DNA of 64,000 nucleotides, taken from assembly GCA_902519325.1 (NCBI GenBank), contig CABYJU010000004.1, forward strand, positions 1 to 64,000, read 5' to 3'. This DNA is from an uncultured Pelagibacteraceae bacterium (lineage in GTDB: Bacteria; Pseudomonadota; Alphaproteobacteria; Pelagibacterales; Pelagibacteraceae). The translations under genes and the position numbers were made by a program. Below are positions 1-64,000 of this stretch, one piece after another; the stretch's first letter is position 1; each line of letters opens with the position of its first letter. The notes beneath the pieces are model-generated. The model was not told where the DNA came from and searched no databases. It saw only the letters and a program-made list of their open reading frames with translations.

Positions 1-104
1 GATCGCTTTTGAATTTTGCTATAAACTAAGACTGAATTATTTGTTCTATAAAATTGTCTAAAAGATGCATCTCCTGATAATTTTTTAAATTTTTTCAAAT
101 TCAT
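1..104 (-). CDS. COG3178-type phosphotransferase, N-terminal fragment (runs off the window)
   Basis: Reading the minus strand from an ATG at 102-104 gives an open frame of 34 codons that continues beyond base 1. The peptide contains LSGDASFRQFYR, which matches the start of the aminoglycoside-phosphotransferase-like family (COG3178; AmgK, the anomeric MurNAc/GlcNAc kinase of cell-wall recycling, belongs here). In alphaproteobacteria this gene directly follows tsaE, as it does here. The start lies inside the 3' end of tsaE with a 20-base overlap. Only the N-terminal lobe is visible, so the substrate cannot be judged. The family assignment rests on one conserved motif plus synteny. Confidence 0.75.
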   Translation of the reverse strand, partial: MNLKKFKKLSGDASFRQFYRTNNSVLVYSKIQKR

Positions 105-567
105 TAAAATCAAAATTAATATTATTAGATATAATTAAGTGCCTATTTTCAAGCTTTTCATCATATTCAAATTTTAATGTAAATGTACTTTCTATATTTT
201 GACCCAAGATTTCAGGCCATTCAATTAGTCTAGCATAATCTTCTGAGTTTTCGTTAATTCCCAAGTTATTTAATTCTTTTTTATCTTTAATTCTGTAAAG
301 ATCAAAATGTCTAATAATCAAAGAATTAATCTCATATTCATTTATAATATTAAAAGTTGGACTAGGTATTTCTGTTTTTTCTAAACCATTTTTTGTTTGA
401 AGATAATTAATTAGATACCTAATAAATGTAGTCTTACCAACTCCGATGTTTCCATAAAATAGCAAAGTTGTATTTTTGCTAACTTTACTTGCAATTTTTT
501 CAGCAATTTTTTGTGTGATAATTTCTTTTGAAATATCTATTTTGCTACTTTTAGTAGCGATAGGCAT
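85..567 (-). CDS. tsaE: tRNA threonylcarbamoyladenosine biosynthesis ATPase TsaE
   Basis: This 160-residue protein is the ATPase partner of TsaB and TsaD in making the t6A37 modification of ANN-decoding tRNAs in the cytoplasm. A Walker A motif GNIGVGKTT is visible at residues 39-47, and the conserved IEWPE segment lies near residues 115-119. The length is typical for the family. The ATG at 565-567 lies inside the 3' end of ahcY, giving a 17-base overlap, and its own 3' end overlaps the next gene by 20 bases. This suggests translational coupling in an ahcY-tsaE-phosphotransferase operon. The call is firm. Confidence 0.95.
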
Positions 568-1837
568 CTGGTTTATAAGGTCCTTCTGGTGTTACACTTA
601 TATATTTTGCTTGATCATCTGATAATTTGGTTAATTTAGCTCCAACTTTTTCTAAATGTAGTCTGGCCACTTTCTCATCTAAATGTTTAGGTAAAACATA
701 AACTTTTTTCTCATATTTATCTGAGTTATTCCATAATTCTATCTGAGCTGTTACTTGATTTGTAAAAGAAGCACTCATTACAAAACTTGGGTGTCCTGTT
801 GCACATCCAAGATTAACCAATCTACCTTCTGCTAATAAAATAATTCTTTTACCATCTGGCAATGTAATTTCGTGAACCTGTGGTTTTATTTCATCCCATT
901 TATAATTTTTAAGAGCGTCTACTTGGATCTCATTATCAAAGTGACCGATATTGCATAGAATTGCTCTATCTTTCATTTCTCTCATATGATCAGCTGTCAC
1001 AATATCTTTATTTCCTGTTGCAGTAACAACAATGTCAGCTTCTTTTATCATCTCATCCATTAAGACTACTTCATAACCTTCCATTGCAGCTTGGAGAGCA
1101 CAAATTGGATCTGTTTCTGTAACCATAACTCTTGCACCGCTTTGACGAAGAGAAGCAGCGCTTCCCTTTCCAACATCTCCAAATCCAGCTACAATAGCTA
1201 CCTTACCAGACATCATCACGTCAGTGGCTCTTTTAATTCCATCAACTAAGCTTTCTCTGCAACCATATAAATTATCGAACTTAGATTTTGTTACTGAATC
1301 ATTAACATTTATTGCAGGAACAAGTAAATTGCCTTCACTTTCCATTTTTTTTAATGCTAAAACTCCTGTAGTTGTCTCTTCTGATAAACCTTTAACATCA
1401 TTTAATAATTCTTTATAATCTTTGTGCATCAATGCTGTAAGATCGCCACCATCATCAAGTATCATATTTGGTTTCCAGCCATCTTTTCCTTCAATAGTCT
1501 GCTTTACACACCACCAATATTCTTCTTCTGTTTCGCCTTTCCAAGCAAATACAGGAATTCCAGCTTTTGCAATTGCTGCTGCTGCATGGTCTTGTGTCGA
1601 AAAAATATTACATGAGGACCATCTTACTTCTGCTCCTAACTCGACTAAAGTTTCTATTAAGACAGCTGTTTGTATTGTCATGTGTAAACAACCAACAATC
1701 CGAGCTCCATTTAAAGGTTTTTTACCCTTATATTCCTCTCTAAGAGCCATTAATCCTGGCATTTCAGTTTCAGCCAGTGAAATTTCTTTTCTTCCAAATT
1801 CCGCTTGGGATATATCTTTTACTTTAAAATCTTCCAT
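551..1837 (-). CDS. ahcY: Adenosylhomocysteinase (S-adenosylhomocysteine hydrolase)
   Basis: AhcY reversibly hydrolyses S-adenosylhomocysteine to homocysteine and adenosine, clearing the product of SAM-dependent methylation. The 428-residue protein carries the NAD-binding loop GFGDVGKG at residues 218-225, the active-site segment [13 protein letters not shown] near 177-189, and the typical C-terminal YKPDAYRY. It has the compact size seen in animals and lacks the insert of about 40 residues found in many bacterial enzymes. The 44-base gap to chvG leaves no room for a standard SAH riboswitch, and none is visible. Its place downstream of chvI-chvG is the ancestral alphaproteobacterial order, but the PTS genes that usually lie between are absent. 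Confidence 0.98.
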
Positions 1838-1881
1838 AGAAAGAGGCTTTTAACAATTTCACTTAATATATCAACAAAGAT

Positions 1882-3414
1882 TTACGCTTCTGGGAAAATT
1901 ATTTCAATTCTTGCCCCTTTATCTTTATTATTAGATGCGTTGATTTCACCACCATGAATTTCAACTAAATTTTTGACAATATTTAATCCCAAACCTGAAT
2001 GTTCTCCAAAGTTTTCAGGTCTATTACTATAAAATCTATTAAATATCTTATTTGTATCCTTTTCACTAAATCCAGATCCCTGATCAACGACAACTAATTT
2101 AATTTTGTCATTTTTGTCTTTTGATATTTCGACGGTAATTTCTTGATTATTTTCACTAAAAGAAATTGAGTTTTCTAATAAGTTTGCAATAATTTGTTCA
2201 ATTCTATTTTCTATCCCTAAGATACTATAATTTTTAATTCCATTAGATTTCAATTTAATTCCAATCGATTTTTTTGTTTCATAAATACTGTTAAAATCGT
2301 CAACAACAGATTGGGCAATCTCTTTTAAATTTAATTTTTGCATTTTCTCAGAGGAAATTGCAGCCTCATCTCTTAGCATTTGAGAGTAATCAGTTATTAA
2401 TCTTTCAATTCTCTCTACGTCATGTGATACAATATTAATTAATTTGTTTCTTTGAGATTTATCATTTGTTTCAGAAATTATCTCAGAGGCACTTTTTAGA
2501 GATGCTAAAGGATTTCTGATTTCATGCAAAAGATCTGTTGAATAATTTTCTGCTGTAGTAATTCTTTTGTTTAATTCATTAGTCATTTCATCAAGAGAAT
2601 TTGATAGTTTTCCCAATTCGTCATTTCTTTTTTTTATATTTCCAATATTGGTCTTTTCCTTACTTTTGTTTTTTATAATATTTGTATATTGAACCAAATT
2701 TTTAATTGGTTTTAAGAAGTATCTATTTAATACATATGAAAAAATTAAAATTACTAATGCGACAAGCAAAGCAGTTCTGATTATAAAATTTCTTCTTTCA
2801 TCTATTGCAACCTTTATTTCATTGGCATTTTCAGTAATAGCTAAATAGCCTATTGTTTTGTTTTCACTGACTACATTTTTAACAGTTACTAATAAAAATT
2901 GATCATAGTTTTCTTTAGAGTAAGTTAACGGTTTTCCATAATCTGATGAATATGAGTACTTTTTTAAATCTTCAAATATTTCTTTACTTTCAAAGCTTTT
3001 ATTACTCTCTTCCAAATTCTTATTTTGAATACTTTGATTATTTAAGTCACTCATTTCAATTATGTTTAGACTTCTTGAGAAAGCATTTGGATCTAAGTCT
3101 AATGTATCGGTATCTCCTAATAGATTAAATTCACTATCAAATATCTGCACTCTATCTATACTTTGAAATAAAAATTTAGTGGAAAACAGAAACTCTCTAA
3201 TATCTTCAGATGAGAAATTTATTTTTAAACGATCAATATTTTCTGTTGTATTATCAATAATTTTTATGTGCGAGGCAGTTTTATTTTTAATGAGCGTAGG
3301 TTTTACAGTGTTAAGGTAAAATAATGTTAATACACCTATCACTAAAAAAACAATAAAGTTGATTACTAAGAATTTTTTTAAAATAGATTGATTATTAGAT
3401 TTTGAAGCAGCCAT
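1882..3414 (-). CDS. chvG: Sensor histidine kinase, ChvG-type
   Basis: This 510-residue inner-membrane histidine kinase is predicted to sense envelope or periplasmic conditions and phosphorylate the ChvI regulator encoded just upstream. A first membrane segment lies at about residues 15-34, a periplasmic domain at 35-210, a second membrane segment at 211-231, then a HAMP linker. The phosphoacceptor box LLHEIRNPL places the histidine at H297. The ATPase shows the N box around N411-N415, the G1 box DQGSG at 444-448, and the G2 box GLGLN at 474-478. Its ATG shares one base with the chvI stop, so the two are translationally coupled. The ChvG name is supported mainly by the clear ChvI identity of its partner and by the neighbouring ahcY-tsaE. 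Confidence 0.88.
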   Translation of the reverse strand: MAASKSNNQSILKKFLVINFIVFLVIGVLTLFYLNTVKPTLIKNKTASHIKIIDNTTENIDRLKINFSSEDIREFLFSTKFLFQSIDRVQIFDSEFNLLGDTDTLDLDPNAFSRSLNIIEMSDLNNQSIQNKNLEESNKSFESKEIFEDLKKYSYSSDYGKPLTYSKENYDQFLLVTVKNVVSENKTIGYLAITENANEIKVAIDERRNFIIRTALLVALVILIFSYVLNRYFLKPIKNLVQYTNIIKNKSKEKTNIGNIKKRNDELGKLSNSLDEMTNELNKRITTAENYSTDLLHEIRNPLASLKSASEIISETNDKSQRNKLINIVSHDVERIERLITDYSQMLRDEAAISSEKMQKLNLKEIAQSVVDDFNSIYETKKSIGIKLKSNGIKNYSILGIENRIEQIIANLLENSISFSENNQEITVEISKDKNDKIKLVVVDQGSGFSEKDTNKIFNRFYSNRPENFGEHSGLGLNIVKNLVEIHGGEINASNNKDKGARIEIIFPEA

Positions 3415-4112
3415 TATTTAACATTCCAACGATAACCACTACCATATCTGGTCTCTATCGCTGAAAAGTTATTATCTACTTTTTTAAACTTTTTTCTAAT
3501 CCTTTTTACATGACTATCTATTGTTCTATCTTCAATATCTGTGTCTTCTCTATAAGCAACATCCATTAATTGAGATCTTTCTTTAATAATTCCAGGTCTT
3601 TTTGCTAATTCCTTTACAATTAAGAATTCTGTTGTTGTTAATTTATCTGGTAATTGCTTGCCATCCCATTCACACTCTAGCTGTGAAGGGTCAAGTTTTA
3701 ATTTTCCATGTGAAATTATATTTCTATTATCCTCTAAATTATTATCTTTTTTTCTAAGTTGGACACGAATTCTTTCAATAAGAACTTTAGTTGAAAAGCC
3801 ACCTGATTTTTTTACAAAATCATCAGCCCCTAGTTTTAGTCCTAAGAGCTCATCCACCTCTTCATCTTTTGAAGTTAAAAAGATAACGGGCATAGATGTT
3901 TTTTTTCTTAATTTTTTTAACAATTCTTCTCCATCCATTCTTGGCATTTTAATATCTATAACTGCAAGGTCTGGGGGATTTCTTGACAAACCTATTAAGG
4001 CACTTTCTCCATCTAAATAAGTTTGAATATTAAAACCCTCTTTCTCTAGAGCAATACTTAAACTAGTTAATATATTTCTATCATCATCAACAAGGGCAAT
4101 TGTTTGTTTCAT
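3414..4112 (-). CDS. chvI: OmpR-family response regulator, ChvI-type
   Basis: This 232-residue regulator has an N-terminal receiver domain (about 1-120) and a C-terminal winged-helix DNA-binding domain (about 130-232, ending RYGSGYRWNVK). The acidic pocket D9-D11 and the phosphoacceptor D53 in VIDIKMPRMDG are intact. Long stretches agree, from memory, with rhizobial ChvI (for example FLTSKDEEVDEL and EDRTIDSHVKRIRKKFK). One oddity is that the usual KPF motif after the conserved lysine is replaced: the sequence reads DDFVKKSGGFSTK, with the cis-proline missing and two extra residues. Orthologues act in an acid/envelope-stress circuit in rhizobia; its targets in SAR11 cannot be inferred here. 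Confidence 0.92.
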   Translation of the reverse strand: MKQTIALVDDDRNILTSLSIALEKEGFNIQTYLDGESALIGLSRNPPDLAVIDIKMPRMDGEELLKKLRKKTSMPVIFLTSKDEEVDELLGLKLGADDFVKKSGGFSTKVLIERIRVQLRKKDNNLEDNRNIISHGKLKLDPSQLECEWDGKQLPDKLTTTEFLIVKELAKRPGIIKERSQLMDVAYREDTDIEDRTIDSHVKRIRKKFKKVDNNFSAIETRYGSGYRWNVK

Positions 4113-4123
4113 GTTTAACTATA

Positions 4124-4152
4124 AAAATACTAAAATGTTTAAAATTGGGCAA
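4124..4152 (-). promoter_or_regulatory. Candidate promoter for chvI-chvG
   Basis: On the minus strand TTGCCC (4147-4152) is followed after 17 bases by TATTTT (4124-4129). Transcription would begin only about five bases before the chvI ATG, giving an almost leaderless mRNA. In such AT-rich DNA a -10-like hexamer is weak evidence. Confidence 0.3.
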
Positions 4153-4163
4153 TTAAATGTTTA

Positions 4164-6929
4164 TTAATGAAGCTCTCCCCAGTTATCACCTATGTTTACA
4201 TCTACCGATAATGGTATTGAAAATGAATGCAAATCACTATCTCTCACACTTGTCATAATATCTTTAATCTTTTTAGAAGCAGATTTAGTACCATTATCAA
4301 TTACCTCAAAAATCAATTCATCGTGAATTTGAAGCAACATATTAAATTCATTTGTTTTTTTAGTATCTAGCTCATCATTGATTCTAATCATAGCAAGTCG
4401 CATTATTTCTGATGCAGATCCTTGGATAGGTGCATTTATAGCTGCCCTTTCTTGAAAATTTCTAACATTAAAATTTTTGTCATTGATTCCTGGAATATGA
4501 GTTTTTCGACCAAAAATATTTCTTACATATCCACTTTTTCTACAGAATTTAATTGTGTTATTCATGTATTCTTTAATTTCTGGAAATTTAATAAAATATG
4601 AATTTAGAAATTCTTCGGCTTCATTGTTTGATACACCAATTTGTTTGGCCAAACCATATTGAGATATTCCATAAATTATTCCAAAATTAATAGCTTTCGC
4701 TTTTCTCCTCATATCAGCATCAATTTTTTTTATGTCTGCACCAAAAACCTGGCTAGCGGTTAATGAGTGAATATCCTCATTATTTTTAAAAGCTTTTTTT
4801 AGTTCTTTTACATCAGCTAGATCAGCCAAAATTCTCATTTCGATCTGATTATAATCTGCTGATATAAGTTTTTTATTTTTTTCTGATATGAAGGCTTTAC
4901 GAATATCTTTGCCCTCCTCAGTTTTAATAGGAATATTTTGTAAATTTGGATCACTAGATGCAAGTCTACCTGTTGTAGTTGCTGCTAACAGAAAAGATGT
5001 ATGCACTCTTTTTGTATTGGGATTTAAATGCTCTGGCAAAGAATCTGAATATGTGTTTTTCAATTTACTAGATTGCCTCCATTCTAAAACCAATTTAGGA
5101 AATTCATTCCCTTTGTAAGCTAAATCCTCTAGAACTGCTGCACCAGTTGCAAAACTACCTTTTTTAGTCTTTTTTAGTGATGCAATTTTGAGGTCATTAT
5201 ACATTATTTCACCCAACTGTTTAGTCGATGCAATATTAAATTTTTTTTTTGAAATTTTAAAAATTTGTTTTTCTAAATTTTGAAGTTTTTTTTCAAACTT
5301 AACGGATAATTTTTTAAGAAAATTATTATCCAATTTTATGCCATTGATTTCCATTGATGCTAAAATTTTAATTAAAGGTTTTTCGAAAATTTCATAAATA
5401 TTTAGTAATTTTTCTGATTTAAGCGATTTCAAAAATATTTTATATAAACGGTAAGTTATATCAGCATCTTCTGCTGCATAATCTTTTGCAATATTTAACT
5501 CTACTTGACTAAATTTAATTTCTTTTTTTCCAGATCCAACAAGATCTTTATATTTAATTGTTTTGTGACCAAGATGAATATCTGAAAGGGTATCCATATT
5601 ATGTCTATTTTTCCCAGCATCTAAAACGTATGACATCAACATTGTATCTTCCATGCTTTGAATATCTATATCCCTTTTGCGAAATATTATGTAATCGAAT
5701 TTAATATTTTGCCCAATTTTTTTTAAACTTTTATCCTCTAAATATGGTTTTAAAATTCTCAAAACATCTTTTTCATTTAGATTATTTTTATCAATATGAC
5801 CTGTAGGAATGTAACAAGCTTTACCTATTTTGCTAGAAATTGAGATACCAACTAAATTTGCCTGATGTGGGTCAAGAGAGTCTGTTTCAGTATCTATAGA
5901 AAATTCACCAGCTTCTTCGGCTTCTTGCATCCAATCTTTTATTTCAGATAAATTTTTTATCAAAAAATATTTATCTTTTGATATTTTAGATGTTTCTTTT
6001 TTGACTTCTATTTCATCACTAAATTTGGATTGACCATACGTCGAAATTGCCGAACTCAATAACCTATTAAATTCCATCTCTCTCAAAAAATTGTATAACT
6101 TGTCTACGTCTACTTTTTTTAGAACAAAGTCAGTTAATTTGTCTTTCACCGGAACATCATTTTTTAATGTGACCAGTTTTTTACTTACCAAAGCCTTATC
6201 TTTATTTTCTAAAAGTGTTTCTCTTCTTTTATTTTGTTTTATTTTATTTGCGTTTTTGAGAAGGTTTTCTAAATTTCCATATTCCTTAATTAATTCTGCT
6301 GCTGTTTTTACACCAATACCTGGAACGCCAGGTACATTGTCTGTACTATCCCCTGCTAGTGATTGAACATCAATTACTTTATCCGGACCAACCCCAAATT
6401 TATTGATTACATCGTCATTAGATATAAACTTATTCTTCATTGGATCGTATATACGAACCTTTTTTTTGAAAAGTTGCATTAAATCTTTGTCAGATGATAC
6501 AATTGTAACCTTTGCACCTTCGTCTAATATTTGGTCTACATAGGTGGCTATCAAATCATCAGCCTCGTAATTTAACATTTCTATAGAGGGTAAATTGAAT
6601 GCTAATACTGACTTTCTAATATAATCGAATTGTGGAATTAGATCATCGGGAGCATCAGACCTATTTCCTTTATAATCTGAATATATTTCGTTTCGAAAAT
6701 TCTTTCTTGCAGAGTCAAAGATTACTGCAAAATGAGTTGGTTTTTCTAAATTTTCGCTAGATTTAGAGTCCTCTAATAATTTAAACAGCATGTTACAAAA
6801 TCCACTTACTGCTCCCACTGGCAGACCATCACTTTTTCGTGTTAATGGTGGCAATGCATAATAGGCTCTAAATATGTATCCGGACCCATCAATAAGATAG
6901 AAATGATCTGTTTTTTTAATTTTACCCAT
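4164..6929 (-). CDS. polA: DNA polymerase I
   Basis: PolA fills gaps and removes RNA primers during replication and repair. The 921-residue protein has all three domains. The 5' nuclease is at about 1-300, with YEADDLI, SSDKDL and GDSTDNVPGVPGIG. The 3'-5' proofreading domain is at about 325-520, with DTET at 346-349, IGQNIKFD and YAAEDADITY, so proofreading residues look intact (unlike some bacterial PolA proteins). The polymerase domain is at about 560-921, with the DYNQIEMR, RRKAKAINFGIIYG and HDELIFEV motifs. The gene has its own good promoter in the intergenic region shared with the divergent bioY, and lies 51 bases upstream of chvI on the same strand. Confidence 0.98.
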   Translation of the reverse strand: MGKIKKTDHFYLIDGSGYIFRAYYALPPLTRKSDGLPVGAVSGFCNMLFKLLEDSKSSENLEKPTHFAVIFDSARKNFRNEIYSDYKGNRSDAPDDLIPQFDYIRKSVLAFNLPSIEMLNYEADDLIATYVDQILDEGAKVTIVSSDKDLMQLFKKKVRIYDPMKNKFISNDDVINKFGVGPDKVIDVQSLAGDSTDNVPGVPGIGVKTAAELIKEYGNLENLLKNANKIKQNKRRETLLENKDKALVSKKLVTLKNDVPVKDKLTDFVLKKVDVDKLYNFLREMEFNRLLSSAISTYGQSKFSDEIEVKKETSKISKDKYFLIKNLSEIKDWMQEAEEAGEFSIDTETDSLDPHQANLVGISISSKIGKACYIPTGHIDKNNLNEKDVLRILKPYLEDKSLKKIGQNIKFDYIIFRKRDIDIQSMEDTMLMSYVLDAGKNRHNMDTLSDIHLGHKTIKYKDLVGSGKKEIKFSQVELNIAKDYAAEDADITYRLYKIFLKSLKSEKLLNIYEIFEKPLIKILASMEINGIKLDNNFLKKLSVKFEKKLQNLEKQIFKISKKKFNIASTKQLGEIMYNDLKIASLKKTKKGSFATGAAVLEDLAYKGNEFPKLVLEWRQSSKLKNTYSDSLPEHLNPNTKRVHTSFLLAATTTGRLASSDPNLQNIPIKTEEGKDIRKAFISEKNKKLISADYNQIEMRILADLADVKELKKAFKNNEDIHSLTASQVFGADIKKIDADMRRKAKAINFGIIYGISQYGLAKQIGVSNNEAEEFLNSYFIKFPEIKEYMNNTIKFCRKSGYVRNIFGRKTHIPGINDKNFNVRNFQERAAINAPIQGSASEIMRLAMIRINDELDTKKTNEFNMLLQIHDELIFEVIDNGTKSASKKIKDIMTSVRDSDLHSFSIPLSVDVNIGDNWGELH

Positions 6930-6954
6930 AATTTAATTTATAATAAATTGACGT

Positions 6955-6983
6955 ATTATAGTAAGAATAAAACATCCTGTTAA
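6955..6983 (-). promoter_or_regulatory. Promoter for polA
   Basis: On the minus strand TTAACA (plus bases 6978-6983) and a perfect TATAAT (6955-6960) are separated by exactly 17 bases. Transcription would start near 6948, about 19 bases before the polA ATG at 6929. This is the best-formed sigma-70-type promoter in the window. Confidence 0.65.
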
Positions 6984-7029
6984 TAAATATTAGTGGATTA
7001 AACTTTATTAAAATAGTAATTTAAAGCTA

Positions 7030-7581
7030 ATGGAATTAGTAAATTCAATTTCTAATAATAAAATAATTAAAATCGTAATATTTGCATTAATAGGTTCTAT
7101 TTTATTGACAATATCTGCAAAAATTAAAATACCTTTTTATCCAGTTCCTATGACAATGCAAACATTTATAGTTTTGTTTTTAGGAATTTCCTTTGGATAT
7201 AAAGTTGGGGTACTTTCGGTAGTTTTTTATTTGATAGAAGGAATTATTGGATTACCGGTATTTTCTAACTCACCAGAGAAAGGAATAGGATTAGCTTATT
7301 TTGTTGGCCCCACAATGGGATATTTAATAGGTTTTATATTTGCATGTCTGATAGCAGGCATATTTACATACGATAAAAACCATATATTAAATTTTTTAAA
7401 AATTATAATTTCAACATCAGTAATATATATTTTGGGTATTTTGTGGCTTGGAAATTTAATCGGTTGGGATAAACCAATATTAGAATTTGGTGTTTACCCA
7501 TTCCTTTATGCTGAATTATTTAAGATATTATTACTAACAGCTATAGTTAATAAAATTATTAAACTTAGAAAATATATTTAG
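7030..7581 (+). CDS. bioY: Biotin transporter substrate-binding subunit BioY
   Basis: BioY is the membrane-embedded S component that captures biotin for ECF-type uptake. The 183-residue protein has about six hydrophobic segments and the family signature KIPFYPVPMTMQTF near its N-terminus, followed by GLPVFSNSPEKGIG and YFVGPTMGYLIGF. No bioM (ATPase) or bioN genes are adjacent; BioY can work alone in some bacteria or share an ECF module encoded elsewhere. SAR11 members are known biotin auxotrophs, so this is probably a salvage system. It is divergent from polA and its stop codon is two bases from the regA stop on the opposite strand. Confidence 0.93.
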   Translation: MELVNSISNNKIIKIVIFALIGSILLTISAKIKIPFYPVPMTMQTFIVLFLGISFGYKVGVLSVVFYLIEGIIGLPVFSNSPEKGIGLAYFVGPTMGYLIGFIFACLIAGIFTYDKNHILNFLKIIISTSVIYILGILWLGNLIGWDKPILEFGVYPFLYAELFKILLLTAIVNKIIKLRKYI

Positions 7582-7583
7582 AA

Positions 7584-8147
7584 TTACCTTGGGGATCTTT
7601 TTGATAGAATTCTTTGAAGTGTTCTTCGATGCATTTTAAGTCTTCTTGCAGTCTCAGATACATTTCTGTTACATAATTCAAAAACTCTGTGAATATGTTC
7701 CCATTTAACTCTATCAGCGGACATTGGATTTTCTGGTGGAGCAGCTTTTTTATTTGGATCAGCTAAAAGTGCTTTTTCTACGTCATCTGCATCTGCTGGT
7801 TTAGCTAAATAGTCTATTGCACCTTCTTTAATGGCTGCTACTGCAGTTGGTATATTTCCATAACCAGTAAGCATCACTATTCTGCTCTCTGAGTTATTTT
7901 TCTGAATTTCTTTTACAACTTCTAGTCCGTTCCCATCGTTTAGTCTTAAGTCAACAACTGCAAAAGCAGGTTTTTTTGATTTTACAGACTCTATTCCAAT
8001 TTTTACACCCTCTGCTTGTGAAACAGAAAAGCCCTTTTTCTCCATTGCTCGAGCAAGTCTTTCTCTAAAGGGGTTATCATCATCTACTATAAGTAGAGAT
8101 TTATCCTCAAATTCTGTTATTTTTTTTAATACTTCTGTTTCTGGCAT
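7584..8147 (-). CDS. regA: Response regulator RegA/ActR/PrrA family
   Basis: This 187-residue regulator has a receiver domain (about 15-130) with the acidic residues VDDD at 21-24 and phosphoacceptor D66 in VVDLRLNDGNG. A Fis-type helix-turn-helix lies at the C-terminus (about 148-187, NVSETARRLKMHRRTLQRIL). The arrangement is diagnostic of RegA/PrrA, a redox-responsive global regulator in alphaproteobacteria. The membrane sensor kinase RegB and the SenC/PrrC protein, often neighbours, are not in this window. The gene converges on bioY with only two bases between stops, and its start faces the leader of the polyamine operon. Confidence 0.92.
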   Translation of the reverse strand: MPETEVLKKITEFEDKSLLIVDDDNPFRERLARAMEKKGFSVSQAEGVKIGIESVKSKKPAFAVVDLRLNDGNGLEVVKEIQKNNSESRIVMLTGYGNIPTAVAAIKEGAIDYLAKPADADDVEKALLADPNKKAAPPENPMSADRVKWEHIHRVFELCNRNVSETARRLKMHRRTLQRILSKRSPR

Positions 8148-8292
8148 GGGCCTTATATGGAAACATTCTAAATTATTTCAAGGGTACATTTTTACTTTAC
8201 ATTGGCTCATTTTCTGCATAAATGCTCGTTTTATATAAACTTGCATAGCAGTTATGCCGGTTTTTTTTGTTAAATTTTTTTTGGAGCTTTAA
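8148..8292 (+). promoter_or_regulatory. Leader/promoter region of the polyamine operon
   Basis: This 145-base divergent region between regA and the decarboxylase gene is one of the longest gaps in the window. It holds a clear ribosome-binding site GGAG (8283-8286) about eight bases before the ATG, a small hairpin with a T-run (8243-8268), and AT-rich promoter-like sequence such as TTTACA (8196-8201) upstream of CATAAA. Alphaproteobacterial ornithine decarboxylase genes are known to carry the structured 'speF' leader RNA. This region is shorter than that leader as I remember it, so any relation is only a possibility. Confidence 0.4.
8243..8268 (+). terminator. Hairpin plus T-run in the decarboxylase leader (possible attenuator)
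   Basis: GCATA (8243-8247) pairs perfectly with TATGC (8253-8257) around a five-base loop, followed by CGG and eight Ts (8261-8268). The shape is that of a weak intrinsic terminator placed upstream of the first gene of the polyamine operon, so it may act as an attenuator. The stem is only five pairs and three bases separate it from the T-run. Confidence 0.35.
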
Positions 8293-9471
8293 ATGCAAAA
8301 ATTTAAATCAGTTGTTAAATTAGTAAATCAACTGAAACCAACAGAACCTGTTTATTGTATTAGAAGAGATTCTATAAACATAGCTTCTAAATTTTTCCAG
8401 AATAAATTTCCCGGTAAAATCCTATATGCAGTTAAAACTAACCCGCATCCATTAGTATTAAAAACTATCGTGGAAAGCGGAATTAATGATTTTGATATCG
8501 CTTCAATTAAAGAAGTTGAGGCAATTAGAAGTGTCAGCCCAGATGCAAAATGCTCTTACATGCATACTGTAAAAAGCAAGGAAAGTATAAACGAAGCATA
8601 TTTCAAATATAATATTAAGACTTTTTCAATAGATACAAAAGATGAATTAATAAAAATTCTTAATAGTACCAATAAAGCTAAGGATTTAGAGTTATTTGTG
8701 AGAGTTGCAGTTTCTAATGAACACGCAGAAATAGATTTATCTAAAAAATTTGGCGCACAAACTTCTGAAGCAATAGGGCTTTATAGATTAACAAAACAGT
8801 ATGCAAAAAAAATAGGATTAAGTTTTCATGTGGGTTCGCAATGTATGCATCCAATATCCTATTCAAAAGGGATTAATGAAATTAAATATATAATAAAAAA
8901 AACAAAAATAGTTCCAGATGTTATAAATATAGGTGGAGGATTTCCGACAATCTATCCTGACTTAGTTCCTCAATCATTAGACTCTTATTTTGAGGAAATA
9001 AAAAATTCATTAAATAAATTAAAATTAGAAAAAAAACCAGAAATTATATGTGAGCCAGGACGAGCAATTGTTGCAGAAAGTGGTTCGACAATTGTGAGAG
9101 TAAACTTAAGAAAAAAACAAAAGCTATATATTAATGACGGAACATACGGAACTTTATTTGATGCAGGTGTGCCTAATATAGTTTATCCATCAAGGATAAT
9201 TACAAGTGGAAGAATTATATCAAAAAAATTGACTTCATTTGATTTTTATGGACCAACATGTGATAGTATGGATTATATGAAGGGACCTTTTATTCTACCT
9301 AATAATATTAAAGAAGGTGATTACATTGAATTAGGTCAATTAGGAGCATACGGATTGACATTTAGAACTCAATTTAATGGATATTATTCTGATAGTATTT
9401 ACGAAGTTTGTGATGATCCAATAATGACGATGTATGACAAAGAAACAAATAGAGAGTTTCTTGTTGCATAA
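8293..9471 (+). CDS. Alanine-racemase-fold basic amino acid decarboxylase (ornithine/arginine/lysine)
   Basis: This 392-residue PLP enzyme belongs to the eukaryotic-type ornithine decarboxylase family (fold III). The PLP lysine is K48 in YAVKTNP. Other landmarks are FHVGSQ, NIGGGFPT, the phosphate-binding EPGRAIVAESG, YINDGTYG, and the GPTCDSMD segment supplying the catalytic cysteine across the dimer interface. The family includes ornithine, lysine and (in a chlorovirus) arginine decarboxylases. The downstream agmatine deiminase and N-carbamoylputrescine amidase genes suggest that arginine could be the substrate, giving agmatine; ornithine remains the default family guess. Its stop overlaps the next ATG by one base (TAATG). 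Confidence 0.85.
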   Translation: MQKFKSVVKLVNQLKPTEPVYCIRRDSINIASKFFQNKFPGKILYAVKTNPHPLVLKTIVESGINDFDIASIKEVEAIRSVSPDAKCSYMHTVKSKESINEAYFKYNIKTFSIDTKDELIKILNSTNKAKDLELFVRVAVSNEHAEIDLSKKFGAQTSEAIGLYRLTKQYAKKIGLSFHVGSQCMHPISYSKGINEIKYIIKKTKIVPDVINIGGGFPTIYPDLVPQSLDSYFEEIKNSLNKLKLEKKPEIICEPGRAIVAESGSTIVRVNLRKKQKLYINDGTYGTLFDAGVPNIVYPSRIITSGRIISKKLTSFDFYGPTCDSMDYMKGPFILPNNIKEGDYIELGQLGAYGLTFRTQFNGYYSDSIYEVCDDPIMTMYDKETNREFLVA

Positions 9472-10511
9472 TGTCAGATACAAAAAATCTTAATCATAAC
9501 AGAAAAAAAGACTTTTTAAGTAAAGAGGTTGAACATATTGATATTACATCTTTTGACTCTAGAAAAATTATATCTTCTATGGAAAAAATGTCTTTTGTTT
9601 CAAGAGAAACTGCTAATGCATCCAAGATATATAATGAAATGCTTAAAGATAAAGATTGTACAATATTCTTAACTCTTGCAGGGTCTACTTCCGCCGCTGG
9701 ATGTATGCATATTTATAGAGATATGGTTAAATACAACATGGTAGATGCAATTGTAGCAACTGGAGCATCTATAATAGATATGGATTTTTTTGAAGCGCTT
9801 GGATTTAAACATTACCAAGGATCACAATATCAAAATGATAATGAACTTAGAGACAATTATATAGATAGGATTTATGATACTTACATCGATGAAGAGGAGC
9901 TCCAGGTTTGTGATAAAACAATAGGAGAAATAGCAGACAAACTTGAGCCGAAGTCTTACACATCGAGAGAATTTATTAAAGAGATTGGCAAATATCTAAA
10001 AACTAATTCTAAAAAGAAAGGTTCTTTAATTGAAACAGCTTTTGATAACGATGTACCTATATTCTGTCCTGCATTTACAGACTCAAGTGCAGGTTTTGGA
10101 CTAGTCATACATCAAGAGAGAAATCCAAAAAATCATATTACAATAGACTCAATTAGAGAATTTAGAGAATTAACAGAGATTAAAATTAAATCTAAAGGGT
10201 CGGGATTATTTATGATTGGTGGTGGAGTTCCTAAAAACTTTATACAAGACACGGTAATTTGTGCTGAACTTTTGGGAAAAAATGTAGATATGCACAAATA
10301 TGCAATACAAATTACTGTTGCTGACTCAAGAGATGGAGCTTGCAGTAGTTCAACATTAAAAGAGGCAAGTTCATGGGGTAAGGTTGATACTACCAAAGAA
10401 CAAATGGTATTTGCTGAAGCCACCAGTGTTTTACCATTAATAGCAAGTGACGCCTATCATACTGGAGAGTGGAAAAATAGAGACAGAAAAAACTTTTCCA
10501 AAATATTTTGA
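9471..10511 (+). CDS. Deoxyhypusine-synthase-like enzyme, probable homospermidine synthase
   Basis: This 346-residue protein is a bacterial member of the deoxyhypusine synthase family. The catalytic lysine is conserved: SSWGKVD places it at K304, matching the SWGK of the eukaryotic enzyme, and the following AEATSVLPL segment is also family-like. The NAD-site motifs (LTLAGSTSAAG, VATGAS near 95-100) are visible. Bacteria have no eIF5A, so the aminobutyl group is presumably transferred from one polyamine to another amine; with putrescine as acceptor the product would be homospermidine. Its position between a decarboxylase and putrescine-forming genes supports that inference. Activity is not shown by sequence alone. 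Confidence 0.85.
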   Translation: MSDTKNLNHNRKKDFLSKEVEHIDITSFDSRKIISSMEKMSFVSRETANASKIYNEMLKDKDCTIFLTLAGSTSAAGCMHIYRDMVKYNMVDAIVATGASIIDMDFFEALGFKHYQGSQYQNDNELRDNYIDRIYDTYIDEEELQVCDKTIGEIADKLEPKSYTSREFIKEIGKYLKTNSKKKGSLIETAFDNDVPIFCPAFTDSSAGFGLVIHQERNPKNHITIDSIREFRELTEIKIKSKGSGLFMIGGGVPKNFIQDTVICAELLGKNVDMHKYAIQITVADSRDGACSSSTLKEASSWGKVDTTKEQMVFAEATSVLPLIASDAYHTGEWKNRDRKNFSKIF

Positions 10512-10514
10512 TTA

Positions 10515-11396
10515 ATGATCAAAAAAGTAAAAATTGGAATTATTCAAAGTAAAATTTCAGATAATATTCAAAAAAATATAAATTCAGCTATTAAAAATAT
10601 AAAAAAAGCAGCATCAAAAAAAGCTAAAATAATTTGTGTACCAGAACTATTTTTATCAAATTATTTTTGTCAAACAGAAAGTCATTCCAACTTTAAGCTA
10701 GCGGAAAAAATACCTGGCGGAACTACAAAAATATTTTGTGAATTAGCCAAAAATTTACAAATAGTATTAATGATTTCATTATTTGAAAAAAAAACACATG
10801 GCTTCTATCATAATACTAGTATCGTTATTAGCGAGAAAGGAAAAATTTTATCTAAATATAGAAAAATGCATATACCAGATGATCCTGGTTATTATGAAAA
10901 ATTTTATTTTACTCCTGGAGATTTAGGTTTTAAATCTGTTAAAACAAAATTTGGTAAAATTGGACCTTTAATTTGTTGGGATCAATGGTTCCCGGAAGCT
11001 GCGAGATTGACTGCACTTAAAGGTGCACAAATAATTTTTTACCCTACAGCTATTGGATGGCATCCTAAAGAGAAAAAAAAGTTTGGAAAATCTCAACTAG
11101 ACTCTTGGATAACAATGCAAAAATCTCACGCAATCGCAAATGGTACTTATGTGGTTGCTATAAATAGAGTTGGAACAGAAAAAAAAGGTAAGAAGAAAAT
11201 AGAATTCTGGGGAAACTCAATGATCATAGATCCTAGTGGGCAAATAATTGGAAAACTTGGGAATAAAAAAGAAGAAATTTTAATTCGTGAAATAAACTAT
11301 AAAAAAATTGATTCAGCCAGAGAGCATTGGCCTTTTTTAAGAGATAGAAGAATCGATTTTTATAAAGGCATACTAAAAAATCCTGCAGATGAATGA
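10515..11396 (+). CDS. aguB: N-carbamoylputrescine amidase
   Basis: AguB is a nitrilase-superfamily hydrolase that converts N-carbamoylputrescine to putrescine, CO2 and ammonia. The 293-residue protein shows the Glu-Lys-Cys triad region: the glutamate in CVPELFLSNYF, the lysine in KYRKMHIPDDPGYYEKFYF, and the cysteine in LICWDQWFPEAARL. The last motif is particularly characteristic of this subfamily. It starts three bases after the preceding gene and overlaps aguA by eight bases, so the four-gene operon is tightly coupled. Confidence 0.93.
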   Translation: MIKKVKIGIIQSKISDNIQKNINSAIKNIKKAASKKAKIICVPELFLSNYFCQTESHSNFKLAEKIPGGTTKIFCELAKNLQIVLMISLFEKKTHGFYHNTSIVISEKGKILSKYRKMHIPDDPGYYEKFYFTPGDLGFKSVKTKFGKIGPLICWDQWFPEAARLTALKGAQIIFYPTAIGWHPKEKKKFGKSQLDSWITMQKSHAIANGTYVVAINRVGTEKKGKKKIEFWGNSMIIDPSGQIIGKLGNKKEEILIREINYKKIDSAREHWPFLRDRRIDFYKGILKNPADE

Positions 11397-12441
11397 AAAC
11401 TTTAATGAATTTAGAATGCCGGCTGAATGGGAGCCTCAAAATTCAGTTTGGATTGCTTGGCCTTATAATAAAAATGATTGGCCTGGATTATATCAATTTA
11501 TTCCTGAAGTAATTTTAAAGATAATAAAAAAAATTTCAAAAAATCAAAAAATTAACTTAATTGTTAGCAAAAATATAAAAAATATAAAAAAATTAATAAA
11601 ACAAAATAAAATTAAAAATATCAACCTCCACTATATTAAAACTGATAGAATATGGTTAAGAGATTCTGGACCCATCTTTATAACAAATAAAGTTGAAAAG
11701 AAAAAAGTAATACTAAATTTTGGTTTTAACGGATGGTCAAAGTATAAAAATTATAAAAATGACAATAAAATCAATAATAGTATTAGTAAAATTGCTAATT
11801 TTAAAAAGATTGATCCAATAATCAAAGAAAAAGGCAGAATTAGAAAAATAATCATGGAAGGAGGAGCATTTGATGTAAACGGCTCAGGTACAATTCTATT
11901 AACTGAAGAATGTTTGTTAAGCAAAATTCAAGAAAGAAATAAAAATTTTAAAAAAAAAGACTACGAAAAAATATTTAATAAATACTTAAATATAAAAAAC
12001 TTTATATGGCTTAAAAAAGGAATTGCAGGTGATGATACACATGGACATGTTGATGACATATCAAGATTTGTTTCAAGAAATACGATTATGACTGCGGTAG
12101 AAAATAATAAAAAAGATATAAATTATGAAAACTTAAATAAGAATTTAAATATATTGAAAGAAAGTAAATGTGAGAAAGGAAAGAAATTCAAAATTATAAA
12201 AGTTCCTATGCCTTCACCAATTTATATTGAGAATACAAGAGTTCCTGCAAGTTATATGAATTTTTATATTTGTAATAAAAAAATAATTCTTCCAATATTC
12301 AGAGTAAAAGAAGACAATATTGCAATTAAAATTTTCAAAAATTACTTTAGAAATAGAAAAATCGAAACAGTTGACTGTAGCAAATTGATATGGGGATTTG
12401 GTGCAGTACATTGCATGACCCAACAAGAACCTAAAATTTAA
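11389..12441 (+). CDS. aguA: Agmatine deiminase
   Basis: AguA hydrolyses agmatine to N-carbamoylputrescine and ammonia, supplying the substrate of AguB. The 350-residue protein belongs to the peptidyl-arginine-deiminase-like superfamily and shows MPAEWEPQNSVWIAWP at the N-terminus, WLRDSGPIF, the MEGGAFDVNG loop, GDDTHGHVDDISRF with catalytic Asp/His, and the nucleophile cysteine C342 in GAVHCMTQQEP. Lysine and isoleucine are very common, as expected from the AT-rich codon use. Its stop directly abuts the stop of the convergent yhhQ. Confidence 0.95.
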   Translation: MNENFNEFRMPAEWEPQNSVWIAWPYNKNDWPGLYQFIPEVILKIIKKISKNQKINLIVSKNIKNIKKLIKQNKIKNINLHYIKTDRIWLRDSGPIFITNKVEKKKVILNFGFNGWSKYKNYKNDNKINNSISKIANFKKIDPIIKEKGRIRKIIMEGGAFDVNGSGTILLTEECLLSKIQERNKNFKKKDYEKIFNKYLNIKNFIWLKKGIAGDDTHGHVDDISRFVSRNTIMTAVENNKKDINYENLNKNLNILKESKCEKGKKFKIIKVPMPSPIYIENTRVPASYMNFYICNKKIILPIFRVKEDNIAIKIFKNYFRNRKIETVDCSKLIWGFGAVHCMTQQEPKI

Positions 12442-12990
12442 TTATGCTGCTTTTAGTGTACCGAGTAATAACCTAAAGGGTATCAACATTACAAGAGCAA
12501 CAAATATTTTTACCGCAAGATCTCCTAATGATAAAGTTACCCAAGGAATTCCCGTTCCATAGAATGATATTGAGAAAAATAAAAAAGTATCAACTGTTGA
12601 ACCTATCAAAGAAGATGTTAAAGGTGCTATAAACCACTTTTTTTGTCTTAATTGATCAAATATCTGAACATCTAAAAGTTGTGCAATTATAAAAGCTGTT
12701 CCTGAACCAATTGCTATTCTTATAGAAATAAGATCAGTAAAATTAGTTGAAAATATTAAAGTAAACAAAATTCCAATTGTGAAGCCTATATAGACTATTT
12801 TTCTAGCTACTAATTTTCCAAAGGATCTGTTGGCTAAATCTGTAATTAAAAATGCAATTGGATAACTAAAAGCACCGTAAGTTAAAATTTCCTCTAAACC
12901 GTAATATTTTATAGGAAATTGAACTAAATAATTAGATGCTAGCACAACCAATCCCATTAAAAATGAGAGAGTAAGGAAAACTTTATTCAT
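12442..12990 (-). CDS. yhhQ: Queuosine precursor transporter (YhhQ/VUT family)
   Basis: This 182-residue protein has about six hydrophobic segments and the family signature ITDLANRSFGKLVARKIVY. YhhQ proteins import 7-cyano-7-deazaguanine or a related queuosine precursor, which would allow tRNA queuosine modification without full de novo synthesis. Its ATG shares a base with the rpmB stop, so it is cotranscribed behind a ribosomal protein gene. There is no gap to the convergent aguA. Whether a queuosine insertion enzyme (Tgt) is present cannot be seen here. Confidence 0.88.
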   Translation of the reverse strand: MNKVFLTLSFLMGLVVLASNYLVQFPIKYYGLEEILTYGAFSYPIAFLITDLANRSFGKLVARKIVYIGFTIGILFTLIFSTNFTDLISIRIAIGSGTAFIIAQLLDVQIFDQLRQKKWFIAPLTSSLIGSTVDTFLFFSISFYGTGIPWVTLSLGDLAVKIFVALVMLIPFRLLLGTLKAA

Positions 12991-13271
12991 TATGCTGTTT
13001 TTGCAATTATTGATTTTTTAAGCTTTTTTAATCTTAACGATAAATCTCTTGATTTTGCAGATTTTAAGAAATTATCAAAGCTACCTTTTTTATCTACAGA
13101 TCTAACACCTGCATTTGAAACTGTTAATCTCAGAGATTTTTTTAAAAGTTCACTTTTAAATTTTACTTTCTTTAAATTTGGAAGAAATCTTCTCTTAGTT
13201 TTATTGTTAGCGTGACTAACATTATGGCCTTTTAGAGGGATTTTACCAGTAAGTTCGCATTTTTTAGACAT
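12990..13271 (-). CDS. rpmB: 50S ribosomal protein L28
   Basis: L28 is a small basic protein of the large ribosomal subunit. The 93-residue sequence begins [10 protein letters not shown] and contains [19 protein letters not shown], the L28 signature, followed by a lysine-rich C-terminus typical of alphaproteobacteria. It lies 43 bases upstream of the pyrD stop and is the first gene of a two-gene unit with yhhQ. Confidence 0.97.
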
Positions 13272-13314
13272 AAATTTTCAAGATGTATATGGTCTTAAAG
13301 AATACCAGTCAAGA

Positions 13315-14361
13315 TTAATTTTTTGTTCCAATAGCTTCAGAAATATTTTTAAAACCTTCTCTTTTTACAATTTCGTCGAGATCTTTATTAATCTTTGAAG
13401 CAATAGTTGGTCCTTTATAAACCATACCTGTATACAATTGCACAAGAGTTGCACCGCTAACAATTTTATTAAAAACACCATCGGCAGAGTCAACGCCTCC
13501 AACTCCAATTATTAATATTTTTTTTCCAACTAATTTAAAAAATTTATTAATTAATTCATTAGAGATATTTTCAAGTGGTTTTCCAGACAAACCGCCTTTC
13601 TCTAATTTATTTATATTAGATATATTTTCTCTATTTCTATCTGTTGTATTTGAAACTATAACTATTTGAACATTATATTTTAAAAAAAGTTCTGAGATTT
13701 CATCAATACTTTTTTCATCAATATCAGGAGATACTTTGACTGCTATTGGCACATTTGAATTTAAATTTTTCTTTTCTTCATTTATACATTTTAAAAGATT
13801 ATCTAACTCTTCATTTTTGTGAAAGTTTCTTAAATTTTCTGTGTTAGGAGAAGAGATATTAATTGTAATATAGTTTGCTAAATTATGAAATTTTCTGAAA
13901 CAAATTAAATAATCTTCAACTCTGTTTTCAGTATCTTTATTAGGTCCTATATTAATACCAAGTAATCCATTAGGTGAATTATTTTCAATATTTTTTTTAC
14001 TTTCTTCTGATCCAATATTGTTAAATCCAAGTCTATTAATTAAAGCCTCATCTTCTTCCAATCTGAACACTCTTGGCTTCGGATTTCCTATTTGTGGTTT
14101 AGGTGTAATTGTACCTACCTCAACAAAACCAAATCCTAGTTTGTATAGAGGATTGTAAACTTCTGCATTTTTATCAAATCCAGCAGCAACACCTAGAGGA
14201 GAATTTAAGGTTTTGTTTAAAAATTTAGTTTGTATAGTAACTCTGATTGTTTTATCTATAGCTGGTATCTGATTTAACTTTAAAGCCTTTATTGCTAGTG
14301 AGTGTGCAACCTCAGGGCTAAATTTAAATATAAAAGGTCTTATAAGATTAAACATTTTCAA
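13315..14361 (-). CDS. pyrD: Dihydroorotate dehydrogenase (quinone), class 2
   Basis: PyrD oxidises dihydroorotate to orotate in pyrimidine synthesis and passes electrons to the membrane quinone pool. The 348-residue protein has the N-terminal extension of the membrane-associated class 2 enzymes, the FMN-site motif GVAAGFDKNAEV, the catalytic serine region TINISSPNTENLR, and the C-terminal IGVGGVDSADGVF and VQLYTGMVYKGP segments. The ATG lies within the 3' end of lysS (14-base overlap). Confidence 0.97.
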   Translation of the reverse strand: MKMFNLIRPFIFKFSPEVAHSLAIKALKLNQIPAIDKTIRVTIQTKFLNKTLNSPLGVAAGFDKNAEVYNPLYKLGFGFVEVGTITPKPQIGNPKPRVFRLEEDEALINRLGFNNIGSEESKKNIENNSPNGLLGINIGPNKDTENRVEDYLICFRKFHNLANYITINISSPNTENLRNFHKNEELDNLLKCINEEKKNLNSNVPIAVKVSPDIDEKSIDEISELFLKYNVQIVIVSNTTDRNRENISNINKLEKGGLSGKPLENISNELINKFFKLVGKKILIIGVGGVDSADGVFNKIVSGATLVQLYTGMVYKGPTIASKINKDLDEIVKREGFKNISEAIGTKN

Positions 14362-15916
14362 CCTTTTTTCTTATCAATTCTTTGGTTTCATTTACTCCAA
14401 AAAAACTAATGAAGAAGCCCATTCTGGGTCCATTTTCGTCACCAAATACAACCTCATAGATAAGCTTAAACCATTCTCTTAAATTTTCTTTGTAACCATT
14501 TTCTTTTCCTACGGTAAAAATATTTGTCTGAATATCTTCAGGAGCCATTTTATCATTACAATTATCTAAAGACTTAATTAATGCTTTCAGTGCAACTTTC
14601 TCTTTTTCATTTGGAGTTTTGTAAATTTTTTTTGTTTTTATAACATCATTGAAATATTTTATTGCATATTCAATTAAATTATCAAAAATTGGATGATCAT
14701 TTTCATTAATTTCTGACTTGTATTTTTTTACAAATTTCCAAAGTAATTTTTTGCTGTCCGCATTACTTGTTTCAACTAAATTTAAAAGCATTGAAAAAGT
14801 CATAATTGTATTTTCCTCTGGCATTGATCCATTATGTACATGCCAAACTGGATTCATTAACTTCTGTAAATCATTTTGAGTTTTTCCTTTTTCTATAAAA
14901 TCTAGATATTCATCAACAGCTTTTGGAACAACTTCTCTGTACAATTTTTTTGCTCTTTTTGGATTTTGATACATGTAAAGAGATAGACTTTGAGGAGATG
15001 CATAATTCAGCCATTCATCTATAGTTACTCCATTACCTTTTGATTTAGATATTTTTTCACCTTTTTCGTCCAAAAAAAGTTCATAAGCAAAACCAGATGG
15101 GTTAGATTTACCTAATGTTTTAATTATCTTAGTTGAAAGAATTGCACTCTCAATTAAATCCTTTCCATACATTTCAAAGTCAACATCTAAAGCGTACCAT
15201 CTCATTGCCCAATCAACTTTCCATTGCAATTTGCAGTTCCCGTCTAAAATACTTTTTTCCAATTTTGATCCATTATTATCAAATATGATTTTAGAAGATT
15301 TAGAATCAATTTCCAAAACAGGTATTTCAAGAACTTTTCCAGTTTCTATGCATATTGGTAAAAAGGGAGAATACGTTTTCTGTCTTTCTTTGCCTAAAGT
15401 TGGAAGAATTATTTCCATAATTTTTTCATAATTTTCTAGAACTAATTTTAGAGTGTCATTAAAATAACCAGATTTGTAGAGTTCTGTAGAACTTTTAAAT
15501 GAATATTTAAATTTAAAATTATCAAGAAATTGTTTCAACATATTATTATTATGTTCTCCAAAACTACTAAACTTTTCAAATGGATCAGGGACATCCGTTA
15601 AAGGTTTGTGAAGATTATTTTTGAGCTTTTCTTGATTTGGAACATTTTCAGGTACTTTTCTAAGACCATCCATATCATCAGAAAATGTAATAATTTCCTT
15701 TGGAATATCTGTTAAATGATCAAGGGCATTGACAATCATTGTCGTCCTTGCAACTTCTCCAAATGTACCTATATGAGGTAGACCACTAGGTCCATAACCA
15801 GTTTGTAAAATTATTTTATTTTTTTTTTCTATGTTCGATTTTCTCTCTCTTAATAGCTTTTTAGCCTCAACAAATGGCCAGGCGTTTGTTTTGTCAAAAT
15901 TTGTTTTGTCTATCAC
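14348..15916 (-). CDS. lysS: Lysyl-tRNA synthetase, class I
   Basis: This 522-residue enzyme charges tRNA-Lys. It is the class I, archaeal-like form: the HIGH-type motif GPSGLPHIGTF lies at about 42-52 and the KMSKS-type loop KISKSKGNG at 288-296. Most bacteria use the unrelated class II enzyme, but alphaproteobacteria commonly use this one. The gene is divergent from trkH across an 86-base region with no strong promoter that I can define. It overlaps pyrD by 14 bases. Confidence 0.96.
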   Translation of the reverse strand: MIDKTNFDKTNAWPFVEAKKLLRERKSNIEKKNKIILQTGYGPSGLPHIGTFGEVARTTMIVNALDHLTDIPKEIITFSDDMDGLRKVPENVPNQEKLKNNLHKPLTDVPDPFEKFSSFGEHNNNMLKQFLDNFKFKYSFKSSTELYKSGYFNDTLKLVLENYEKIMEIILPTLGKERQKTYSPFLPICIETGKVLEIPVLEIDSKSSKIIFDNNGSKLEKSILDGNCKLQWKVDWAMRWYALDVDFEMYGKDLIESAILSTKIIKTLGKSNPSGFAYELFLDEKGEKISKSKGNGVTIDEWLNYASPQSLSLYMYQNPKRAKKLYREVVPKAVDEYLDFIEKGKTQNDLQKLMNPVWHVHNGSMPEENTIMTFSMLLNLVETSNADSKKLLWKFVKKYKSEINENDHPIFDNLIEYAIKYFNDVIKTKKIYKTPNEKEKVALKALIKSLDNCNDKMAPEDIQTNIFTVGKENGYKENLREWFKLIYEVVFGDENGPRMGFFISFFGVNETKELIRKKVENV

Positions 15917-16002
15917 AACTACTTAAATATCCTTAATATCAGCCTTTTTAATAATTCATATAGAGTTGAAATTTATTTACCATAAAATAATGTCCATTCA
16001 AA

Positions 16003-17451
16003 ATGTCCAATTATAAAACTGTCTTTTTTACATTAGGGGTTTTACAAATTATTTTAGGTCTTTCAATGATTGTACCTATTTTGGTTCAATTAATATTTGA
16101 TCAAATTGATGCAGGATTTATTGGATCAATGATTGTTACTATTGTTTTTGGATTTTTATTTTTCATTTCTAATTATGATCACGATAAAAAGATAAGTTTA
16201 CCTCAAGCTTTTTTGCTCACAGCACTTTCGTGGTTAAGTATTGCTATATTTGGTTCTTTACCTTTAATTTTTTCTAGTACGGATATGAGTTTTACAGATG
16301 CGTTTTTTGAGAGCATGTCTGGTATTACAACAACAGGATCTACAATTATCACAAATCTAAATGAAACATCTAAAGCGATATTACTTTGGAGGGGAATGTT
16401 ACAGTGGTTTGGTGGTATTGGAATTATCGTAATGGCAATCACTTTAATGCCTTTAATGAATATAGGAGGTATGCAACTTTTCAATATTTCATCTAATGAT
16501 ACTTCTGAAAAAATTTTTCCTAAAACTAAAGAAGTTTCTTTGAGATTATTGTCTATATATTCCTTATTAACTTTAACTTGTGCTTTTTTTTATTTTATAT
16601 TTGGGATGAGTTTTTTTGATAGCATCGTGCATGCTATGACAACAATAGCGACAGGAGGTTTTGCAAATTATAATGAATCTATAGGTTATTTTAACAGCTC
16701 GTTAATAGAAATTAATGCAATAATATTTATTATTCTTGGAAGTATACCTTTTATTAGTTACATCAAATACTTAGCTGGAGATAAGAAAATATTTTTCAAA
16801 GACACACAAATAAAAACTTTTATAATTTTGGTTATAATTTCAATTCTTTTAATGTTTTTTTATTTATCTGTTATAAATAAAAGCTTAACTGAGATAAGTT
16901 TTTTATCTGTTAGCTTTAATATAATTTCTATTTTAACTGGAACAGGATATGCTACAGAAAATTTTAGTAATTGGGGTCAATTTCCATTAGTATATTTCAT
17001 AATTTTAATGTTCGTTGGGGGGTGTGCAGGTTCTACAACTTGTGGAATAAAGATTTTTAGAGTTCAAATTTTGTATCAATTTATATCAAATCAGCTGAAA
17101 AAAATAATTTACCCTCGAGGAATTTTCAAAATTAAATATCAAAATAATAATGTGGATGAAAAATTTATGGACTCAATTATTTCTTTTATATTCCTTTATA
17201 TATTAATATTTTTTGTTGTGACTGCGCTTTTATCGCTTGATGGATTGAATTTTATTACAGCAATTTCAGCAGCAGCCACGTCAATTTCAAATGTTGGTCC
17301 AGGTTTAGGTGATATTATTGGTCCGAACGGAAGTTTTTCTAGCCTGTCTGATTTTTCTAAATGGGTTCTCAGTGCTGCAATGATACTTGGAAGGTTGGAA
17401 TTATTTGCAATTCTAGTATTATTTATTCCATCTTTTTGGAGAAAATATTAA
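16003..17451 (+). CDS. trkH: Potassium transporter membrane subunit (TrkH/KtrB family)
   Basis: This 482-residue membrane protein forms the K+-conducting pore of a Trk/Ktr uptake system. The four pore-loop filter segments can be seen: GITTTGST near 110, ATGGFANY near 220, TGTGYAT near 308 and SNVGPGLG near 428, separated by paired hydrophobic helices. The TrkA/KtrA regulatory subunit is not adjacent. TrkH versus KtrB cannot be settled from the sequence alone. Its stop overlaps the next ATG (TAATG), so it is cotranscribed with the permease gene. Confidence 0.93.
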   Translation: MSNYKTVFFTLGVLQIILGLSMIVPILVQLIFDQIDAGFIGSMIVTIVFGFLFFISNYDHDKKISLPQAFLLTALSWLSIAIFGSLPLIFSSTDMSFTDAFFESMSGITTTGSTIITNLNETSKAILLWRGMLQWFGGIGIIVMAITLMPLMNIGGMQLFNISSNDTSEKIFPKTKEVSLRLLSIYSLLTLTCAFFYFIFGMSFFDSIVHAMTTIATGGFANYNESIGYFNSSLIEINAIIFIILGSIPFISYIKYLAGDKKIFFKDTQIKTFIILVIISILLMFFYLSVINKSLTEISFLSVSFNIISILTGTGYATENFSNWGQFPLVYFIILMFVGGCAGSTTCGIKIFRVQILYQFISNQLKKIIYPRGIFKIKYQNNNVDEKFMDSIISFIFLYILIFFVVTALLSLDGLNFITAISAAATSISNVGPGLGDIIGPNGSFSSLSDFSKWVLSAAMILGRLELFAILVLFIPSFWRKY

Positions 17452-18824
17452 TGTTTGAAAAAAAACAAACCTGGTCGCAATCTATTTTAGTTTACAAGGA
17501 TATTCGAATGCTAAGAATATTACTTCTTGGTGCAATTAGTGGATTTCCTTGGGTTTTAATTGCCAGCAGTTTAAGCCTTTGGCTAAAAGAAGAAGGTTTA
17601 AGTAGATCGACTATTGGATGGGCAGGTTTAATATTTGGAGTGTACGCCTTTAATTATTTGTGGGCACCAATAATTGATAGAATACAAATTCCATTTTTAA
17701 CAAAAAGATTAGGGCATCGACGAGGCTGGATTGTCCTTATGCAAATTATAATTTTATTTAGTTTAATTGTTTGGAGTTTTATTAACCCTACAGAAAATTT
17801 GGCGTTACTAATTAGTGTTGGATTAGTTATAGCAATTGCTTCGGCTACACAAGATATTACAGTTGATGCATTAAGAATTGAACAAATCAATGCTGATGAA
17901 GGAAAATCTATGGCAGCAGGTGCAGCTATGGCTGTAGTTGGATGGTGGACCGGATATAAGTTAGGCGGTGTTATAGCATTGTTTACTGCCGAATTTTTTC
18001 AAAACATTGGAATTGAAGATTACTGGCAAACTACTTTTTTAGTTCTTGGCGTAGTAGTAATCCTGATGAACATAGGTTTAATTTTTATACATGAGCCTAT
18101 AACAACAGATAGGCAAAATAAACAAAAAGAAACAGACAAGATAATACAATCAAAACTTGGATCAAATAATGTAATAACAAAATTTGTTGCTTATATTACT
18201 GGTACAATAGGCGGTCCAATAATTAGTTTCTTCAAAAAAAATGGTTTCTCAATTGCAGTTGGAATCCTTGGCTTTGTCTTTCTTTTTAAAATTGGAGAAG
18301 CATTTCTTGGAAGAATGTCCATAGTTTTTTATAAAGAGGTTGGATTTTCAAAAGGTGAAATAGCGATATACTCTAAAACTCTAGGCTGGATAACGACAGT
18401 TGTATTTACATTATTAGGTGGAATATTTGCTATGAGAGCTGGCACAATAAAAACAATGTTTGTTGCCGGTGGATTTATGGCAGCAACAAATTTATTATTT
18501 GCTGCTCTCGCGTGGTCAGGAAAATCTGAATGGTTGTTTGCTTTAGCGGTTATCGCTGATGATATATCTGCAGCATTTGCAACTGTTGCTTTCGTAGCCT
18601 TTATCTCTCTTTTAGTGGATAGGACTTATACCGCTACACAGTATGCACTTCTAGCTTCAATTGGAACTGCAGGAAGAACGACACTTGCTTCTTCATCGGG
18701 TGCTTTAGTTGATTGGCTAAATGGAGACTGGGGAACTTTTTTTATAATTACCACTTTAATGGTTATCCCATCTTTAATTTGTTTATGGTTTATAAGGAAT
18801 AAAATTAAAATTGGTGCAAAATAG
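17451..18824 (+). CDS. MFS permease, AmpG (muropeptide transporter)-like
   Basis: This is a 12-helix major-facilitator permease of the AmpG/PAT branch. Sequence features include GAISGFPWVLIASSLSLWLK early on, ASATQDITVDALRIE near residue 140, and paired helix bundles joined by a charged loop around 225-245. AmpG proteins import anhydro-muropeptides for peptidoglycan recycling. The start chosen is the ATG at 17451, which forms TAATG with the trkH stop and yields 457 residues; a longer frame from 17361 would overlap trkH by 91 bases and add a non-family tail. The overlapping NlpC/P60 peptidase gene downstream supports a cell-wall recycling role. Confidence 0.82.
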   Translation: MFEKKQTWSQSILVYKDIRMLRILLLGAISGFPWVLIASSLSLWLKEEGLSRSTIGWAGLIFGVYAFNYLWAPIIDRIQIPFLTKRLGHRRGWIVLMQIIILFSLIVWSFINPTENLALLISVGLVIAIASATQDITVDALRIEQINADEGKSMAAGAAMAVVGWWTGYKLGGVIALFTAEFFQNIGIEDYWQTTFLVLGVVVILMNIGLIFIHEPITTDRQNKQKETDKIIQSKLGSNNVITKFVAYITGTIGGPIISFFKKNGFSIAVGILGFVFLFKIGEAFLGRMSIVFYKEVGFSKGEIAIYSKTLGWITTVVFTLLGGIFAMRAGTIKTMFVAGGFMAATNLLFAALAWSGKSEWLFALAVIADDISAAFATVAFVAFISLLVDRTYTATQYALLASIGTAGRTTLASSSGALVDWLNGDWGTFFIITTLMVIPSLICLWFIRNKIKIGAK

Positions 18825-19557
18825 TTTTTTTTTAAAAGAGCCTTTTGTCGATATATTAGAGGAACCAGATAAGAACTCTAATGTTAGCTCTCAACTTATC
18901 TACGGTGAGAGTTTTAAAATAATTAGTAAAAAAAATAATTATTTTAAAATAAAGACTTCATATGACAAATATTCAGGCTTTATAAAAAAAATTGATAGCT
19001 ACGAAAAATTCAATCCAACTCACAAAGTTGGAATTTTGAAAGCTAGAATTTTTTTGGGTAATAAAAAAAAGAAATCAAAAAAGTTTTTACCATTTACGAG
19101 CAAAATACAAATTTTAAAAAGGGATCAAAATTTCATTATGTATAAAAAAGATAAATGGCTAAGATCAAAAGATATATTTCCAATCCAAAAAAAAAATTCT
19201 GATTTTGTAAAGATATTTAAAAGTTTTCTAAATTGTAAATATAAATGGGGTGGAAAAACATTCGAAGGAATTGATTGTTCAGCTCTATTGCAAATATTTT
19301 ATAAATTTAATAATAATTTTTTTCCAAGAGACACGATTGATCAAGTTAAACAAAAAAAAGGTGTGCGATACAAAAAAAAATTTAAAAAAGGTGATATTAT
19401 TTTTTGGAATGGACATGTTGCTATATGCATCAATACAAATGATCTTATCCATGCTTATGGTCCAAAAAAAAGAGTGATCATAATGCCAATTAAAAAAACG
19501 ATAAAACTAATTAAAGAAACTGCGAAATTAAATGTAAAGAAAGTAACAAGGATCTGA
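18811..19557 (+). CDS. NlpC/P60 family peptidase with N-terminal SH3-like domain, probably cytosolic
   Basis: This 248-residue protein has bacterial-SH3-like sequence in the first 120 residues and an NlpC/P60 domain in the rest. The catalytic triad is visible as C156 (GIDCSALLQ), H202 (NGHVAI) and H214 (LIHAYG). NlpC/P60 enzymes cleave peptide stems of peptidoglycan. There is no signal peptide or membrane anchor, so it probably acts in the cytoplasm on imported muropeptides. Translation starts at a TTG (18811) or the adjoining GTG (18814); no ATG is suitable. It overlaps the AmpG-like gene by 14 bases. Confidence 0.85.
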   Translation: MVQNSFFLKEPFVDILEEPDKNSNVSSQLIYGESFKIISKKNNYFKIKTSYDKYSGFIKKIDSYEKFNPTHKVGILKARIFLGNKKKKSKKFLPFTSKIQILKRDQNFIMYKKDKWLRSKDIFPIQKKNSDFVKIFKSFLNCKYKWGGKTFEGIDCSALLQIFYKFNNNFFPRDTIDQVKQKKGVRYKKKFKKGDIIFWNGHVAICINTNDLIHAYGPKKRVIIMPIKKTIKLIKETAKLNVKKVTRI

Positions 19558-19558
19558 A

Positions 19559-20452
19559 TTACTCTCGACCAAAATCAGGTTTAGAAATATCTTGTTTTTG
19601 AGAAATTATTTGTTTTCTTACTACTTTCGAATTGATTAATTTTTTTATTATCTTTGAATTTTCTTTCTTGCTTATATTCTTCTTAAAATCTTTTAAATTT
19701 TTCATAAAAAGATTTATTGCTTCAATCATATTAGTTTTATTCTCAAAAAATATGTCTCTCCACATTATTTCGTTGGAAGCAGCAATTCTTGAGAAATCTC
19801 TTAATCCACCTGCGCTAAATTTAATCAAATTTTTATTCTTTTTTTTCTGAAAATCCTGAGCAGTTTTTATTAAATTGTAAGCAATCAAGTGAGGTAGATG
19901 GCTAGTGACTGAAAAAATTTTATCATGATCATCAGGGTTCATAATAATTATTTTAGATCCTAAAGATTTCCAAAATTTCTCTACTTTTTTTTGTTTTAGA
20001 ACATTTTTATCTTTTATTATTATGCACCACTTGTTTTTGAACAAATTAGCATTACCATATTCGGGCCCACTAACTTCGGATCCTGAGATAGGATGACTCA
20101 TCACCCAATCAAGATTTTTCGATAATTTTTTTTTTTTTAAAGAAATTAGATTTTTTTTTGTTGAACCAACGTCAGTTATAATTGAATTATGATTGAGATT
20201 TTTATTTAATGACAAAAAAAATTTAGAATATTCACTCATAGGAGTGCTTAAAATCACAAGATCAATTTTATTTAAATTTTTATCTAACCTTGTTAAAAAT
20301 TTAATTTTTTTGTTAAATTTTTTTATAATAAATCTATATTTTTTAGACTTTTCAAATACAAAAAAATTTTTAGAAATTTTTTTTTGTATTGAAGCCTTTA
20401 ATATTGATGAGCCTATCAATCCACAACCAATAATGAGGATATTATTGAACAT
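19559..20452 (-). CDS. tyrA: Prephenate/arogenate dehydrogenase
   Basis: TyrA performs the NAD(P)-dependent oxidative decarboxylation of prephenate or arogenate in tyrosine synthesis. The 297-residue protein has the nucleotide-binding motif GCGLIGSS at about 9-16 and the catalytic histidine segment MSHPISGSEVSGPEYG near 118-133. A C-terminal GGLRDFSRIAASNEIMW segment is typical of TyrA. No fused chorismate mutase domain is present. It overlaps hisC by 11 bases, a pairing common in alphaproteobacteria beside metX-metW. Confidence 0.95.
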   Translation of the reverse strand: MFNNILIIGCGLIGSSILKASIQKKISKNFFVFEKSKKYRFIIKKFNKKIKFLTRLDKNLNKIDLVILSTPMSEYSKFFLSLNKNLNHNSIITDVGSTKKNLISLKKKKLSKNLDWVMSHPISGSEVSGPEYGNANLFKNKWCIIIKDKNVLKQKKVEKFWKSLGSKIIIMNPDDHDKIFSVTSHLPHLIAYNLIKTAQDFQKKKNKNLIKFSAGGLRDFSRIAASNEIMWRDIFFENKTNMIEAINLFMKNLKDFKKNISKKENSKIIKKLINSKVVRKQIISQKQDISKPDFGRE

Positions 20453-21527
20453 TTTTAAAAATAGTTTTCATTCTTTTAAGAAATATTTGGTTTTCTTTTG
20501 TGTTACCAATTGTAAGTCTTAAACAATTTTTTATTCCATATGAATTCATTTCTCTTAGTATAATTCCATATTTTTGTAATTTTTTTAAAGTTGTATCTGC
20601 GGTAAATTTTGCTTTTTTGAAATCTAATAAAAAGAAATTTCCAGATATTTTGTTTGTACCAATATTATATTTTAACATCTCATTTTTAATTTTTTTGCAC
20701 CATTTAAGATTATGTATTACTGACTTTTTAACAAATTTATTATCTTTAAGTGACTCTACAGCACAAATTTGTGCAAATTTATTTACGTTAAAAGGCGGTT
20801 TAATCTTATATAATTCTTTAATTATAGATTTATCACCATATCCCCAACCTATTCTTAATGAAGCCAGACCGTAGATTTTTGAAAATGTTCTTAAAATAAA
20901 TACATTTTTAGAGTTTTTAAATAACTCAATTCCAGATTTGTAATCCTTATTCTTCATATATTCAAAATATGCATCATCAACAACCAATAAAATATTTTTA
21001 TTTAATCTTCTCCTTAAATCTAATAGCTCGTTTTTTGTTAAATAAGTGCCTGTTGGATTATTTGGATTCGCAATAAAAACAATTTTTGTTTTTTTTGATG
21101 TCTTTTTAAGAATTTCTTTAACTGAAACCTTAAAATTTATTTCTTTAGCTAGTTTTACATTTGCTCCAACAATTTTAGAGTATATCCTATACATGAGGAA
21201 ACTGTACTGAGGAACAACAACTTCATCATTTTCTTTAAGGAACAATTGACAAAGCATTTGAATTACTTCGTCAGAACCAGAGCCACAAATTATTTTGGAT
21301 TTATCACAACCATACTTCTTTGATATTTTTTGTGTTAACTCCGAAAATTTACTATCTGGATATTTTGATATATCAAATTTAGACTTAACAATTTTTTCGA
21401 CATTTTTACTGACACCTAAAGCAGATTCATTTGCAGATAACTTTATAATATTTTTATTACCAGCCAATAAGGATTTTCCTGGCTTGTAACTCTGTAATTT
21501 TATGTTTTTAAATCTTAGCAATGTCAT
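20442..21527 (-). CDS. hisC: Histidinol-phosphate/aromatic aminotransferase
   Basis: This 361-residue fold-I PLP aminotransferase shows ANPNNPTGTYL near residues 153-163, the DDAYFEY segment, the PLP lysine in RTFSKIYGLASLRIGWGYG, and a C-terminal arginine in NCLRLTIG. HisC-type enzymes make histidinol phosphate and often also transaminate phenylpyruvate or prephenate; linkage to tyrA suggests an aromatic role as well. A possible promoter lies just upstream. It is divergent from metX across a 180-base region, the longest gap in the window. Confidence 0.93.
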   Translation of the reverse strand: MTLLRFKNIKLQSYKPGKSLLAGNKNIIKLSANESALGVSKNVEKIVKSKFDISKYPDSKFSELTQKISKKYGCDKSKIICGSGSDEVIQMLCQLFLKENDEVVVPQYSFLMYRIYSKIVGANVKLAKEINFKVSVKEILKKTSKKTKIVFIANPNNPTGTYLTKNELLDLRRRLNKNILLVVDDAYFEYMKNKDYKSGIELFKNSKNVFILRTFSKIYGLASLRIGWGYGDKSIIKELYKIKPPFNVNKFAQICAVESLKDNKFVKKSVIHNLKWCKKIKNEMLKYNIGTNKISGNFFLLDFKKAKFTADTTLKKLQKYGIILREMNSYGIKNCLRLTIGNTKENQIFLKRMKTIFKNVQ

Positions 21528-21543
21528 AGTAAATATTTCACTA

Positions 21544-21571
21544 TAAATAGTCTTTTAACTAGATAAAACAA
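21544..21571 (-). promoter_or_regulatory. Candidate promoter for hisC-tyrA
   Basis: On the minus strand TTGTTT (21566-21571) and TATTTA (21544-21549) are 16 bases apart, placing the start point about 10 bases before the hisC ATG. The match to consensus is moderate and the DNA is AT-rich. Confidence 0.3.
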
Positions 21572-21589
21572 TAATTAATTGAGTAATAT

Positions 21590-21618
21590 TTGACATATAA
21601 ATTCCTTTGAAGTAAAAG
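21590..21618 (+). promoter_or_regulatory. Candidate promoter for metX
   Basis: A perfect TTGACA lies at 21590-21595. Seventeen bases downstream is TAAAAG (21613-21618), a four-of-six match to the -10 consensus. Transcription would begin near 21625, which coincides with the first stem of the riboswitch that follows. Confidence 0.5.
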
Positions 21619-21672
21619 CTGCATGCGCTGATTTATACTGAATTGCGAGCGCTATAAAAAAACCGCTAAAAT
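21619..21672 (+). promoter_or_regulatory. SAM-II-type S-adenosylmethionine riboswitch upstream of metX
   Basis: The sequence shows the SAM-II core from memory of the marine metagenome aptamer. GCGCT (21625-21629) pairs with AGCGC (21648-21652). The loop between them begins TGATTTAT and contains ATTGC. The downstream ATAAA (21654-21658) can pair back to the loop TTTAT to form the pseudoknot, followed by CGCTAAAA. SAM-II controls methionine-synthesis genes in alphaproteobacteria, and SAR11 also has the related SAM-V class sharing this core. The gene behind it, metX, is a classic target. I prefer SAM-II because of the GCGCTGATTTA start. Confidence 0.85.
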
Positions 21673-21681
21673 GTTTTTTTT
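21656..21681 (+). promoter_or_regulatory. Alternative hairpin overlapping the riboswitch pseudoknot (possible expression platform)
   Basis: AAAAAAAC (21656-21663) is perfectly complementary to GTTTTTTT (21673-21680) around a nine-base loop. Forming it would consume the ATAAA and CTAAAA strands needed for SAM binding, so aptamer and hairpin cannot coexist. It also ends in a run of eight Ts (21674-21681). It could be the regulatory switch, but the stem is mostly A-U pairs and therefore weak. Confidence 0.4.
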
Positions 21682-21707
21682 CTCACAATTCAATCAGTAA
21701 AATTATT

Positions 21708-22841
21708 ATGAATAAGAATGTTGATACAAAAAAAATAATTATATCAAATCCCCTTAAATTGGATTGTGGAAAGGAAATTAATAACTTTCCAATAGCATAT
21801 GAGACATATGGGGTATTAAACAGTAAAAAAAGTAATGCAATATTAGTTTTCCATGCTTTGACAGGAGATCAATATGTTTCTGGAAAAAACCCAATAACTA
21901 ATAAAGATGGTTGGTGGAGTTATGTTGTTGGAGAAAATAAGCCAATAGATACAAATAAATTTTTTGTGATTTGTGCAAACGTTATTGGAGGCTGCATGGG
22001 ATCTTATGGACCTAGCACCATAAATGAGTCCACTGGCAAACAAATAGGAACTGATTTTCCCATTATAACTATAAACGACATGGTTAACGCTCAATACGAG
22101 CTAATTAAATATTTAGAAATTGAAAAACTTTTTGCTGTAGTAGGTGGTTCAATGGGTGGAATGCAAGTACTTCAATTTGTTGCCAATTTTCCAGATAAAG
22201 CAAAACTTGCAATACCGATTGCTTGCACGTCTAGTCACTCGGCACAAAACATAGCGTTTAATGAATTAGGAAGACAGGCAATTATGGCTGACAGTAAGTG
22301 GGAAAATGGATTTTATAGTAATTACAAATTAAATCCTGACAAAGGGTTAGCGGTAGCAAGAATGGCAGCACATATTACTTATCTTTCTGAAAAAGGATTG
22401 CAGGAAAAATTTGGAAGAAAATTGCAAGATAGGGATAGCCTAAGATATGGATTTGAGGCAGATTTTCAAATTGAGAGTTATCTTAGATACCAAGGATCTG
22501 TGTTTGTTGATAGATTTGATGCTAATAGTTATTTATATATAACTCGTGCAATGGATTATTTTGATTTATCCAAACAGTATAAAGGAAATTTATCTGATGC
22601 ATTCAAAAAAACTAAAACAAAATTTTTTGTAATATCATTTACATCAGATTGGTTGTATCCAACATCGGAGAATAGAGAAATAGTTATAGCATTAAATTCT
22701 ATTGGTGCAGATGTCGGATTTGTAGAAATAGAATCTGATAAGGGGCATGACTCATTTTTGCTTGATGTTCCAAGTTTCCTAAAAACACTTGGTGATTATA
22801 TTAATTCAACCTACAAAATTATAAATGAAAGAAGAATTTAA
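21708..22841 (+). CDS. metX: Homoserine O-acetyltransferase
   Basis: MetX transfers an acyl group (usually acetyl) to homoserine, the first committed step of methionine synthesis by direct sulfhydrylation. The 377-residue alpha/beta hydrolase has the nucleophile elbow GGSMGG with S148, the aspartate in SFTSDWLYP near 314, and the histidine in [11 protein letters not shown] near 347. SAM feedback is predicted through the riboswitch in the leader. Some MetX-fold enzymes use succinyl-CoA instead, which cannot be excluded. The metW start lies inside its 3' end (17-base overlap). Confidence 0.95.
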
Positions 22842-23421
22842 TATTATATCTAATTTGATAGAGGAAAATACTAGAGTTCTCGATGTTGGTTGTGGCAATG
22901 GAGACTTAATGAAATTTTTACAAGAAAACAAAACTAAAGATATTCGTGGATTAGAAATTTCTAAAGAAAAAGTTCAAAATTGTTTATCAAAAGGATTAAC
23001 TGTAATAGAGGGGAATGCTGAAAGCGATTTAAAACAATTTCCTAAATCGTCTTTTGATTATGTTATTTTAAGCCAAACATTACAAGCATTTCTGAATCCA
23101 GAATTAGTAATTAATGAATTACTTAAAGTAGGAAAAAAAGTAATTGTTACCATACCTAATTTTGGTTACTGGAGAGTTAGACTACAATTATTGTTCAAAG
23201 GCACAATGCCTGTAACAGAAAATTTACCTCATGCGTGGTACAACACACCAAATTTACATATGTGCACAATTAAAGATTTTTATAATTTTTGCAGTACTAA
23301 GAATATTAGAATATATAAGTCTATTGCTTTAAAAAAAAGTCGAATTTCAGAAATAAACAAATCAAATTTAAATTATAAAAATCTTGACTCTCACTTAGGT
23401 ATATTTTTAATAGAAAGTTAA
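22825..23421 (+). CDS. metW: MetW, methyltransferase-fold partner of MetX
   Basis: This 198-residue protein has the SAM-dependent methyltransferase fold, with motif [16 protein letters not shown] near residues 17-31 and the MetW-typical [21 protein letters not shown]. MetW is almost always encoded directly after metX in proteobacteria; its exact biochemical role in methionine formation is not settled, and it may work with MetX. The 17-base overlap with metX implies coupled translation. Its stop is immediately followed by the gloB ATG. Confidence 0.94.
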
Positions 23422-24141
23422 ATGAAAGTAGAAATTATTAAGTGTCTGAAAGATAATTTTTCTTACATTTTAATTAACGAAGCTAATAGAAATTGTTGTG
23501 TTGTTGATCCTGGTGAGGCAGATCCAATTATAAATTATTTAAAGAGAAATAAATTAAATTTAAAATATATATTAAATACACATCATCATAATGACCATGT
23601 TGGTGGGAATGAGGAATTAAAAAAAAAATTTGATGCAGAAGTAGTAGGTTATATTGGGGATAAAAGTAGAATACCTCAAATTGATATTTGCTTAAATGAT
23701 GGTGAAATTTGGAAAGAAGATATTTTTGAAGCAAAAATATATCATGTCCCAGGTCATACAATAGGTCACATCTGTTTTCATTTTTTTAAAAATAAATTAA
23801 TTTTTACAGGAGATACTTTATTCTCCTTGGGTTGTGGAAGAATTTTTGAAGGAAGTTATGAGCAAATGTATAACTCATTACAAGTTTTAAAAAACTTGGA
23901 TAAAGATACAAAAATTTATTGTGGACATGAGTATACTTTAAAGAATTCTGAATTTTGTTTAGCACAAGATTCTAATAACAATGAATTACTAAACAAAATT
24001 AAAGAAATTAAAGAAAAAATTAAACAAGGTAAAACTAGTATGCCATCGACAATTGGTGAGGAACTTAATTGTAACATTTTTCTTAAGTCAAACGATCTAG
24101 AAAATTTCAAAAAATTGCGGGATTTAAAGGATAATTTTTAA
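23422..24141 (+). CDS. gloB: Hydroxyacylglutathione hydrolase (glyoxalase II)
   Basis: GloB hydrolyses S-lactoylglutathione to lactate and glutathione, completing methylglyoxal detoxification. The 239-residue metallo-beta-lactamase-fold protein shows the metal-binding motif THHHNDHVGG near residues 53-62, a second histidine in VPGHTIGHICFH, the bridging aspartate in FTGDTLFSLGCGR, and a final CGHEYTL. The length matches the family. It follows metW with no gap. Confidence 0.95.
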   Translation: MKVEIIKCLKDNFSYILINEANRNCCVVDPGEADPIINYLKRNKLNLKYILNTHHHNDHVGGNEELKKKFDAEVVGYIGDKSRIPQIDICLNDGEIWKEDIFEAKIYHVPGHTIGHICFHFFKNKLIFTGDTLFSLGCGRIFEGSYEQMYNSLQVLKNLDKDTKIYCGHEYTLKNSEFCLAQDSNNNELLNKIKEIKEKIKQGKTSMPSTIGEELNCNIFLKSNDLENFKKLRDLKDNF

Positions 24142-24151
24142 GTTATTAAAC

Positions 24152-24179
24152 TTGACTATAATACAACCCGGACTATATT
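24152..24179 (+). promoter_or_regulatory. Promoter for rplU-rpmA-obg
   Basis: TTGACT (24152-24157) and TATATT (24174-24179) are 16 bases apart in the 64-base gap before rplU. The start point would be near 24186, giving a leader of about 20 bases that carries AGGG (24197-24200). Confidence 0.6.
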
Positions 24180-24205
24180 GCTCACTATAAAAATTAGGGC
24201 TAACT

Positions 24206-24607
24206 ATGTCATTCGCGGTAATTCAAACAGGTGGTAAACAGTATAAAGTTAAAGCTGGAGAGATTCTTAAAGTTGAAAAACTCGAAGATTCAAAAGAAAA
24301 TTCAAAAATAGAGTTTAATGAAATACTAGCTTACGGAGATGATAAAAATTTAGAGTTAGGAGAGCCGACTATTAGTGGAGCTAAAGTTGAAGCTGAATTA
24401 ATAAAAAATGGAAAAAATAGAACAGTTCTTATTTTTAAAAAAAGAAGAAGACAAAATTCGAGAAGAAAAAATGGTCATAGACAAAAATTTACAATGGTAA
24501 GAATAAGTAAAATCTATTCAAAAGATGGTAAAGTTATTTCTGAAGCAGAAAAAAGAAAAGAAATACCATCAAAAAAAACAGTTGAAACTAAGGAAGCAGC
24601 TAAATAA
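24206..24607 (+). CDS. rplU: 50S ribosomal protein L21
   Basis: L21 is a structural protein of the large ribosomal subunit. The 133-residue sequence starts MSFAVIQTGGKQYKVKAGE, the L21 signature, and has the RNA-binding KKRRRQNSRRKNGHRQKFTMVRI region near 78-98. Beyond the roughly 103-residue core there is a charged C-terminal tail rich in lysine and glutamate. It precedes rpmA by 10 bases, the universal L21-L27-Obg order. Confidence 0.97.
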   Translation: MSFAVIQTGGKQYKVKAGEILKVEKLEDSKENSKIEFNEILAYGDDKNLELGEPTISGAKVEAELIKNGKNRTVLIFKKRRRQNSRRKNGHRQKFTMVRISKIYSKDGKVISEAEKRKEIPSKKTVETKEAAK

Positions 24608-24617
24608 AAAGTAATTT

Positions 24618-24872
24618 ATGGCAACGAAAAAAGCAGGTGGATCGTCAAGAAACGGAAGAGATAGTGCAGGTCGTAGACTGGGTGTGAAAAAATATGGTGG
24701 CGAGATGGTTGTGCCTGGCAACATTATTGTAAGACAAAGGGGAACTAAAATATTTCCTGGAGAAAATGTTGGCATGGGTAAAGACCATTCGATTTTTTCA
24801 GTTGTTAAAGGTAAAGTAGAGTTTAAAAAATCAAAATCTGATAGAACTTACGTTTCTGTAAAGCCCAATTAA
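24618..24872 (+). CDS. rpmA: 50S ribosomal protein L27
   Basis: L27 sits near the peptidyl-transferase centre. The 84-residue protein begins [20 protein letters not shown] and contains [20 protein letters not shown], both diagnostic. It lies between rplU and obg; a small possible hairpin (ACAAC/GTTGT) occupies the 27-base gap to obg but is too weak to call a terminator. Confidence 0.98.
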
Positions 24873-24899
24873 TAGATACAACACTCACATAGTTGTTAT

Positions 24900-25883
24900 A
24901 TGAAATTTCTAGATCAAGTTAAGATATATGTAAAAGCTGGCAACGGAGGGTCAGGATCTCCAAGTTTTCGTAGGGAAAAATTTGTAGAGTTTGGTGGCCC
25001 TGATGGCGGCGATGGAGGGAAAGGAGGATCTGTAATTCTTATAAGTGAAAGAAATCTTAATACTTTGATTGATTACAGGTATCAACAACACTTCAAAGCT
25101 GAAAGAGGAAAGGATGGCAGCGGAAAAAACAAAACTGGAAAAGGTGGTGAAGATTTATATTTAAAAGTACCTTTAGGAACACAAGTATTTGAAGAAGATA
25201 ATAAAACACTTATTTATGATTTTAAAAGTCAGAAAGAAGAATTTTTAGTAGCAAGCGGAGGTAAAGGAGGATTTGGAAATACAAGGTTTAAGTCCTCAAC
25301 CAATAGAGCCCCAAAGAAATTTACAAAAGGGGGTCAAGGGGAGGAATTTTGGATTTGGCTTCAACTAAAAACAATTGCTGATATCGGTATCATAGGATTG
25401 CCCAATGCTGGGAAATCCAGCTTGCTTGCATCAATGACGAGTGCTAATCCAAAAATAGCAAACTATAAATTTACTACAATTAATCCAAATCTTGGGGTTG
25501 CTAGTTATGATGACAAAGAAGTTACTTTAGCAGATATACCAGGCTTAATTGAGGGTGCTCATACAGGAACTGGTCTTGGGATAAAATTTTTAAAACATAT
25601 AGAAAGGTGCAAAACTTTGCTGCATTTAATAGATATAACTGAAGATGATTTATTTATTTCTTACAATCAAGTCAGAAAAGAATTATCAAAATACAGTAAA
25701 GATTTAGTTAAAAAAAAAGAAATAGTAGTTTTAAATAAAACTGACTTAATAGATGAAGGTGAAAAAAAAGAGAAGATAAAAAAACTCAAGAATAAATTAA
25801 AAAAAAATATCTTTTTCATGTCAACAATGGATAAAAAATCAGTATCAGATATAAAGTCAAAGTTGGTAAACTATGTATCTTAA
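24900..25883 (+). CDS. obgE: GTPase Obg/CgtA
   Basis: Obg is a ribosome-associated GTPase involved in large-subunit assembly and stress signalling. The 327-residue protein has the glycine-rich Obg fold (1-158, with GGPDGGDGGKGG) and a G domain with the P-loop IGLPNAGKSSLL, the DIPGLIEGAH switch and NKTD specificity motif. The variable C-terminal domain of longer homologues is absent, consistent with a streamlined genome. The proB start overlaps its 3' end by 11 bases. Confidence 0.97.
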   Translation: MKFLDQVKIYVKAGNGGSGSPSFRREKFVEFGGPDGGDGGKGGSVILISERNLNTLIDYRYQQHFKAERGKDGSGKNKTGKGGEDLYLKVPLGTQVFEEDNKTLIYDFKSQKEEFLVASGGKGGFGNTRFKSSTNRAPKKFTKGGQGEEFWIWLQLKTIADIGIIGLPNAGKSSLLASMTSANPKIANYKFTTINPNLGVASYDDKEVTLADIPGLIEGAHTGTGLGIKFLKHIERCKTLLHLIDITEDDLFISYNQVRKELSKYSKDLVKKKEIVVLNKTDLIDEGEKKEKIKKLKNKLKKNIFFMSTMDKKSVSDIKSKLVNYVS

Positions 25884-26979
25884 GGACTCCAAAACTGTAG
25901 TAATAAAAATAGGTTCATCTTTGTTAATAAATGACAATAAAATTATTAGAGAAAAATGGCTTTTGGAATTTGCTAAAGATATTAAAGAGTTACAAAAACT
26001 TAAAAAGAACATTGTTATAGTGAGTTCTGGAGCAATTGCTTTAGGGTGTAAAAAATTACAATTAAATAAAAAAACTTTAAAGCTTGATAAAAGCCAAGCT
26101 GTTGCATCAATTGGACAAATAGAATTAATGAATCTTTTTAAAAAGACATTTAGCTCAAATAAAATAAATATTTCTCAAATTCTAATTACTTTAGAAGATA
26201 CAGAACAAAGAAGAAGAGCTATAAATGCTAAAAGAACTTTCGAAAACTTATTTGAGCTTAATTTTGTACCTGTTGTTAATGAAAATGATAGTATTGCAAC
26301 TTCTGAAATTAAATATGGAGATAATGACAGATTAGCATCAAGAGTTGCACAAATATCAGGTGCAGATTGCTTAATATTATTGTCTGATGTTGATGGATTG
26401 TATTCTAAAAACCCAAAAATTCATAAAAATGCTAAATTGATTAAAGAAATAAAAAATATTGATTCTAAAATTGAAAATTTTTCAAGTAAAAGCACAAGTG
26501 AGTATGGCACTGGCGGAATGAAAACGAAAATTGATGCTGCAAAAGTATGTCAAGTCTCGGGTTGCTATATGGCTATTGCAAATGGTTTAATTAAAAGACC
26601 AATTAAAAATATACTAGAACATAATTCTGGGACGTGGTTTTTGCCAAAAGTATCTAAATTAGATGCAAGAAAAAAATGGATAATTAGCTCTATATCTCCA
26701 AAAGGAGAGATTATTATAGATGATGGTGCTTTAAATGCTTTAAAAAATGGAAAAAGTTTATTAGCTGCAGGTATTAGAAAAGTTTCAGGAAAATTTGTTA
26801 AAGGTGATCATGTTAGAATTTTAGATAAAAATAACAAAGAATTTGCTAGAGGTTTAAGCAGTTTTACATCTGATGAGATATCCAAAATAAAAGGAGAACA
26901 TTCTAACAAAATTAGTAATCTTTTAGGCTATGTTACAAAGTCTGAAGTTATACATAAAGATGATATGGTTAAAATTTAA
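25873..26979 (+). CDS. proB: Glutamate 5-kinase
   Basis: ProB phosphorylates glutamate in the first step of proline synthesis. The 368-residue protein has the amino acid kinase domain (VVIKIGSSLL at the N-terminus, IVSSGAIALG, LLSDVDGLYSKNP) and a C-terminal PUA domain (about 280-365, starting WIISSISPKGEIIIDDGA). Its ATG overlaps obg by 11 bases, and its stop shares a base with the proA ATG, so obg-proB-proA are coupled. Confidence 0.97.
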   Translation: MYLKDSKTVVIKIGSSLLINDNKIIREKWLLEFAKDIKELQKLKKNIVIVSSGAIALGCKKLQLNKKTLKLDKSQAVASIGQIELMNLFKKTFSSNKINISQILITLEDTEQRRRAINAKRTFENLFELNFVPVVNENDSIATSEIKYGDNDRLASRVAQISGADCLILLSDVDGLYSKNPKIHKNAKLIKEIKNIDSKIENFSSKSTSEYGTGGMKTKIDAAKVCQVSGCYMAIANGLIKRPIKNILEHNSGTWFLPKVSKLDARKKWIISSISPKGEIIIDDGALNALKNGKSLLAAGIRKVSGKFVKGDHVRILDKNNKEFARGLSSFTSDEISKIKGEHSNKISNLLGYVTKSEVIHKDDMVKI

Positions 26980-28226
26980 TGAGTAAACTACTTAAAAAAA
27001 TTGGATTAAATTCTAGAAAAGCTTTGAATTCAAGTATTAGTCCAAAAAAAAAGAATAAAGTTTTAAAAGATTTTGTAAAATTAATTGAGATTAATAAGAA
27101 TAAAATTATTAGTGAAAATAAGAAAGATATTTTTTATGCACGAGGAAAAAAATTAAAAGAAAACTTAATTCAAAGACTCACTCTTAATAATAACAAATTA
27201 AAAAGTATAATTGACACTATTAAAACTATTACTTCTTTTAAAGATCCAGTTAATCAAGTAACTTCCAAATGGAAAAGGCCAAATGGACTTGAAATTAGAA
27301 GAGTTACAATACCAATAGGAGTTATAGGTGTAATATTTGAAAGTAGACCTAATGTTACTTCGGATGTATCAGCACTATGTTTTAAATCTGGAAATGCTGT
27401 TATATTGAGAGGTGGTTCAGAAGCCTATAATAGTAATAAAATTTTAGTAAATTTATTTAGGAAAGCTCTAAAAAAAAATAAAGTAAACGAAAATTACGTC
27501 CAGTTTATAAACAACAAGAGCAGAAAACTCGTCGATTATTTATTATCAAAAATGGAAAACTCCATTGATGTTGTAATACCACGAGGCGGAAAAAATTTAG
27601 TAAAAAAAGTTAAACAACTTTCAAAGGTGCCTGTTATTGGTCATTTGGAAGGAATTTGTCATACATATATTGATAAAGAGGCAGAAGATAATATGGCAAA
27701 CAAAATAGTGTTAAACGCTAAGTTGAGAAATACTAGTATATGTGGTGCAACTGAAACTCTATTAATACATAAAAGTAAATCGAAATCAGTGAATTTAATT
27801 TTAAATTCACTAGCTAAAAGCGGTTGTAAAATTTTAGCTGATAGAAAAATAAGCAAATTATTTAAAGGCAAAACATATCCTGCAAATAATAATACCTGGT
27901 CAAAAGAACATCTTTCACCCATTATTTCTGTTAAATTAGTGAATGATGTCAAAGAAGCAGTTGACCATGTCAACAAATATGGAACTATGCATACAGATGC
28001 AATAGTAACCAAAAACAAAAATGCAGCAAAATTCTTTATTAAAAATGTAAAAAGCTCTATTGCTATTCAAAATTCATCAACACAATTTGCTGACGGAGGC
28101 GAATTTGGATTTGGTGGAGAGGTTGGTATTTCAACAAACACCTTACCACCAAGAGGTCCTGTCGGTTTAAATCAGTTAGTAAGTTATAAATATGAAGTTT
28201 ATGGTTCGGGGCAAATTAGAAAATAA
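26979..28226 (+). CDS. proA: Gamma-glutamyl phosphate reductase
   Basis: ProA reduces glutamyl-5-phosphate to glutamate semialdehyde with NADPH. The 415-residue protein shows the family markers PIGVIGVIFESRPNV, LRGGSEAYNSN, VIPRGGKNLV, VIGHLEGICHTYID and the C-terminal GGEFGFGGEVGISTNTLPPRGPVGL. The catalytic cysteine lies in the NTSICGATETLL segment. Its 3' end overlaps nadD by 35 bases, the largest coding overlap in the window. Confidence 0.97.
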   Translation: MSKLLKKIGLNSRKALNSSISPKKKNKVLKDFVKLIEINKNKIISENKKDIFYARGKKLKENLIQRLTLNNNKLKSIIDTIKTITSFKDPVNQVTSKWKRPNGLEIRRVTIPIGVIGVIFESRPNVTSDVSALCFKSGNAVILRGGSEAYNSNKILVNLFRKALKKNKVNENYVQFINNKSRKLVDYLLSKMENSIDVVIPRGGKNLVKKVKQLSKVPVIGHLEGICHTYIDKEAEDNMANKIVLNAKLRNTSICGATETLLIHKSKSKSVNLILNSLAKSGCKILADRKISKLFKGKTYPANNNTWSKEHLSPIISVKLVNDVKEAVDHVNKYGTMHTDAIVTKNKNAAKFFIKNVKSSIAIQNSSTQFADGGEFGFGGEVGISTNTLPPRGPVGLNQLVSYKYEVYGSGQIRK

Positions 28227-28734
28227 AAGAATTGGTATACTCGGTGGATCGTTTGATCCAGCACATGTTGGTCATGTAAGAATTTCTAAATTAGCAAAAA
28301 AAAATTATAATTTGAGCCAAGTTATATGGGCTATAACAAAACAAAATCCATTTAAAAAAAATAATCCAAATGATCTATATAAAAGAACAGCTTATGCAAA
28401 AAAAATTAATAAAAATAATAAATTTATAAAAGTTAAATGTTTTGAAGAAATAATAAAATCTAATCGTACAGTAGATTTAATTACATATTTAAAAAAAAAA
28501 TTTAAACATTCAGAAATATATTTTTTAATGGGGGCAGATAACCTAATAAATTTTCATAAATGGAAAGGGTCCAATTCAATAACTAAAATGTGCAAAATAT
28601 TGGTGTTTGATCGAAATGGATACAAATCAAAGGCTTTTAGATCTAAATCATTTAAGAAATATAATAAAAAAGCAGTTGAATTTATAAAGTTTAATAAAGT
28701 CAATATTTCATCTTCTCAATTAAGAAAAATTTGA
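28192..28734 (+). CDS. nadD: Nicotinate-nucleotide adenylyltransferase
   Basis: NadD adenylates nicotinate mononucleotide in NAD synthesis. The 180-residue protein carries GILGGSFDPAHVGH (nucleotidyltransferase HxGH motif) near the N-terminus, FLMGADNLINFHKW, and the terminal ISSSQLR motif. Two starts are possible, ATG 28192 and ATG 28201; both lie inside proA, and even the later one gives a 26-base overlap. The obg-proBA-nadD-rsfS order is the alphaproteobacterial norm. Confidence 0.96.
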   Translation: MKFMVRGKLENKRIGILGGSFDPAHVGHVRISKLAKKNYNLSQVIWAITKQNPFKKNNPNDLYKRTAYAKKINKNNKFIKVKCFEEIIKSNRTVDLITYLKKKFKHSEIYFLMGADNLINFHKWKGSNSITKMCKILVFDRNGYKSKAFRSKSFKKYNKKAVEFIKFNKVNISSSQLRKI

Positions 28735-28751
28735 TACTCTTAATTTAATTA

Positions 28752-29102
28752 ATGGAAAAAATATCAGCTCTTAAAGATGAAATAATCAAAACGCTTGATA
28801 TTAATAAAGCCTTAGACATAGTTTCAATAGATCTCGAAGGAAAATCATCAGTTGCGGACTTTATGATTATAGCTAGTGGTACATCATCAAGACATATTCA
28901 AGCTTTATCTGAACAAGTTTTTGAAAAATTAAAAATTAATGGTGTAAATAATTGTAAAATTGAAGGAAAAGATAGTAATGATTGGAAGCTTGTAGATGGA
29001 ATAGACTTAATTGTTCATATTTTCAATCCTGAAAAAAGAAAATTTTATGAATTAGAAAAAATGTGGTCAGAATTAATTCCTAAAGAAAAACTGATCATAT
29101 GA
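28752..29102 (+). CDS. rsfS: Ribosomal silencing factor RsfS
   Basis: RsfS binds L14 and blocks subunit joining when nutrients are scarce. The 116-residue protein shows VADFMIIASGTSSRHIQALSE near residues 35-55 and the terminal segment with DWKLVDGIDLIVHIF. Length and position after nadD are standard. In most alphaproteobacteria rlmH follows; here ctpA begins inside the last codon of rsfS instead. Confidence 0.95.
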   Translation: MEKISALKDEIIKTLDINKALDIVSIDLEGKSSVADFMIIASGTSSRHIQALSEQVFEKLKINGVNNCKIEGKDSNDWKLVDGIDLIVHIFNPEKRKFYELEKMWSELIPKEKLII

Positions 29103-30232
29103 AAAAAGTATACTTAATAGCTTCTTTATTTTTTTTCATATTTACAAATCCAATTTTGAGTAATGAAAACGATATTTACAAAAAAATTGATTTATTCAGC
29201 GAAGTCTTAGATAAAATTAATAAAGAATATGTTGACGAAGTTAATCAGAGTGAAGCAATGGATGCTGCTATAAACGGCGTTTTGCAATCTTTGGATCCTT
29301 ATTCAGCATATATGTCTCCGGACTCGTTTAAAAATATGCAAACTGAGACTAGCGGAGAATTTGGAGGATTGGGCATTGAAGTCAGTATGGAGGCTGGTGT
29401 CGTAAAAGTAATTTCTCCAATTGATAACTCGCCAGCTGAGGAGGTTGGTGTTAAGGCTGGAGATTACATCGTTAAAATTGATGATGTTCAAGTTCAAGGA
29501 AAAACTCTTTCTGAAGCTGTAGAATTGATGAGAGGCCCAGTTGGTTCTGATATAGAGATTACTGTTAGAAGAAGAGGAGAAAGAAAAGCGCTTATATTTA
29601 CAATTACAAGAGAAATAATACAAGTTGCATCTGTAAAGTCAGAAATTAAAGATGATCAAACAGCTTATATAAGATTAACATCATTCAATGAAAATAGTAG
29701 TAAACAAATAAAAAATAAAATCAAAGAATTTAAGAAAAATAAGAAAATTAAAAATTACATATTAGATTTAAGAAACAATCCTGGTGGATTGTTATCTCAA
29801 GCAATAAAAATTTCAGATTATTTTTTAGAAAATGGAGAAATAGTTTCAACAAAAAGTAAAAGGAAGTATGAAAATAGAAAATGGTTTGCAAAAAAAGGAG
29901 ATATTATTGATGGAGAAACAATGGTTATTTTGATTAATTATGGATCTGCATCAGCATCTGAGATTGTTGCAGGAGCACTACAAGATCACAAAAGAGCGAT
30001 ATTAGTAGGAGAGAGTACATATGGAAAAGGGTCAGTCCAGTCAATTATTCCTTTAGAAAATGAAGGTGCCATAAGACTTACTGTTTCTAAATACTATCTC
30101 CCATCAGGTAAATCGATTTCAAGAGTAGGTGTAAATCCAGATATAGTTATTGCTGAAGGTTCAGATGAATTTAGAATAAATACAGATACCGATAACCAGT
30201 TGGAATTTGCTCTTAAATTATTAAATGGTTAA
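29099..30232 (+). CDS. ctpA: C-terminal processing peptidase (S41 family), CtpA
   Basis: This 377-residue protein is a periplasmic serine protease that trims C-termini of exported proteins. A signal peptide covers about the first 21 residues (KKVYLIASLFFFIFTNPILS). A PDZ domain (about 75-160, with GEFGGLGIEV) is followed by the S41 catalytic domain with the serine in NYGSASASEIVAGAL and the lysine in STYGKGSVQSI. It lacks the long C-terminal extension of many homologues. It overlaps rsfS by four bases (ATGA); the rlmH and envC genes usually found before it are missing. Confidence 0.95.
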   Translation: MKKVYLIASLFFFIFTNPILSNENDIYKKIDLFSEVLDKINKEYVDEVNQSEAMDAAINGVLQSLDPYSAYMSPDSFKNMQTETSGEFGGLGIEVSMEAGVVKVISPIDNSPAEEVGVKAGDYIVKIDDVQVQGKTLSEAVELMRGPVGSDIEITVRRRGERKALIFTITREIIQVASVKSEIKDDQTAYIRLTSFNENSSKQIKNKIKEFKKNKKIKNYILDLRNNPGGLLSQAIKISDYFLENGEIVSTKSKRKYENRKWFAKKGDIIDGETMVILINYGSASASEIVAGALQDHKRAILVGESTYGKGSVQSIIPLENEGAIRLTVSKYYLPSGKSISRVGVNPDIVIAEGSDEFRINTDTDNQLEFALKLLNG

Positions 30233-30234
30233 GA

Positions 30235-30711
30235 ATGAAAGAAAAATTTCAAAAACTTCCACTAAGAAATGGTGTTGGTATCGCAGTCTTAAATAAAGAA
30301 AATAAGATATTTGTTGCAAAAAGAATTGATAATCCTGCTGATTTTTGGCAGATGCCTCAAGGTGGTATTGATGAAGGTGAAAATTATTTTGATGCAGCGT
30401 TGAGGGAACTTAAAGAAGAAACAAGCATAAAGTCAGTAGAACTAATTAAAGAAATAAACAAATACACAACTTACGATCTTCCTGATCGCCTCTTAGGAAT
30501 TATTTGGAAAGGAAAATATAAAGGCCAAAAGCAAAAGTGGTTTATTGTAAAGTTTAATGGAGAGGAAAATGAAATTAATATTAAAACTAAACATCCTGAA
30601 TTCTTAGATTGGAAATGGATAGATATTAAAGATTTAACAACTAAAGTTGTAGATTTTAAACTTCATGTTTACCAAGAAATTCAAAAAGAACTAGAAAAAG
30701 TAGTTAATTAA
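30235..30711 (+). CDS. rppH: RNA pyrophosphohydrolase (Nudix)
   Basis: RppH removes pyrophosphate from 5' triphosphorylated RNA to start mRNA decay. The 158-residue protein starts the domain with LPLRNGVGIAVLN and contains FWQMPQGGIDEGE and the Nudix box through RELKEETSI, where the final glycine of the consensus is serine. The KGQKQKWF segment is typical of RppH. It follows ctpA closely and its 3' end overlaps the convergent atpC by eight bases. Confidence 0.94.
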   Translation: MKEKFQKLPLRNGVGIAVLNKENKIFVAKRIDNPADFWQMPQGGIDEGENYFDAALRELKEETSIKSVELIKEINKYTTYDLPDRLLGIIWKGKYKGQKQKWFIVKFNGEENEINIKTKHPEFLDWKWIDIKDLTTKVVDFKLHVYQEIQKELEKVVN

Positions 30712-31101
30712 TACTTATAGATTTTAGAACTTCGACTTTGTGATTTAAAAGAAATCTTTTTTGATCATCGATATTATCTTTTGATAATTCTGCTTCAGCA
30801 CTGCTTATCGACTCAGATACAAAATTTTTATCAGCATCTTTTAAATCAAAAATTGAGCTAGTTAACACAGATAACGTATTATCTTTAAATTCGACAATAC
30901 CATCTTCAACATAAAAGTTTTGTTCCTCAGATTCAGAAAATACTCTAATTATTCCTGGTTTTAAAAATGAGATAATTGGAATATGGTCTTTAAGAATACC
31001 AATCTCTCCTTCAACAGCAGGAATTACAACTTCAAATACATTGTCTTTTGAAAGAAAAGATTGTTCTGGGTTTACAATATCTATATTAAAAAGATTACTC
31101 A

Positions 31102-31102
<1 letters not shown>
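30704..31102 (-). CDS. atpC: ATP synthase F1 epsilon subunit
   Basis: The epsilon subunit is part of the central rotor stalk and can inhibit ATP hydrolysis. The 132-residue protein has the beta-sandwich signature VVIPAVEGEIGILKDHIPIISFLKPG and a C-terminal helical pair. It is the last gene of atpHAGDC; its ATG shares a base with the atpD stop. The stop overlaps rppH on the other strand. Confidence 0.96.
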
Positions 31103-33407
<2,305 letters not shown>

Positions 33408-33413
33408 TTATAA

Positions 33414-34934
33414 TTATTTAATTCCTTTAATTAATTCAACTAATTGTTTTTCAATGTCTTCCTCAATCTTTCCAGTTTTGGCAATAGACTCCATAATCTC
33501 AGGTTTATCAGATTTACACTTTTGTAGAACTTTATTTTCAAAGTCGGCTACATCTTTAAGTTCAATATCATCCAAATAACCTTTTACACCACAGAAAATT
33601 GATATAACTTGTTCTGCAACTGTCATGGGAGAATATTGTCCTTGTTTTAAAAGTTCAGTTAGTTTGGAACCTCTATTTAAAAGTTTCTGTGTAGATGCAT
33701 CTAAATCAGATCCAAATTGAGCGAAAGCTGCCATTTCTCTGTATTGAGCTAACTCTAATTTAATTGATCCAGCTACAGATTTCATAGCTTTAGTTTGTGC
33801 AGCTGATCCAACTCTAGATACGGATAATCCAACGTTTACTGCTGGTCTAATTCCTTGATTGAATAGTTCAGTTTCTAAAAATATTTGCCCATCTGTAATA
33901 GATATTACATTTGTTGGAATATATGCAGAAACATCGCCTGCTTGTGTTTCAATAATTGGTAGCGCAGTTAAAGAACCTCCTCCATTTTCATCACTTAATT
34001 TAGCAGCTCTTTCTAATAATCTACTATGTAAATAAAACACATCTCCTGGGTATGCTTCACGCCCCGGTGGTCTTCTTAATAATAGTGACATTTGTCTATA
34101 TGCAACTGCTTGCTTGGATAAATCATCGTAAATAATTAAGGCATGCATTCCATTATCTCTAAAATATTCTCCCATAGTGCATCCTGTATAAGGAGCTAAA
34201 AACTGAAGAGGTGCAGAGTCTGAGGCTGTTGCAGAAACTATAGTCGTATATTCCATTGCACCAGCATCTTCTAAAGTTTTTACAATCTGAGCAACCGTTG
34301 ATCTTTTTTGTCCAATTGCAACATATATACAATAAAGTTTTTTACTTTCATCGTCTGACTCATTAATTTTCTTTTGATTTATAATTGTATCGATAGCTAC
34401 TGCAGTTTTACCTGTTTGACGATCTCCAATTATAAGTTCCCTTTGTCCTCTTCCAACGGGAATTAAGCTATCAATTGCTTTTAAACCTGTTTGCATTGGT
34501 TCGCCAACTGATTGTCGTGGAATAATTCCTGGCGCTTTAACTTCAACTCTTTTTCTCTCTAAACTTTTATCTAAAGCTCCTTTTCCGTCAATTGGATTTC
34601 CTAATCCATCAACAACTCTTCCTAAAAGTTGTTTTCCAACTGGTACATCAACAATCGCACCAGTTCTTTTTACAGTATCTCCCTCTTTAATTTCTCTATC
34701 ATCGCCAAATATAACAACACCAACGTTGTCGCTCTCTAAGTTTAATGCCATTCCTTTAGAGCCATCAGAAAACTCAACCATTTCTCCTGCCTGAACATTA
34801 TCCAAGCCGTAAATTCTTGCAATTCCATCTCCTACAGACAATACTTGTCCGACCTCTGAAACTTCAGCTCTATCGCCAAGTTTTTTTATCTGTTCTTTTA
34901 GTATTTTTGTTACTTCTGAAGGATTTATTTCCAT
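33414..34934 (-). CDS. atpA: ATP synthase F1 alpha subunit
   Basis: The non-catalytic nucleotide-binding subunit of F1. The 506-residue protein has the P-loop [13 protein letters not shown] near 169-181, [25 protein letters not shown] split around it, and the [11 protein letters not shown] and [15 protein letters not shown] segments. Length is typical. Its ATG directly follows the atpH stop. Confidence 0.99.
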
Positions 34935-35489
34935 TTATGCCTCTATCATTTGTTTTTGAATTTGTTGCAGTTTATTTTTAATAGAATTATCTACCATTGT
35001 GCTTCCCACTTTTAAAACCAAACCACCAATTAAACTTGGGTCAAATTTATAATTTAATTGTATCTTTGCTCCAAAGTTTTGAGATAACTCTTCTTTAATT
35101 TTAGAAATATCTGTTTCATTAAGTTCTTTAGCTGAAAAAAGCTCTGCTTTTATCTCGCCTCTAGCTTTCGAGCATACCTCTATAAAATCACTTAAAATTT
35201 TTTCTAAATAAAAAAATCTTCTTTTTTGTATTAAAAAAATCAGAAATCTTTTTAAAAGATTATCAAAATTGTTTTTTTCAGAAATTGTTTCAATAACTCT
35301 AGTTAAATCCTCAATGCTTGTCGTGGGGTTTTTAATTAAATATCTAAATTCTTCACTCTCATTAATGAGTCTAATTATTGCAACAACTTGTTCCTCTACC
35401 TTTGCTAGAGATTTATCTTCATTAGCCAGCTCAAATAATGCTTGCGCGTAACTGTTATTAGAAGTTATTGATATTTTGTTTTCGCTCAA
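34935..35489 (-). CDS. atpH: ATP synthase F1 delta subunit
   Basis: The delta subunit links F1 to the peripheral stalk. The 184-residue protein starts the domain with NSYAQALFELANE and ends with DPSLIGGLVLKVGSTMVDNSIKNKL, both typical. The start codon is TTG (35487-35489): no ATG lies in frame upstream before the promoter, and the N-terminal alignment fits this position. A weak start on the first gene of an operon may limit expression. The F0 genes are not in this window, as is usual for alphaproteobacteria. Confidence 0.95.
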   Translation of the reverse strand: MSENKISITSNNSYAQALFELANEDKSLAKVEEQVVAIIRLINESEEFRYLIKNPTTSIEDLTRVIETISEKNNFDNLLKRFLIFLIQKRRFFYLEKILSDFIEVCSKARGEIKAELFSAKELNETDISKIKEELSQNFGAKIQLNYKFDPSLIGGLVLKVGSTMVDNSIKNKLQQIQKQMIEA

Positions 35490-35527
35490 TTTATACTCTC
35501 AATTGTGAAGATGTTTAAAATTTTGCT

Positions 35528-35556
35528 TAGATAACATACGAATTATCAGTCTTCAA
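35528..35556 (-). promoter_or_regulatory. Candidate promoter for the atpHAGDC operon
   Basis: On the minus strand TTGAAG (35551-35556) and TATCTA (35528-35533) are 17 bases apart in the 102-base gap between priA and atpH. The start point would be near 35521, about 32 bases before the TTG start. The octamer TTCACAAT also occurs twice on the minus strand, on either side of this promoter (around 35502 and 35566), with unknown meaning. Confidence 0.45.
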
Positions 35557-35591
35557 GGCTCAGATTGTGAAAAATGGTAAGATTTAATGGG

Positions 35592-37547
35592 CTAATTGAA
35601 GCTGATAGGGTCAACATCAACTGAAAGTTTCATTCCTTTGGAGAGTTGAAATTCTTTCAATACATCTTTCAATTTTTTCTGAATACTAGATGTTTTTTTT
35701 GCTCTTATTAATAGTCTATTTCTGAATTTTTTATTAATTCTATATATTGGGGCGTTTACAGGTCCTAAAATTTTTGCATCTATAGACTTTGATAAAATAT
35801 TTTTAAGTTTTGTGGCATCTATATCTAATTTTTTTTCATTTGATGAAGATAAAATTAAAGCAATAAATCTTTCGTAGGGAGGTAAATTATTCTTTTTTCT
35901 TAAATTTAATTCATTTTCTAAAAATTTAAAAGGATCTTCATTTGTAATTTGATTTATAACTTCTGGTTTTAAGTTATATGTTTGGAAATAAATATTTGCT
36001 GGCTTGCCAGTTCTGCCTGCTCTTCCTGATAACTGGTGGTAAAGTTGTAAATTTTTCTCAGTGCTCCTAAGATCGTGTCCTTGAGAAGTCAAATCAATAT
36101 CTAATACAACAATACAATTCAATTTTGGAAAGTGAAATCCTTTTGATATTAATTGAGTGCCGACAAGAATGTCTATTTCACCAGATATAATTTTATCCAA
36201 TTTATCTTTACCAGATGCTTTATTCATTGTGTCGCTGGAAAAAATTATTGTTTTTTTATTAGGGAATAAGTTTTTAACCTCTTCAGCAATTTTCTCTACT
36301 CCAGGTCCACTAAATACAAACTCACAAAAATCTCCTTTTTTACAATCTCTATTTAATTTTGATTTATATCCACAGTAATGACACAAAAGAATTTTTTTAT
36401 TTTTGTGAAATACTAAATTTATAGAACACCTAGGGCATGTAAAAACATTTAAACATTTTTTACATAAAACGTAGGGCGCAAAACCTCTTCTATTTATGAA
36501 GAAGAGAATTTGATCTTTTTTATTTAAATGTTCTTTTACTTTTTCAATAGTTTTGAGAGATATAGAACTTTTGGTTGCTAGTTGATTTTGATAAAGATCT
36601 ATAACATGGTGTTTGGGCAAATTCGCACCTTTATATCGATTAAGCAATCTTGAGTAATTATATTTTTTAATTTTAATATTTTCATATGTTTCGATTGATG
36701 GAACTGCAGTTACTAAATTTACTGGAATATTTTCATGTTTAGCTCTTGATATTGCCATATCTCTAGCATTATAAATAATTCCTTCATCTTGTTTATAAGA
36801 TTGATCGTGCTCTTCATCTACAGTTATCAAACCTAATTTTTTGAATGGCAGAAATAAGGATGATCTTGCTCCGAGTACTACTTTAATTTTCCCTGCTGAT
36901 AATCCATTCCATATAATTTTTCTATTTTTTGGGCTGACTTTTGAATGCCAAACTGCAGCTTCAAATCCAAAATAAGATTTAAATTTTTTTTCAAATTCAT
37001 TTGTTAGTCCTATTTCTGGTAATAAAATTAGAGCCTGTGATCCCATATTTATAATTTTTTCAATAGCTTTAAAATAAACTATTGTTTTTCCTGAACCAGT
37101 TGTACCTTGAAGTAAATGAACTCTAAAACTGCTATCATTTTTAGATAGCTCTTTATAAGCCTTTTCTTGCTCTTCAGAAAGTTGATAACTTTCTTTTTCG
37201 CTTGATGAATCATATTTTAATAGATCGATGTCATTTTTTATTTTTAAATTTTTGTCATTAATCAAATGAAGTTTTAAACACATTCCTAGGGGTACAAGAT
37301 TGTAGTTAGAAAACCACTTTAGAAAATTAATTGTATTTTTACTTAGTGGTTCAATTTCAATTTTTTCATTTATAGATTTTAATTTAAATTCTTTATTATT
37401 CTTTTCTTCAAAAATATCCCAAATTACACCAATAATATTTTTCTTACCAAAAGGTACTTTTACATAATCTCCTGGTTTTAATTTAATATTACTTAGATAT
37501 GTAAATGGATGATCAAATATATTAGGTAATAGAACCGGATATTTCAT
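35592..37547 (-). CDS. priA: Primosomal protein N' (replication restart helicase PriA)
   Basis: PriA recognises stalled forks and reloads the replisome. The 651-residue protein has an N-terminal DNA-binding domain (about 1-110), helicase motifs GTTGSGKT (about 165-172) and DEEHDQSYKQ, and a cysteine-rich zinc region from about 395 to 435 (CKKC, CPRC, CHYC and CKKGDFC). The later motifs GTQLISKGFHFPKL and QLSGRAGRTGKP are intact. Placement just before atpH is standard in alphaproteobacteria. Confidence 0.97.
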   Translation of the reverse strand: MKYPVLLPNIFDHPFTYLSNIKLKPGDYVKVPFGKKNIIGVIWDIFEEKNNKEFKLKSINEKIEIEPLSKNTINFLKWFSNYNLVPLGMCLKLHLINDKNLKIKNDIDLLKYDSSSEKESYQLSEEQEKAYKELSKNDSSFRVHLLQGTTGSGKTIVYFKAIEKIINMGSQALILLPEIGLTNEFEKKFKSYFGFEAAVWHSKVSPKNRKIIWNGLSAGKIKVVLGARSSLFLPFKKLGLITVDEEHDQSYKQDEGIIYNARDMAISRAKHENIPVNLVTAVPSIETYENIKIKKYNYSRLLNRYKGANLPKHHVIDLYQNQLATKSSISLKTIEKVKEHLNKKDQILFFINRRGFAPYVLCKKCLNVFTCPRCSINLVFHKNKKILLCHYCGYKSKLNRDCKKGDFCEFVFSGPGVEKIAEEVKNLFPNKKTIIFSSDTMNKASGKDKLDKIISGEIDILVGTQLISKGFHFPKLNCIVVLDIDLTSQGHDLRSTEKNLQLYHQLSGRAGRTGKPANIYFQTYNLKPEVINQITNEDPFKFLENELNLRKKNNLPPYERFIALILSSSNEKKLDIDATKLKNILSKSIDAKILGPVNAPIYRINKKFRNRLLIRAKKTSSIQKKLKDVLKEFQLSKGMKLSVDVDPISFN

Positions 37548-37566
37548 AAATTAATTATGATATATA

Positions 37567-38964
37567 TTATGAATGTATCTGTCTTTTATCTACAGATAAT
37601 GCCGCTTCTTTTATAGCTTCTGAAAATGTTGGGTGTGCGTGGCATGTTCTTGCGATATCTTCTGAACTGGCCCCAAACTCCATTGCAACGGACATTTCTG
37701 CTATCATTTCTCCTGCATGTGGACCAATTATATGTACACCAAGTACTTTATCAGTTGATTGATCTGCCAAAATTTTTACAAAACCCTCTGGTTCATCAAT
37801 TGCTTTAGCTCTCGAATTTGCCATAAAAGGGAATTTACCAATTTTATAACCAATGTTTTCTTTTTTTAATTGCTCCTCAGTTTTACCAACATAAGCTACC
37901 TCTGGGGATGTATAAACAACTCCAGGAATAATATCATAATTCACATGACCTGATTGGCCTGCTATAAGTTCTGCAACGGCAATCCCCTCTTCTTCAGCTT
38001 TATGGGCTAACATAGGACCATCAATAACATCTCCTATTGCGTATATATTTTTAATATTAGTCTCAAAATTTTTATTTACTTTAACTCTTCCTTTTTCATC
38101 TAACTTTACACCAACATTATCTAAATTTAAGTTTTTAGTATAAGGTCTTCGTCCAACAGATATTAAAACAACATCAACATCATGTTTAACTTTTTGGCCA
38201 TCATTTTGTGAAGTCTCAACCGTTACACCATTAGAGTTTTTAGTTATTTTATCAACTTTAGTATTAAGGTTGAATTTTATACCTTGCTTCTTTAATATTT
38301 TCATAAATTCATTTGAAATATCTCGATCCATTCCAGGCGTGATGTGGTCTAAAAATTCAACGACTGTGACTTCAGTGCCAAGTCTTGACCAAACTGATCC
38401 CATTTCCAATCCTATATATCCTCCGCCAACAACAATCATTTTATTGGGGAGTTTGGGAATAGATAGGGCTCCAGTTGAAGAAAGAATTCTCTCTTCATCA
38501 AAATCTACTCCAGGCAATGAAACTGGCTCTGATCCTGTACTGATTATTGTTTTATCAGTTTGAATTATTTTAATGCCTTCAGAGCCTTCAATTTTTATTG
38601 AATTCTCGTCCACAAACGAACCTTTGCCTTTAAAATAAGTGACTTTGTTTTTTTTGAATAAAAATTCAACTCCTTTAGTCAAAACTGTTACAGCTTTGTC
38701 TTTATTTTTCATCATTTTATCTAAATTGAGTTTTATTTCTCCAGTCTCGATTCCAATTTTTTCAAAATTTTTAGCACTGTAAAATTTTTCAGATAAATTA
38801 AGTAAACTTTTTGATGGGATACATCCAATATTTAAACATGTCCCTCCTAGAGATCCTCTAGACTCTATGCATGCTGTTTTAAGTCCAAGTTGAGACAATC
38901 TAATTGCACAAACATAACCGCCAGGACCACCACCAATTACTGTAACATCAAATTTTTCTGACAT
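37567..38964 (-). CDS. lpdA: Dihydrolipoyl dehydrogenase (E3)
   Basis: E3 reoxidises lipoyl groups of 2-oxoacid dehydrogenases using FAD and NAD+. The 465-residue protein has the FAD motif GGGPGGYVCA near the N-terminus, the redox-active disulfide GGTCLNIGCIPSKSLL, the NAD motif VVGGGYIGLEMGS, and the catalytic HAHPTFSEA near the C-terminus. It follows sucB by one base, so it most likely serves 2-oxoglutarate dehydrogenase, and possibly pyruvate or glycine-cleavage complexes too. Confidence 0.98.
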   Translation of the reverse strand: MSEKFDVTVIGGGPGGYVCAIRLSQLGLKTACIESRGSLGGTCLNIGCIPSKSLLNLSEKFYSAKNFEKIGIETGEIKLNLDKMMKNKDKAVTVLTKGVEFLFKKNKVTYFKGKGSFVDENSIKIEGSEGIKIIQTDKTIISTGSEPVSLPGVDFDEERILSSTGALSIPKLPNKMIVVGGGYIGLEMGSVWSRLGTEVTVVEFLDHITPGMDRDISNEFMKILKKQGIKFNLNTKVDKITKNSNGVTVETSQNDGQKVKHDVDVVLISVGRRPYTKNLNLDNVGVKLDEKGRVKVNKNFETNIKNIYAIGDVIDGPMLAHKAEEEGIAVAELIAGQSGHVNYDIIPGVVYTSPEVAYVGKTEEQLKKENIGYKIGKFPFMANSRAKAIDEPEGFVKILADQSTDKVLGVHIIGPHAGEMIAEMSVAMEFGASSEDIARTCHAHPTFSEAIKEAALSVDKRQIHS

Positions 38965-38965
38965 A

Positions 38966-40240
38966 TTATAAATTTAAAAATAACCTTCTTGGATCTTCTA
39001 AGTTTTCTTTAACAGTTTTTAAAAAACTCACAGATTCTTTTCCATCAATTATTCTATGATCATAAGACAATGCTAAAAACATTACAGGTCTAGCTTTTAT
39101 CTCACCATCAACAACAACAGGTCTTTCAACAATATTATGCATTCCAAGAACTGCTGATTGTGGAGGGTTTAAAATAGGAGTAGATAACATTGATCCATAC
39201 ACACCTCCATTGCTAATTGTAAACGTTCCCCCTTGAAGATCCTCTATGGTAAGACTACCATTTTTTGCTTTGTCTGACAGATCTTTTATGTTTTTTTCAA
39301 TGTCAGCAAAAGACATTTCATCAGCATTTTTTAATACTGGAACAACTAATCCTTTTTCAGTTCCTACTGCAAAGCTCACATTATAATAATTTTTGTAAAC
39401 CATTTCATCATTTTCAACTTCAGCATTTATTGCAGGAAATAATTTTAATCCTACTATACAAGCTTTCACAAAAAAGGACATGAAGCCAAGTTTAATTCCA
39501 TAACTATTTTGGAAATCTTCCTGGTTATCTTTTCTCATCGAGATTATATTTGACATATCAACCTCATTAAACGTTGTGAGCATAGCTGCATTATTTTGAG
39601 CCTCTTTTAAACGTTTAGCAATCGTTTGTCTTAGTCTTGACATTTTAATTCGTTCTTCTTCACCGTATTGAATTTTTCTTTCGTTAGGTTGAGGGTTAGC
39701 TCCCATTAAACTTATTAAATCACCTTTTAAAATTCTACCATCTTTACCTGTCCCTTTTACTTCATCTAAATTAATTTTATTTTCAACAACCATTTTTCTT
39801 ACAGCAGGAGAAAGTGTTTTATTTTGTTTAATAGGCTTAGTTTCTTCAACTTCATCAGTTAATACCAATGGTTCATCGTCAAGCAATAAAGGTTCTTGAG
39901 TTATTTTTGTATCTTTTTTCTTTTCGATTTCTAAATTTATTACATTATTTTTTTCAACGTTTCCTTTAACCGGCTCAGCTTCCTTTTCTTCTTTAAGAGC
40001 ACCACCTTCTGAAATCATTCCTAATACAGTTCCAACTTCAACTGTATCACCATCTTTTGAGTTGATCTCTGATATAACACCACTCGCAGGTGCAGGAACT
40101 TCTAAGTTTACTTTGTCAGTTTCTAATTCTACTACAGCTTCATCAGCAACTACGTTATCACCCTTTTTCTTTAACCATTTCGTGACCGTAGCCTCTGTAA
40201 TACTTTCTCCCAAAACTGGAACTAATATTTTTTCACTCAT
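38966..40240 (-). CDS. sucB: 2-oxoglutarate dehydrogenase E2 (dihydrolipoyl succinyltransferase)
   Basis: This subunit transfers the succinyl group to CoA. The 424-residue protein has an N-terminal lipoyl domain (about 1-77) with the lipoylated lysine K43 in ETDKVNLE, a linker, a peripheral-subunit-binding domain (about 135-175, LSPAVRKMV), and the catalytic core with [11 protein letters not shown] near the C-terminus. Only one lipoyl domain is present, as usual for SucB. It abuts sucA with no gap. Confidence 0.97.
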
Positions 40241-43138
40241 TTATTCAAATACTTTATTTATAATTTCTTGTTGTTCAGAATTATGTCTTCTTGCATAACC
40301 TGTAGCAGGTGAAGCATCTGGACTTCTTCCAATGTAAGAAATTGCATTGTTTTTAGCCTTAATAGTCTCTAATGTCCATTGTATATAATCTCTAACAGCA
40401 AACCAAGCACCCATATTTTTGGGCTCCTCTTGGCACCAATAAAATTTTGAATTTTTTGCAAATGGTTTTAGCTCTTTAACCAAACTTTTTGCAGGGAAAG
40501 GATATAGTTGTTCAATTCTATACAAAATCACATCATTGATTTTTAGTTTCTCTCTTGCCGCGAGAAGATCAAAATAAATTTTTCCAGAGCATAATATTAC
40601 TTTTCTAATTCTTTTATCTTCTTTTAACTTAATAAAACCTTTTTGCTTAGTATCTCTAGCATGATCCCATAGCACTCTATGAAAAGAATTTTTTTTACTA
40701 AAATCTTCTAAATTCGATACACAATATTTATTTCTTAAAAGTGACTTAGGTGTCATTATAATTAAAGGTTTTCTAAAATCACGGTGCATCTGTCTTCTTA
40801 AAGCATGAAAATAATTTGCAGGTGTAGTACAATTCATAATTTGTAAATTATCATTTGCACATAATTGTAAAAATCTCTCTAATCTTGCAGAGGAGTGCTC
40901 TGGACCTTGTCCTTCATAACCATGGGGTAATAACATAACCAGTCCTGATGCTCTTTTCCACTTTCTTTCACCAGATGATATAAATTGATCAATAATTACT
41001 TGTGCACCATTTGCAAAATCTCCAAATTGAGCTTCCCAAATTGTCAATGTATTCGGTTCTACTAAACTATAACCATATTCAAATCCTAAAACTGCGAGTT
41101 CAGATAAAAAACTATCTACAATTTCAAAATTTTTTTGGTTTCTAGATATATTGTTTAAAGGTATGTACCTTGAATTATCAATTTGATTTCTTAAAACTGA
41201 GTGTCTTTGACTAAAGGTACCTCTACCTGAATCCTGACCTACTAACCTTACTGGATAACCTTCAACTAATAATGAACCAAATGCTAAAGACTCAGCTGTT
41301 GCCCAATCAATTCTTGAGCCTTCATTAATAGTTTTTTTTCTATTTTCCATAATTTTTGTTATGGTTTTGTGAATATTTTTATCAGTTGGAAAAACATGTA
41401 TTCTGTTAGAAATATTATTTAAAATTTTCAAATCTGATCCAGTTACACCTCTTTTATCTTTACCTCTTTCGGGTTTATATCTCGACCAAGTTCCCTCAAA
41501 CCACCTAATTTTAGGTTTATAATCTTTCGCATTTTTAAATTGATCATCTAATAAATTTTTAAAATCAATAATTTGTTGATCTAAATCTTGTTTCGTAAAA
41601 AGTCCTTCATTTACGAGCTTTTCACCATAAATTTTAATTGTAGATGGATGAGATCTAATTTTTTTGTACATAAGTGGTTGGGTGAAAGATGGCTCATCTC
41701 CCTCATTATGTCCAAATCTTCTGTAACATATTAAATCAATTACAACATCTCTATTAAATTTTAATCTAAACTCAGTTGCTATTCTAGTTGCGTAAACAAC
41801 TGCCTCAGGATCATCTCCATTAACATGAATGATTGGTGCATCAACCATTTTACCTACGTCAGAAGGATAAGGGGAAGATCGCGCAAATCTAGGACTTGTT
41901 GTAAATCCAATTTGGTTGTTAACAATAATATGGATTGTCCCTCCAGTGTTATGACCAGGAAGTCCGGACATCGCAAAACACTCGGCTACTATTCCTTGCC
42001 CTGCAAATGCTGCATCGCCGTGAATTAATATTGGTATAACTTTATTTCTTTCTTTGTCTTTGTGAAAAAATTGTTTAGCTCTAGTTTGGCCAAGAACAAC
42101 AGGATTAACAGCCTCTAAATGTGAAGGATTATCTGTTAAACTAACGTGTACAGGATTTCCATCAAATTCTCTATCAGATGAGGCTCCTAAATGGTATTTG
42201 ACATCTCCAGCACCATCTTCTGAACCATCCATTTCACCAGCAAATTCATTAAAAATTCTTTTATAAGACTTTTGTAAAACGTTTGCTAAGACATTTAGTC
42301 TTCCTCTATGTGACATTCCTATTTTAACTTCTTTTATTTTGGATTGTCCTCCAATTTTTATAATTTGCTCAAGAGCAGGTATTAAACTTTCTCCACCATC
42401 TAAACCAAATCTTTTAGTACCAACATATTTTGTGTTTAAAAATTTTTCAAATCCCTCTGCTTGTATTAATTTATTTAAAATTGCTTGCTTTCCATTTTTT
42501 GTAAACTTGAGTGCATTCTCGTCTTTTTCAACTCTATCTCTAAACCACATTCTCTCAGTTGGATTTGAAATATGCATGTATTCATAACCTATGGGACCAC
42601 AATAAGTTTTTTTTAAAAACTTAAGTATTTCTCTAATATTTGCACTTTTTTTATTTATTATTCCGTTTAGAAAAATTTCTTTGTCATAATCTTCTTTTTT
42701 AAAACCATAGTACTCAGGATGTAATTCGTCTAAATATTCTGACTTCATCAATTCTAAAGGATCTAATTTTGATAATAGATGTCCCCTTAAGCGATAAGCT
42801 CTTATCAAGGCTACGGCACTTATTGAATTTTTATTTGAATTTGCAATTACTTGGAAATTAAACTTGCTAGAATTATCTTTGTTTTTTTCATTTTCTTTAG
42901 CTGTTTTCTCAACATCTTCTATATTAATTTTTTTTGAGAAAGGTTTCCACGACGGTCCATTTATCTCATCGACTAATATCCTCATATCCTCATCTACACC
43001 TGAGAAATATTCAATCCAACTTTCTGATAGAGATGGATCTTTATTTATAAATTTTACATACATTTCCTCAATAAATGCACTATTCGCTTTATTTAGAAAT
43101 GATGTTTTTTTATATTCCAGATTTTTAGGAGAGCTCAT
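40241..43138 (-). CDS. sucA: 2-oxoglutarate dehydrogenase E1
   Basis: This thiamine-diphosphate enzyme decarboxylates 2-oxoglutarate in the TCA cycle. The 965-residue protein has the N-terminal segment NSAFIEEMYVKFINKDPSL, the GMSHRGRLNVLANVL motif, the ThDP/Mg motif region HGDAAFAGQGIVAE through NNQIGFTT, and the C-terminal transketolase-like domain with GQDSGRGTFSQRH and LPHGYEGQGPEHSSAR. The length matches OdhA/SucA. It is 30 bases downstream of sucD. Confidence 0.98.
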   Translation of the reverse strand: MSSPKNLEYKKTSFLNKANSAFIEEMYVKFINKDPSLSESWIEYFSGVDEDMRILVDEINGPSWKPFSKKINIEDVEKTAKENEKNKDNSSKFNFQVIANSNKNSISAVALIRAYRLRGHLLSKLDPLELMKSEYLDELHPEYYGFKKEDYDKEIFLNGIINKKSANIREILKFLKKTYCGPIGYEYMHISNPTERMWFRDRVEKDENALKFTKNGKQAILNKLIQAEGFEKFLNTKYVGTKRFGLDGGESLIPALEQIIKIGGQSKIKEVKIGMSHRGRLNVLANVLQKSYKRIFNEFAGEMDGSEDGAGDVKYHLGASSDREFDGNPVHVSLTDNPSHLEAVNPVVLGQTRAKQFFHKDKERNKVIPILIHGDAAFAGQGIVAECFAMSGLPGHNTGGTIHIIVNNQIGFTTSPRFARSSPYPSDVGKMVDAPIIHVNGDDPEAVVYATRIATEFRLKFNRDVVIDLICYRRFGHNEGDEPSFTQPLMYKKIRSHPSTIKIYGEKLVNEGLFTKQDLDQQIIDFKNLLDDQFKNAKDYKPKIRWFEGTWSRYKPERGKDKRGVTGSDLKILNNISNRIHVFPTDKNIHKTITKIMENRKKTINEGSRIDWATAESLAFGSLLVEGYPVRLVGQDSGRGTFSQRHSVLRNQIDNSRYIPLNNISRNQKNFEIVDSFLSELAVLGFEYGYSLVEPNTLTIWEAQFGDFANGAQVIIDQFISSGERKWKRASGLVMLLPHGYEGQGPEHSSARLERFLQLCANDNLQIMNCTTPANYFHALRRQMHRDFRKPLIIMTPKSLLRNKYCVSNLEDFSKKNSFHRVLWDHARDTKQKGFIKLKEDKRIRKVILCSGKIYFDLLAAREKLKINDVILYRIEQLYPFPAKSLVKELKPFAKNSKFYWCQEEPKNMGAWFAVRDYIQWTLETIKAKNNAISYIGRSPDASPATGYARRHNSEQQEIINKVFE

Positions 43139-43168
43139 TTTATTTTAATATAATACTAAATTTTGTTT

Positions 43169-44044
43169 TCAATTGGACAATTTATTTAACAATGTTTTTC
43201 CAATTTCTGAAGGGGATGTGGCAACTTCTATACCACAATCTTCCATTCTTTTGATCTTATCTTTGGCCCCGCCTTTGCCACCTGATATTATGGCGCCTGC
43301 ATGTCCCATTCTTCTACCTGGTGGTGCTGTAACACCTGCAATAAAACCAACCATGGGTTTTTTTATTTCATGATTTTTTACAAATTCAGCTGCTTCTTCT
43401 TCAGCTGATCCTCCTATTTCACCAATCATTAAAATTGATTTAGTTTCCTCATCCTTTAAAAATAAATCTAAACAATCAATGAAGTTCGTACCATTTATTG
43501 GATCTCCACCTATACCTATACATGTTGATTGCCCCAAATCATTCTCTGTAGTTTGTGCGACAGCCTCATAGGTCAAAGTTCCAGATCTTGATACAATACC
43601 AACAGAACCCTTCTTATGTATATTTCCTGGCATTATTCCGATCTTGCACTCATCAGGCGTAATTATCCCTGGACAATTGGGACCGATTAATCTTGATTTT
43701 GAATTAAGTAACTTTTTTTTGACCTTAATCATATCAAGAACTGGTATACCCTCAGTGATACAAACGATTAATTCTAAGTTAGCTTCAATGGCTTCTATGA
43801 TTGCTGCGGATGCAAATTTCGCAGGAACATAAATCATAGTTGCGTTGGCACCAGTTTTATCGACTGCTTCCTTTACTGTATTAAATACTGGTCTATCTAG
43901 ATGAGTTTGACCACCTTTTTTTGGTGTAACTCCTCCGACTAAATTTGTTCCATATTTAATTGCTTGCTCTGAATGAAAAGTTCCGTGACTACCCGTAAAA
44001 CCTTGGCATATTAACTTTGTGTTTTTATTAACTAAAACTGACAT
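43169..44044 (-). CDS. sucD: Succinyl-CoA synthetase alpha subunit
   Basis: SucD carries the phosphohistidine of succinyl-CoA synthetase, the substrate-level phosphorylation step of the TCA cycle. The 291-residue protein has the CoA-binding [33 protein letters not shown], and the active-site histidine in [14 protein letters not shown]. Its ATG immediately follows the sucC stop. Confidence 0.98.
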
Positions 44045-45205
44045 TTATTTAATAGCCTCTACAATTTTTTTAGCAGCATCTGATAAATCAGAAGCAGAAA
44101 TTAACTCAAGACCTGAATTATCAAGTATTTTTTTTCCCTCTTCAAAATTTGTTCCAGCCAATCTTACAACTAAAGGAACATTCATTTTTATTTCTTTTGC
44201 TGCATCCACAACACCTTGGGCAAGAACATCACATCTCATTATTCCCCCAAAAATATTAATCAATATTCCTTTAACATTTTTATCTGATAAAATTATTTTA
44301 AAAGCAGCTGCCACTTTTTCTTTAGAAGCCCCACCACCAACATCTAAAAAATTTGCTGGTTCCTTTCCATATAATTTAATTATGTCCATGGTTGCCATTG
44401 CAAGCCCAGCTCCATTAACCATGCATCCAATTGTTCCATCAAGTTTAATATATGCTAAATCATGCTTACTAGCTTCTATCTCTGTTTCTTCTTCTTCATT
44501 GAGGTCTCTCAACTCAATTAGCTCTGGATGTCTGAATAAAGCATTTCCATCAAAATTCATTTTTGCATCTAAACAAATCAGCTCTTTTTCTTTTGTTAAA
44601 ATTAAAGGATTAATTTCAATTAAATTAGCATCTGTTTCTATAAATAATTTGTATATGGACTTGATTAGACTAATTCCTTGTTCTTTTGTTTCTTCATCTA
44701 GATTAAAAATACTTATTATTTTATTACAATTTTCATCAGATATTTCGTTATCTAAATCTACTTTTGTTGTTAAAATTTTCTCAGGAGATTTGATTGCGAC
44801 TTCTTCTATATCCATACCCCCTTGATCACTTGAGATAAAAGCTATCTTTGAGCTTGTACGATCTACAACGCAAGACAAATAAAATTCTTTTTCAATATTA
44901 GATGAAACTTCGACATATAATCTTTTTACAATTCTTCCACTAGGTCCTGTCTGATGAGTGATTAATTTTTTTCCAAGCAAGGATTTTGCCTCTGTTTCAA
45001 GACTTTTTAAATCATTTACTATTTTAACTCCACCAGCTTTACCTCTGCCTCCAGCATGAATTTGTGCTTTCAACACATATTTATCAGTTTTAAGATTTTT
45101 AGCTTTTTCCAATAATTCATATACATCTAGAGCATAAACTCCATCCGGAACTTTAGCTCCATATTTTCTAAGTATATTCTTTGCTTGGTGTTCGTGAATA
45201 TTCAT
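44045..45205 (-). CDS. sucC: Succinyl-CoA synthetase beta subunit
   Basis: SucC is the ATP-grasp nucleotide-binding subunit. The 386-residue protein starts [16 protein letters not shown] and has [27 protein letters not shown] and [17 protein letters not shown]. The gene starts four bases after mdh ends, in the conserved mdh-sucC-sucD-sucA-sucB-lpd order. A long open frame on the opposite strand is a compositional shadow. Confidence 0.98.
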
Positions 45206-45208
45206 TAA

Positions 45209-47669
<2,461 letters not shown>

Positions 47670-47689
47670 GGATGTATTTAAATAAGTAA

Positions 47690-48463
47690 TTATGTGGTTG
47701 CAAGCATTTTCTTTATCTCAGCAATAGCTTTTGCTGGATTTAATCCTTTTGGACATGCGTTAGTGCAGTTCAAAATCGTATGGCATCTATAAAGCTTAAG
47801 TTCATCTGCAACCTTTTGAAGTCTTTCCTTTCTATCTTCGTCTCTGCTATCCATTATCCATCTATAAGCTTGTAACAAAACTGCAGGACCTAAATACTTA
47901 TCACCATTCCACCAATAACTAGGACATGAAGTAGAACAACAAGCACACATTATGCATTCATAAGCTCCATCAAGTTTAGCTCTATCTTCTGGAGATTGAT
48001 GAATTTCTGTTGTTTCACTTTTTGAATTATTTTTTAACCAAGGTTCAATGGATTGGTATTGTTTATATAATCCACTTAAGTCTCCTATTAAATCTTTTTT
48101 TACTTTTAAGTGAGGCAAAGGATATATATCTATATCTCCCTTAATTTCTGCATGTGGCTTAGTACATGCAAGACCATTTTTTCCACCCATATTCATTGCA
48201 CATGAACCACAAACTCCATGCGCACAAGATCTTCTATATGCAAGTGTTGGATCAATTTCGTTTTTAATTTTATTTAGTATATCTAAAACTTTAGATGGAC
48301 AATTGTCCATATCTACTTCATATGTGTCTATCCTTGGGTTCTCTCCAGTGGTTGGATCCCATCTATAAACATTTACTTTTCTAATATTCTTTGAACCAGT
48401 TTTGTCTTTAAAATATTTACCTTTATTAACTTTTGAGTTTTGTGGTAAATTTAATTGAACCAT
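47690..48463 (-). CDS. sdhB: Succinate dehydrogenase iron-sulfur subunit
   Basis: SdhB carries electrons from FAD to the quinone site. The 257-residue protein has the [2Fe-2S] cysteines in [19 protein letters not shown], and the [4Fe-4S]/[3Fe-4S] sets in [16 protein letters not shown] and [17 protein letters not shown]. All cluster ligands are present. Its ATG shares a base with the sdhA stop. Confidence 0.98.
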
Positions 48464-50238
48464 TAATACACTCTTTCTTGTGGAGGAAAATATTGGACTT
48501 CATTTGTTAATGTTGAAGTATGTACATCTCTGTATTCAATTTTAGTATTTTTTCCATCACACCAAGATAATGTATGTTTCATAAATTTTTCATCATTTCT
48601 TTTCGGATAATCTTCACGAGCATGAGCTCCTCTGCTTTCTTTTCTGTGATATGCAGAATCTACTGTTGTTATCGCTTGTCTAATTAAATTATCAAATTCT
48701 AAAGTCTCAACTAAATCAGTATTGAATACCAACGATTTATCTTTAACAGAAATCGATTCCATGCCGTCATAGGTTTTTCTGATCTCATCTACGCCCTCTT
48801 TAAGATTCTTTTCAGTTCTAAATACAGCGCATTTAGACTGCATTGTTTTTTGCATCGCCAGTCTAAGTTCAGCAGTTCCATTATCTCCCTCTGCATACCT
48901 CAGTTTATCAAATCTATTTAGACATTTTTCAGTTTCGCTTTCACTAACTTCTTCGTGAGGCGTACCAGGTTTTACTAATTCCGCTGCTCTCTTTGCTGCA
49001 GCTCTTCCAAAAACAACCAAATCAATAAGTGAATTTGAACCTAATCTATTTGCTCCATGCACAGATACGCATGCGGCCTCACCAATCGCCATCAAGCCTG
49101 GGACTGTTTTTTGAGATCCGTTTACTGTTAAAACTTCAGCTTTATAATTTGTTGGTATACCACCCATATTATAATGAACTGTTGGGACAACTGGTATTGG
49201 TTCTTTGGTTACATCTACATTTGCAAATAATCTTGCTGCCTCAGTAATGCCTGGCAATCTATCTTCAATAACTTTTTTATCTAAATGACTTAAATATAAA
49301 TGAACATGGTCTTGATCTTTACCAACACCTCTTCCCTCATTAATTTCAATAGACATTGATCTGCTAACTACATCCCTTGATGCAAGATCTTTAGCGTTGG
49401 GAGCATATCTCTCCATAAATCTTTCACCTTTAGAGTTTACCAAATATCCACCTTCACCTCTTACACCTTCAGAAATAAGTGTTCCGTGTCCATATATTCC
49501 TGTTGGGTGAAATTGTACAAACTCCATATCCTGAAGAGGTAATCCAGCTCTTAACACCATTGCATTACCATCACCAGTACAAGTATGTGCAGATGTTGCT
49601 GAGTAATACACCTTCCCATATCCCCCTGTGGCTATAATTGTTATGTGAGATCTAAAACGATGAATTGTTCCATCATTTAAATTCCAAGCAATTAAACCTT
49701 TGCATTGTCCATCTTTCATAATTAAGTCTAATGCAAAATATTCAATAAAAAATTCTGTATTATGTTTAAGTGCTTGACCATACAATGTATGGAGAATTGC
49801 ATGACCAGTTCTGTCTGCTGCAGCACAAGTTCTTTGTACAATTCCATTTCCATAATTTTTTGTCATTCCTCCAAATGGTCTTTGATAAATTTTTCCATCT
49901 TCTGTTCTACTAAAAGGAACACCATACTTTTCTAATTCTAGTACTGCTTTTGGAGCTTCCTTACACAAATATTCAATACTATCTTGATCGCCTAACCAGT
50001 CTGCTCCTTTTACAGTATCGTACATATGCCAACGCCAATCGTCTTCTCCCATGTTTCCAAGGGCTGCTGAAATTCCACCTTGGGCAGCTGATGTATGACT
50101 TCTGGTTGGAAAGACTTTAGAAATGCATGCGGTTTTTAATCCAGCTTCACTTAAGCCAACCGCAGCTCTTAGGCCAGAACCTCCAGCACCAAGGACAACG
50201 ACATCGTATTCATGATCTATAATATTATAAGATTTCAT
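48463..50238 (-). CDS. sdhA: Succinate dehydrogenase flavoprotein subunit
   Basis: SdhA oxidises succinate to fumarate. The 591-residue protein has the FAD motif [12 protein letters not shown], the covalent FAD histidine H48 in [10 protein letters not shown], the active-site [21 protein letters not shown], and the [17 protein letters not shown] region near the C-terminus. The start overlaps sdhD by four bases. Confidence 0.99.
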
Positions 50239-50564
50239 ATAGTTAGTTTAAATACCGCAAATATTGTAATTAAAGGAATTGTTATAGCAAAAAAATTTAA
50301 AGCTTTGTTTGCGGCATTTTTGATTTTTTCGTCTTTAATATAGTCTTCAAAAACCTCACTTATGCTTAATGCTGAGAAAAAGTACGCAAAAATAAGAAAT
50401 AGACTAAATATAAACTTTGAAGGTTGAGAAGTTAGAAAAGTTAATATCTCTAAGTAACTTTTATCATAAATACTAACCAAATTTAAAGCAAACCATAACA
50501 TCAAAGGTACTAATATGAGAGAACTCACTTTTAGAAATACCCATTTTTTTGTTACTGCTCTCAT
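50235..50564 (-). CDS. sdhD: Succinate dehydrogenase membrane anchor subunit SdhD, lacking the heme histidine
   Basis: This 109-residue protein has three hydrophobic helices (about 10-32, 51-70 and 85-108), as expected for SdhD. The quinone-site pair is kept in VFEDYIK (D74, Y75). The heme b axial histidine of E. coli SdhD lies 11 residues before that aspartate; the matching residue here is F63, and the protein contains no histidine at all. Position between sdhC and sdhA supports the call. Functional SDH without heme is plausible but not shown. Confidence 0.85.
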
Positions 50565-50944
50565 TACAATAAATTTCGTCCTATTAAATAAATTGAAATG
50601 GTTAAAACAAAAGATCCAAAGATTACAACTAAGCCAGTGATTTTTGTAGTTTTTAATTCAAATCCATAACCAAAATCCATGATTAAATGTCTTATCTCAC
50701 TTAAGATTTGGAAACTAAAAGACCATGTAATACCCAATATGAAAAATTTTCCAATAATAGATTGGAGGAATAATTTTATATATTCATGACTTCCTTCACT
50801 AAATGAAAAAAATATAAAAAAAATACAAATTAAAGTTATTGCTAATATATTTATTATTCCTGTAATTCTATGAGATATTGAAACTAAAGATGAAACATGC
50901 CATCTATAAATTTGAATATGAGGAGATAAAGGATTATTTTCCAT
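50564..50944 (-). CDS. sdhC: Succinate dehydrogenase cytochrome b556 subunit SdhC, heme ligand replaced
   Basis: This 126-residue membrane subunit has three helices and the quinone-site motif SISHRITGI (S24, H25 and R26). The conserved EIRHLIMDFGYG helix end (R85, H86) is present. In family members the heme-ligating histidine lies in the pattern YH-x5-IRH; here the matching residues are FQ, so glutamine Q79 stands where the histidine should be. With sdhD also lacking its ligand, the usual bis-histidine heme site seems lost. It overlaps asd by 11 bases. Confidence 0.9.
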   Translation of the reverse strand: MENNPLSPHIQIYRWHVSSLVSISHRITGIINILAITLICIFFIFFSFSEGSHEYIKLFLQSIIGKFFILGITWSFSFQILSEIRHLIMDFGYGFELKTTKITGLVVIFGSFVLTISIYLIGRNLL

Positions 50945-51944
50945 TTTGATTTGCTTTCATTATTGTTTCTGCAATTTCAACAGAATTTAATGCGGCGCCT
51001 CTTAATAGGTTATCTGAAACGATCCACAAATTAATTGAATTCTCTTTTGTTTTATCATCTCTAATTCTTGAGATAAATGTTTCATCACTACCAGTTGCTT
51101 CTATTGGTGTACTATATCCTCCATTTTCTCTTTTATCTATAACTCTACAACCATCAGCATTATTTAATGCTTCTCTGATTTGTTCTAGAGAGTAAGGATT
51201 TTCAAACTCTATATTTACTGACTCTGAATGTGATACAAGAACAGGAATTCTAACGCACGTGGCTGTTAGCTCTATATTATTATCCAGTATTTTTTTTGTT
51301 TCATTAGTCATTTTCAATTCTTCTTTTGTGTATCCATCATCCGAAAAAACATCAATGTGAGGAATTATATTGAAAGCTATTTGTTTAGTAAAATTTTTAG
51401 ATTGAACAGAATTTCCATCGAGATAAGATTTAGTTTGTTCAATCAATTCATCCATAGGTGCTTTTCCGCCTCCAGAAACAGATTGATAGGTAGAAACTAT
51501 CACTCTTTTTATTTTATATAAATCATGTAATGGTTTAAGAGCTAATACTAACTGAGCTGTTGAGCAGTTAGGATTTGCCACAATATTTTTTTTCATTTCA
51601 TTAATTTTTTCTGCATTCACTTGAGGCACAATAAGTGGAACATCGGGGTCCATTCTAAAAAAACTAGAATTATCAATTACAGTTGTTAATTTTGCTGCAC
51701 TTTCTGCATACTGTTCTGCAATTTTACCGCCAGCTGCAAAAAAAGTTATATTCGCATTTGAAAAATCATATTTTTCAAGATCATGGACTTCGTAATCTTT
51801 GCCTTTAAAACTTATTTTTTTTCCAGCACTATTAGAAGAGGCAACTAAAAAAAGGTTATCAAATTTAATATCTTTTTTTTCTATAACTTCTAGAGTCTTT
51901 CTTCCCACATTACCGGTTGCACCGATGATAGCTATATTAGTCAT
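50934..51944 (-). CDS. asd: Aspartate-semialdehyde dehydrogenase
   Basis: Asd makes aspartate semialdehyde for lysine, threonine and methionine synthesis. The 336-residue protein has the NADP motif GATGNVGRKTLEVIE at the N-terminus, the nucleophile C127 in NPNCSTAQLVLAL, and the STYQSVSGGGKAPMDEL and CVRIPVLVSHSESVNIE segments. In other alphaproteobacteria asd follows leuB directly; here the dmd genes lie between. It is 14 bases downstream of dmdA. Confidence 0.97.
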   Translation of the reverse strand: MTNIAIIGATGNVGRKTLEVIEKKDIKFDNLFLVASSNSAGKKISFKGKDYEVHDLEKYDFSNANITFFAAGGKIAEQYAESAAKLTTVIDNSSFFRMDPDVPLIVPQVNAEKINEMKKNIVANPNCSTAQLVLALKPLHDLYKIKRVIVSTYQSVSGGGKAPMDELIEQTKSYLDGNSVQSKNFTKQIAFNIIPHIDVFSDDGYTKEELKMTNETKKILDNNIELTATCVRIPVLVSHSESVNIEFENPYSLEQIREALNNADGCRVIDKRENGGYSTPIEATGSDETFISRIRDDKTKENSINLWIVSDNLLRGAALNSVEIAETIMKANQNGK

Positions 51945-51958
51945 TTTAAAGATTTATA

Positions 51959-53068
51959 CTAAATGAAAGGTAAATCGCAAACTGTTCCGTTAAAACTATT
52001 ACCATTTATATCAATTTTGAATGTATGCTTTGCTTCAAAATATGGTTTTTTTATCATAGCTATACCAATTACCTGTTTAAAAGTTGGATTGTAACAACCT
52101 GATCTCAATTCTCCGATTATATTATTTTTTTCATCTGTTAAGTTCATTGAACCAGTTACGCTTATTTTATCAGTATCAATTTTAACACCCATTAGTTTTC
52201 TTTTAATTCCCTCAGACTTTATTTTTTTTAATTTCTCTTTTCCTAAAAATTCAACATCACTATCAATATTAATATATTTATCAAAGCCACATTCGTATGG
52301 ATTGTCTCCATTGTCCATATCGTTTCCTTGAGAAAGTAATCCACTTTCGATACGTTCAATTAAATTAGGACATCCTGCTCTAATATTAAACTCATCTCCA
52401 ATTTCAAATAGATGATCGTATAGTTTTAAACCTGAAGCATTATTCTCTACATAAATTTCATATCCACCTTGTTTAGACCATCCTGATTGAGCAATTAAAT
52501 GTTTGGCTCCAGCAAATTCAAAATAATCAAAACCAAAAAATTTTAATTTTGTTATCTTTTCTCCAAAAACTTTTTCCATCAATTTAAAAGATTTAGGCCC
52601 TTGCACAGCCATAATGTCAACTTCAGGCTCTATAATATTTACATCAAATTTATTTCCAATTGCCAATCCTTTTGCAAATAAGATTACATCCGTATCTGCA
52701 ATAGAAACCCACCATTTATTCTGATTAAATCTTAGAACAACTGGATCATTAATTAATCCAGCATTATCATCTATAATTGGACAGTAATAACATCTTCCAT
52801 CTTTTGATTTTGAAAGATCTCTACAAGTCATAAGTTGAACTAATTTTGCAGCATCTTTTCCAGTAATCTCTACTTGCCTTTCAGCAGCCACATCCCAAAC
52901 TTGAACATGCTCTTTTAAATGATGATATGAGTCTTCTAAAGAACCAAATGCAGCAGGAAGCAACATATGATTGTATATTGTATAAGCTGTAACACCTTGT
53001 TTTTCAATTCTTGATGTATAAGGCGTACCTCTAAGTCTTCTTGATTTTGCAATAGAAAAGTTTTTCAT
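51959..53068 (-). CDS. dmdA: Dimethylsulfoniopropionate demethylase DmdA
   Basis: DmdA transfers a methyl group from DMSP to tetrahydrofolate, giving methylmercaptopropionate, the first step of the demethylation route used by SAR11 for sulfur and carbon. The 369-residue GcvT-family protein starts [20 protein letters not shown] and ends [10 protein letters not shown]; from memory it agrees closely with the characterised Pelagibacter enzyme, including [12 protein letters not shown] and [15 protein letters not shown]. These separate it from glycine-cleavage T protein. It is preceded by a 65-base gap after dmdB, so it may have its own start of transcription, but I see no strong promoter there. 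Confidence 0.96.
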
Positions 53069-53133
53069 TTTTTAGCTTAGTGTCATCTTTTTATCTATTT
53101 GTAAAGAAAGTAAGTTGTTTATTTGAAAGAAAT

Positions 53134-54762
53134 CTAAGTAAGTTCCTTAGCTCTTTTTCTTAATTCAAATTTTTGGATTTTACCTGTTGATGTTTTTGGA
53201 AGTTCACAGAAGTCTATTTTTTTTGGAATTTTAAACCCTGCTAGAGTTTCTCTACAAAAATCGATTAATTCTTTTTCATTTGTCTCTTTATCTGCCACTT
53301 TCTCTATAAAAGCGCATGGAACTTCTCCCCATTTCTCATCTGGTTTTGCTACTACAGCAACAATTGAAACAGCTGGGTGCTTAGAAAGTGTGTTTTCAAT
53401 TTCGATAGAAGAAATATTCTCTCCACCTGAAATAATAATATCTTTCGACCTATCTTTAACCTTGATGTATCCATCTGGATAAATAACTGCCAAATCGCCA
53501 GAGTGAAACCATCCATCTTTCATAGCCTTTTCAGTTGCCTCTTTGTCTTTAAAATACCCTTTCATAACAACATTACCTTTGATCATTATCTCGCCAATGG
53601 TTTCTCCATCCATGGGCACGGGTTTCATAGTTTCTGGATCTAAAACAACCACTCCTTCTGTGTTTGGAAACCTCACACCTTGCCTTGCTTTAATTTCATT
53701 AATTTTATCTTCTTCAAAACCATTCCATTCATCATTCCAAGCACATTGTAAAACATGCCCATATGTTTCTGTTAAACCATAGACATGCATTACCTCAAAT
53801 CCTAATGCTTTCATTTTTTTGAAAATAATACTTGGAGGTGGTGCTCCAGCAGTTAAAACATAAACTTTGTTTTTTAATTCCTTGATATCATTTTGTGATG
53901 CACCTGTTATCATATTAAGTACAATAGGTGCACCTCCAAAATGGGTAATGTCATGCTTTTCAATTAATTCAAATATTTTTTTTACATCAATAGCTCTTAA
54001 ACAAACTGTTTTTCCATTTAACATTGGTATTGTCCACGGGTATCCCCATCCATTACAGTGGAACATTGGTACAACTGTTAAAAAATTTAATCTATTTGGC
54101 ATATTCCAAGCAACGGCACTACCTGTTGACATTAAATAAGATCCTCTATGGTGATAAACAACACCTTTTGGATTTCCAGTAGTTCCAGATGTGTAACTTA
54201 AAGAAATTGCTTGCCACTCATCCTTTGGTTTTTTCCAAATATAATTTTCATCACCAGTATTTAAAAATTCCTCATATTCTCTGTCTCCAATTTTTTTTAA
54301 TAAGGATTGATCTGCAAAATCGTCTTGAACATCAATAACAATTGGTTTGTTTTTTAAAGTTGATAAAGCCTTTTCTGCAACAGCATGTAATTGTCTATCT
54401 ATTATTAATACTTTTGCTTCACTGTGTTCTAAAATATAAGCAACAGTTTTTGCATCAAGTCTTGAATTAATTGTATTTAAAACGGCTCCTGTCATAGGAA
54501 CAGAATAATGTGCTTCAAAAATCTCTGGAGTATTAAAGGTCATAACTGAGACTGTGTCTCCTTCAACAATACCAATTTTCTCTAGTGCGCTTGCAAATTT
54601 GATGCACCTGTTAAATACTTCAGTCCATGTGAAAGATTTTGTTTCATATACTAAAGCCTCATAATTTGGATAAATATCTTTTGCTCTTTCTAGAAAGCTA
54701 AGCGGTGTTAACGGGACATAATTTGAAGGATTTTTATCTAAGTTCTGATTATATTTATTCAT
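53134..54762 (-). CDS. dmdB: 3-methylmercaptopropionyl-CoA ligase DmdB
   Basis: DmdB activates methylmercaptopropionate to its CoA thioester. The 542-residue protein is an acyl-CoA synthetase: P-loop-like SLSYTSGTTGNPKG near 188-201, the YGLTETYG motif, GWFHSGDLAVIYPDGYIKV, the RSKDIIISGGENIS hinge and the catalytic lysine in PKTSTGKIQKF. Similar ligases act on other short acyl groups, but linkage to dmdA and dmdC makes DmdB the best call. Its ATG shares a base with the dmdC stop (TGATG). Confidence 0.92.
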   Translation of the reverse strand: MNKYNQNLDKNPSNYVPLTPLSFLERAKDIYPNYEALVYETKSFTWTEVFNRCIKFASALEKIGIVEGDTVSVMTFNTPEIFEAHYSVPMTGAVLNTINSRLDAKTVAYILEHSEAKVLIIDRQLHAVAEKALSTLKNKPIVIDVQDDFADQSLLKKIGDREYEEFLNTGDENYIWKKPKDEWQAISLSYTSGTTGNPKGVVYHHRGSYLMSTGSAVAWNMPNRLNFLTVVPMFHCNGWGYPWTIPMLNGKTVCLRAIDVKKIFELIEKHDITHFGGAPIVLNMITGASQNDIKELKNKVYVLTAGAPPPSIIFKKMKALGFEVMHVYGLTETYGHVLQCAWNDEWNGFEEDKINEIKARQGVRFPNTEGVVVLDPETMKPVPMDGETIGEIMIKGNVVMKGYFKDKEATEKAMKDGWFHSGDLAVIYPDGYIKVKDRSKDIIISGGENISSIEIENTLSKHPAVSIVAVVAKPDEKWGEVPCAFIEKVADKETNEKELIDFCRETLAGFKIPKKIDFCELPKTSTGKIQKFELRKRAKELT

Positions 54763-56522
54763 CAGTTAAATTTTGCGCTCATAGTATATTTACTACCAGA
54801 AATAGCAGATTTATAATGGCTCTCAGCTCTAGGCAAAATTTTGTCAAAATAATAATTTCCTGTATTTAATTTATCTTCATAAAATTCTTTATTGTTTTCC
54901 AAATTTTCATAGCTTTTTCTCATTGTTTTTAGCCATATAAATGAAAGACAAAAATAACCAAAAAATCTTAAATAATCGTTACATGATGCGCTTATATCGT
55001 CTTTTGGCGTATTGCCATTAGGAGATATCCAGTCCGTGAAATCTGACAATATATTTTTTAATTCAGATATTTTTTTTACATGTTCATTTAAATTGTCTAC
55101 TTTTGAACAATTTTGAATTTCTGTATCTACATATTTCATAAAATTTTCAAAAACTTTTTTCTGACTAATTTTTCTAAATACAAAGTCAATTGCCTGCACA
55201 GAATTAGTTCCTTCGTAAATAGGTGTAATTCTATTATCTCTAAATAGTTGTTCTATCCCTTGGTCTTTTGTATAACCATAGCCACCAAAAACCTGAATTG
55301 CTTCATTGGTTATTTCCATACCCATATCTGTAAAAAATGACTTAATTACTGGAGTCATAAGACCTACAATATTCGATGCATCTTTTTTTACTTCCTCTGA
55401 ACTATGACTTAAGCTTACATCTACCTGCTGAGCCATCCAAAAAGATAAGGATCTTTCTCCCTCAATTATAGACTTCATATTTAATAAACTTCTTCGAATA
55501 TCTGCGTGCTTAATAATTAAATCTGTTTCTCCATTAGAATTATTATTTGATTTACCTTGTTTTCTCTCTTTTGAATAACTTAAAGCAGTTTGATAAGCTG
55601 TTTCAGATAGACCTAATCCTTGTATACCGACAACAATTCTTTCTAAGTTCATCATTGTAAACATGGAATTTAAGCCTTTGTTCTCTGGTCCGATCATATA
55701 GCCTTTGGCATCATCAAAACTTAATACACACGCGGGTGAACCTTTAATACCCATTTTTGATTCAATTGAAACAGTATTGACGCCGTTTCTTGGACCAATT
55801 GATCCATCATCATTAATTTCATATTTTGGTACTAAAAATAAACTTATCCCCTTCGTTCCTTTTGGTGCATCCTGCGTTCTTGCTAAAACAAGGTGTATAA
55901 TATTTTCAGTTAAATCGTGGTCACCAGAAGTAATAAAGATTTTTTGTCCACTTATATTATAAGTACCATTTTCATTTTTAATTGCCTTTGTTTTTATTAG
56001 TCCTAAATCTGTTCCACATTGAGGCTCTGTTAAACACATTGTCCCACTCCATTTACCCTCAACAATTTTAGGAAGATATGTGTTTTTGATTTCTTCAGTT
56101 GCATGACTCAAAATACAATTGTATGCACCTATACTTAATTCACTATATAATTTAAAAGATAAACTTGATGATGAAAGCATTTCATCAAAAAAAGCACTTA
56201 CAGTTTTTGGCATTCCTTGGCCACCATATTTTGGATCACAAGTTAAAGATACCCATCCATCTTCTATAAATTTTGAATATGCCTCTTTATAACCTGGAGG
56301 GGTTCTAACTACTCCATTTTCATAGACACAAGGATTTTCGTCTCCAGCTTTAGCTAAAGGAAGAAGCATTTCTTCATTAATTTTTGCAGCTTCCTCTAAG
56401 ATATCTTTTACTAGATCAGATGTGACTTCTTTATATTTTTCAATTTCGTTATAATTTTTATTATCTTTTAGATGTTCAAATAAGAACATCATATCTTTCA
56501 CAGGTGCGGAATAAACAGTCAT
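54762..56522 (-). CDS. dmdC: 3-methylmercaptopropionyl-CoA dehydrogenase DmdC
   Basis: DmdC is an FAD enzyme that oxidises methylmercaptopropionyl-CoA to methylthioacryloyl-CoA. The 586-residue protein is of the long acyl-CoA dehydrogenase group, with MCLTEPQCGTDLGLIKTKA, ISGQKIFITSGDHD, the QVFGGYGYTKDQGIEQLFRD segment (quoted in part) and the catalytic glutamate in YEGTNSVQAID. An extra C-terminal helical domain follows, as in DmdC. It is the first gene of dmdC-dmdB-dmdA; the hydratase DmdD is not here. Confidence 0.92.
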   Translation of the reverse strand: MTVYSAPVKDMMFLFEHLKDNKNYNEIEKYKEVTSDLVKDILEEAAKINEEMLLPLAKAGDENPCVYENGVVRTPPGYKEAYSKFIEDGWVSLTCDPKYGGQGMPKTVSAFFDEMLSSSSLSFKLYSELSIGAYNCILSHATEEIKNTYLPKIVEGKWSGTMCLTEPQCGTDLGLIKTKAIKNENGTYNISGQKIFITSGDHDLTENIIHLVLARTQDAPKGTKGISLFLVPKYEINDDGSIGPRNGVNTVSIESKMGIKGSPACVLSFDDAKGYMIGPENKGLNSMFTMMNLERIVVGIQGLGLSETAYQTALSYSKERKQGKSNNNSNGETDLIIKHADIRRSLLNMKSIIEGERSLSFWMAQQVDVSLSHSSEEVKKDASNIVGLMTPVIKSFFTDMGMEITNEAIQVFGGYGYTKDQGIEQLFRDNRITPIYEGTNSVQAIDFVFRKISQKKVFENFMKYVDTEIQNCSKVDNLNEHVKKISELKNILSDFTDWISPNGNTPKDDISASCNDYLRFFGYFCLSFIWLKTMRKSYENLENNKEFYEDKLNTGNYYFDKILPRAESHYKSAISGSKYTMSAKFN

Positions 56523-56554
56523 AAATTTAATAGTATCAAATTAAGTTAATTTTT

Positions 56555-57664
56555 TTATTTTTGCAAATATGCAATAATCGCATCTCCCATACCAGAAGTT
56601 GAAATTTCTTTTGTTCCTTTTGACATAATATCTTTAGTTCTTAACCCATCATCTAGTACATTTTGCACTGCTTTTTCTAAGTCATCAGCCTCTTTATCTA
56701 AGTCAAGAGAGTACCTCAGGGCCATTGCAAAACTCAAGATGGTTGCAATTGGATTTGCAATTCCTTTTCCAGCAATATCTGGAGCAGATCCATGAACAGG
56801 CTCATACATTGCTCTCATTTCACCATCTTTATTTTTTGCACCCAAAGAAGCTGAAGGTAATAAACCTAAAGATCCCGTCAGCATAGATGCTTCATCTGAC
56901 AACATATCACCAAACAAATTATCTGTCACAATTACATCAAATTGCTTTGGATTTCTCAAAAGTTGCATTGCACAATTATCTGCAAGCATATGATTTAACT
57001 CAACATCTTTAAATTCTTTATCGTGAAGATTTTGAACTTCCTCTTTCCATAATTGACCTGCTTCCATAACATTTGATTTTTCACAGGAAGTAACTTTATT
57101 GTTTCTCTTCTTTGCTAGATCAAATGCAACTCTAGCAACTCTTTTAATTTCTGATGAAGTATAAGTATGAGTGTTTATTCCTTTACGTTCACCATTATCA
57201 ATTGGCTTGATACCTCTCGGCTCACCAAAATAAATACCACCTGTCAATTCTCTAACAATCATGATATCTAGACCTGATACGATTTCAGGTTTTAGCGTAG
57301 ATGCCTCAACTAATTGTTTAAAACAAATTGCAGGCCTCAAATTTGCAAATAATTTTAATTCTTTTCTTAGCTTAAGAAGAGCTCTCTCAGGTCTTTTGGA
57401 AAAATCTAAATTATCATATTTTGGTCCACCCACAGCTCCTAGAATGACTGCTTCACACTCTAATGATTTATAAAATACTTCATCTGTAATAGGTGTTCCG
57501 TGCTTGTCGTAAGATGCTCCTCCAACTAAAGCTTCTTCCATATCAAAATCAAGAGATTTATTTACATTAAACCAAGTTATAATCTTTTTAACTTCACCAA
57601 TAACCTCGGGACCAATACCATCACCTGGTAATAATAAGAATTTTCTTTTTTTGACTTTAATCAT
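56555..57664 (-). CDS. leuB: 3-isopropylmalate dehydrogenase
   Basis: LeuB oxidatively decarboxylates 3-isopropylmalate in leucine synthesis. The 369-residue protein has [12 protein letters not shown] at the N-terminus, the substrate arginines in [20 protein letters not shown], the [16 protein letters not shown] segment, and the NAD-site [20 protein letters not shown]. The start overlaps leuD by eight bases. It is followed after 32 bases by another unit, dmdC. Confidence 0.98.
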
Positions 57665-58262
57665 TAAATATCCAAGGCTTTGTGGATTTTAATTTTTCTT
57701 CAAATGAAATTATTTTATTAGACTTTTCCAAAGACAGTGCAATATCATCTAGTCCCTCAATTAAACATTTTTTTTTAAATTCATCTAATTCAAATTTGAT
57801 TTCTTTATTCCCAAAAATTATTTTTTGATCTGGTAAATTTATTGCAATTTCTTCTTGTCTCTTAGAATATTCAGAAAGTTCTTTTATCTGTTCATCATTA
57901 ACTTTAATAGGCAATATTCCATTTTTAAAACAATTATTATAAAATATATCTGCGTAACTAGTACTTATAACGCAAGTGATACCAAAGTCTAAAAGTGCCC
58001 ATGGCGCATGTTCTCTAGAAGATCCACATCCAAAATTATTCCCTGCAATTAAAATCTTAGAATTATCATATGGGGATTTATTTAAGATAAAGTCATCTAC
58101 TACTTTACCTTTTTCATCATATCTCATTTCATAAAATAAATTTTTTCCAAGTCCTGTTCTTTTTATTGTTTTTAAAAATTGCTTTGGAATAATCATATCT
58201 GTATCGATATTTACAATTGGTAAATATGCAGGAATGCTTTTTAATGTTGAGAATTTGTTCAT
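57657..58262 (-). CDS. leuD: 3-isopropylmalate dehydratase small subunit
   Basis: LeuD is the swivelling domain of isopropylmalate isomerase. The 201-residue protein has [15 protein letters not shown] near the N-terminus and [17 protein letters not shown] near 73-89, both diagnostic. The LPIKV segment near residue 130 is also typical. It abuts leuC and overlaps leuB by eight bases, a coupled leuCDB unit. Confidence 0.98.
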
Positions 58263-59666
58263 TTAACTATTGTATTTTCTAACATCATCTAAATTTCCTG
58301 ATATAGCAGCTGCAGCAGCCATAGCTGGACTAACTAAATGAGTTCTTCCACCTCGTCCTTGTCTTCCTTCGAAATTTCTATTTGATGTTGATGCACATCT
58401 TTCTTCTGGCTTCAACTTATCTGCATTCATAGCTAAACACATTGAACAACCTGGCTCACGCCATTCAAATCCAGAATTTTTAAATATTACATCTAAACCT
58501 TCTTGCTCTGCTTGTTGTTTTACTAATCCTGAACCAGGAACTATCATTGCATTTACATGAGAAGCAATTTTTTTATCTTTTAAGATTTTTGCAGCTTCTC
58601 TTAAATCTTCTATTCTTCCATTTGTGCAACTTCCAATAAAAACTTTATCAATTCTAATATCTTTTATTTTAGTTTTCGGCTTTAAACCCATATATTTTAA
58701 TGACCTGTTAATAGAATTTTTTCTGTCTTCGTTTTGCTCATTTTCAGGATCAGGGACAATTCCATCAATATCTACTACATCCTGAGGCGAAGTTCCCCAA
58801 GTTACCATTGGTTTAATATCTTTGCCCTCAAGACTGATTTCTTTGTCAAATACTGCATCACCATCAGACTTTAATTTACTCCAATATTCTAATGCTTTGT
58901 CCCAATTTGAATTCTTTGGAGACATTGGTTTACCTTTTAAATAATTAAAAACTTTTTCATCTGGCTCTATTAATCCAGCCCTTGCTCCACCTTCAATTGT
59001 CATATTGCAAATCGTCATTCTTTGTTCGACACTTAAATTCGAAATTAAGTTTCCAGCATATTCAATTACATAACCAGTTCCACCAGCTGTACCAATTTTT
59101 CCGATTATTTGTAATATTACATCCTTAGATGTTACTCCAACAGGAAGAGATCCATTAACGTTTATTCTAAAATTTTTTGATTTTTTTTGAACTAAAGTCT
59201 GTGTTGCCAAGACATGTTCCACTTCTGAAGTTCCAATTCCGAATGCTAATGCACCAAATGCTCCGTGAGTAGCAGTGTGACTATCACCACAAACGATAAT
59301 AGTTCCAGGTTGTGTAAATCCCTGTTCTGGACCAATAATATGAACTATTCCTTGTCTTTTATCGTTCATTCCAAAAAGATTTATTCCGAATTCTGCACAG
59401 TTTTTTTCTAGTGTCTCGATTTGTATTTTTGAATCTTTGTCAGTAATAGGAACTGATCTATCCGTTGTTGGAACATTGTGATCTGCTACTGCTAAAGTTA
59501 AAGAAGGTTGTCTAACTTTTCTATTAGAATTTCTTAAACCTTCAAATGCTTGTGGACTAGTAACTTCATGAATTAAATGTCTATCAACAAATAGAAGTGA
59601 AGTCCCATCTTCTTGTTGATGAACAAGGTGATCATTCCATATTTTATCGTATATAGTTTGAGGCAT
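58263..59666 (-). CDS. leuC: 3-isopropylmalate dehydratase large subunit
   Basis: LeuC carries the [4Fe-4S] cluster of isopropylmalate isomerase. The 467-residue aconitase-family protein has [32 protein letters not shown], and the cluster cysteines in [11 protein letters not shown] and [13 protein letters not shown]. The terminal [12 protein letters not shown] is typical. It lies nine bases downstream of rplS, so the leu genes may be cotranscribed with the ribosomal genes. Confidence 0.98.
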
Positions 59667-59675
59667 TGTAAAAAA

Positions 59676-60257
59676 TTATTTTTTTACTTCAGGATTTTCT
59701 TTTTTTTCATCAGTTTTTTTTTCTACTGATGGGGTTTCTTCTTTAGTTTCTTTTTTATCTTCTGGTTTTTTTGCTTCTACTTTTGGAGCATCTTTATTGG
59801 TATCTTGTGAGCTGTCTGCTGTTTTTTGCTCTGTATCAGGCATAACATTTTCTTCTGTTACTTCGTGAATCTTAGTTTCGACATCTATACCTATTTTCTT
59901 TTTAATTTTTTCTGCAATTCTTGCAGATTTACCTGTTCTATCTCTCAAATAATATAACTTGGCTCTTCTAACTTTTCCTGACCTTACAACTTTAATTGTA
60001 TCTACAATCGGACTATATAAAGCAAATGTTCTTTCCACACCCTCACCAAAAGAAATTTTTCTTACAGTAAAAGAAGAGTTGATATCTCTATTTTTTTTTG
60101 CAATACACACACCTTCAAAATATTGAATACGATCTCTTTTTCCTTCAGTTATTCTAACTCCTACTTTAACAATATCACCTGGGAAAAATTCTGGATGCTT
60201 TCTCTCAGAAATAATTTTTTTTACTTTAGATTGATTAATTTCTTCAATTGTCTTCAT
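59676..60257 (-). CDS. rplS: 50S ribosomal protein L19 with long charged tail
   Basis: L19 lies at the subunit interface. The core (about 1-118) has [20 protein letters not shown] and [15 protein letters not shown], with the terminal [18 protein letters not shown]. Beyond it, residues from about 130 to 193 form a disordered tail dominated by lysine, glutamate, aspartate and threonine, with no hydrophobic core. L19 is usually about 115-125 residues, so the tail nearly adds half again. It follows trmD with one base between. Confidence 0.95.
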
Positions 60258-60258
60258 T

Positions 60259-60954
60259 TTAATTCTCTTTAGTCTTTTTATATAATTGCCACAAATCCGG
60301 TCTTCGGTCGCGTGTTATAGCCTCAGATTGAGATAAACGCCAGTCTTTAATTTTGGCGTGATCGCCTGATAATAGCACATCTGGAACACTTTTTTCCTCC
60401 CATATTTGAGGTTTTGTAAATTGAGGATACTCTAAAAGTCCGTTTTCAAAACTTTCTTCTTTAGCTGAATTTGTATTACCAAGAATACCAGGAATAAATC
60501 TTAAAATTGCATCAAGAATTACAAACGAAGCTCCTTCACCTCCAGATAAAACAAAGTCTCCTATACTTACTTCCTCAATATTTCTTGTTTTTAACAATCT
60601 TTCATCAACTCCTTCAAAGTGTCCACAAATTATATTTATTGTTTTTTCTTGAGATAGTTGTTTTGCTAATTGATGATTGAACAACTTACCCTTTGGACTT
60701 AGATAAATAATCTTTTCGCCATCTTTAACATTCTTATCTATTGATTTTGCTAATACATCTGCTTTCATTAACATACCTTCCCCTCCTCCATAAGGAGTGT
60801 CATCAACAGTTTTATGCTTATCAAATGCATACTCTCTTATATCCACAGTATCTATTTTCCATTTATTCTCTGATAGTGCTTTACCAAAAATACCTTGGCC
60901 TAAATAGCCTGGAAAAAAATCTGGATAGAGTGTGAATATACGAGCTTCTAACAT
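60259..60954 (-). CDS. trmD: tRNA (guanine-N1-)-methyltransferase
   Basis: TrmD methylates G37 in tRNAs to prevent frameshifting. The 231-residue knotted SPOUT protein has [12 protein letters not shown] at the N-terminus, [30 protein letters not shown], and the knot segment [19 protein letters not shown]. Its ATG shares a base with the rpsP stop, leaving no room for rimM, which normally lies between. Confidence 0.97.
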
Positions 60955-61370
60955 TATTTTTTTTCTTCTTCCTTAGGTGCTTCTGCTGGCTTAGCTTCTT
61001 CCTTAGGTGCTTCTGCTGGTTTAGATGCATCTCCTTCTGGTTTCGCTTCTCCACCTTCGTCAGCTTTTTTTCTATCTTTTTTAGGAATTGCTTTTTGAGG
61101 ATTGTTTCCTTTTTCAGGCATTGGCATTATATCGTTTTCTCCCAATAACCTTGCAACTCTTGTTGTTGGCTGAGCTCCTTGACCTAACCAATATTTAATT
61201 CGCTCGGAATCTAAGCCAATTCTTTCCTTTTTATCCTTCGGTAATAACGGATTATAAAAACCTAATTTTTCTATAAACCTTCCGTCTCTTGGAAATCTAC
61301 TATCAGCCACAACAATTTTATATACTGGCCTTTTTTTAGTACCTCCCATTGATAGTCTCATTTTTAACAT
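60954..61370 (-). CDS. rpsP: 30S ribosomal protein S16 with repetitive tail
   Basis: S16 is needed for 30S assembly. The core (about 1-85) has [35 protein letters not shown] and [17 protein letters not shown]. Residues 86-138 form an acidic/lysine-rich tail that ends with a tandem repeat of the unit [10 protein letters not shown]. Alphaproteobacterial S16 proteins often have such tails. It follows ffh by 14 bases, giving ffh-rpsP-trmD-rplS. Confidence 0.95.
60965..61019. repeat. Tandem direct repeat in the rpsP tail
   Basis: A 25-base unit occurs exactly twice, at 60965-60989 and 60995-61019, a period of 30 bases (10 codons). It encodes the repeated PAEAPKEE part of the S16 tail. The in-frame period suggests replication-slippage expansion of a disordered tail. 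Confidence 0.9.
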
Positions 61371-61384
61371 TACTTATATCTCCT

Positions 61385-62743
61385 TTATTTTAATTGATTA
61401 AATAGTTCAGGCGGGATCCCTTTATCCGCCATTCCTTTCATGTTTCCTTTAGACATTTTTTTCATCATTTCTGACATCATCTTAAATTGTTTTAACAACT
61501 TATTGATAGTGGCAATGTCTGTACCTGAGCCATTAGCAATTCTTTTTTTTCTTGATCCATTTATAATTTTAGGATTTTCTCTTTCTTGCTTTGTCATTGA
61601 TAAAATAACAGCTTCATTTTGAGTTATAATTTTTTCATCTATTCCTGATTGGTCCATTTGTGATTTAATTTTTGAAACTCCAGGGAGAAATGACATTATG
61701 CCTTCTATTCCACCCATCTTTTTCATTTGACGTAATTGAGAAAGATAATCTTCCATCGAGAATTGACCTTTTTTAAGTTTCTCTTCTGTTTTCTTTAAAT
61801 TTTCTTGATCTAAATCTTCTGAAGCTTTTTCAACTAAGGAAACGATATCTCCCATTCCCAAAATTCTATTTGCAATTCGATCAGGATGGAAAACTTCAAA
61901 ATTCTCAATTTTCTCTCCAACACCAAGAAACTTTATGGGGACCTCAGCAACATATTTCATACTCAATGCAGCTCCACCTCTTCCATCTCCATCTGCTCTT
62001 GTAAGTATAATTCCGCTCAAATTCACTGTATTTTTAAATTCCTTTGCTACATTAGCAGCAACTTGACCTGTTAGAGAATCTGCTACCAGTATAGTTTCTG
62101 CAGGATTAATAATAGTTTCAATTTGTTTGATTTCATTCATCATTTGAAAATCTATTTGTGTTCTTCCAGCAGTATCAAATAAAACTACTTCACAACCATT
62201 TAAATTTGCAGCACTTAATGCTCTTCTACAAATATCTGCAGGAAGCTGGCCTTCTATAATTGGCAAAGTTTCAATATTATTTTGTTCACCCAAAAGTCTC
62301 AATTGTTCTTGCGCGGCAGGTCTGTAAACGTCTAAACTAGCCATCATTACTTTTTTCTTATTATTTTTTTCTAAAAATTTTGCTAATTTTGAGGTTGTTG
62401 TGGTTTTTCCTGAACCTTGCAATCCAACTAACATGATTGGAACTGGAGGGACAGCATTAAGGGAGATTTCAGAATTCTTATCACCTAAAAAAGATACTAT
62501 TTCGTCATAAACGATTTTTACAACCATATCCCCGGGAGAAGTTGATCTTATAATTTCCTGACCTAGCGCTTTGGGCTTAACTCTACTAATAAACTCCTTA
62601 ACTACGTCTAATGAAACATCGGCTTCTAACAAAGCCAACCTTATACCTTTTAAACCCTCGTCAACTTGCTTTTCATCAAGAGAAGGAGCTTTTTTTAATG
62701 AAGAAAAAATTTCTTCAAATTTATTAGTTAAATTTTCAAACAT
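61385..62743 (-). CDS. ffh: Signal recognition particle protein Ffh
   Basis: Ffh binds signal sequences and SRP RNA and delivers ribosomes to FtsY at the membrane. With the ATG at 62741-62743 the protein is 452 residues: an N domain (1-95), G domain with the P-loop GLQGSGKTTTTSK (about 107-119), DTAGRTQID and TRADGDGRGGAALS, and a methionine-rich M domain (about 300-452; MKKMGGIEGIMSFLPG and SGTDIATINKLLKQFKMM). A TTG farther upstream (62824) would extend the frame by 27 residues through a structured RNA element, so I rejected it. No ribosome-binding site precedes the ATG, only AAATT after the structured leader. Confidence 0.96.
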   Translation of the reverse strand: MFENLTNKFEEIFSSLKKAPSLDEKQVDEGLKGIRLALLEADVSLDVVKEFISRVKPKALGQEIIRSTSPGDMVVKIVYDEIVSFLGDKNSEISLNAVPPVPIMLVGLQGSGKTTTTSKLAKFLEKNNKKKVMMASLDVYRPAAQEQLRLLGEQNNIETLPIIEGQLPADICRRALSAANLNGCEVVLFDTAGRTQIDFQMMNEIKQIETIINPAETILVADSLTGQVAANVAKEFKNTVNLSGIILTRADGDGRGGAALSMKYVAEVPIKFLGVGEKIENFEVFHPDRIANRILGMGDIVSLVEKASEDLDQENLKKTEEKLKKGQFSMEDYLSQLRQMKKMGGIEGIMSFLPGVSKIKSQMDQSGIDEKIITQNEAVILSMTKQERENPKIINGSRKKRIANGSGTDIATINKLLKQFKMMSEMMKKMSKGNMKGMADKGIPPELFNQLK

Positions 62744-62748
62744 AATTT

Positions 62749-62848
62749 CGCACAGCAAGTATCGCACCAGTGGGCGAACCCTCGCTGACTGGTGTCGATC
62801 TCTTTGTTTCCAAAGACACCGCAAATTGCTGTATTTTGCGGAAGTGCG
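62749..62848 (-). ncRNA. Structured RNA element filling the ffh leader (unidentified)
   Basis: These 100 bases are about 53% G+C in a chromosome that looks near 30%. Read on the minus strand they form several perfect stems (plus coordinates): 62835-62841 with 62819-62825 (CCGCAAA/TTTGCGG); 62811-62816 with 62801-62806 closed by a GAAA tetraloop; 62788-62794 with 62765-62771 (CACCAGT/ACTGGTG), extended by three pairs past a bulge, and with an inner GCGA/TCGC stem. The loop ACAGCAA (62826-62832) is complementary to TTGCTGT (62752-62758), a potential pseudoknot, and GTGCG-type ends close the whole. The GAAA loop favours the minus strand. The SRP RNA apical motif is absent. It may be a cis-regulator of ffh or a processed small RNA. 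Confidence 0.6.
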
Positions 62849-62853
62849 CGTAA

Positions 62854-62879
62854 ATTATATTAGAGGTTCAAAAAGTCAA
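62854..62879 (-). promoter_or_regulatory. Candidate promoter for the ffh leader RNA
   Basis: On the minus strand a perfect TATAAT (62854-62859) lies downstream of TTGACT (62874-62879). The spacing is 14 bases, shorter than the usual 16-18, so the true -35 may be elsewhere. Transcription would begin near 62847, precisely at the first stem of the structured element. Confidence 0.45.
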
Positions 62880-62902
62880 TAAATAAGTTAAGTATTATTT
62901 AT

Positions 62903-63727
62903 ATGGAATTTGAAGCATTTAAAATGGATGGATTAGGTAACGACTTTGTTATTATTGATCAGAGAATAAATAGTTTAAACTTATCAAATGACCAAATCTT
63001 AAAAATTTGTGACAGAGATTTCATAGGGTGCGATCAGTTGATCTACATAAACAAAAGTCAAAAAGCTGATGCTGATGTTGCTTTTTTTAACTCGGATGGA
63101 AGCCGCTCAGATGCATGTGGAAATGGAACTAGATGTGTTGCTTATTTACTAAGTATTGAAAAAAATAAAAAAGAAATTGAAATTTTGGTATCCTCAAAAA
63201 TATTAAAATCTAAAGTTCTTAATAATAAAGATGTTGAAACGATAATTGGAACTCCAAATTTAGAGTGGAACAAAATTCCTTTAAGTAAAAATCTTGATAC
63301 TAAAAATCTATCACTTGGTATGATTGATATTGACGGAAATAAAATGAATGGTGGTATTGCAGTGAATGTTGGTAACCCTCATGTAGTATATTTTTGCGAG
63401 GATATAGAAAAAATAAATTTAAAAAAATATGGACCATTAATAGAAAATCATGAAGTTTTCCCTGAGAAATGCAATGTCACAATAGCTCAGAAAATTAGTG
63501 ATCAACATTACAAAATTAAAGTTTGGGAGAGGGGTGCAGGTTTAACAAAAGCTTGCGGGACTGCAGCATGTGCAACAGCAGTCGCAGCTAATTTAAATCA
63601 ACTACAAAACAGTAATTCAAAAATAGAATTTTCAACAGGAATTTTAAATATTCAAATTGATAATGAATTAAATATAAAAATGAGAGGTCCTGTATCTGAA
63701 ATTGAAAAGATTAATATCAAAATATAA
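62903..63727 (+). CDS. dapF: Diaminopimelate epimerase
   Basis: DapF converts LL- to meso-diaminopimelate for lysine and peptidoglycan. The 274-residue protein has the two catalytic cysteines, C72 in DACGNGTRC and C218 in KACGTAACATA, plus FKMDGLGNDFVIID at the N-terminus and VNVGNPHVV near 155. It is divergent from ffh across 159 bases that hold the ffh leader element. The ftsY ATG overlaps its stop by one base (TAATG). Confidence 0.97.
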   Translation: MEFEAFKMDGLGNDFVIIDQRINSLNLSNDQILKICDRDFIGCDQLIYINKSQKADADVAFFNSDGSRSDACGNGTRCVAYLLSIEKNKKEIEILVSSKILKSKVLNNKDVETIIGTPNLEWNKIPLSKNLDTKNLSLGMIDIDGNKMNGGIAVNVGNPHVVYFCEDIEKINLKKYGPLIENHEVFPEKCNVTIAQKISDQHYKIKVWERGAGLTKACGTAACATAVAANLNQLQNSNSKIEFSTGILNIQIDNELNIKMRGPVSEIEKINIKI

Positions 63728-64000
63728 TGGGTATTTTTGAAAAATTTAAAATCGGATTTAAAAGAAGTGCAAGCAATATAGCATCAGGCCTTAAAGAAAT
63801 AATAGTTAAGAAAGAAATTGACGATGCAACTCTTGATAAAATAGAAGAATTCTTGATCGGCTCAGATGTGGGCATAGATGCAGCATCAGAGATAAAATCT
63901 ATAATTGCTCAAAAAAAGATTGATCCTAAAAATGATCCAATCAAGGAAGTTTTCGAAATACTTAATAATTATATTTTAGAACTAATGACACCCCTAGAAA
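63727..64000 (+). CDS. ftsY: Signal recognition particle receptor FtsY, N-terminal fragment
   Basis: The frame opens at ATG 63727 and stays open for 91 codons to the window end. The peptide begins MGIFEKFKIGFKRSASNIASGL and continues through DDATLDKIEEFLIGSDVGID, the helical N domain of FtsY. FtsY is the membrane-side GTPase receptor for Ffh. The acidic A domain of many FtsY proteins is absent, as in other compact alphaproteobacterial forms. The G domain lies beyond the window. Confidence 0.92.
   Translation, partial: MGIFEKFKIGFKRSASNIASGLKEIIVKKEIDDATLDKIEEFLIGSDVGIDAASEIKSIIAQKKIDPKNDPIKEVFEILNNYILELMTPLE

Follow-up and report, generated by a model that had tools for sequence, protein, structure and literature searches.

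The window analysed here is the whole 64,000-nucleotide stretch of contig CABYJU010000004.1 from an uncultured Pelagibacteraceae bacterium (GCA_902519325.1). Its minus strand carries an operon in the order ffh-rpsP-trmD-rplS(-leuC-leuD), in which ffh (61385–62743; Pfam SRP54, SRP_SPB, and SRP54_N) is followed by rpsP, encoding ribosomal protein S16 (60954–61370, assigned by Pfam), trmD (60259–60954; Pfam TrmD), and rplS, encoding L19 (59676–60257; Pfam L19); leuC and leuD are names that we give to Pfam Aconitase and Aconitase_C matches. rpsP and trmD overlap by one base (60954), and thus rimM, which usually lies between these two genes, is missing from this position. dapF, confirmed by Pfam, is divergent from ffh, and their gap holds a GC-rich, strongly folding leader on the minus strand. 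The original prediction described this gap as a G+C island of about 53% lying between a TATAAT box and ffh, with strong folding of the minus strand and no visible ribosome-binding site, and all of these features were recovered. G+C was 53% at 62750–62849 compared to 24–39% in 14 other stretches of 62400–63199, and the minus strand of 62740–62865 folded at −47.8 kcal/mol (z −6.02), a value that none of 200 shuffled sequences equalled. The predicted operon promoter consists of a −35-like TTGACT (62874–62879, minus strand) and a −10-like TATAAT (62854–62859, minus strand) separated by 14 nt; an overlapping TAATTT at 62857–62852 provides an alternative −10 sequence with a 16-nt spacer. The TTGACT/TATAAT pair was absent from the output of a consensus promoter scan of 62700–62950. 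Transcription from this promoter is predicted to start near 62847. By eye, no ribosome-binding site precedes the ffh ATG at 62743–62741, which lies 21 nt from the last hairpin of the leader (hairpin C, below). The ffh reading frame stays open into the leader as far as a TTG at 62824 (61385–62824, minus strand, 479 aa); because leader lengths vary between relatives by at least one base, a coding role for this in-frame extension looks doubtful.

The structured leader belongs to a known RNA family. Rfam family RF01793 ('ffh') matched 62757–62809 on the minus strand with 58.2 bits (gathering cut-off 35 bits; E 1.7e-8) across model positions 1–52 of 52, and this was the sole Rfam 15 match at gathering level in the entire 64-kb window. 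The element precedes ffh, as in the family description, and contains the two conserved cytosines of the RF01793 bulged hairpin as C62787 facing C62772. The window element is therefore a member of an already published family, and a significant match of this kind is one of the outcomes that the original prediction had counted against itself. The loci of Meyer et al. (2009; PMC2704228) include the ffh/dapF gap of Pelagibacter ubique, and the motif is presented there as one bulged hairpin that shows covariation and has two conserved cytosines, detected in metatranscriptomes and found in Rhodobacterales, Sphingomonadales, and Rhizobiales but not in the Rhodospirillales or Caulobacterales sequenced by then; its function was left open in that report. 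Our literature search gave no published function for RF01793 among the matches listed, which is not proof of absence from print. An element of ~100 nt adjoining ffh might also be a divergent SRP RNA, and we regard this as almost certainly wrong, since the element gave no match to the SRP RNA model RF00169 at E values up to 10 and the SRP RNA match of this genome (42 bits) lies elsewhere, at G000:C1:50213–50307; the original prediction likewise held that the element is not SRP RNA. Two side observations from the literature concern the family: a table in PMC5596092 places a Mesorhizobium huakuii copy of RF01793 in 'IGR_Pb-19', apparently on a plasmid and an odd place for it, and a passage of PMC3264578 describes a Pelagibacter signal recognition particle protein as absent from Rickettsiales, a statement that perhaps arose from misunderstanding the ffh RNA motif.

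The core of the RF01793 match is hairpin C (62765–62794, minus strand), in which a 7-pair outer helix is followed by a C·C mismatch (62787/62772), an A·C mismatch (62786/62773), and a GCGA/UCGC inner helix. Across 99 distinct class loci, whose boundaries were set by RF01793 match coordinates with no added pairing rule, 95.0% of hairpin C cells were paired, although the RF01793 search itself favours pairing. In these loci, 11 of 12 pairs had changed on both sides, and the covariation score was 0.397, compared to 0.132 for shuffled alignments and no more than 0.078 when partners were slid. The C·C mismatch was present in 98/99 loci and replaced by U·C in one, the GCGA/UCGC inner helix was near-constant, and the variable pair beside C·C was standard in 44/99 and non-standard in 55/99. 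A second alignment (103 of 105 rows kept, with less than 90% similarity, from 225 leaders) gave 94.5% paired cells and a covariation score of 0.483 compared to 0.161 when shuffled, figures that are partly circular because the selection rule demands pairing and C·C. Within 83 distinct Pelagibacterales leaders, 913/913 cells of 11 pairs were paired and 45 cells had changed on both sides, at two pairs; two of five covariation measures, the number of both-side-changed pairs (459/500) and of further pair types (500/500), fell within the range of shuffled alignments.

Hairpin B, CGGUGUCUUUG-GAAA-CAAAGAGAUCG (62796–62821, minus strand), stands 1 nt before hairpin C in the window, and the Rfam model leaves its 3′ strand within the unpaired 5′ stretch. 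The stems and GAAA loop of the original prediction exist, with the GAAA hairpin redrawn as an 11-position helix containing one G·G mismatch. An unbroken stem of at least five pairs positioned exactly 1 nt from hairpin C was found in 26/72 Pelagibacterales leaders (2.5 in shuffles), in 8/11 leaders of the PS1 clade (0.3 in shuffles), and in 60/143 other alphaproteobacterial leaders (7.2 in shuffles; 30 basal sequences), where the shuffles preserve base composition and not dinucleotides. Five of the 199 RF01793 loci (L119, L123, L127, L129, and L182) failed the rule used to define a leader and were left out of the hairpin B tests. With one mismatch allowed, the leader scored above its own shuffles in 186/226 cases, and 57 of 80 named S16 loci entered this test. 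In the genus of the window, hairpin B with the 1-nt gap was found solely when one mismatch was allowed; with none allowed, a different, wobble-rich register 3 nt away was chosen in 43/72 Pelagibacterales leaders. Thus, hairpin B appears to be well supported across the class, though not in every leader.

The position of these hairpins relative to the promoter is also conserved. TTGAC occurred 46–110 nt upstream of hairpin C in 193/224 leaders, at distances with quartiles of 78, 85, and 87 nt, compared to 2/224 for a control stretch 250 nt downstream; L295 and L314, probably false leaders given their location within ffh, are counted among both these 224 leaders and the 226 of the hairpin B tests. 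This near-fixed spacing suggests that the hairpins open the transcript. A nearly fixed place behind the promoter and strong folding would also be expected if the hairpins formed a 5′ structural cap that merely stabilises the operon mRNA or sets its processing; we consider this unlikely, as the C·C mismatch in 98/99 loci and the near-constant GCGA/UCGC helix exceed the needs of any stable hairpin.

Upstream of hairpin B, hairpin A (CCGCAAA/TTTGCGG; 62819–62841, minus strand) is described here for the Pelagibacterales, where a stem of at least five pairs was present in 75/83 leaders, a count that has no shuffle control; the MAFFT alignment shifts this helix by one column between two SAR11 families. 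Hairpins A and B compete, because the last CGG of A is the start of B. Two longer-range pairings were evaluated in Pelagibacterales by comparing the duplex energy of each leader's own strands with that of permuted pairs. For the pseudoknot between the loop of hairpin A and the 3′ tail, an element of the original prediction, 179/2000 tail permutations were as good over 62 distinct pairs (L055 was dropped from this test), with 298/2000 in the set from the window's genus and 1475/2000 in the rest; the test gives no support for its conservation in Pelagibacterales, and the pseudoknot may form in the window itself, where the strands are complementary. For a 5′–3′ closing stem, 785/2000 permutations were as good over 68 pairs, with 91/2000 in the set from the window's genus, a weak hint, and 1867/2000 in the rest; taken over all Pelagibacterales, this stem likewise receives no support as a conserved feature. 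For the alternative GTGTC/GACAC pairing, which the original prediction took to suggest two states, inspection by eye showed an incomplete match between the strands in the second SAR11 family.

The 3′ tail of the element, CGAUACUUGCUG (62753–62764, minus strand), carries G[UC]U[UG] and has no U-run terminator. G[UC]U[UG] recurs across the class 9–12 nt 3′ of hairpin C. The tail bears on whether the element is an attenuated leader or stable small RNA, the latter an option already raised by the original prediction. Transcription would then mostly stop after hairpin C and release an RNA of ~100 nt, either functioning in trans or arising merely from attenuation that involves no protein ligand. In the 143 other alphaproteobacterial leaders, the 12 nt after hairpin C contained a mean of 6.2 T, and 71 of the 143 had a run of at least four T within 16 nt. 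An RNA of this kind may already have been recorded, as Table 1 (row 17) of PMC2573895 reports small-RNA enrichment on a microarray for sm5 in the dapF/ffh gap of Sinorhizobium meliloti, under acidic, basic, oxidative, and saline stress; sm5 is given there as ~120 nt, with a predicted sigma-70 promoter and terminator and with a northern not done. Like the window element, sm5 lies in the gap between divergent dapF and ffh, on the ffh strand, is ~120 nt long, and has a predicted promoter; it differs in its predicted terminator, and we liken the two by position, not by sequence. The metatranscriptome detection of the motif (PMC2704228) would fit as well. However, the window contained no terminator-like site and thus nothing that combines a GC-rich hairpin with a U-run as an intrinsic attenuator would; the longest T run in 72 Pelagibacterales leaders was 3; and the element was linked in cis to the same operon at all loci examined. 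We therefore regard this explanation as possible and on the improbable side, although somewhat less so than a structural cap.

To what genes is the element tied? At E values up to 0.001, RF01793 was found in 114/150 relatives and 106/385 class genomes (81/385 over the cut-off). A broader model, R1, built from hairpin C and the tail, matched 240/385 class genomes at the same threshold compared to 106 with RF01793, with the caveats that its E-values are rough (short calibration), weak matches were unscreened, many of the same genomes had been used for training, and no control genomes appeared in the output. This count covers the class as a whole, without division by order. An Ffh-like start was found downstream, by the rule used, in 189/199 RF01793 loci, with 8 to 224 nt separating the match end from the start codon; the other ten comprise four PS1 loci, one locus (L034) with a short ORF in between, and cases of contig ends, an unusual start, or strand misassignment. 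The short ORF in that genome (G426; L034/L205) lies between the element and ffh and has no Pfam match, and a serC leader (RF00517) occurs further down. In 40 hand-chosen longer loci, rpsP followed the element in the same orientation in 39 and ffh in 35, the fortieth locus ending too early; the four loci with rpsP and without ffh all belonged to one family. Both ffh and rpsP were downstream in 20/20 chosen loci from genomes matched by R1 and not by RF01793. The element thus stands constantly upstream of a ribosomal-protein gene or operon in these sets, as a ribosomal-protein leader would. S16 (PF00886) was present in 364/385 class genomes.

The loci with rpsP and without ffh led to the order that holds the PS1/OCS116 clade, represented by 18 genomes (G192, G317, G413, G490, and G528–G541; loci L201–L204 and L256–L274). 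No SRP54-domain GTPase (Ffh or FtsY) scored over the cut-off in any of the 18, compared to 14/14 positive control genomes; one partial SRP54 match in G530 (20.5 bits) was below the cut-off. The Ffh of the window used as a query found nothing in the four order genomes first tested. SRP RNA was detected in 0/18, a weaker test because controls were positive in 11/14 and one SAR11 genome's own SRP RNA fell under the cut-off. YidC-family proteins were found in 15/18. These genomes are 55–97% complete, which makes chance absence of SRP from all 18 improbable, and we therefore describe the pathway as apparently lost in this order. The element was present in 14/18 of these genomes, directly before rpsP in 14/14, and was missed in G528, G532, G535, and G537 (96, 83, 70, and 61% complete, respectively). 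In all 14, S16 starts 60–67 nt after the beginning of the conserved CGTCAACGA of hairpin C. Named S16 relatives from the OCS116 cluster and PS1 clade gave the same picture in 5/5 loci, where rpsP is preceded by the element and ffh was not matched, although one of the five loci begins just 193 nt upstream of rpsP.

The PS1 elements retain the structure. In 12 distinct leaders from 19 loci, 132/132 counted cells of hairpin C were paired, and 9 cells had changed on both sides, at 2 pairs, a number reached by 0/500 shuffles. Three of five covariation measures beat all 500 shuffles; both-side-changed pairs (227/500) and further pair types (500/500) fell within the shuffled range. Hairpin B could be drawn by eye as CGGUC/GAUCG, CAGUCC/GGAUUG, CAAUCC/GGAUUG, or CGGUUCA/UGAAUCG. 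As hairpin C is compensated where Ffh is undetected, selection on the leader RNA appears to continue without Ffh in this order. This outcome bears directly on the possibility of autorepression, with Ffh bound to the leader of the operon that encodes it, a role that the original prediction had raised with the words "perhaps bound by Ffh" and that the 189/199 loci with an Ffh-like start downstream would favour. A leader of this kind would be expected to have Ffh wherever it occurs; instead, the PS1 order retains it, with compensatory changes, in genomes without detectable Ffh, FtsY, or SRP RNA, and it matches no SRP RNA model. Feedback by Ffh is therefore improbable, and more so than a 5′ cap.

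Taken together, these results make it more likely that the element controls a ribosomal-protein operon rather than ffh itself. What the original prediction called a leader controlling Ffh synthesis thus holds in part: a conserved, structured leader heads the ffh transcript, and the rpsP operon is its likelier target. Because the leader belongs to an operon with two ribosomal-protein genes and is kept by rpsP without ffh, ribosomal-protein feedback is the simplest reading. We propose, at a confidence a little short of even, that the element is a cis-regulatory leader of the ffh-rpsP-trmD-rplS operon with S16 probably as its ligand, S16 being chosen because rpsP adjoins the element in PS1. The wider proposal is more tentative still: RF01793 may be an ancient, class-wide S16 (rpsP) autoregulatory leader that came to be linked to ffh because ffh is usually first in the operon, with SRP loss in PS1/OCS116 exposing the true target. 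By this model, the operon transcript would open with neighbouring hairpins B and C behind a promoter at a near-fixed distance, and an operon product, most likely S16 in excess over 16S rRNA, would bind B/C and lower operon expression. In SAR11, where the ATG is close by and no U-run is present, S16 on the leader might hinder translation initiation. Where other alphaproteobacteria have U-rich sequence following hairpin C, the output could instead be premature termination, as suggested by the U-rich tail, distances of up to 224 nt, and the S. meliloti small-RNA signal; the full spread of 8 to 224 nt to the start codon fits poorly with one simple translational block.

Several points weigh against S16 specifically. 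trmD and rplS are also present in most of these operons, and L19 and TrmD are possible alternative ligands; the leader could also persist in PS1 for some other reason. By the rule used, no hairpin of this form was found in E. coli 16S or 23S rRNA. The element resembles established ribosomal-protein leaders, such as the L19 leader and the rpsB motif, in that it is a folded 5′ leader on a transcript encoding ribosomal proteins, and differs from them in that its ligand is putative and its hairpin form had no counterpart in E. coli rRNA. We know of no S16 leader.

The window element agrees with RF01793 as published in its place in the ffh/dapF gap of Pelagibacter and in its bulged hairpin with two conserved cytosines. 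Compared to that description of a single hairpin tied to ffh, our analysis adds hairpin B, a broader model that matches 240/385 class genomes, a tie to the rpsP operon, and a PS1 order from which SRP is apparently lost; the family itself was known. Among the matches listed, our literature search returned no report of SRP loss in PS1, which does not prove that none is in print. According to Meyer et al. (PMC2704228), SRP is essential and its conservation extends to all domains, and Streptococcus mutans is described as surviving experimental SRP loss (PMC8546722). A bacterial order without Ffh, FtsY, and SRP RNA would be remarkable in its own right. For the RNA family, a clade without detected SRP genes serves as a natural knock-out in which the two candidate targets of the leader can be told apart, and it makes binding of S16 directly testable.
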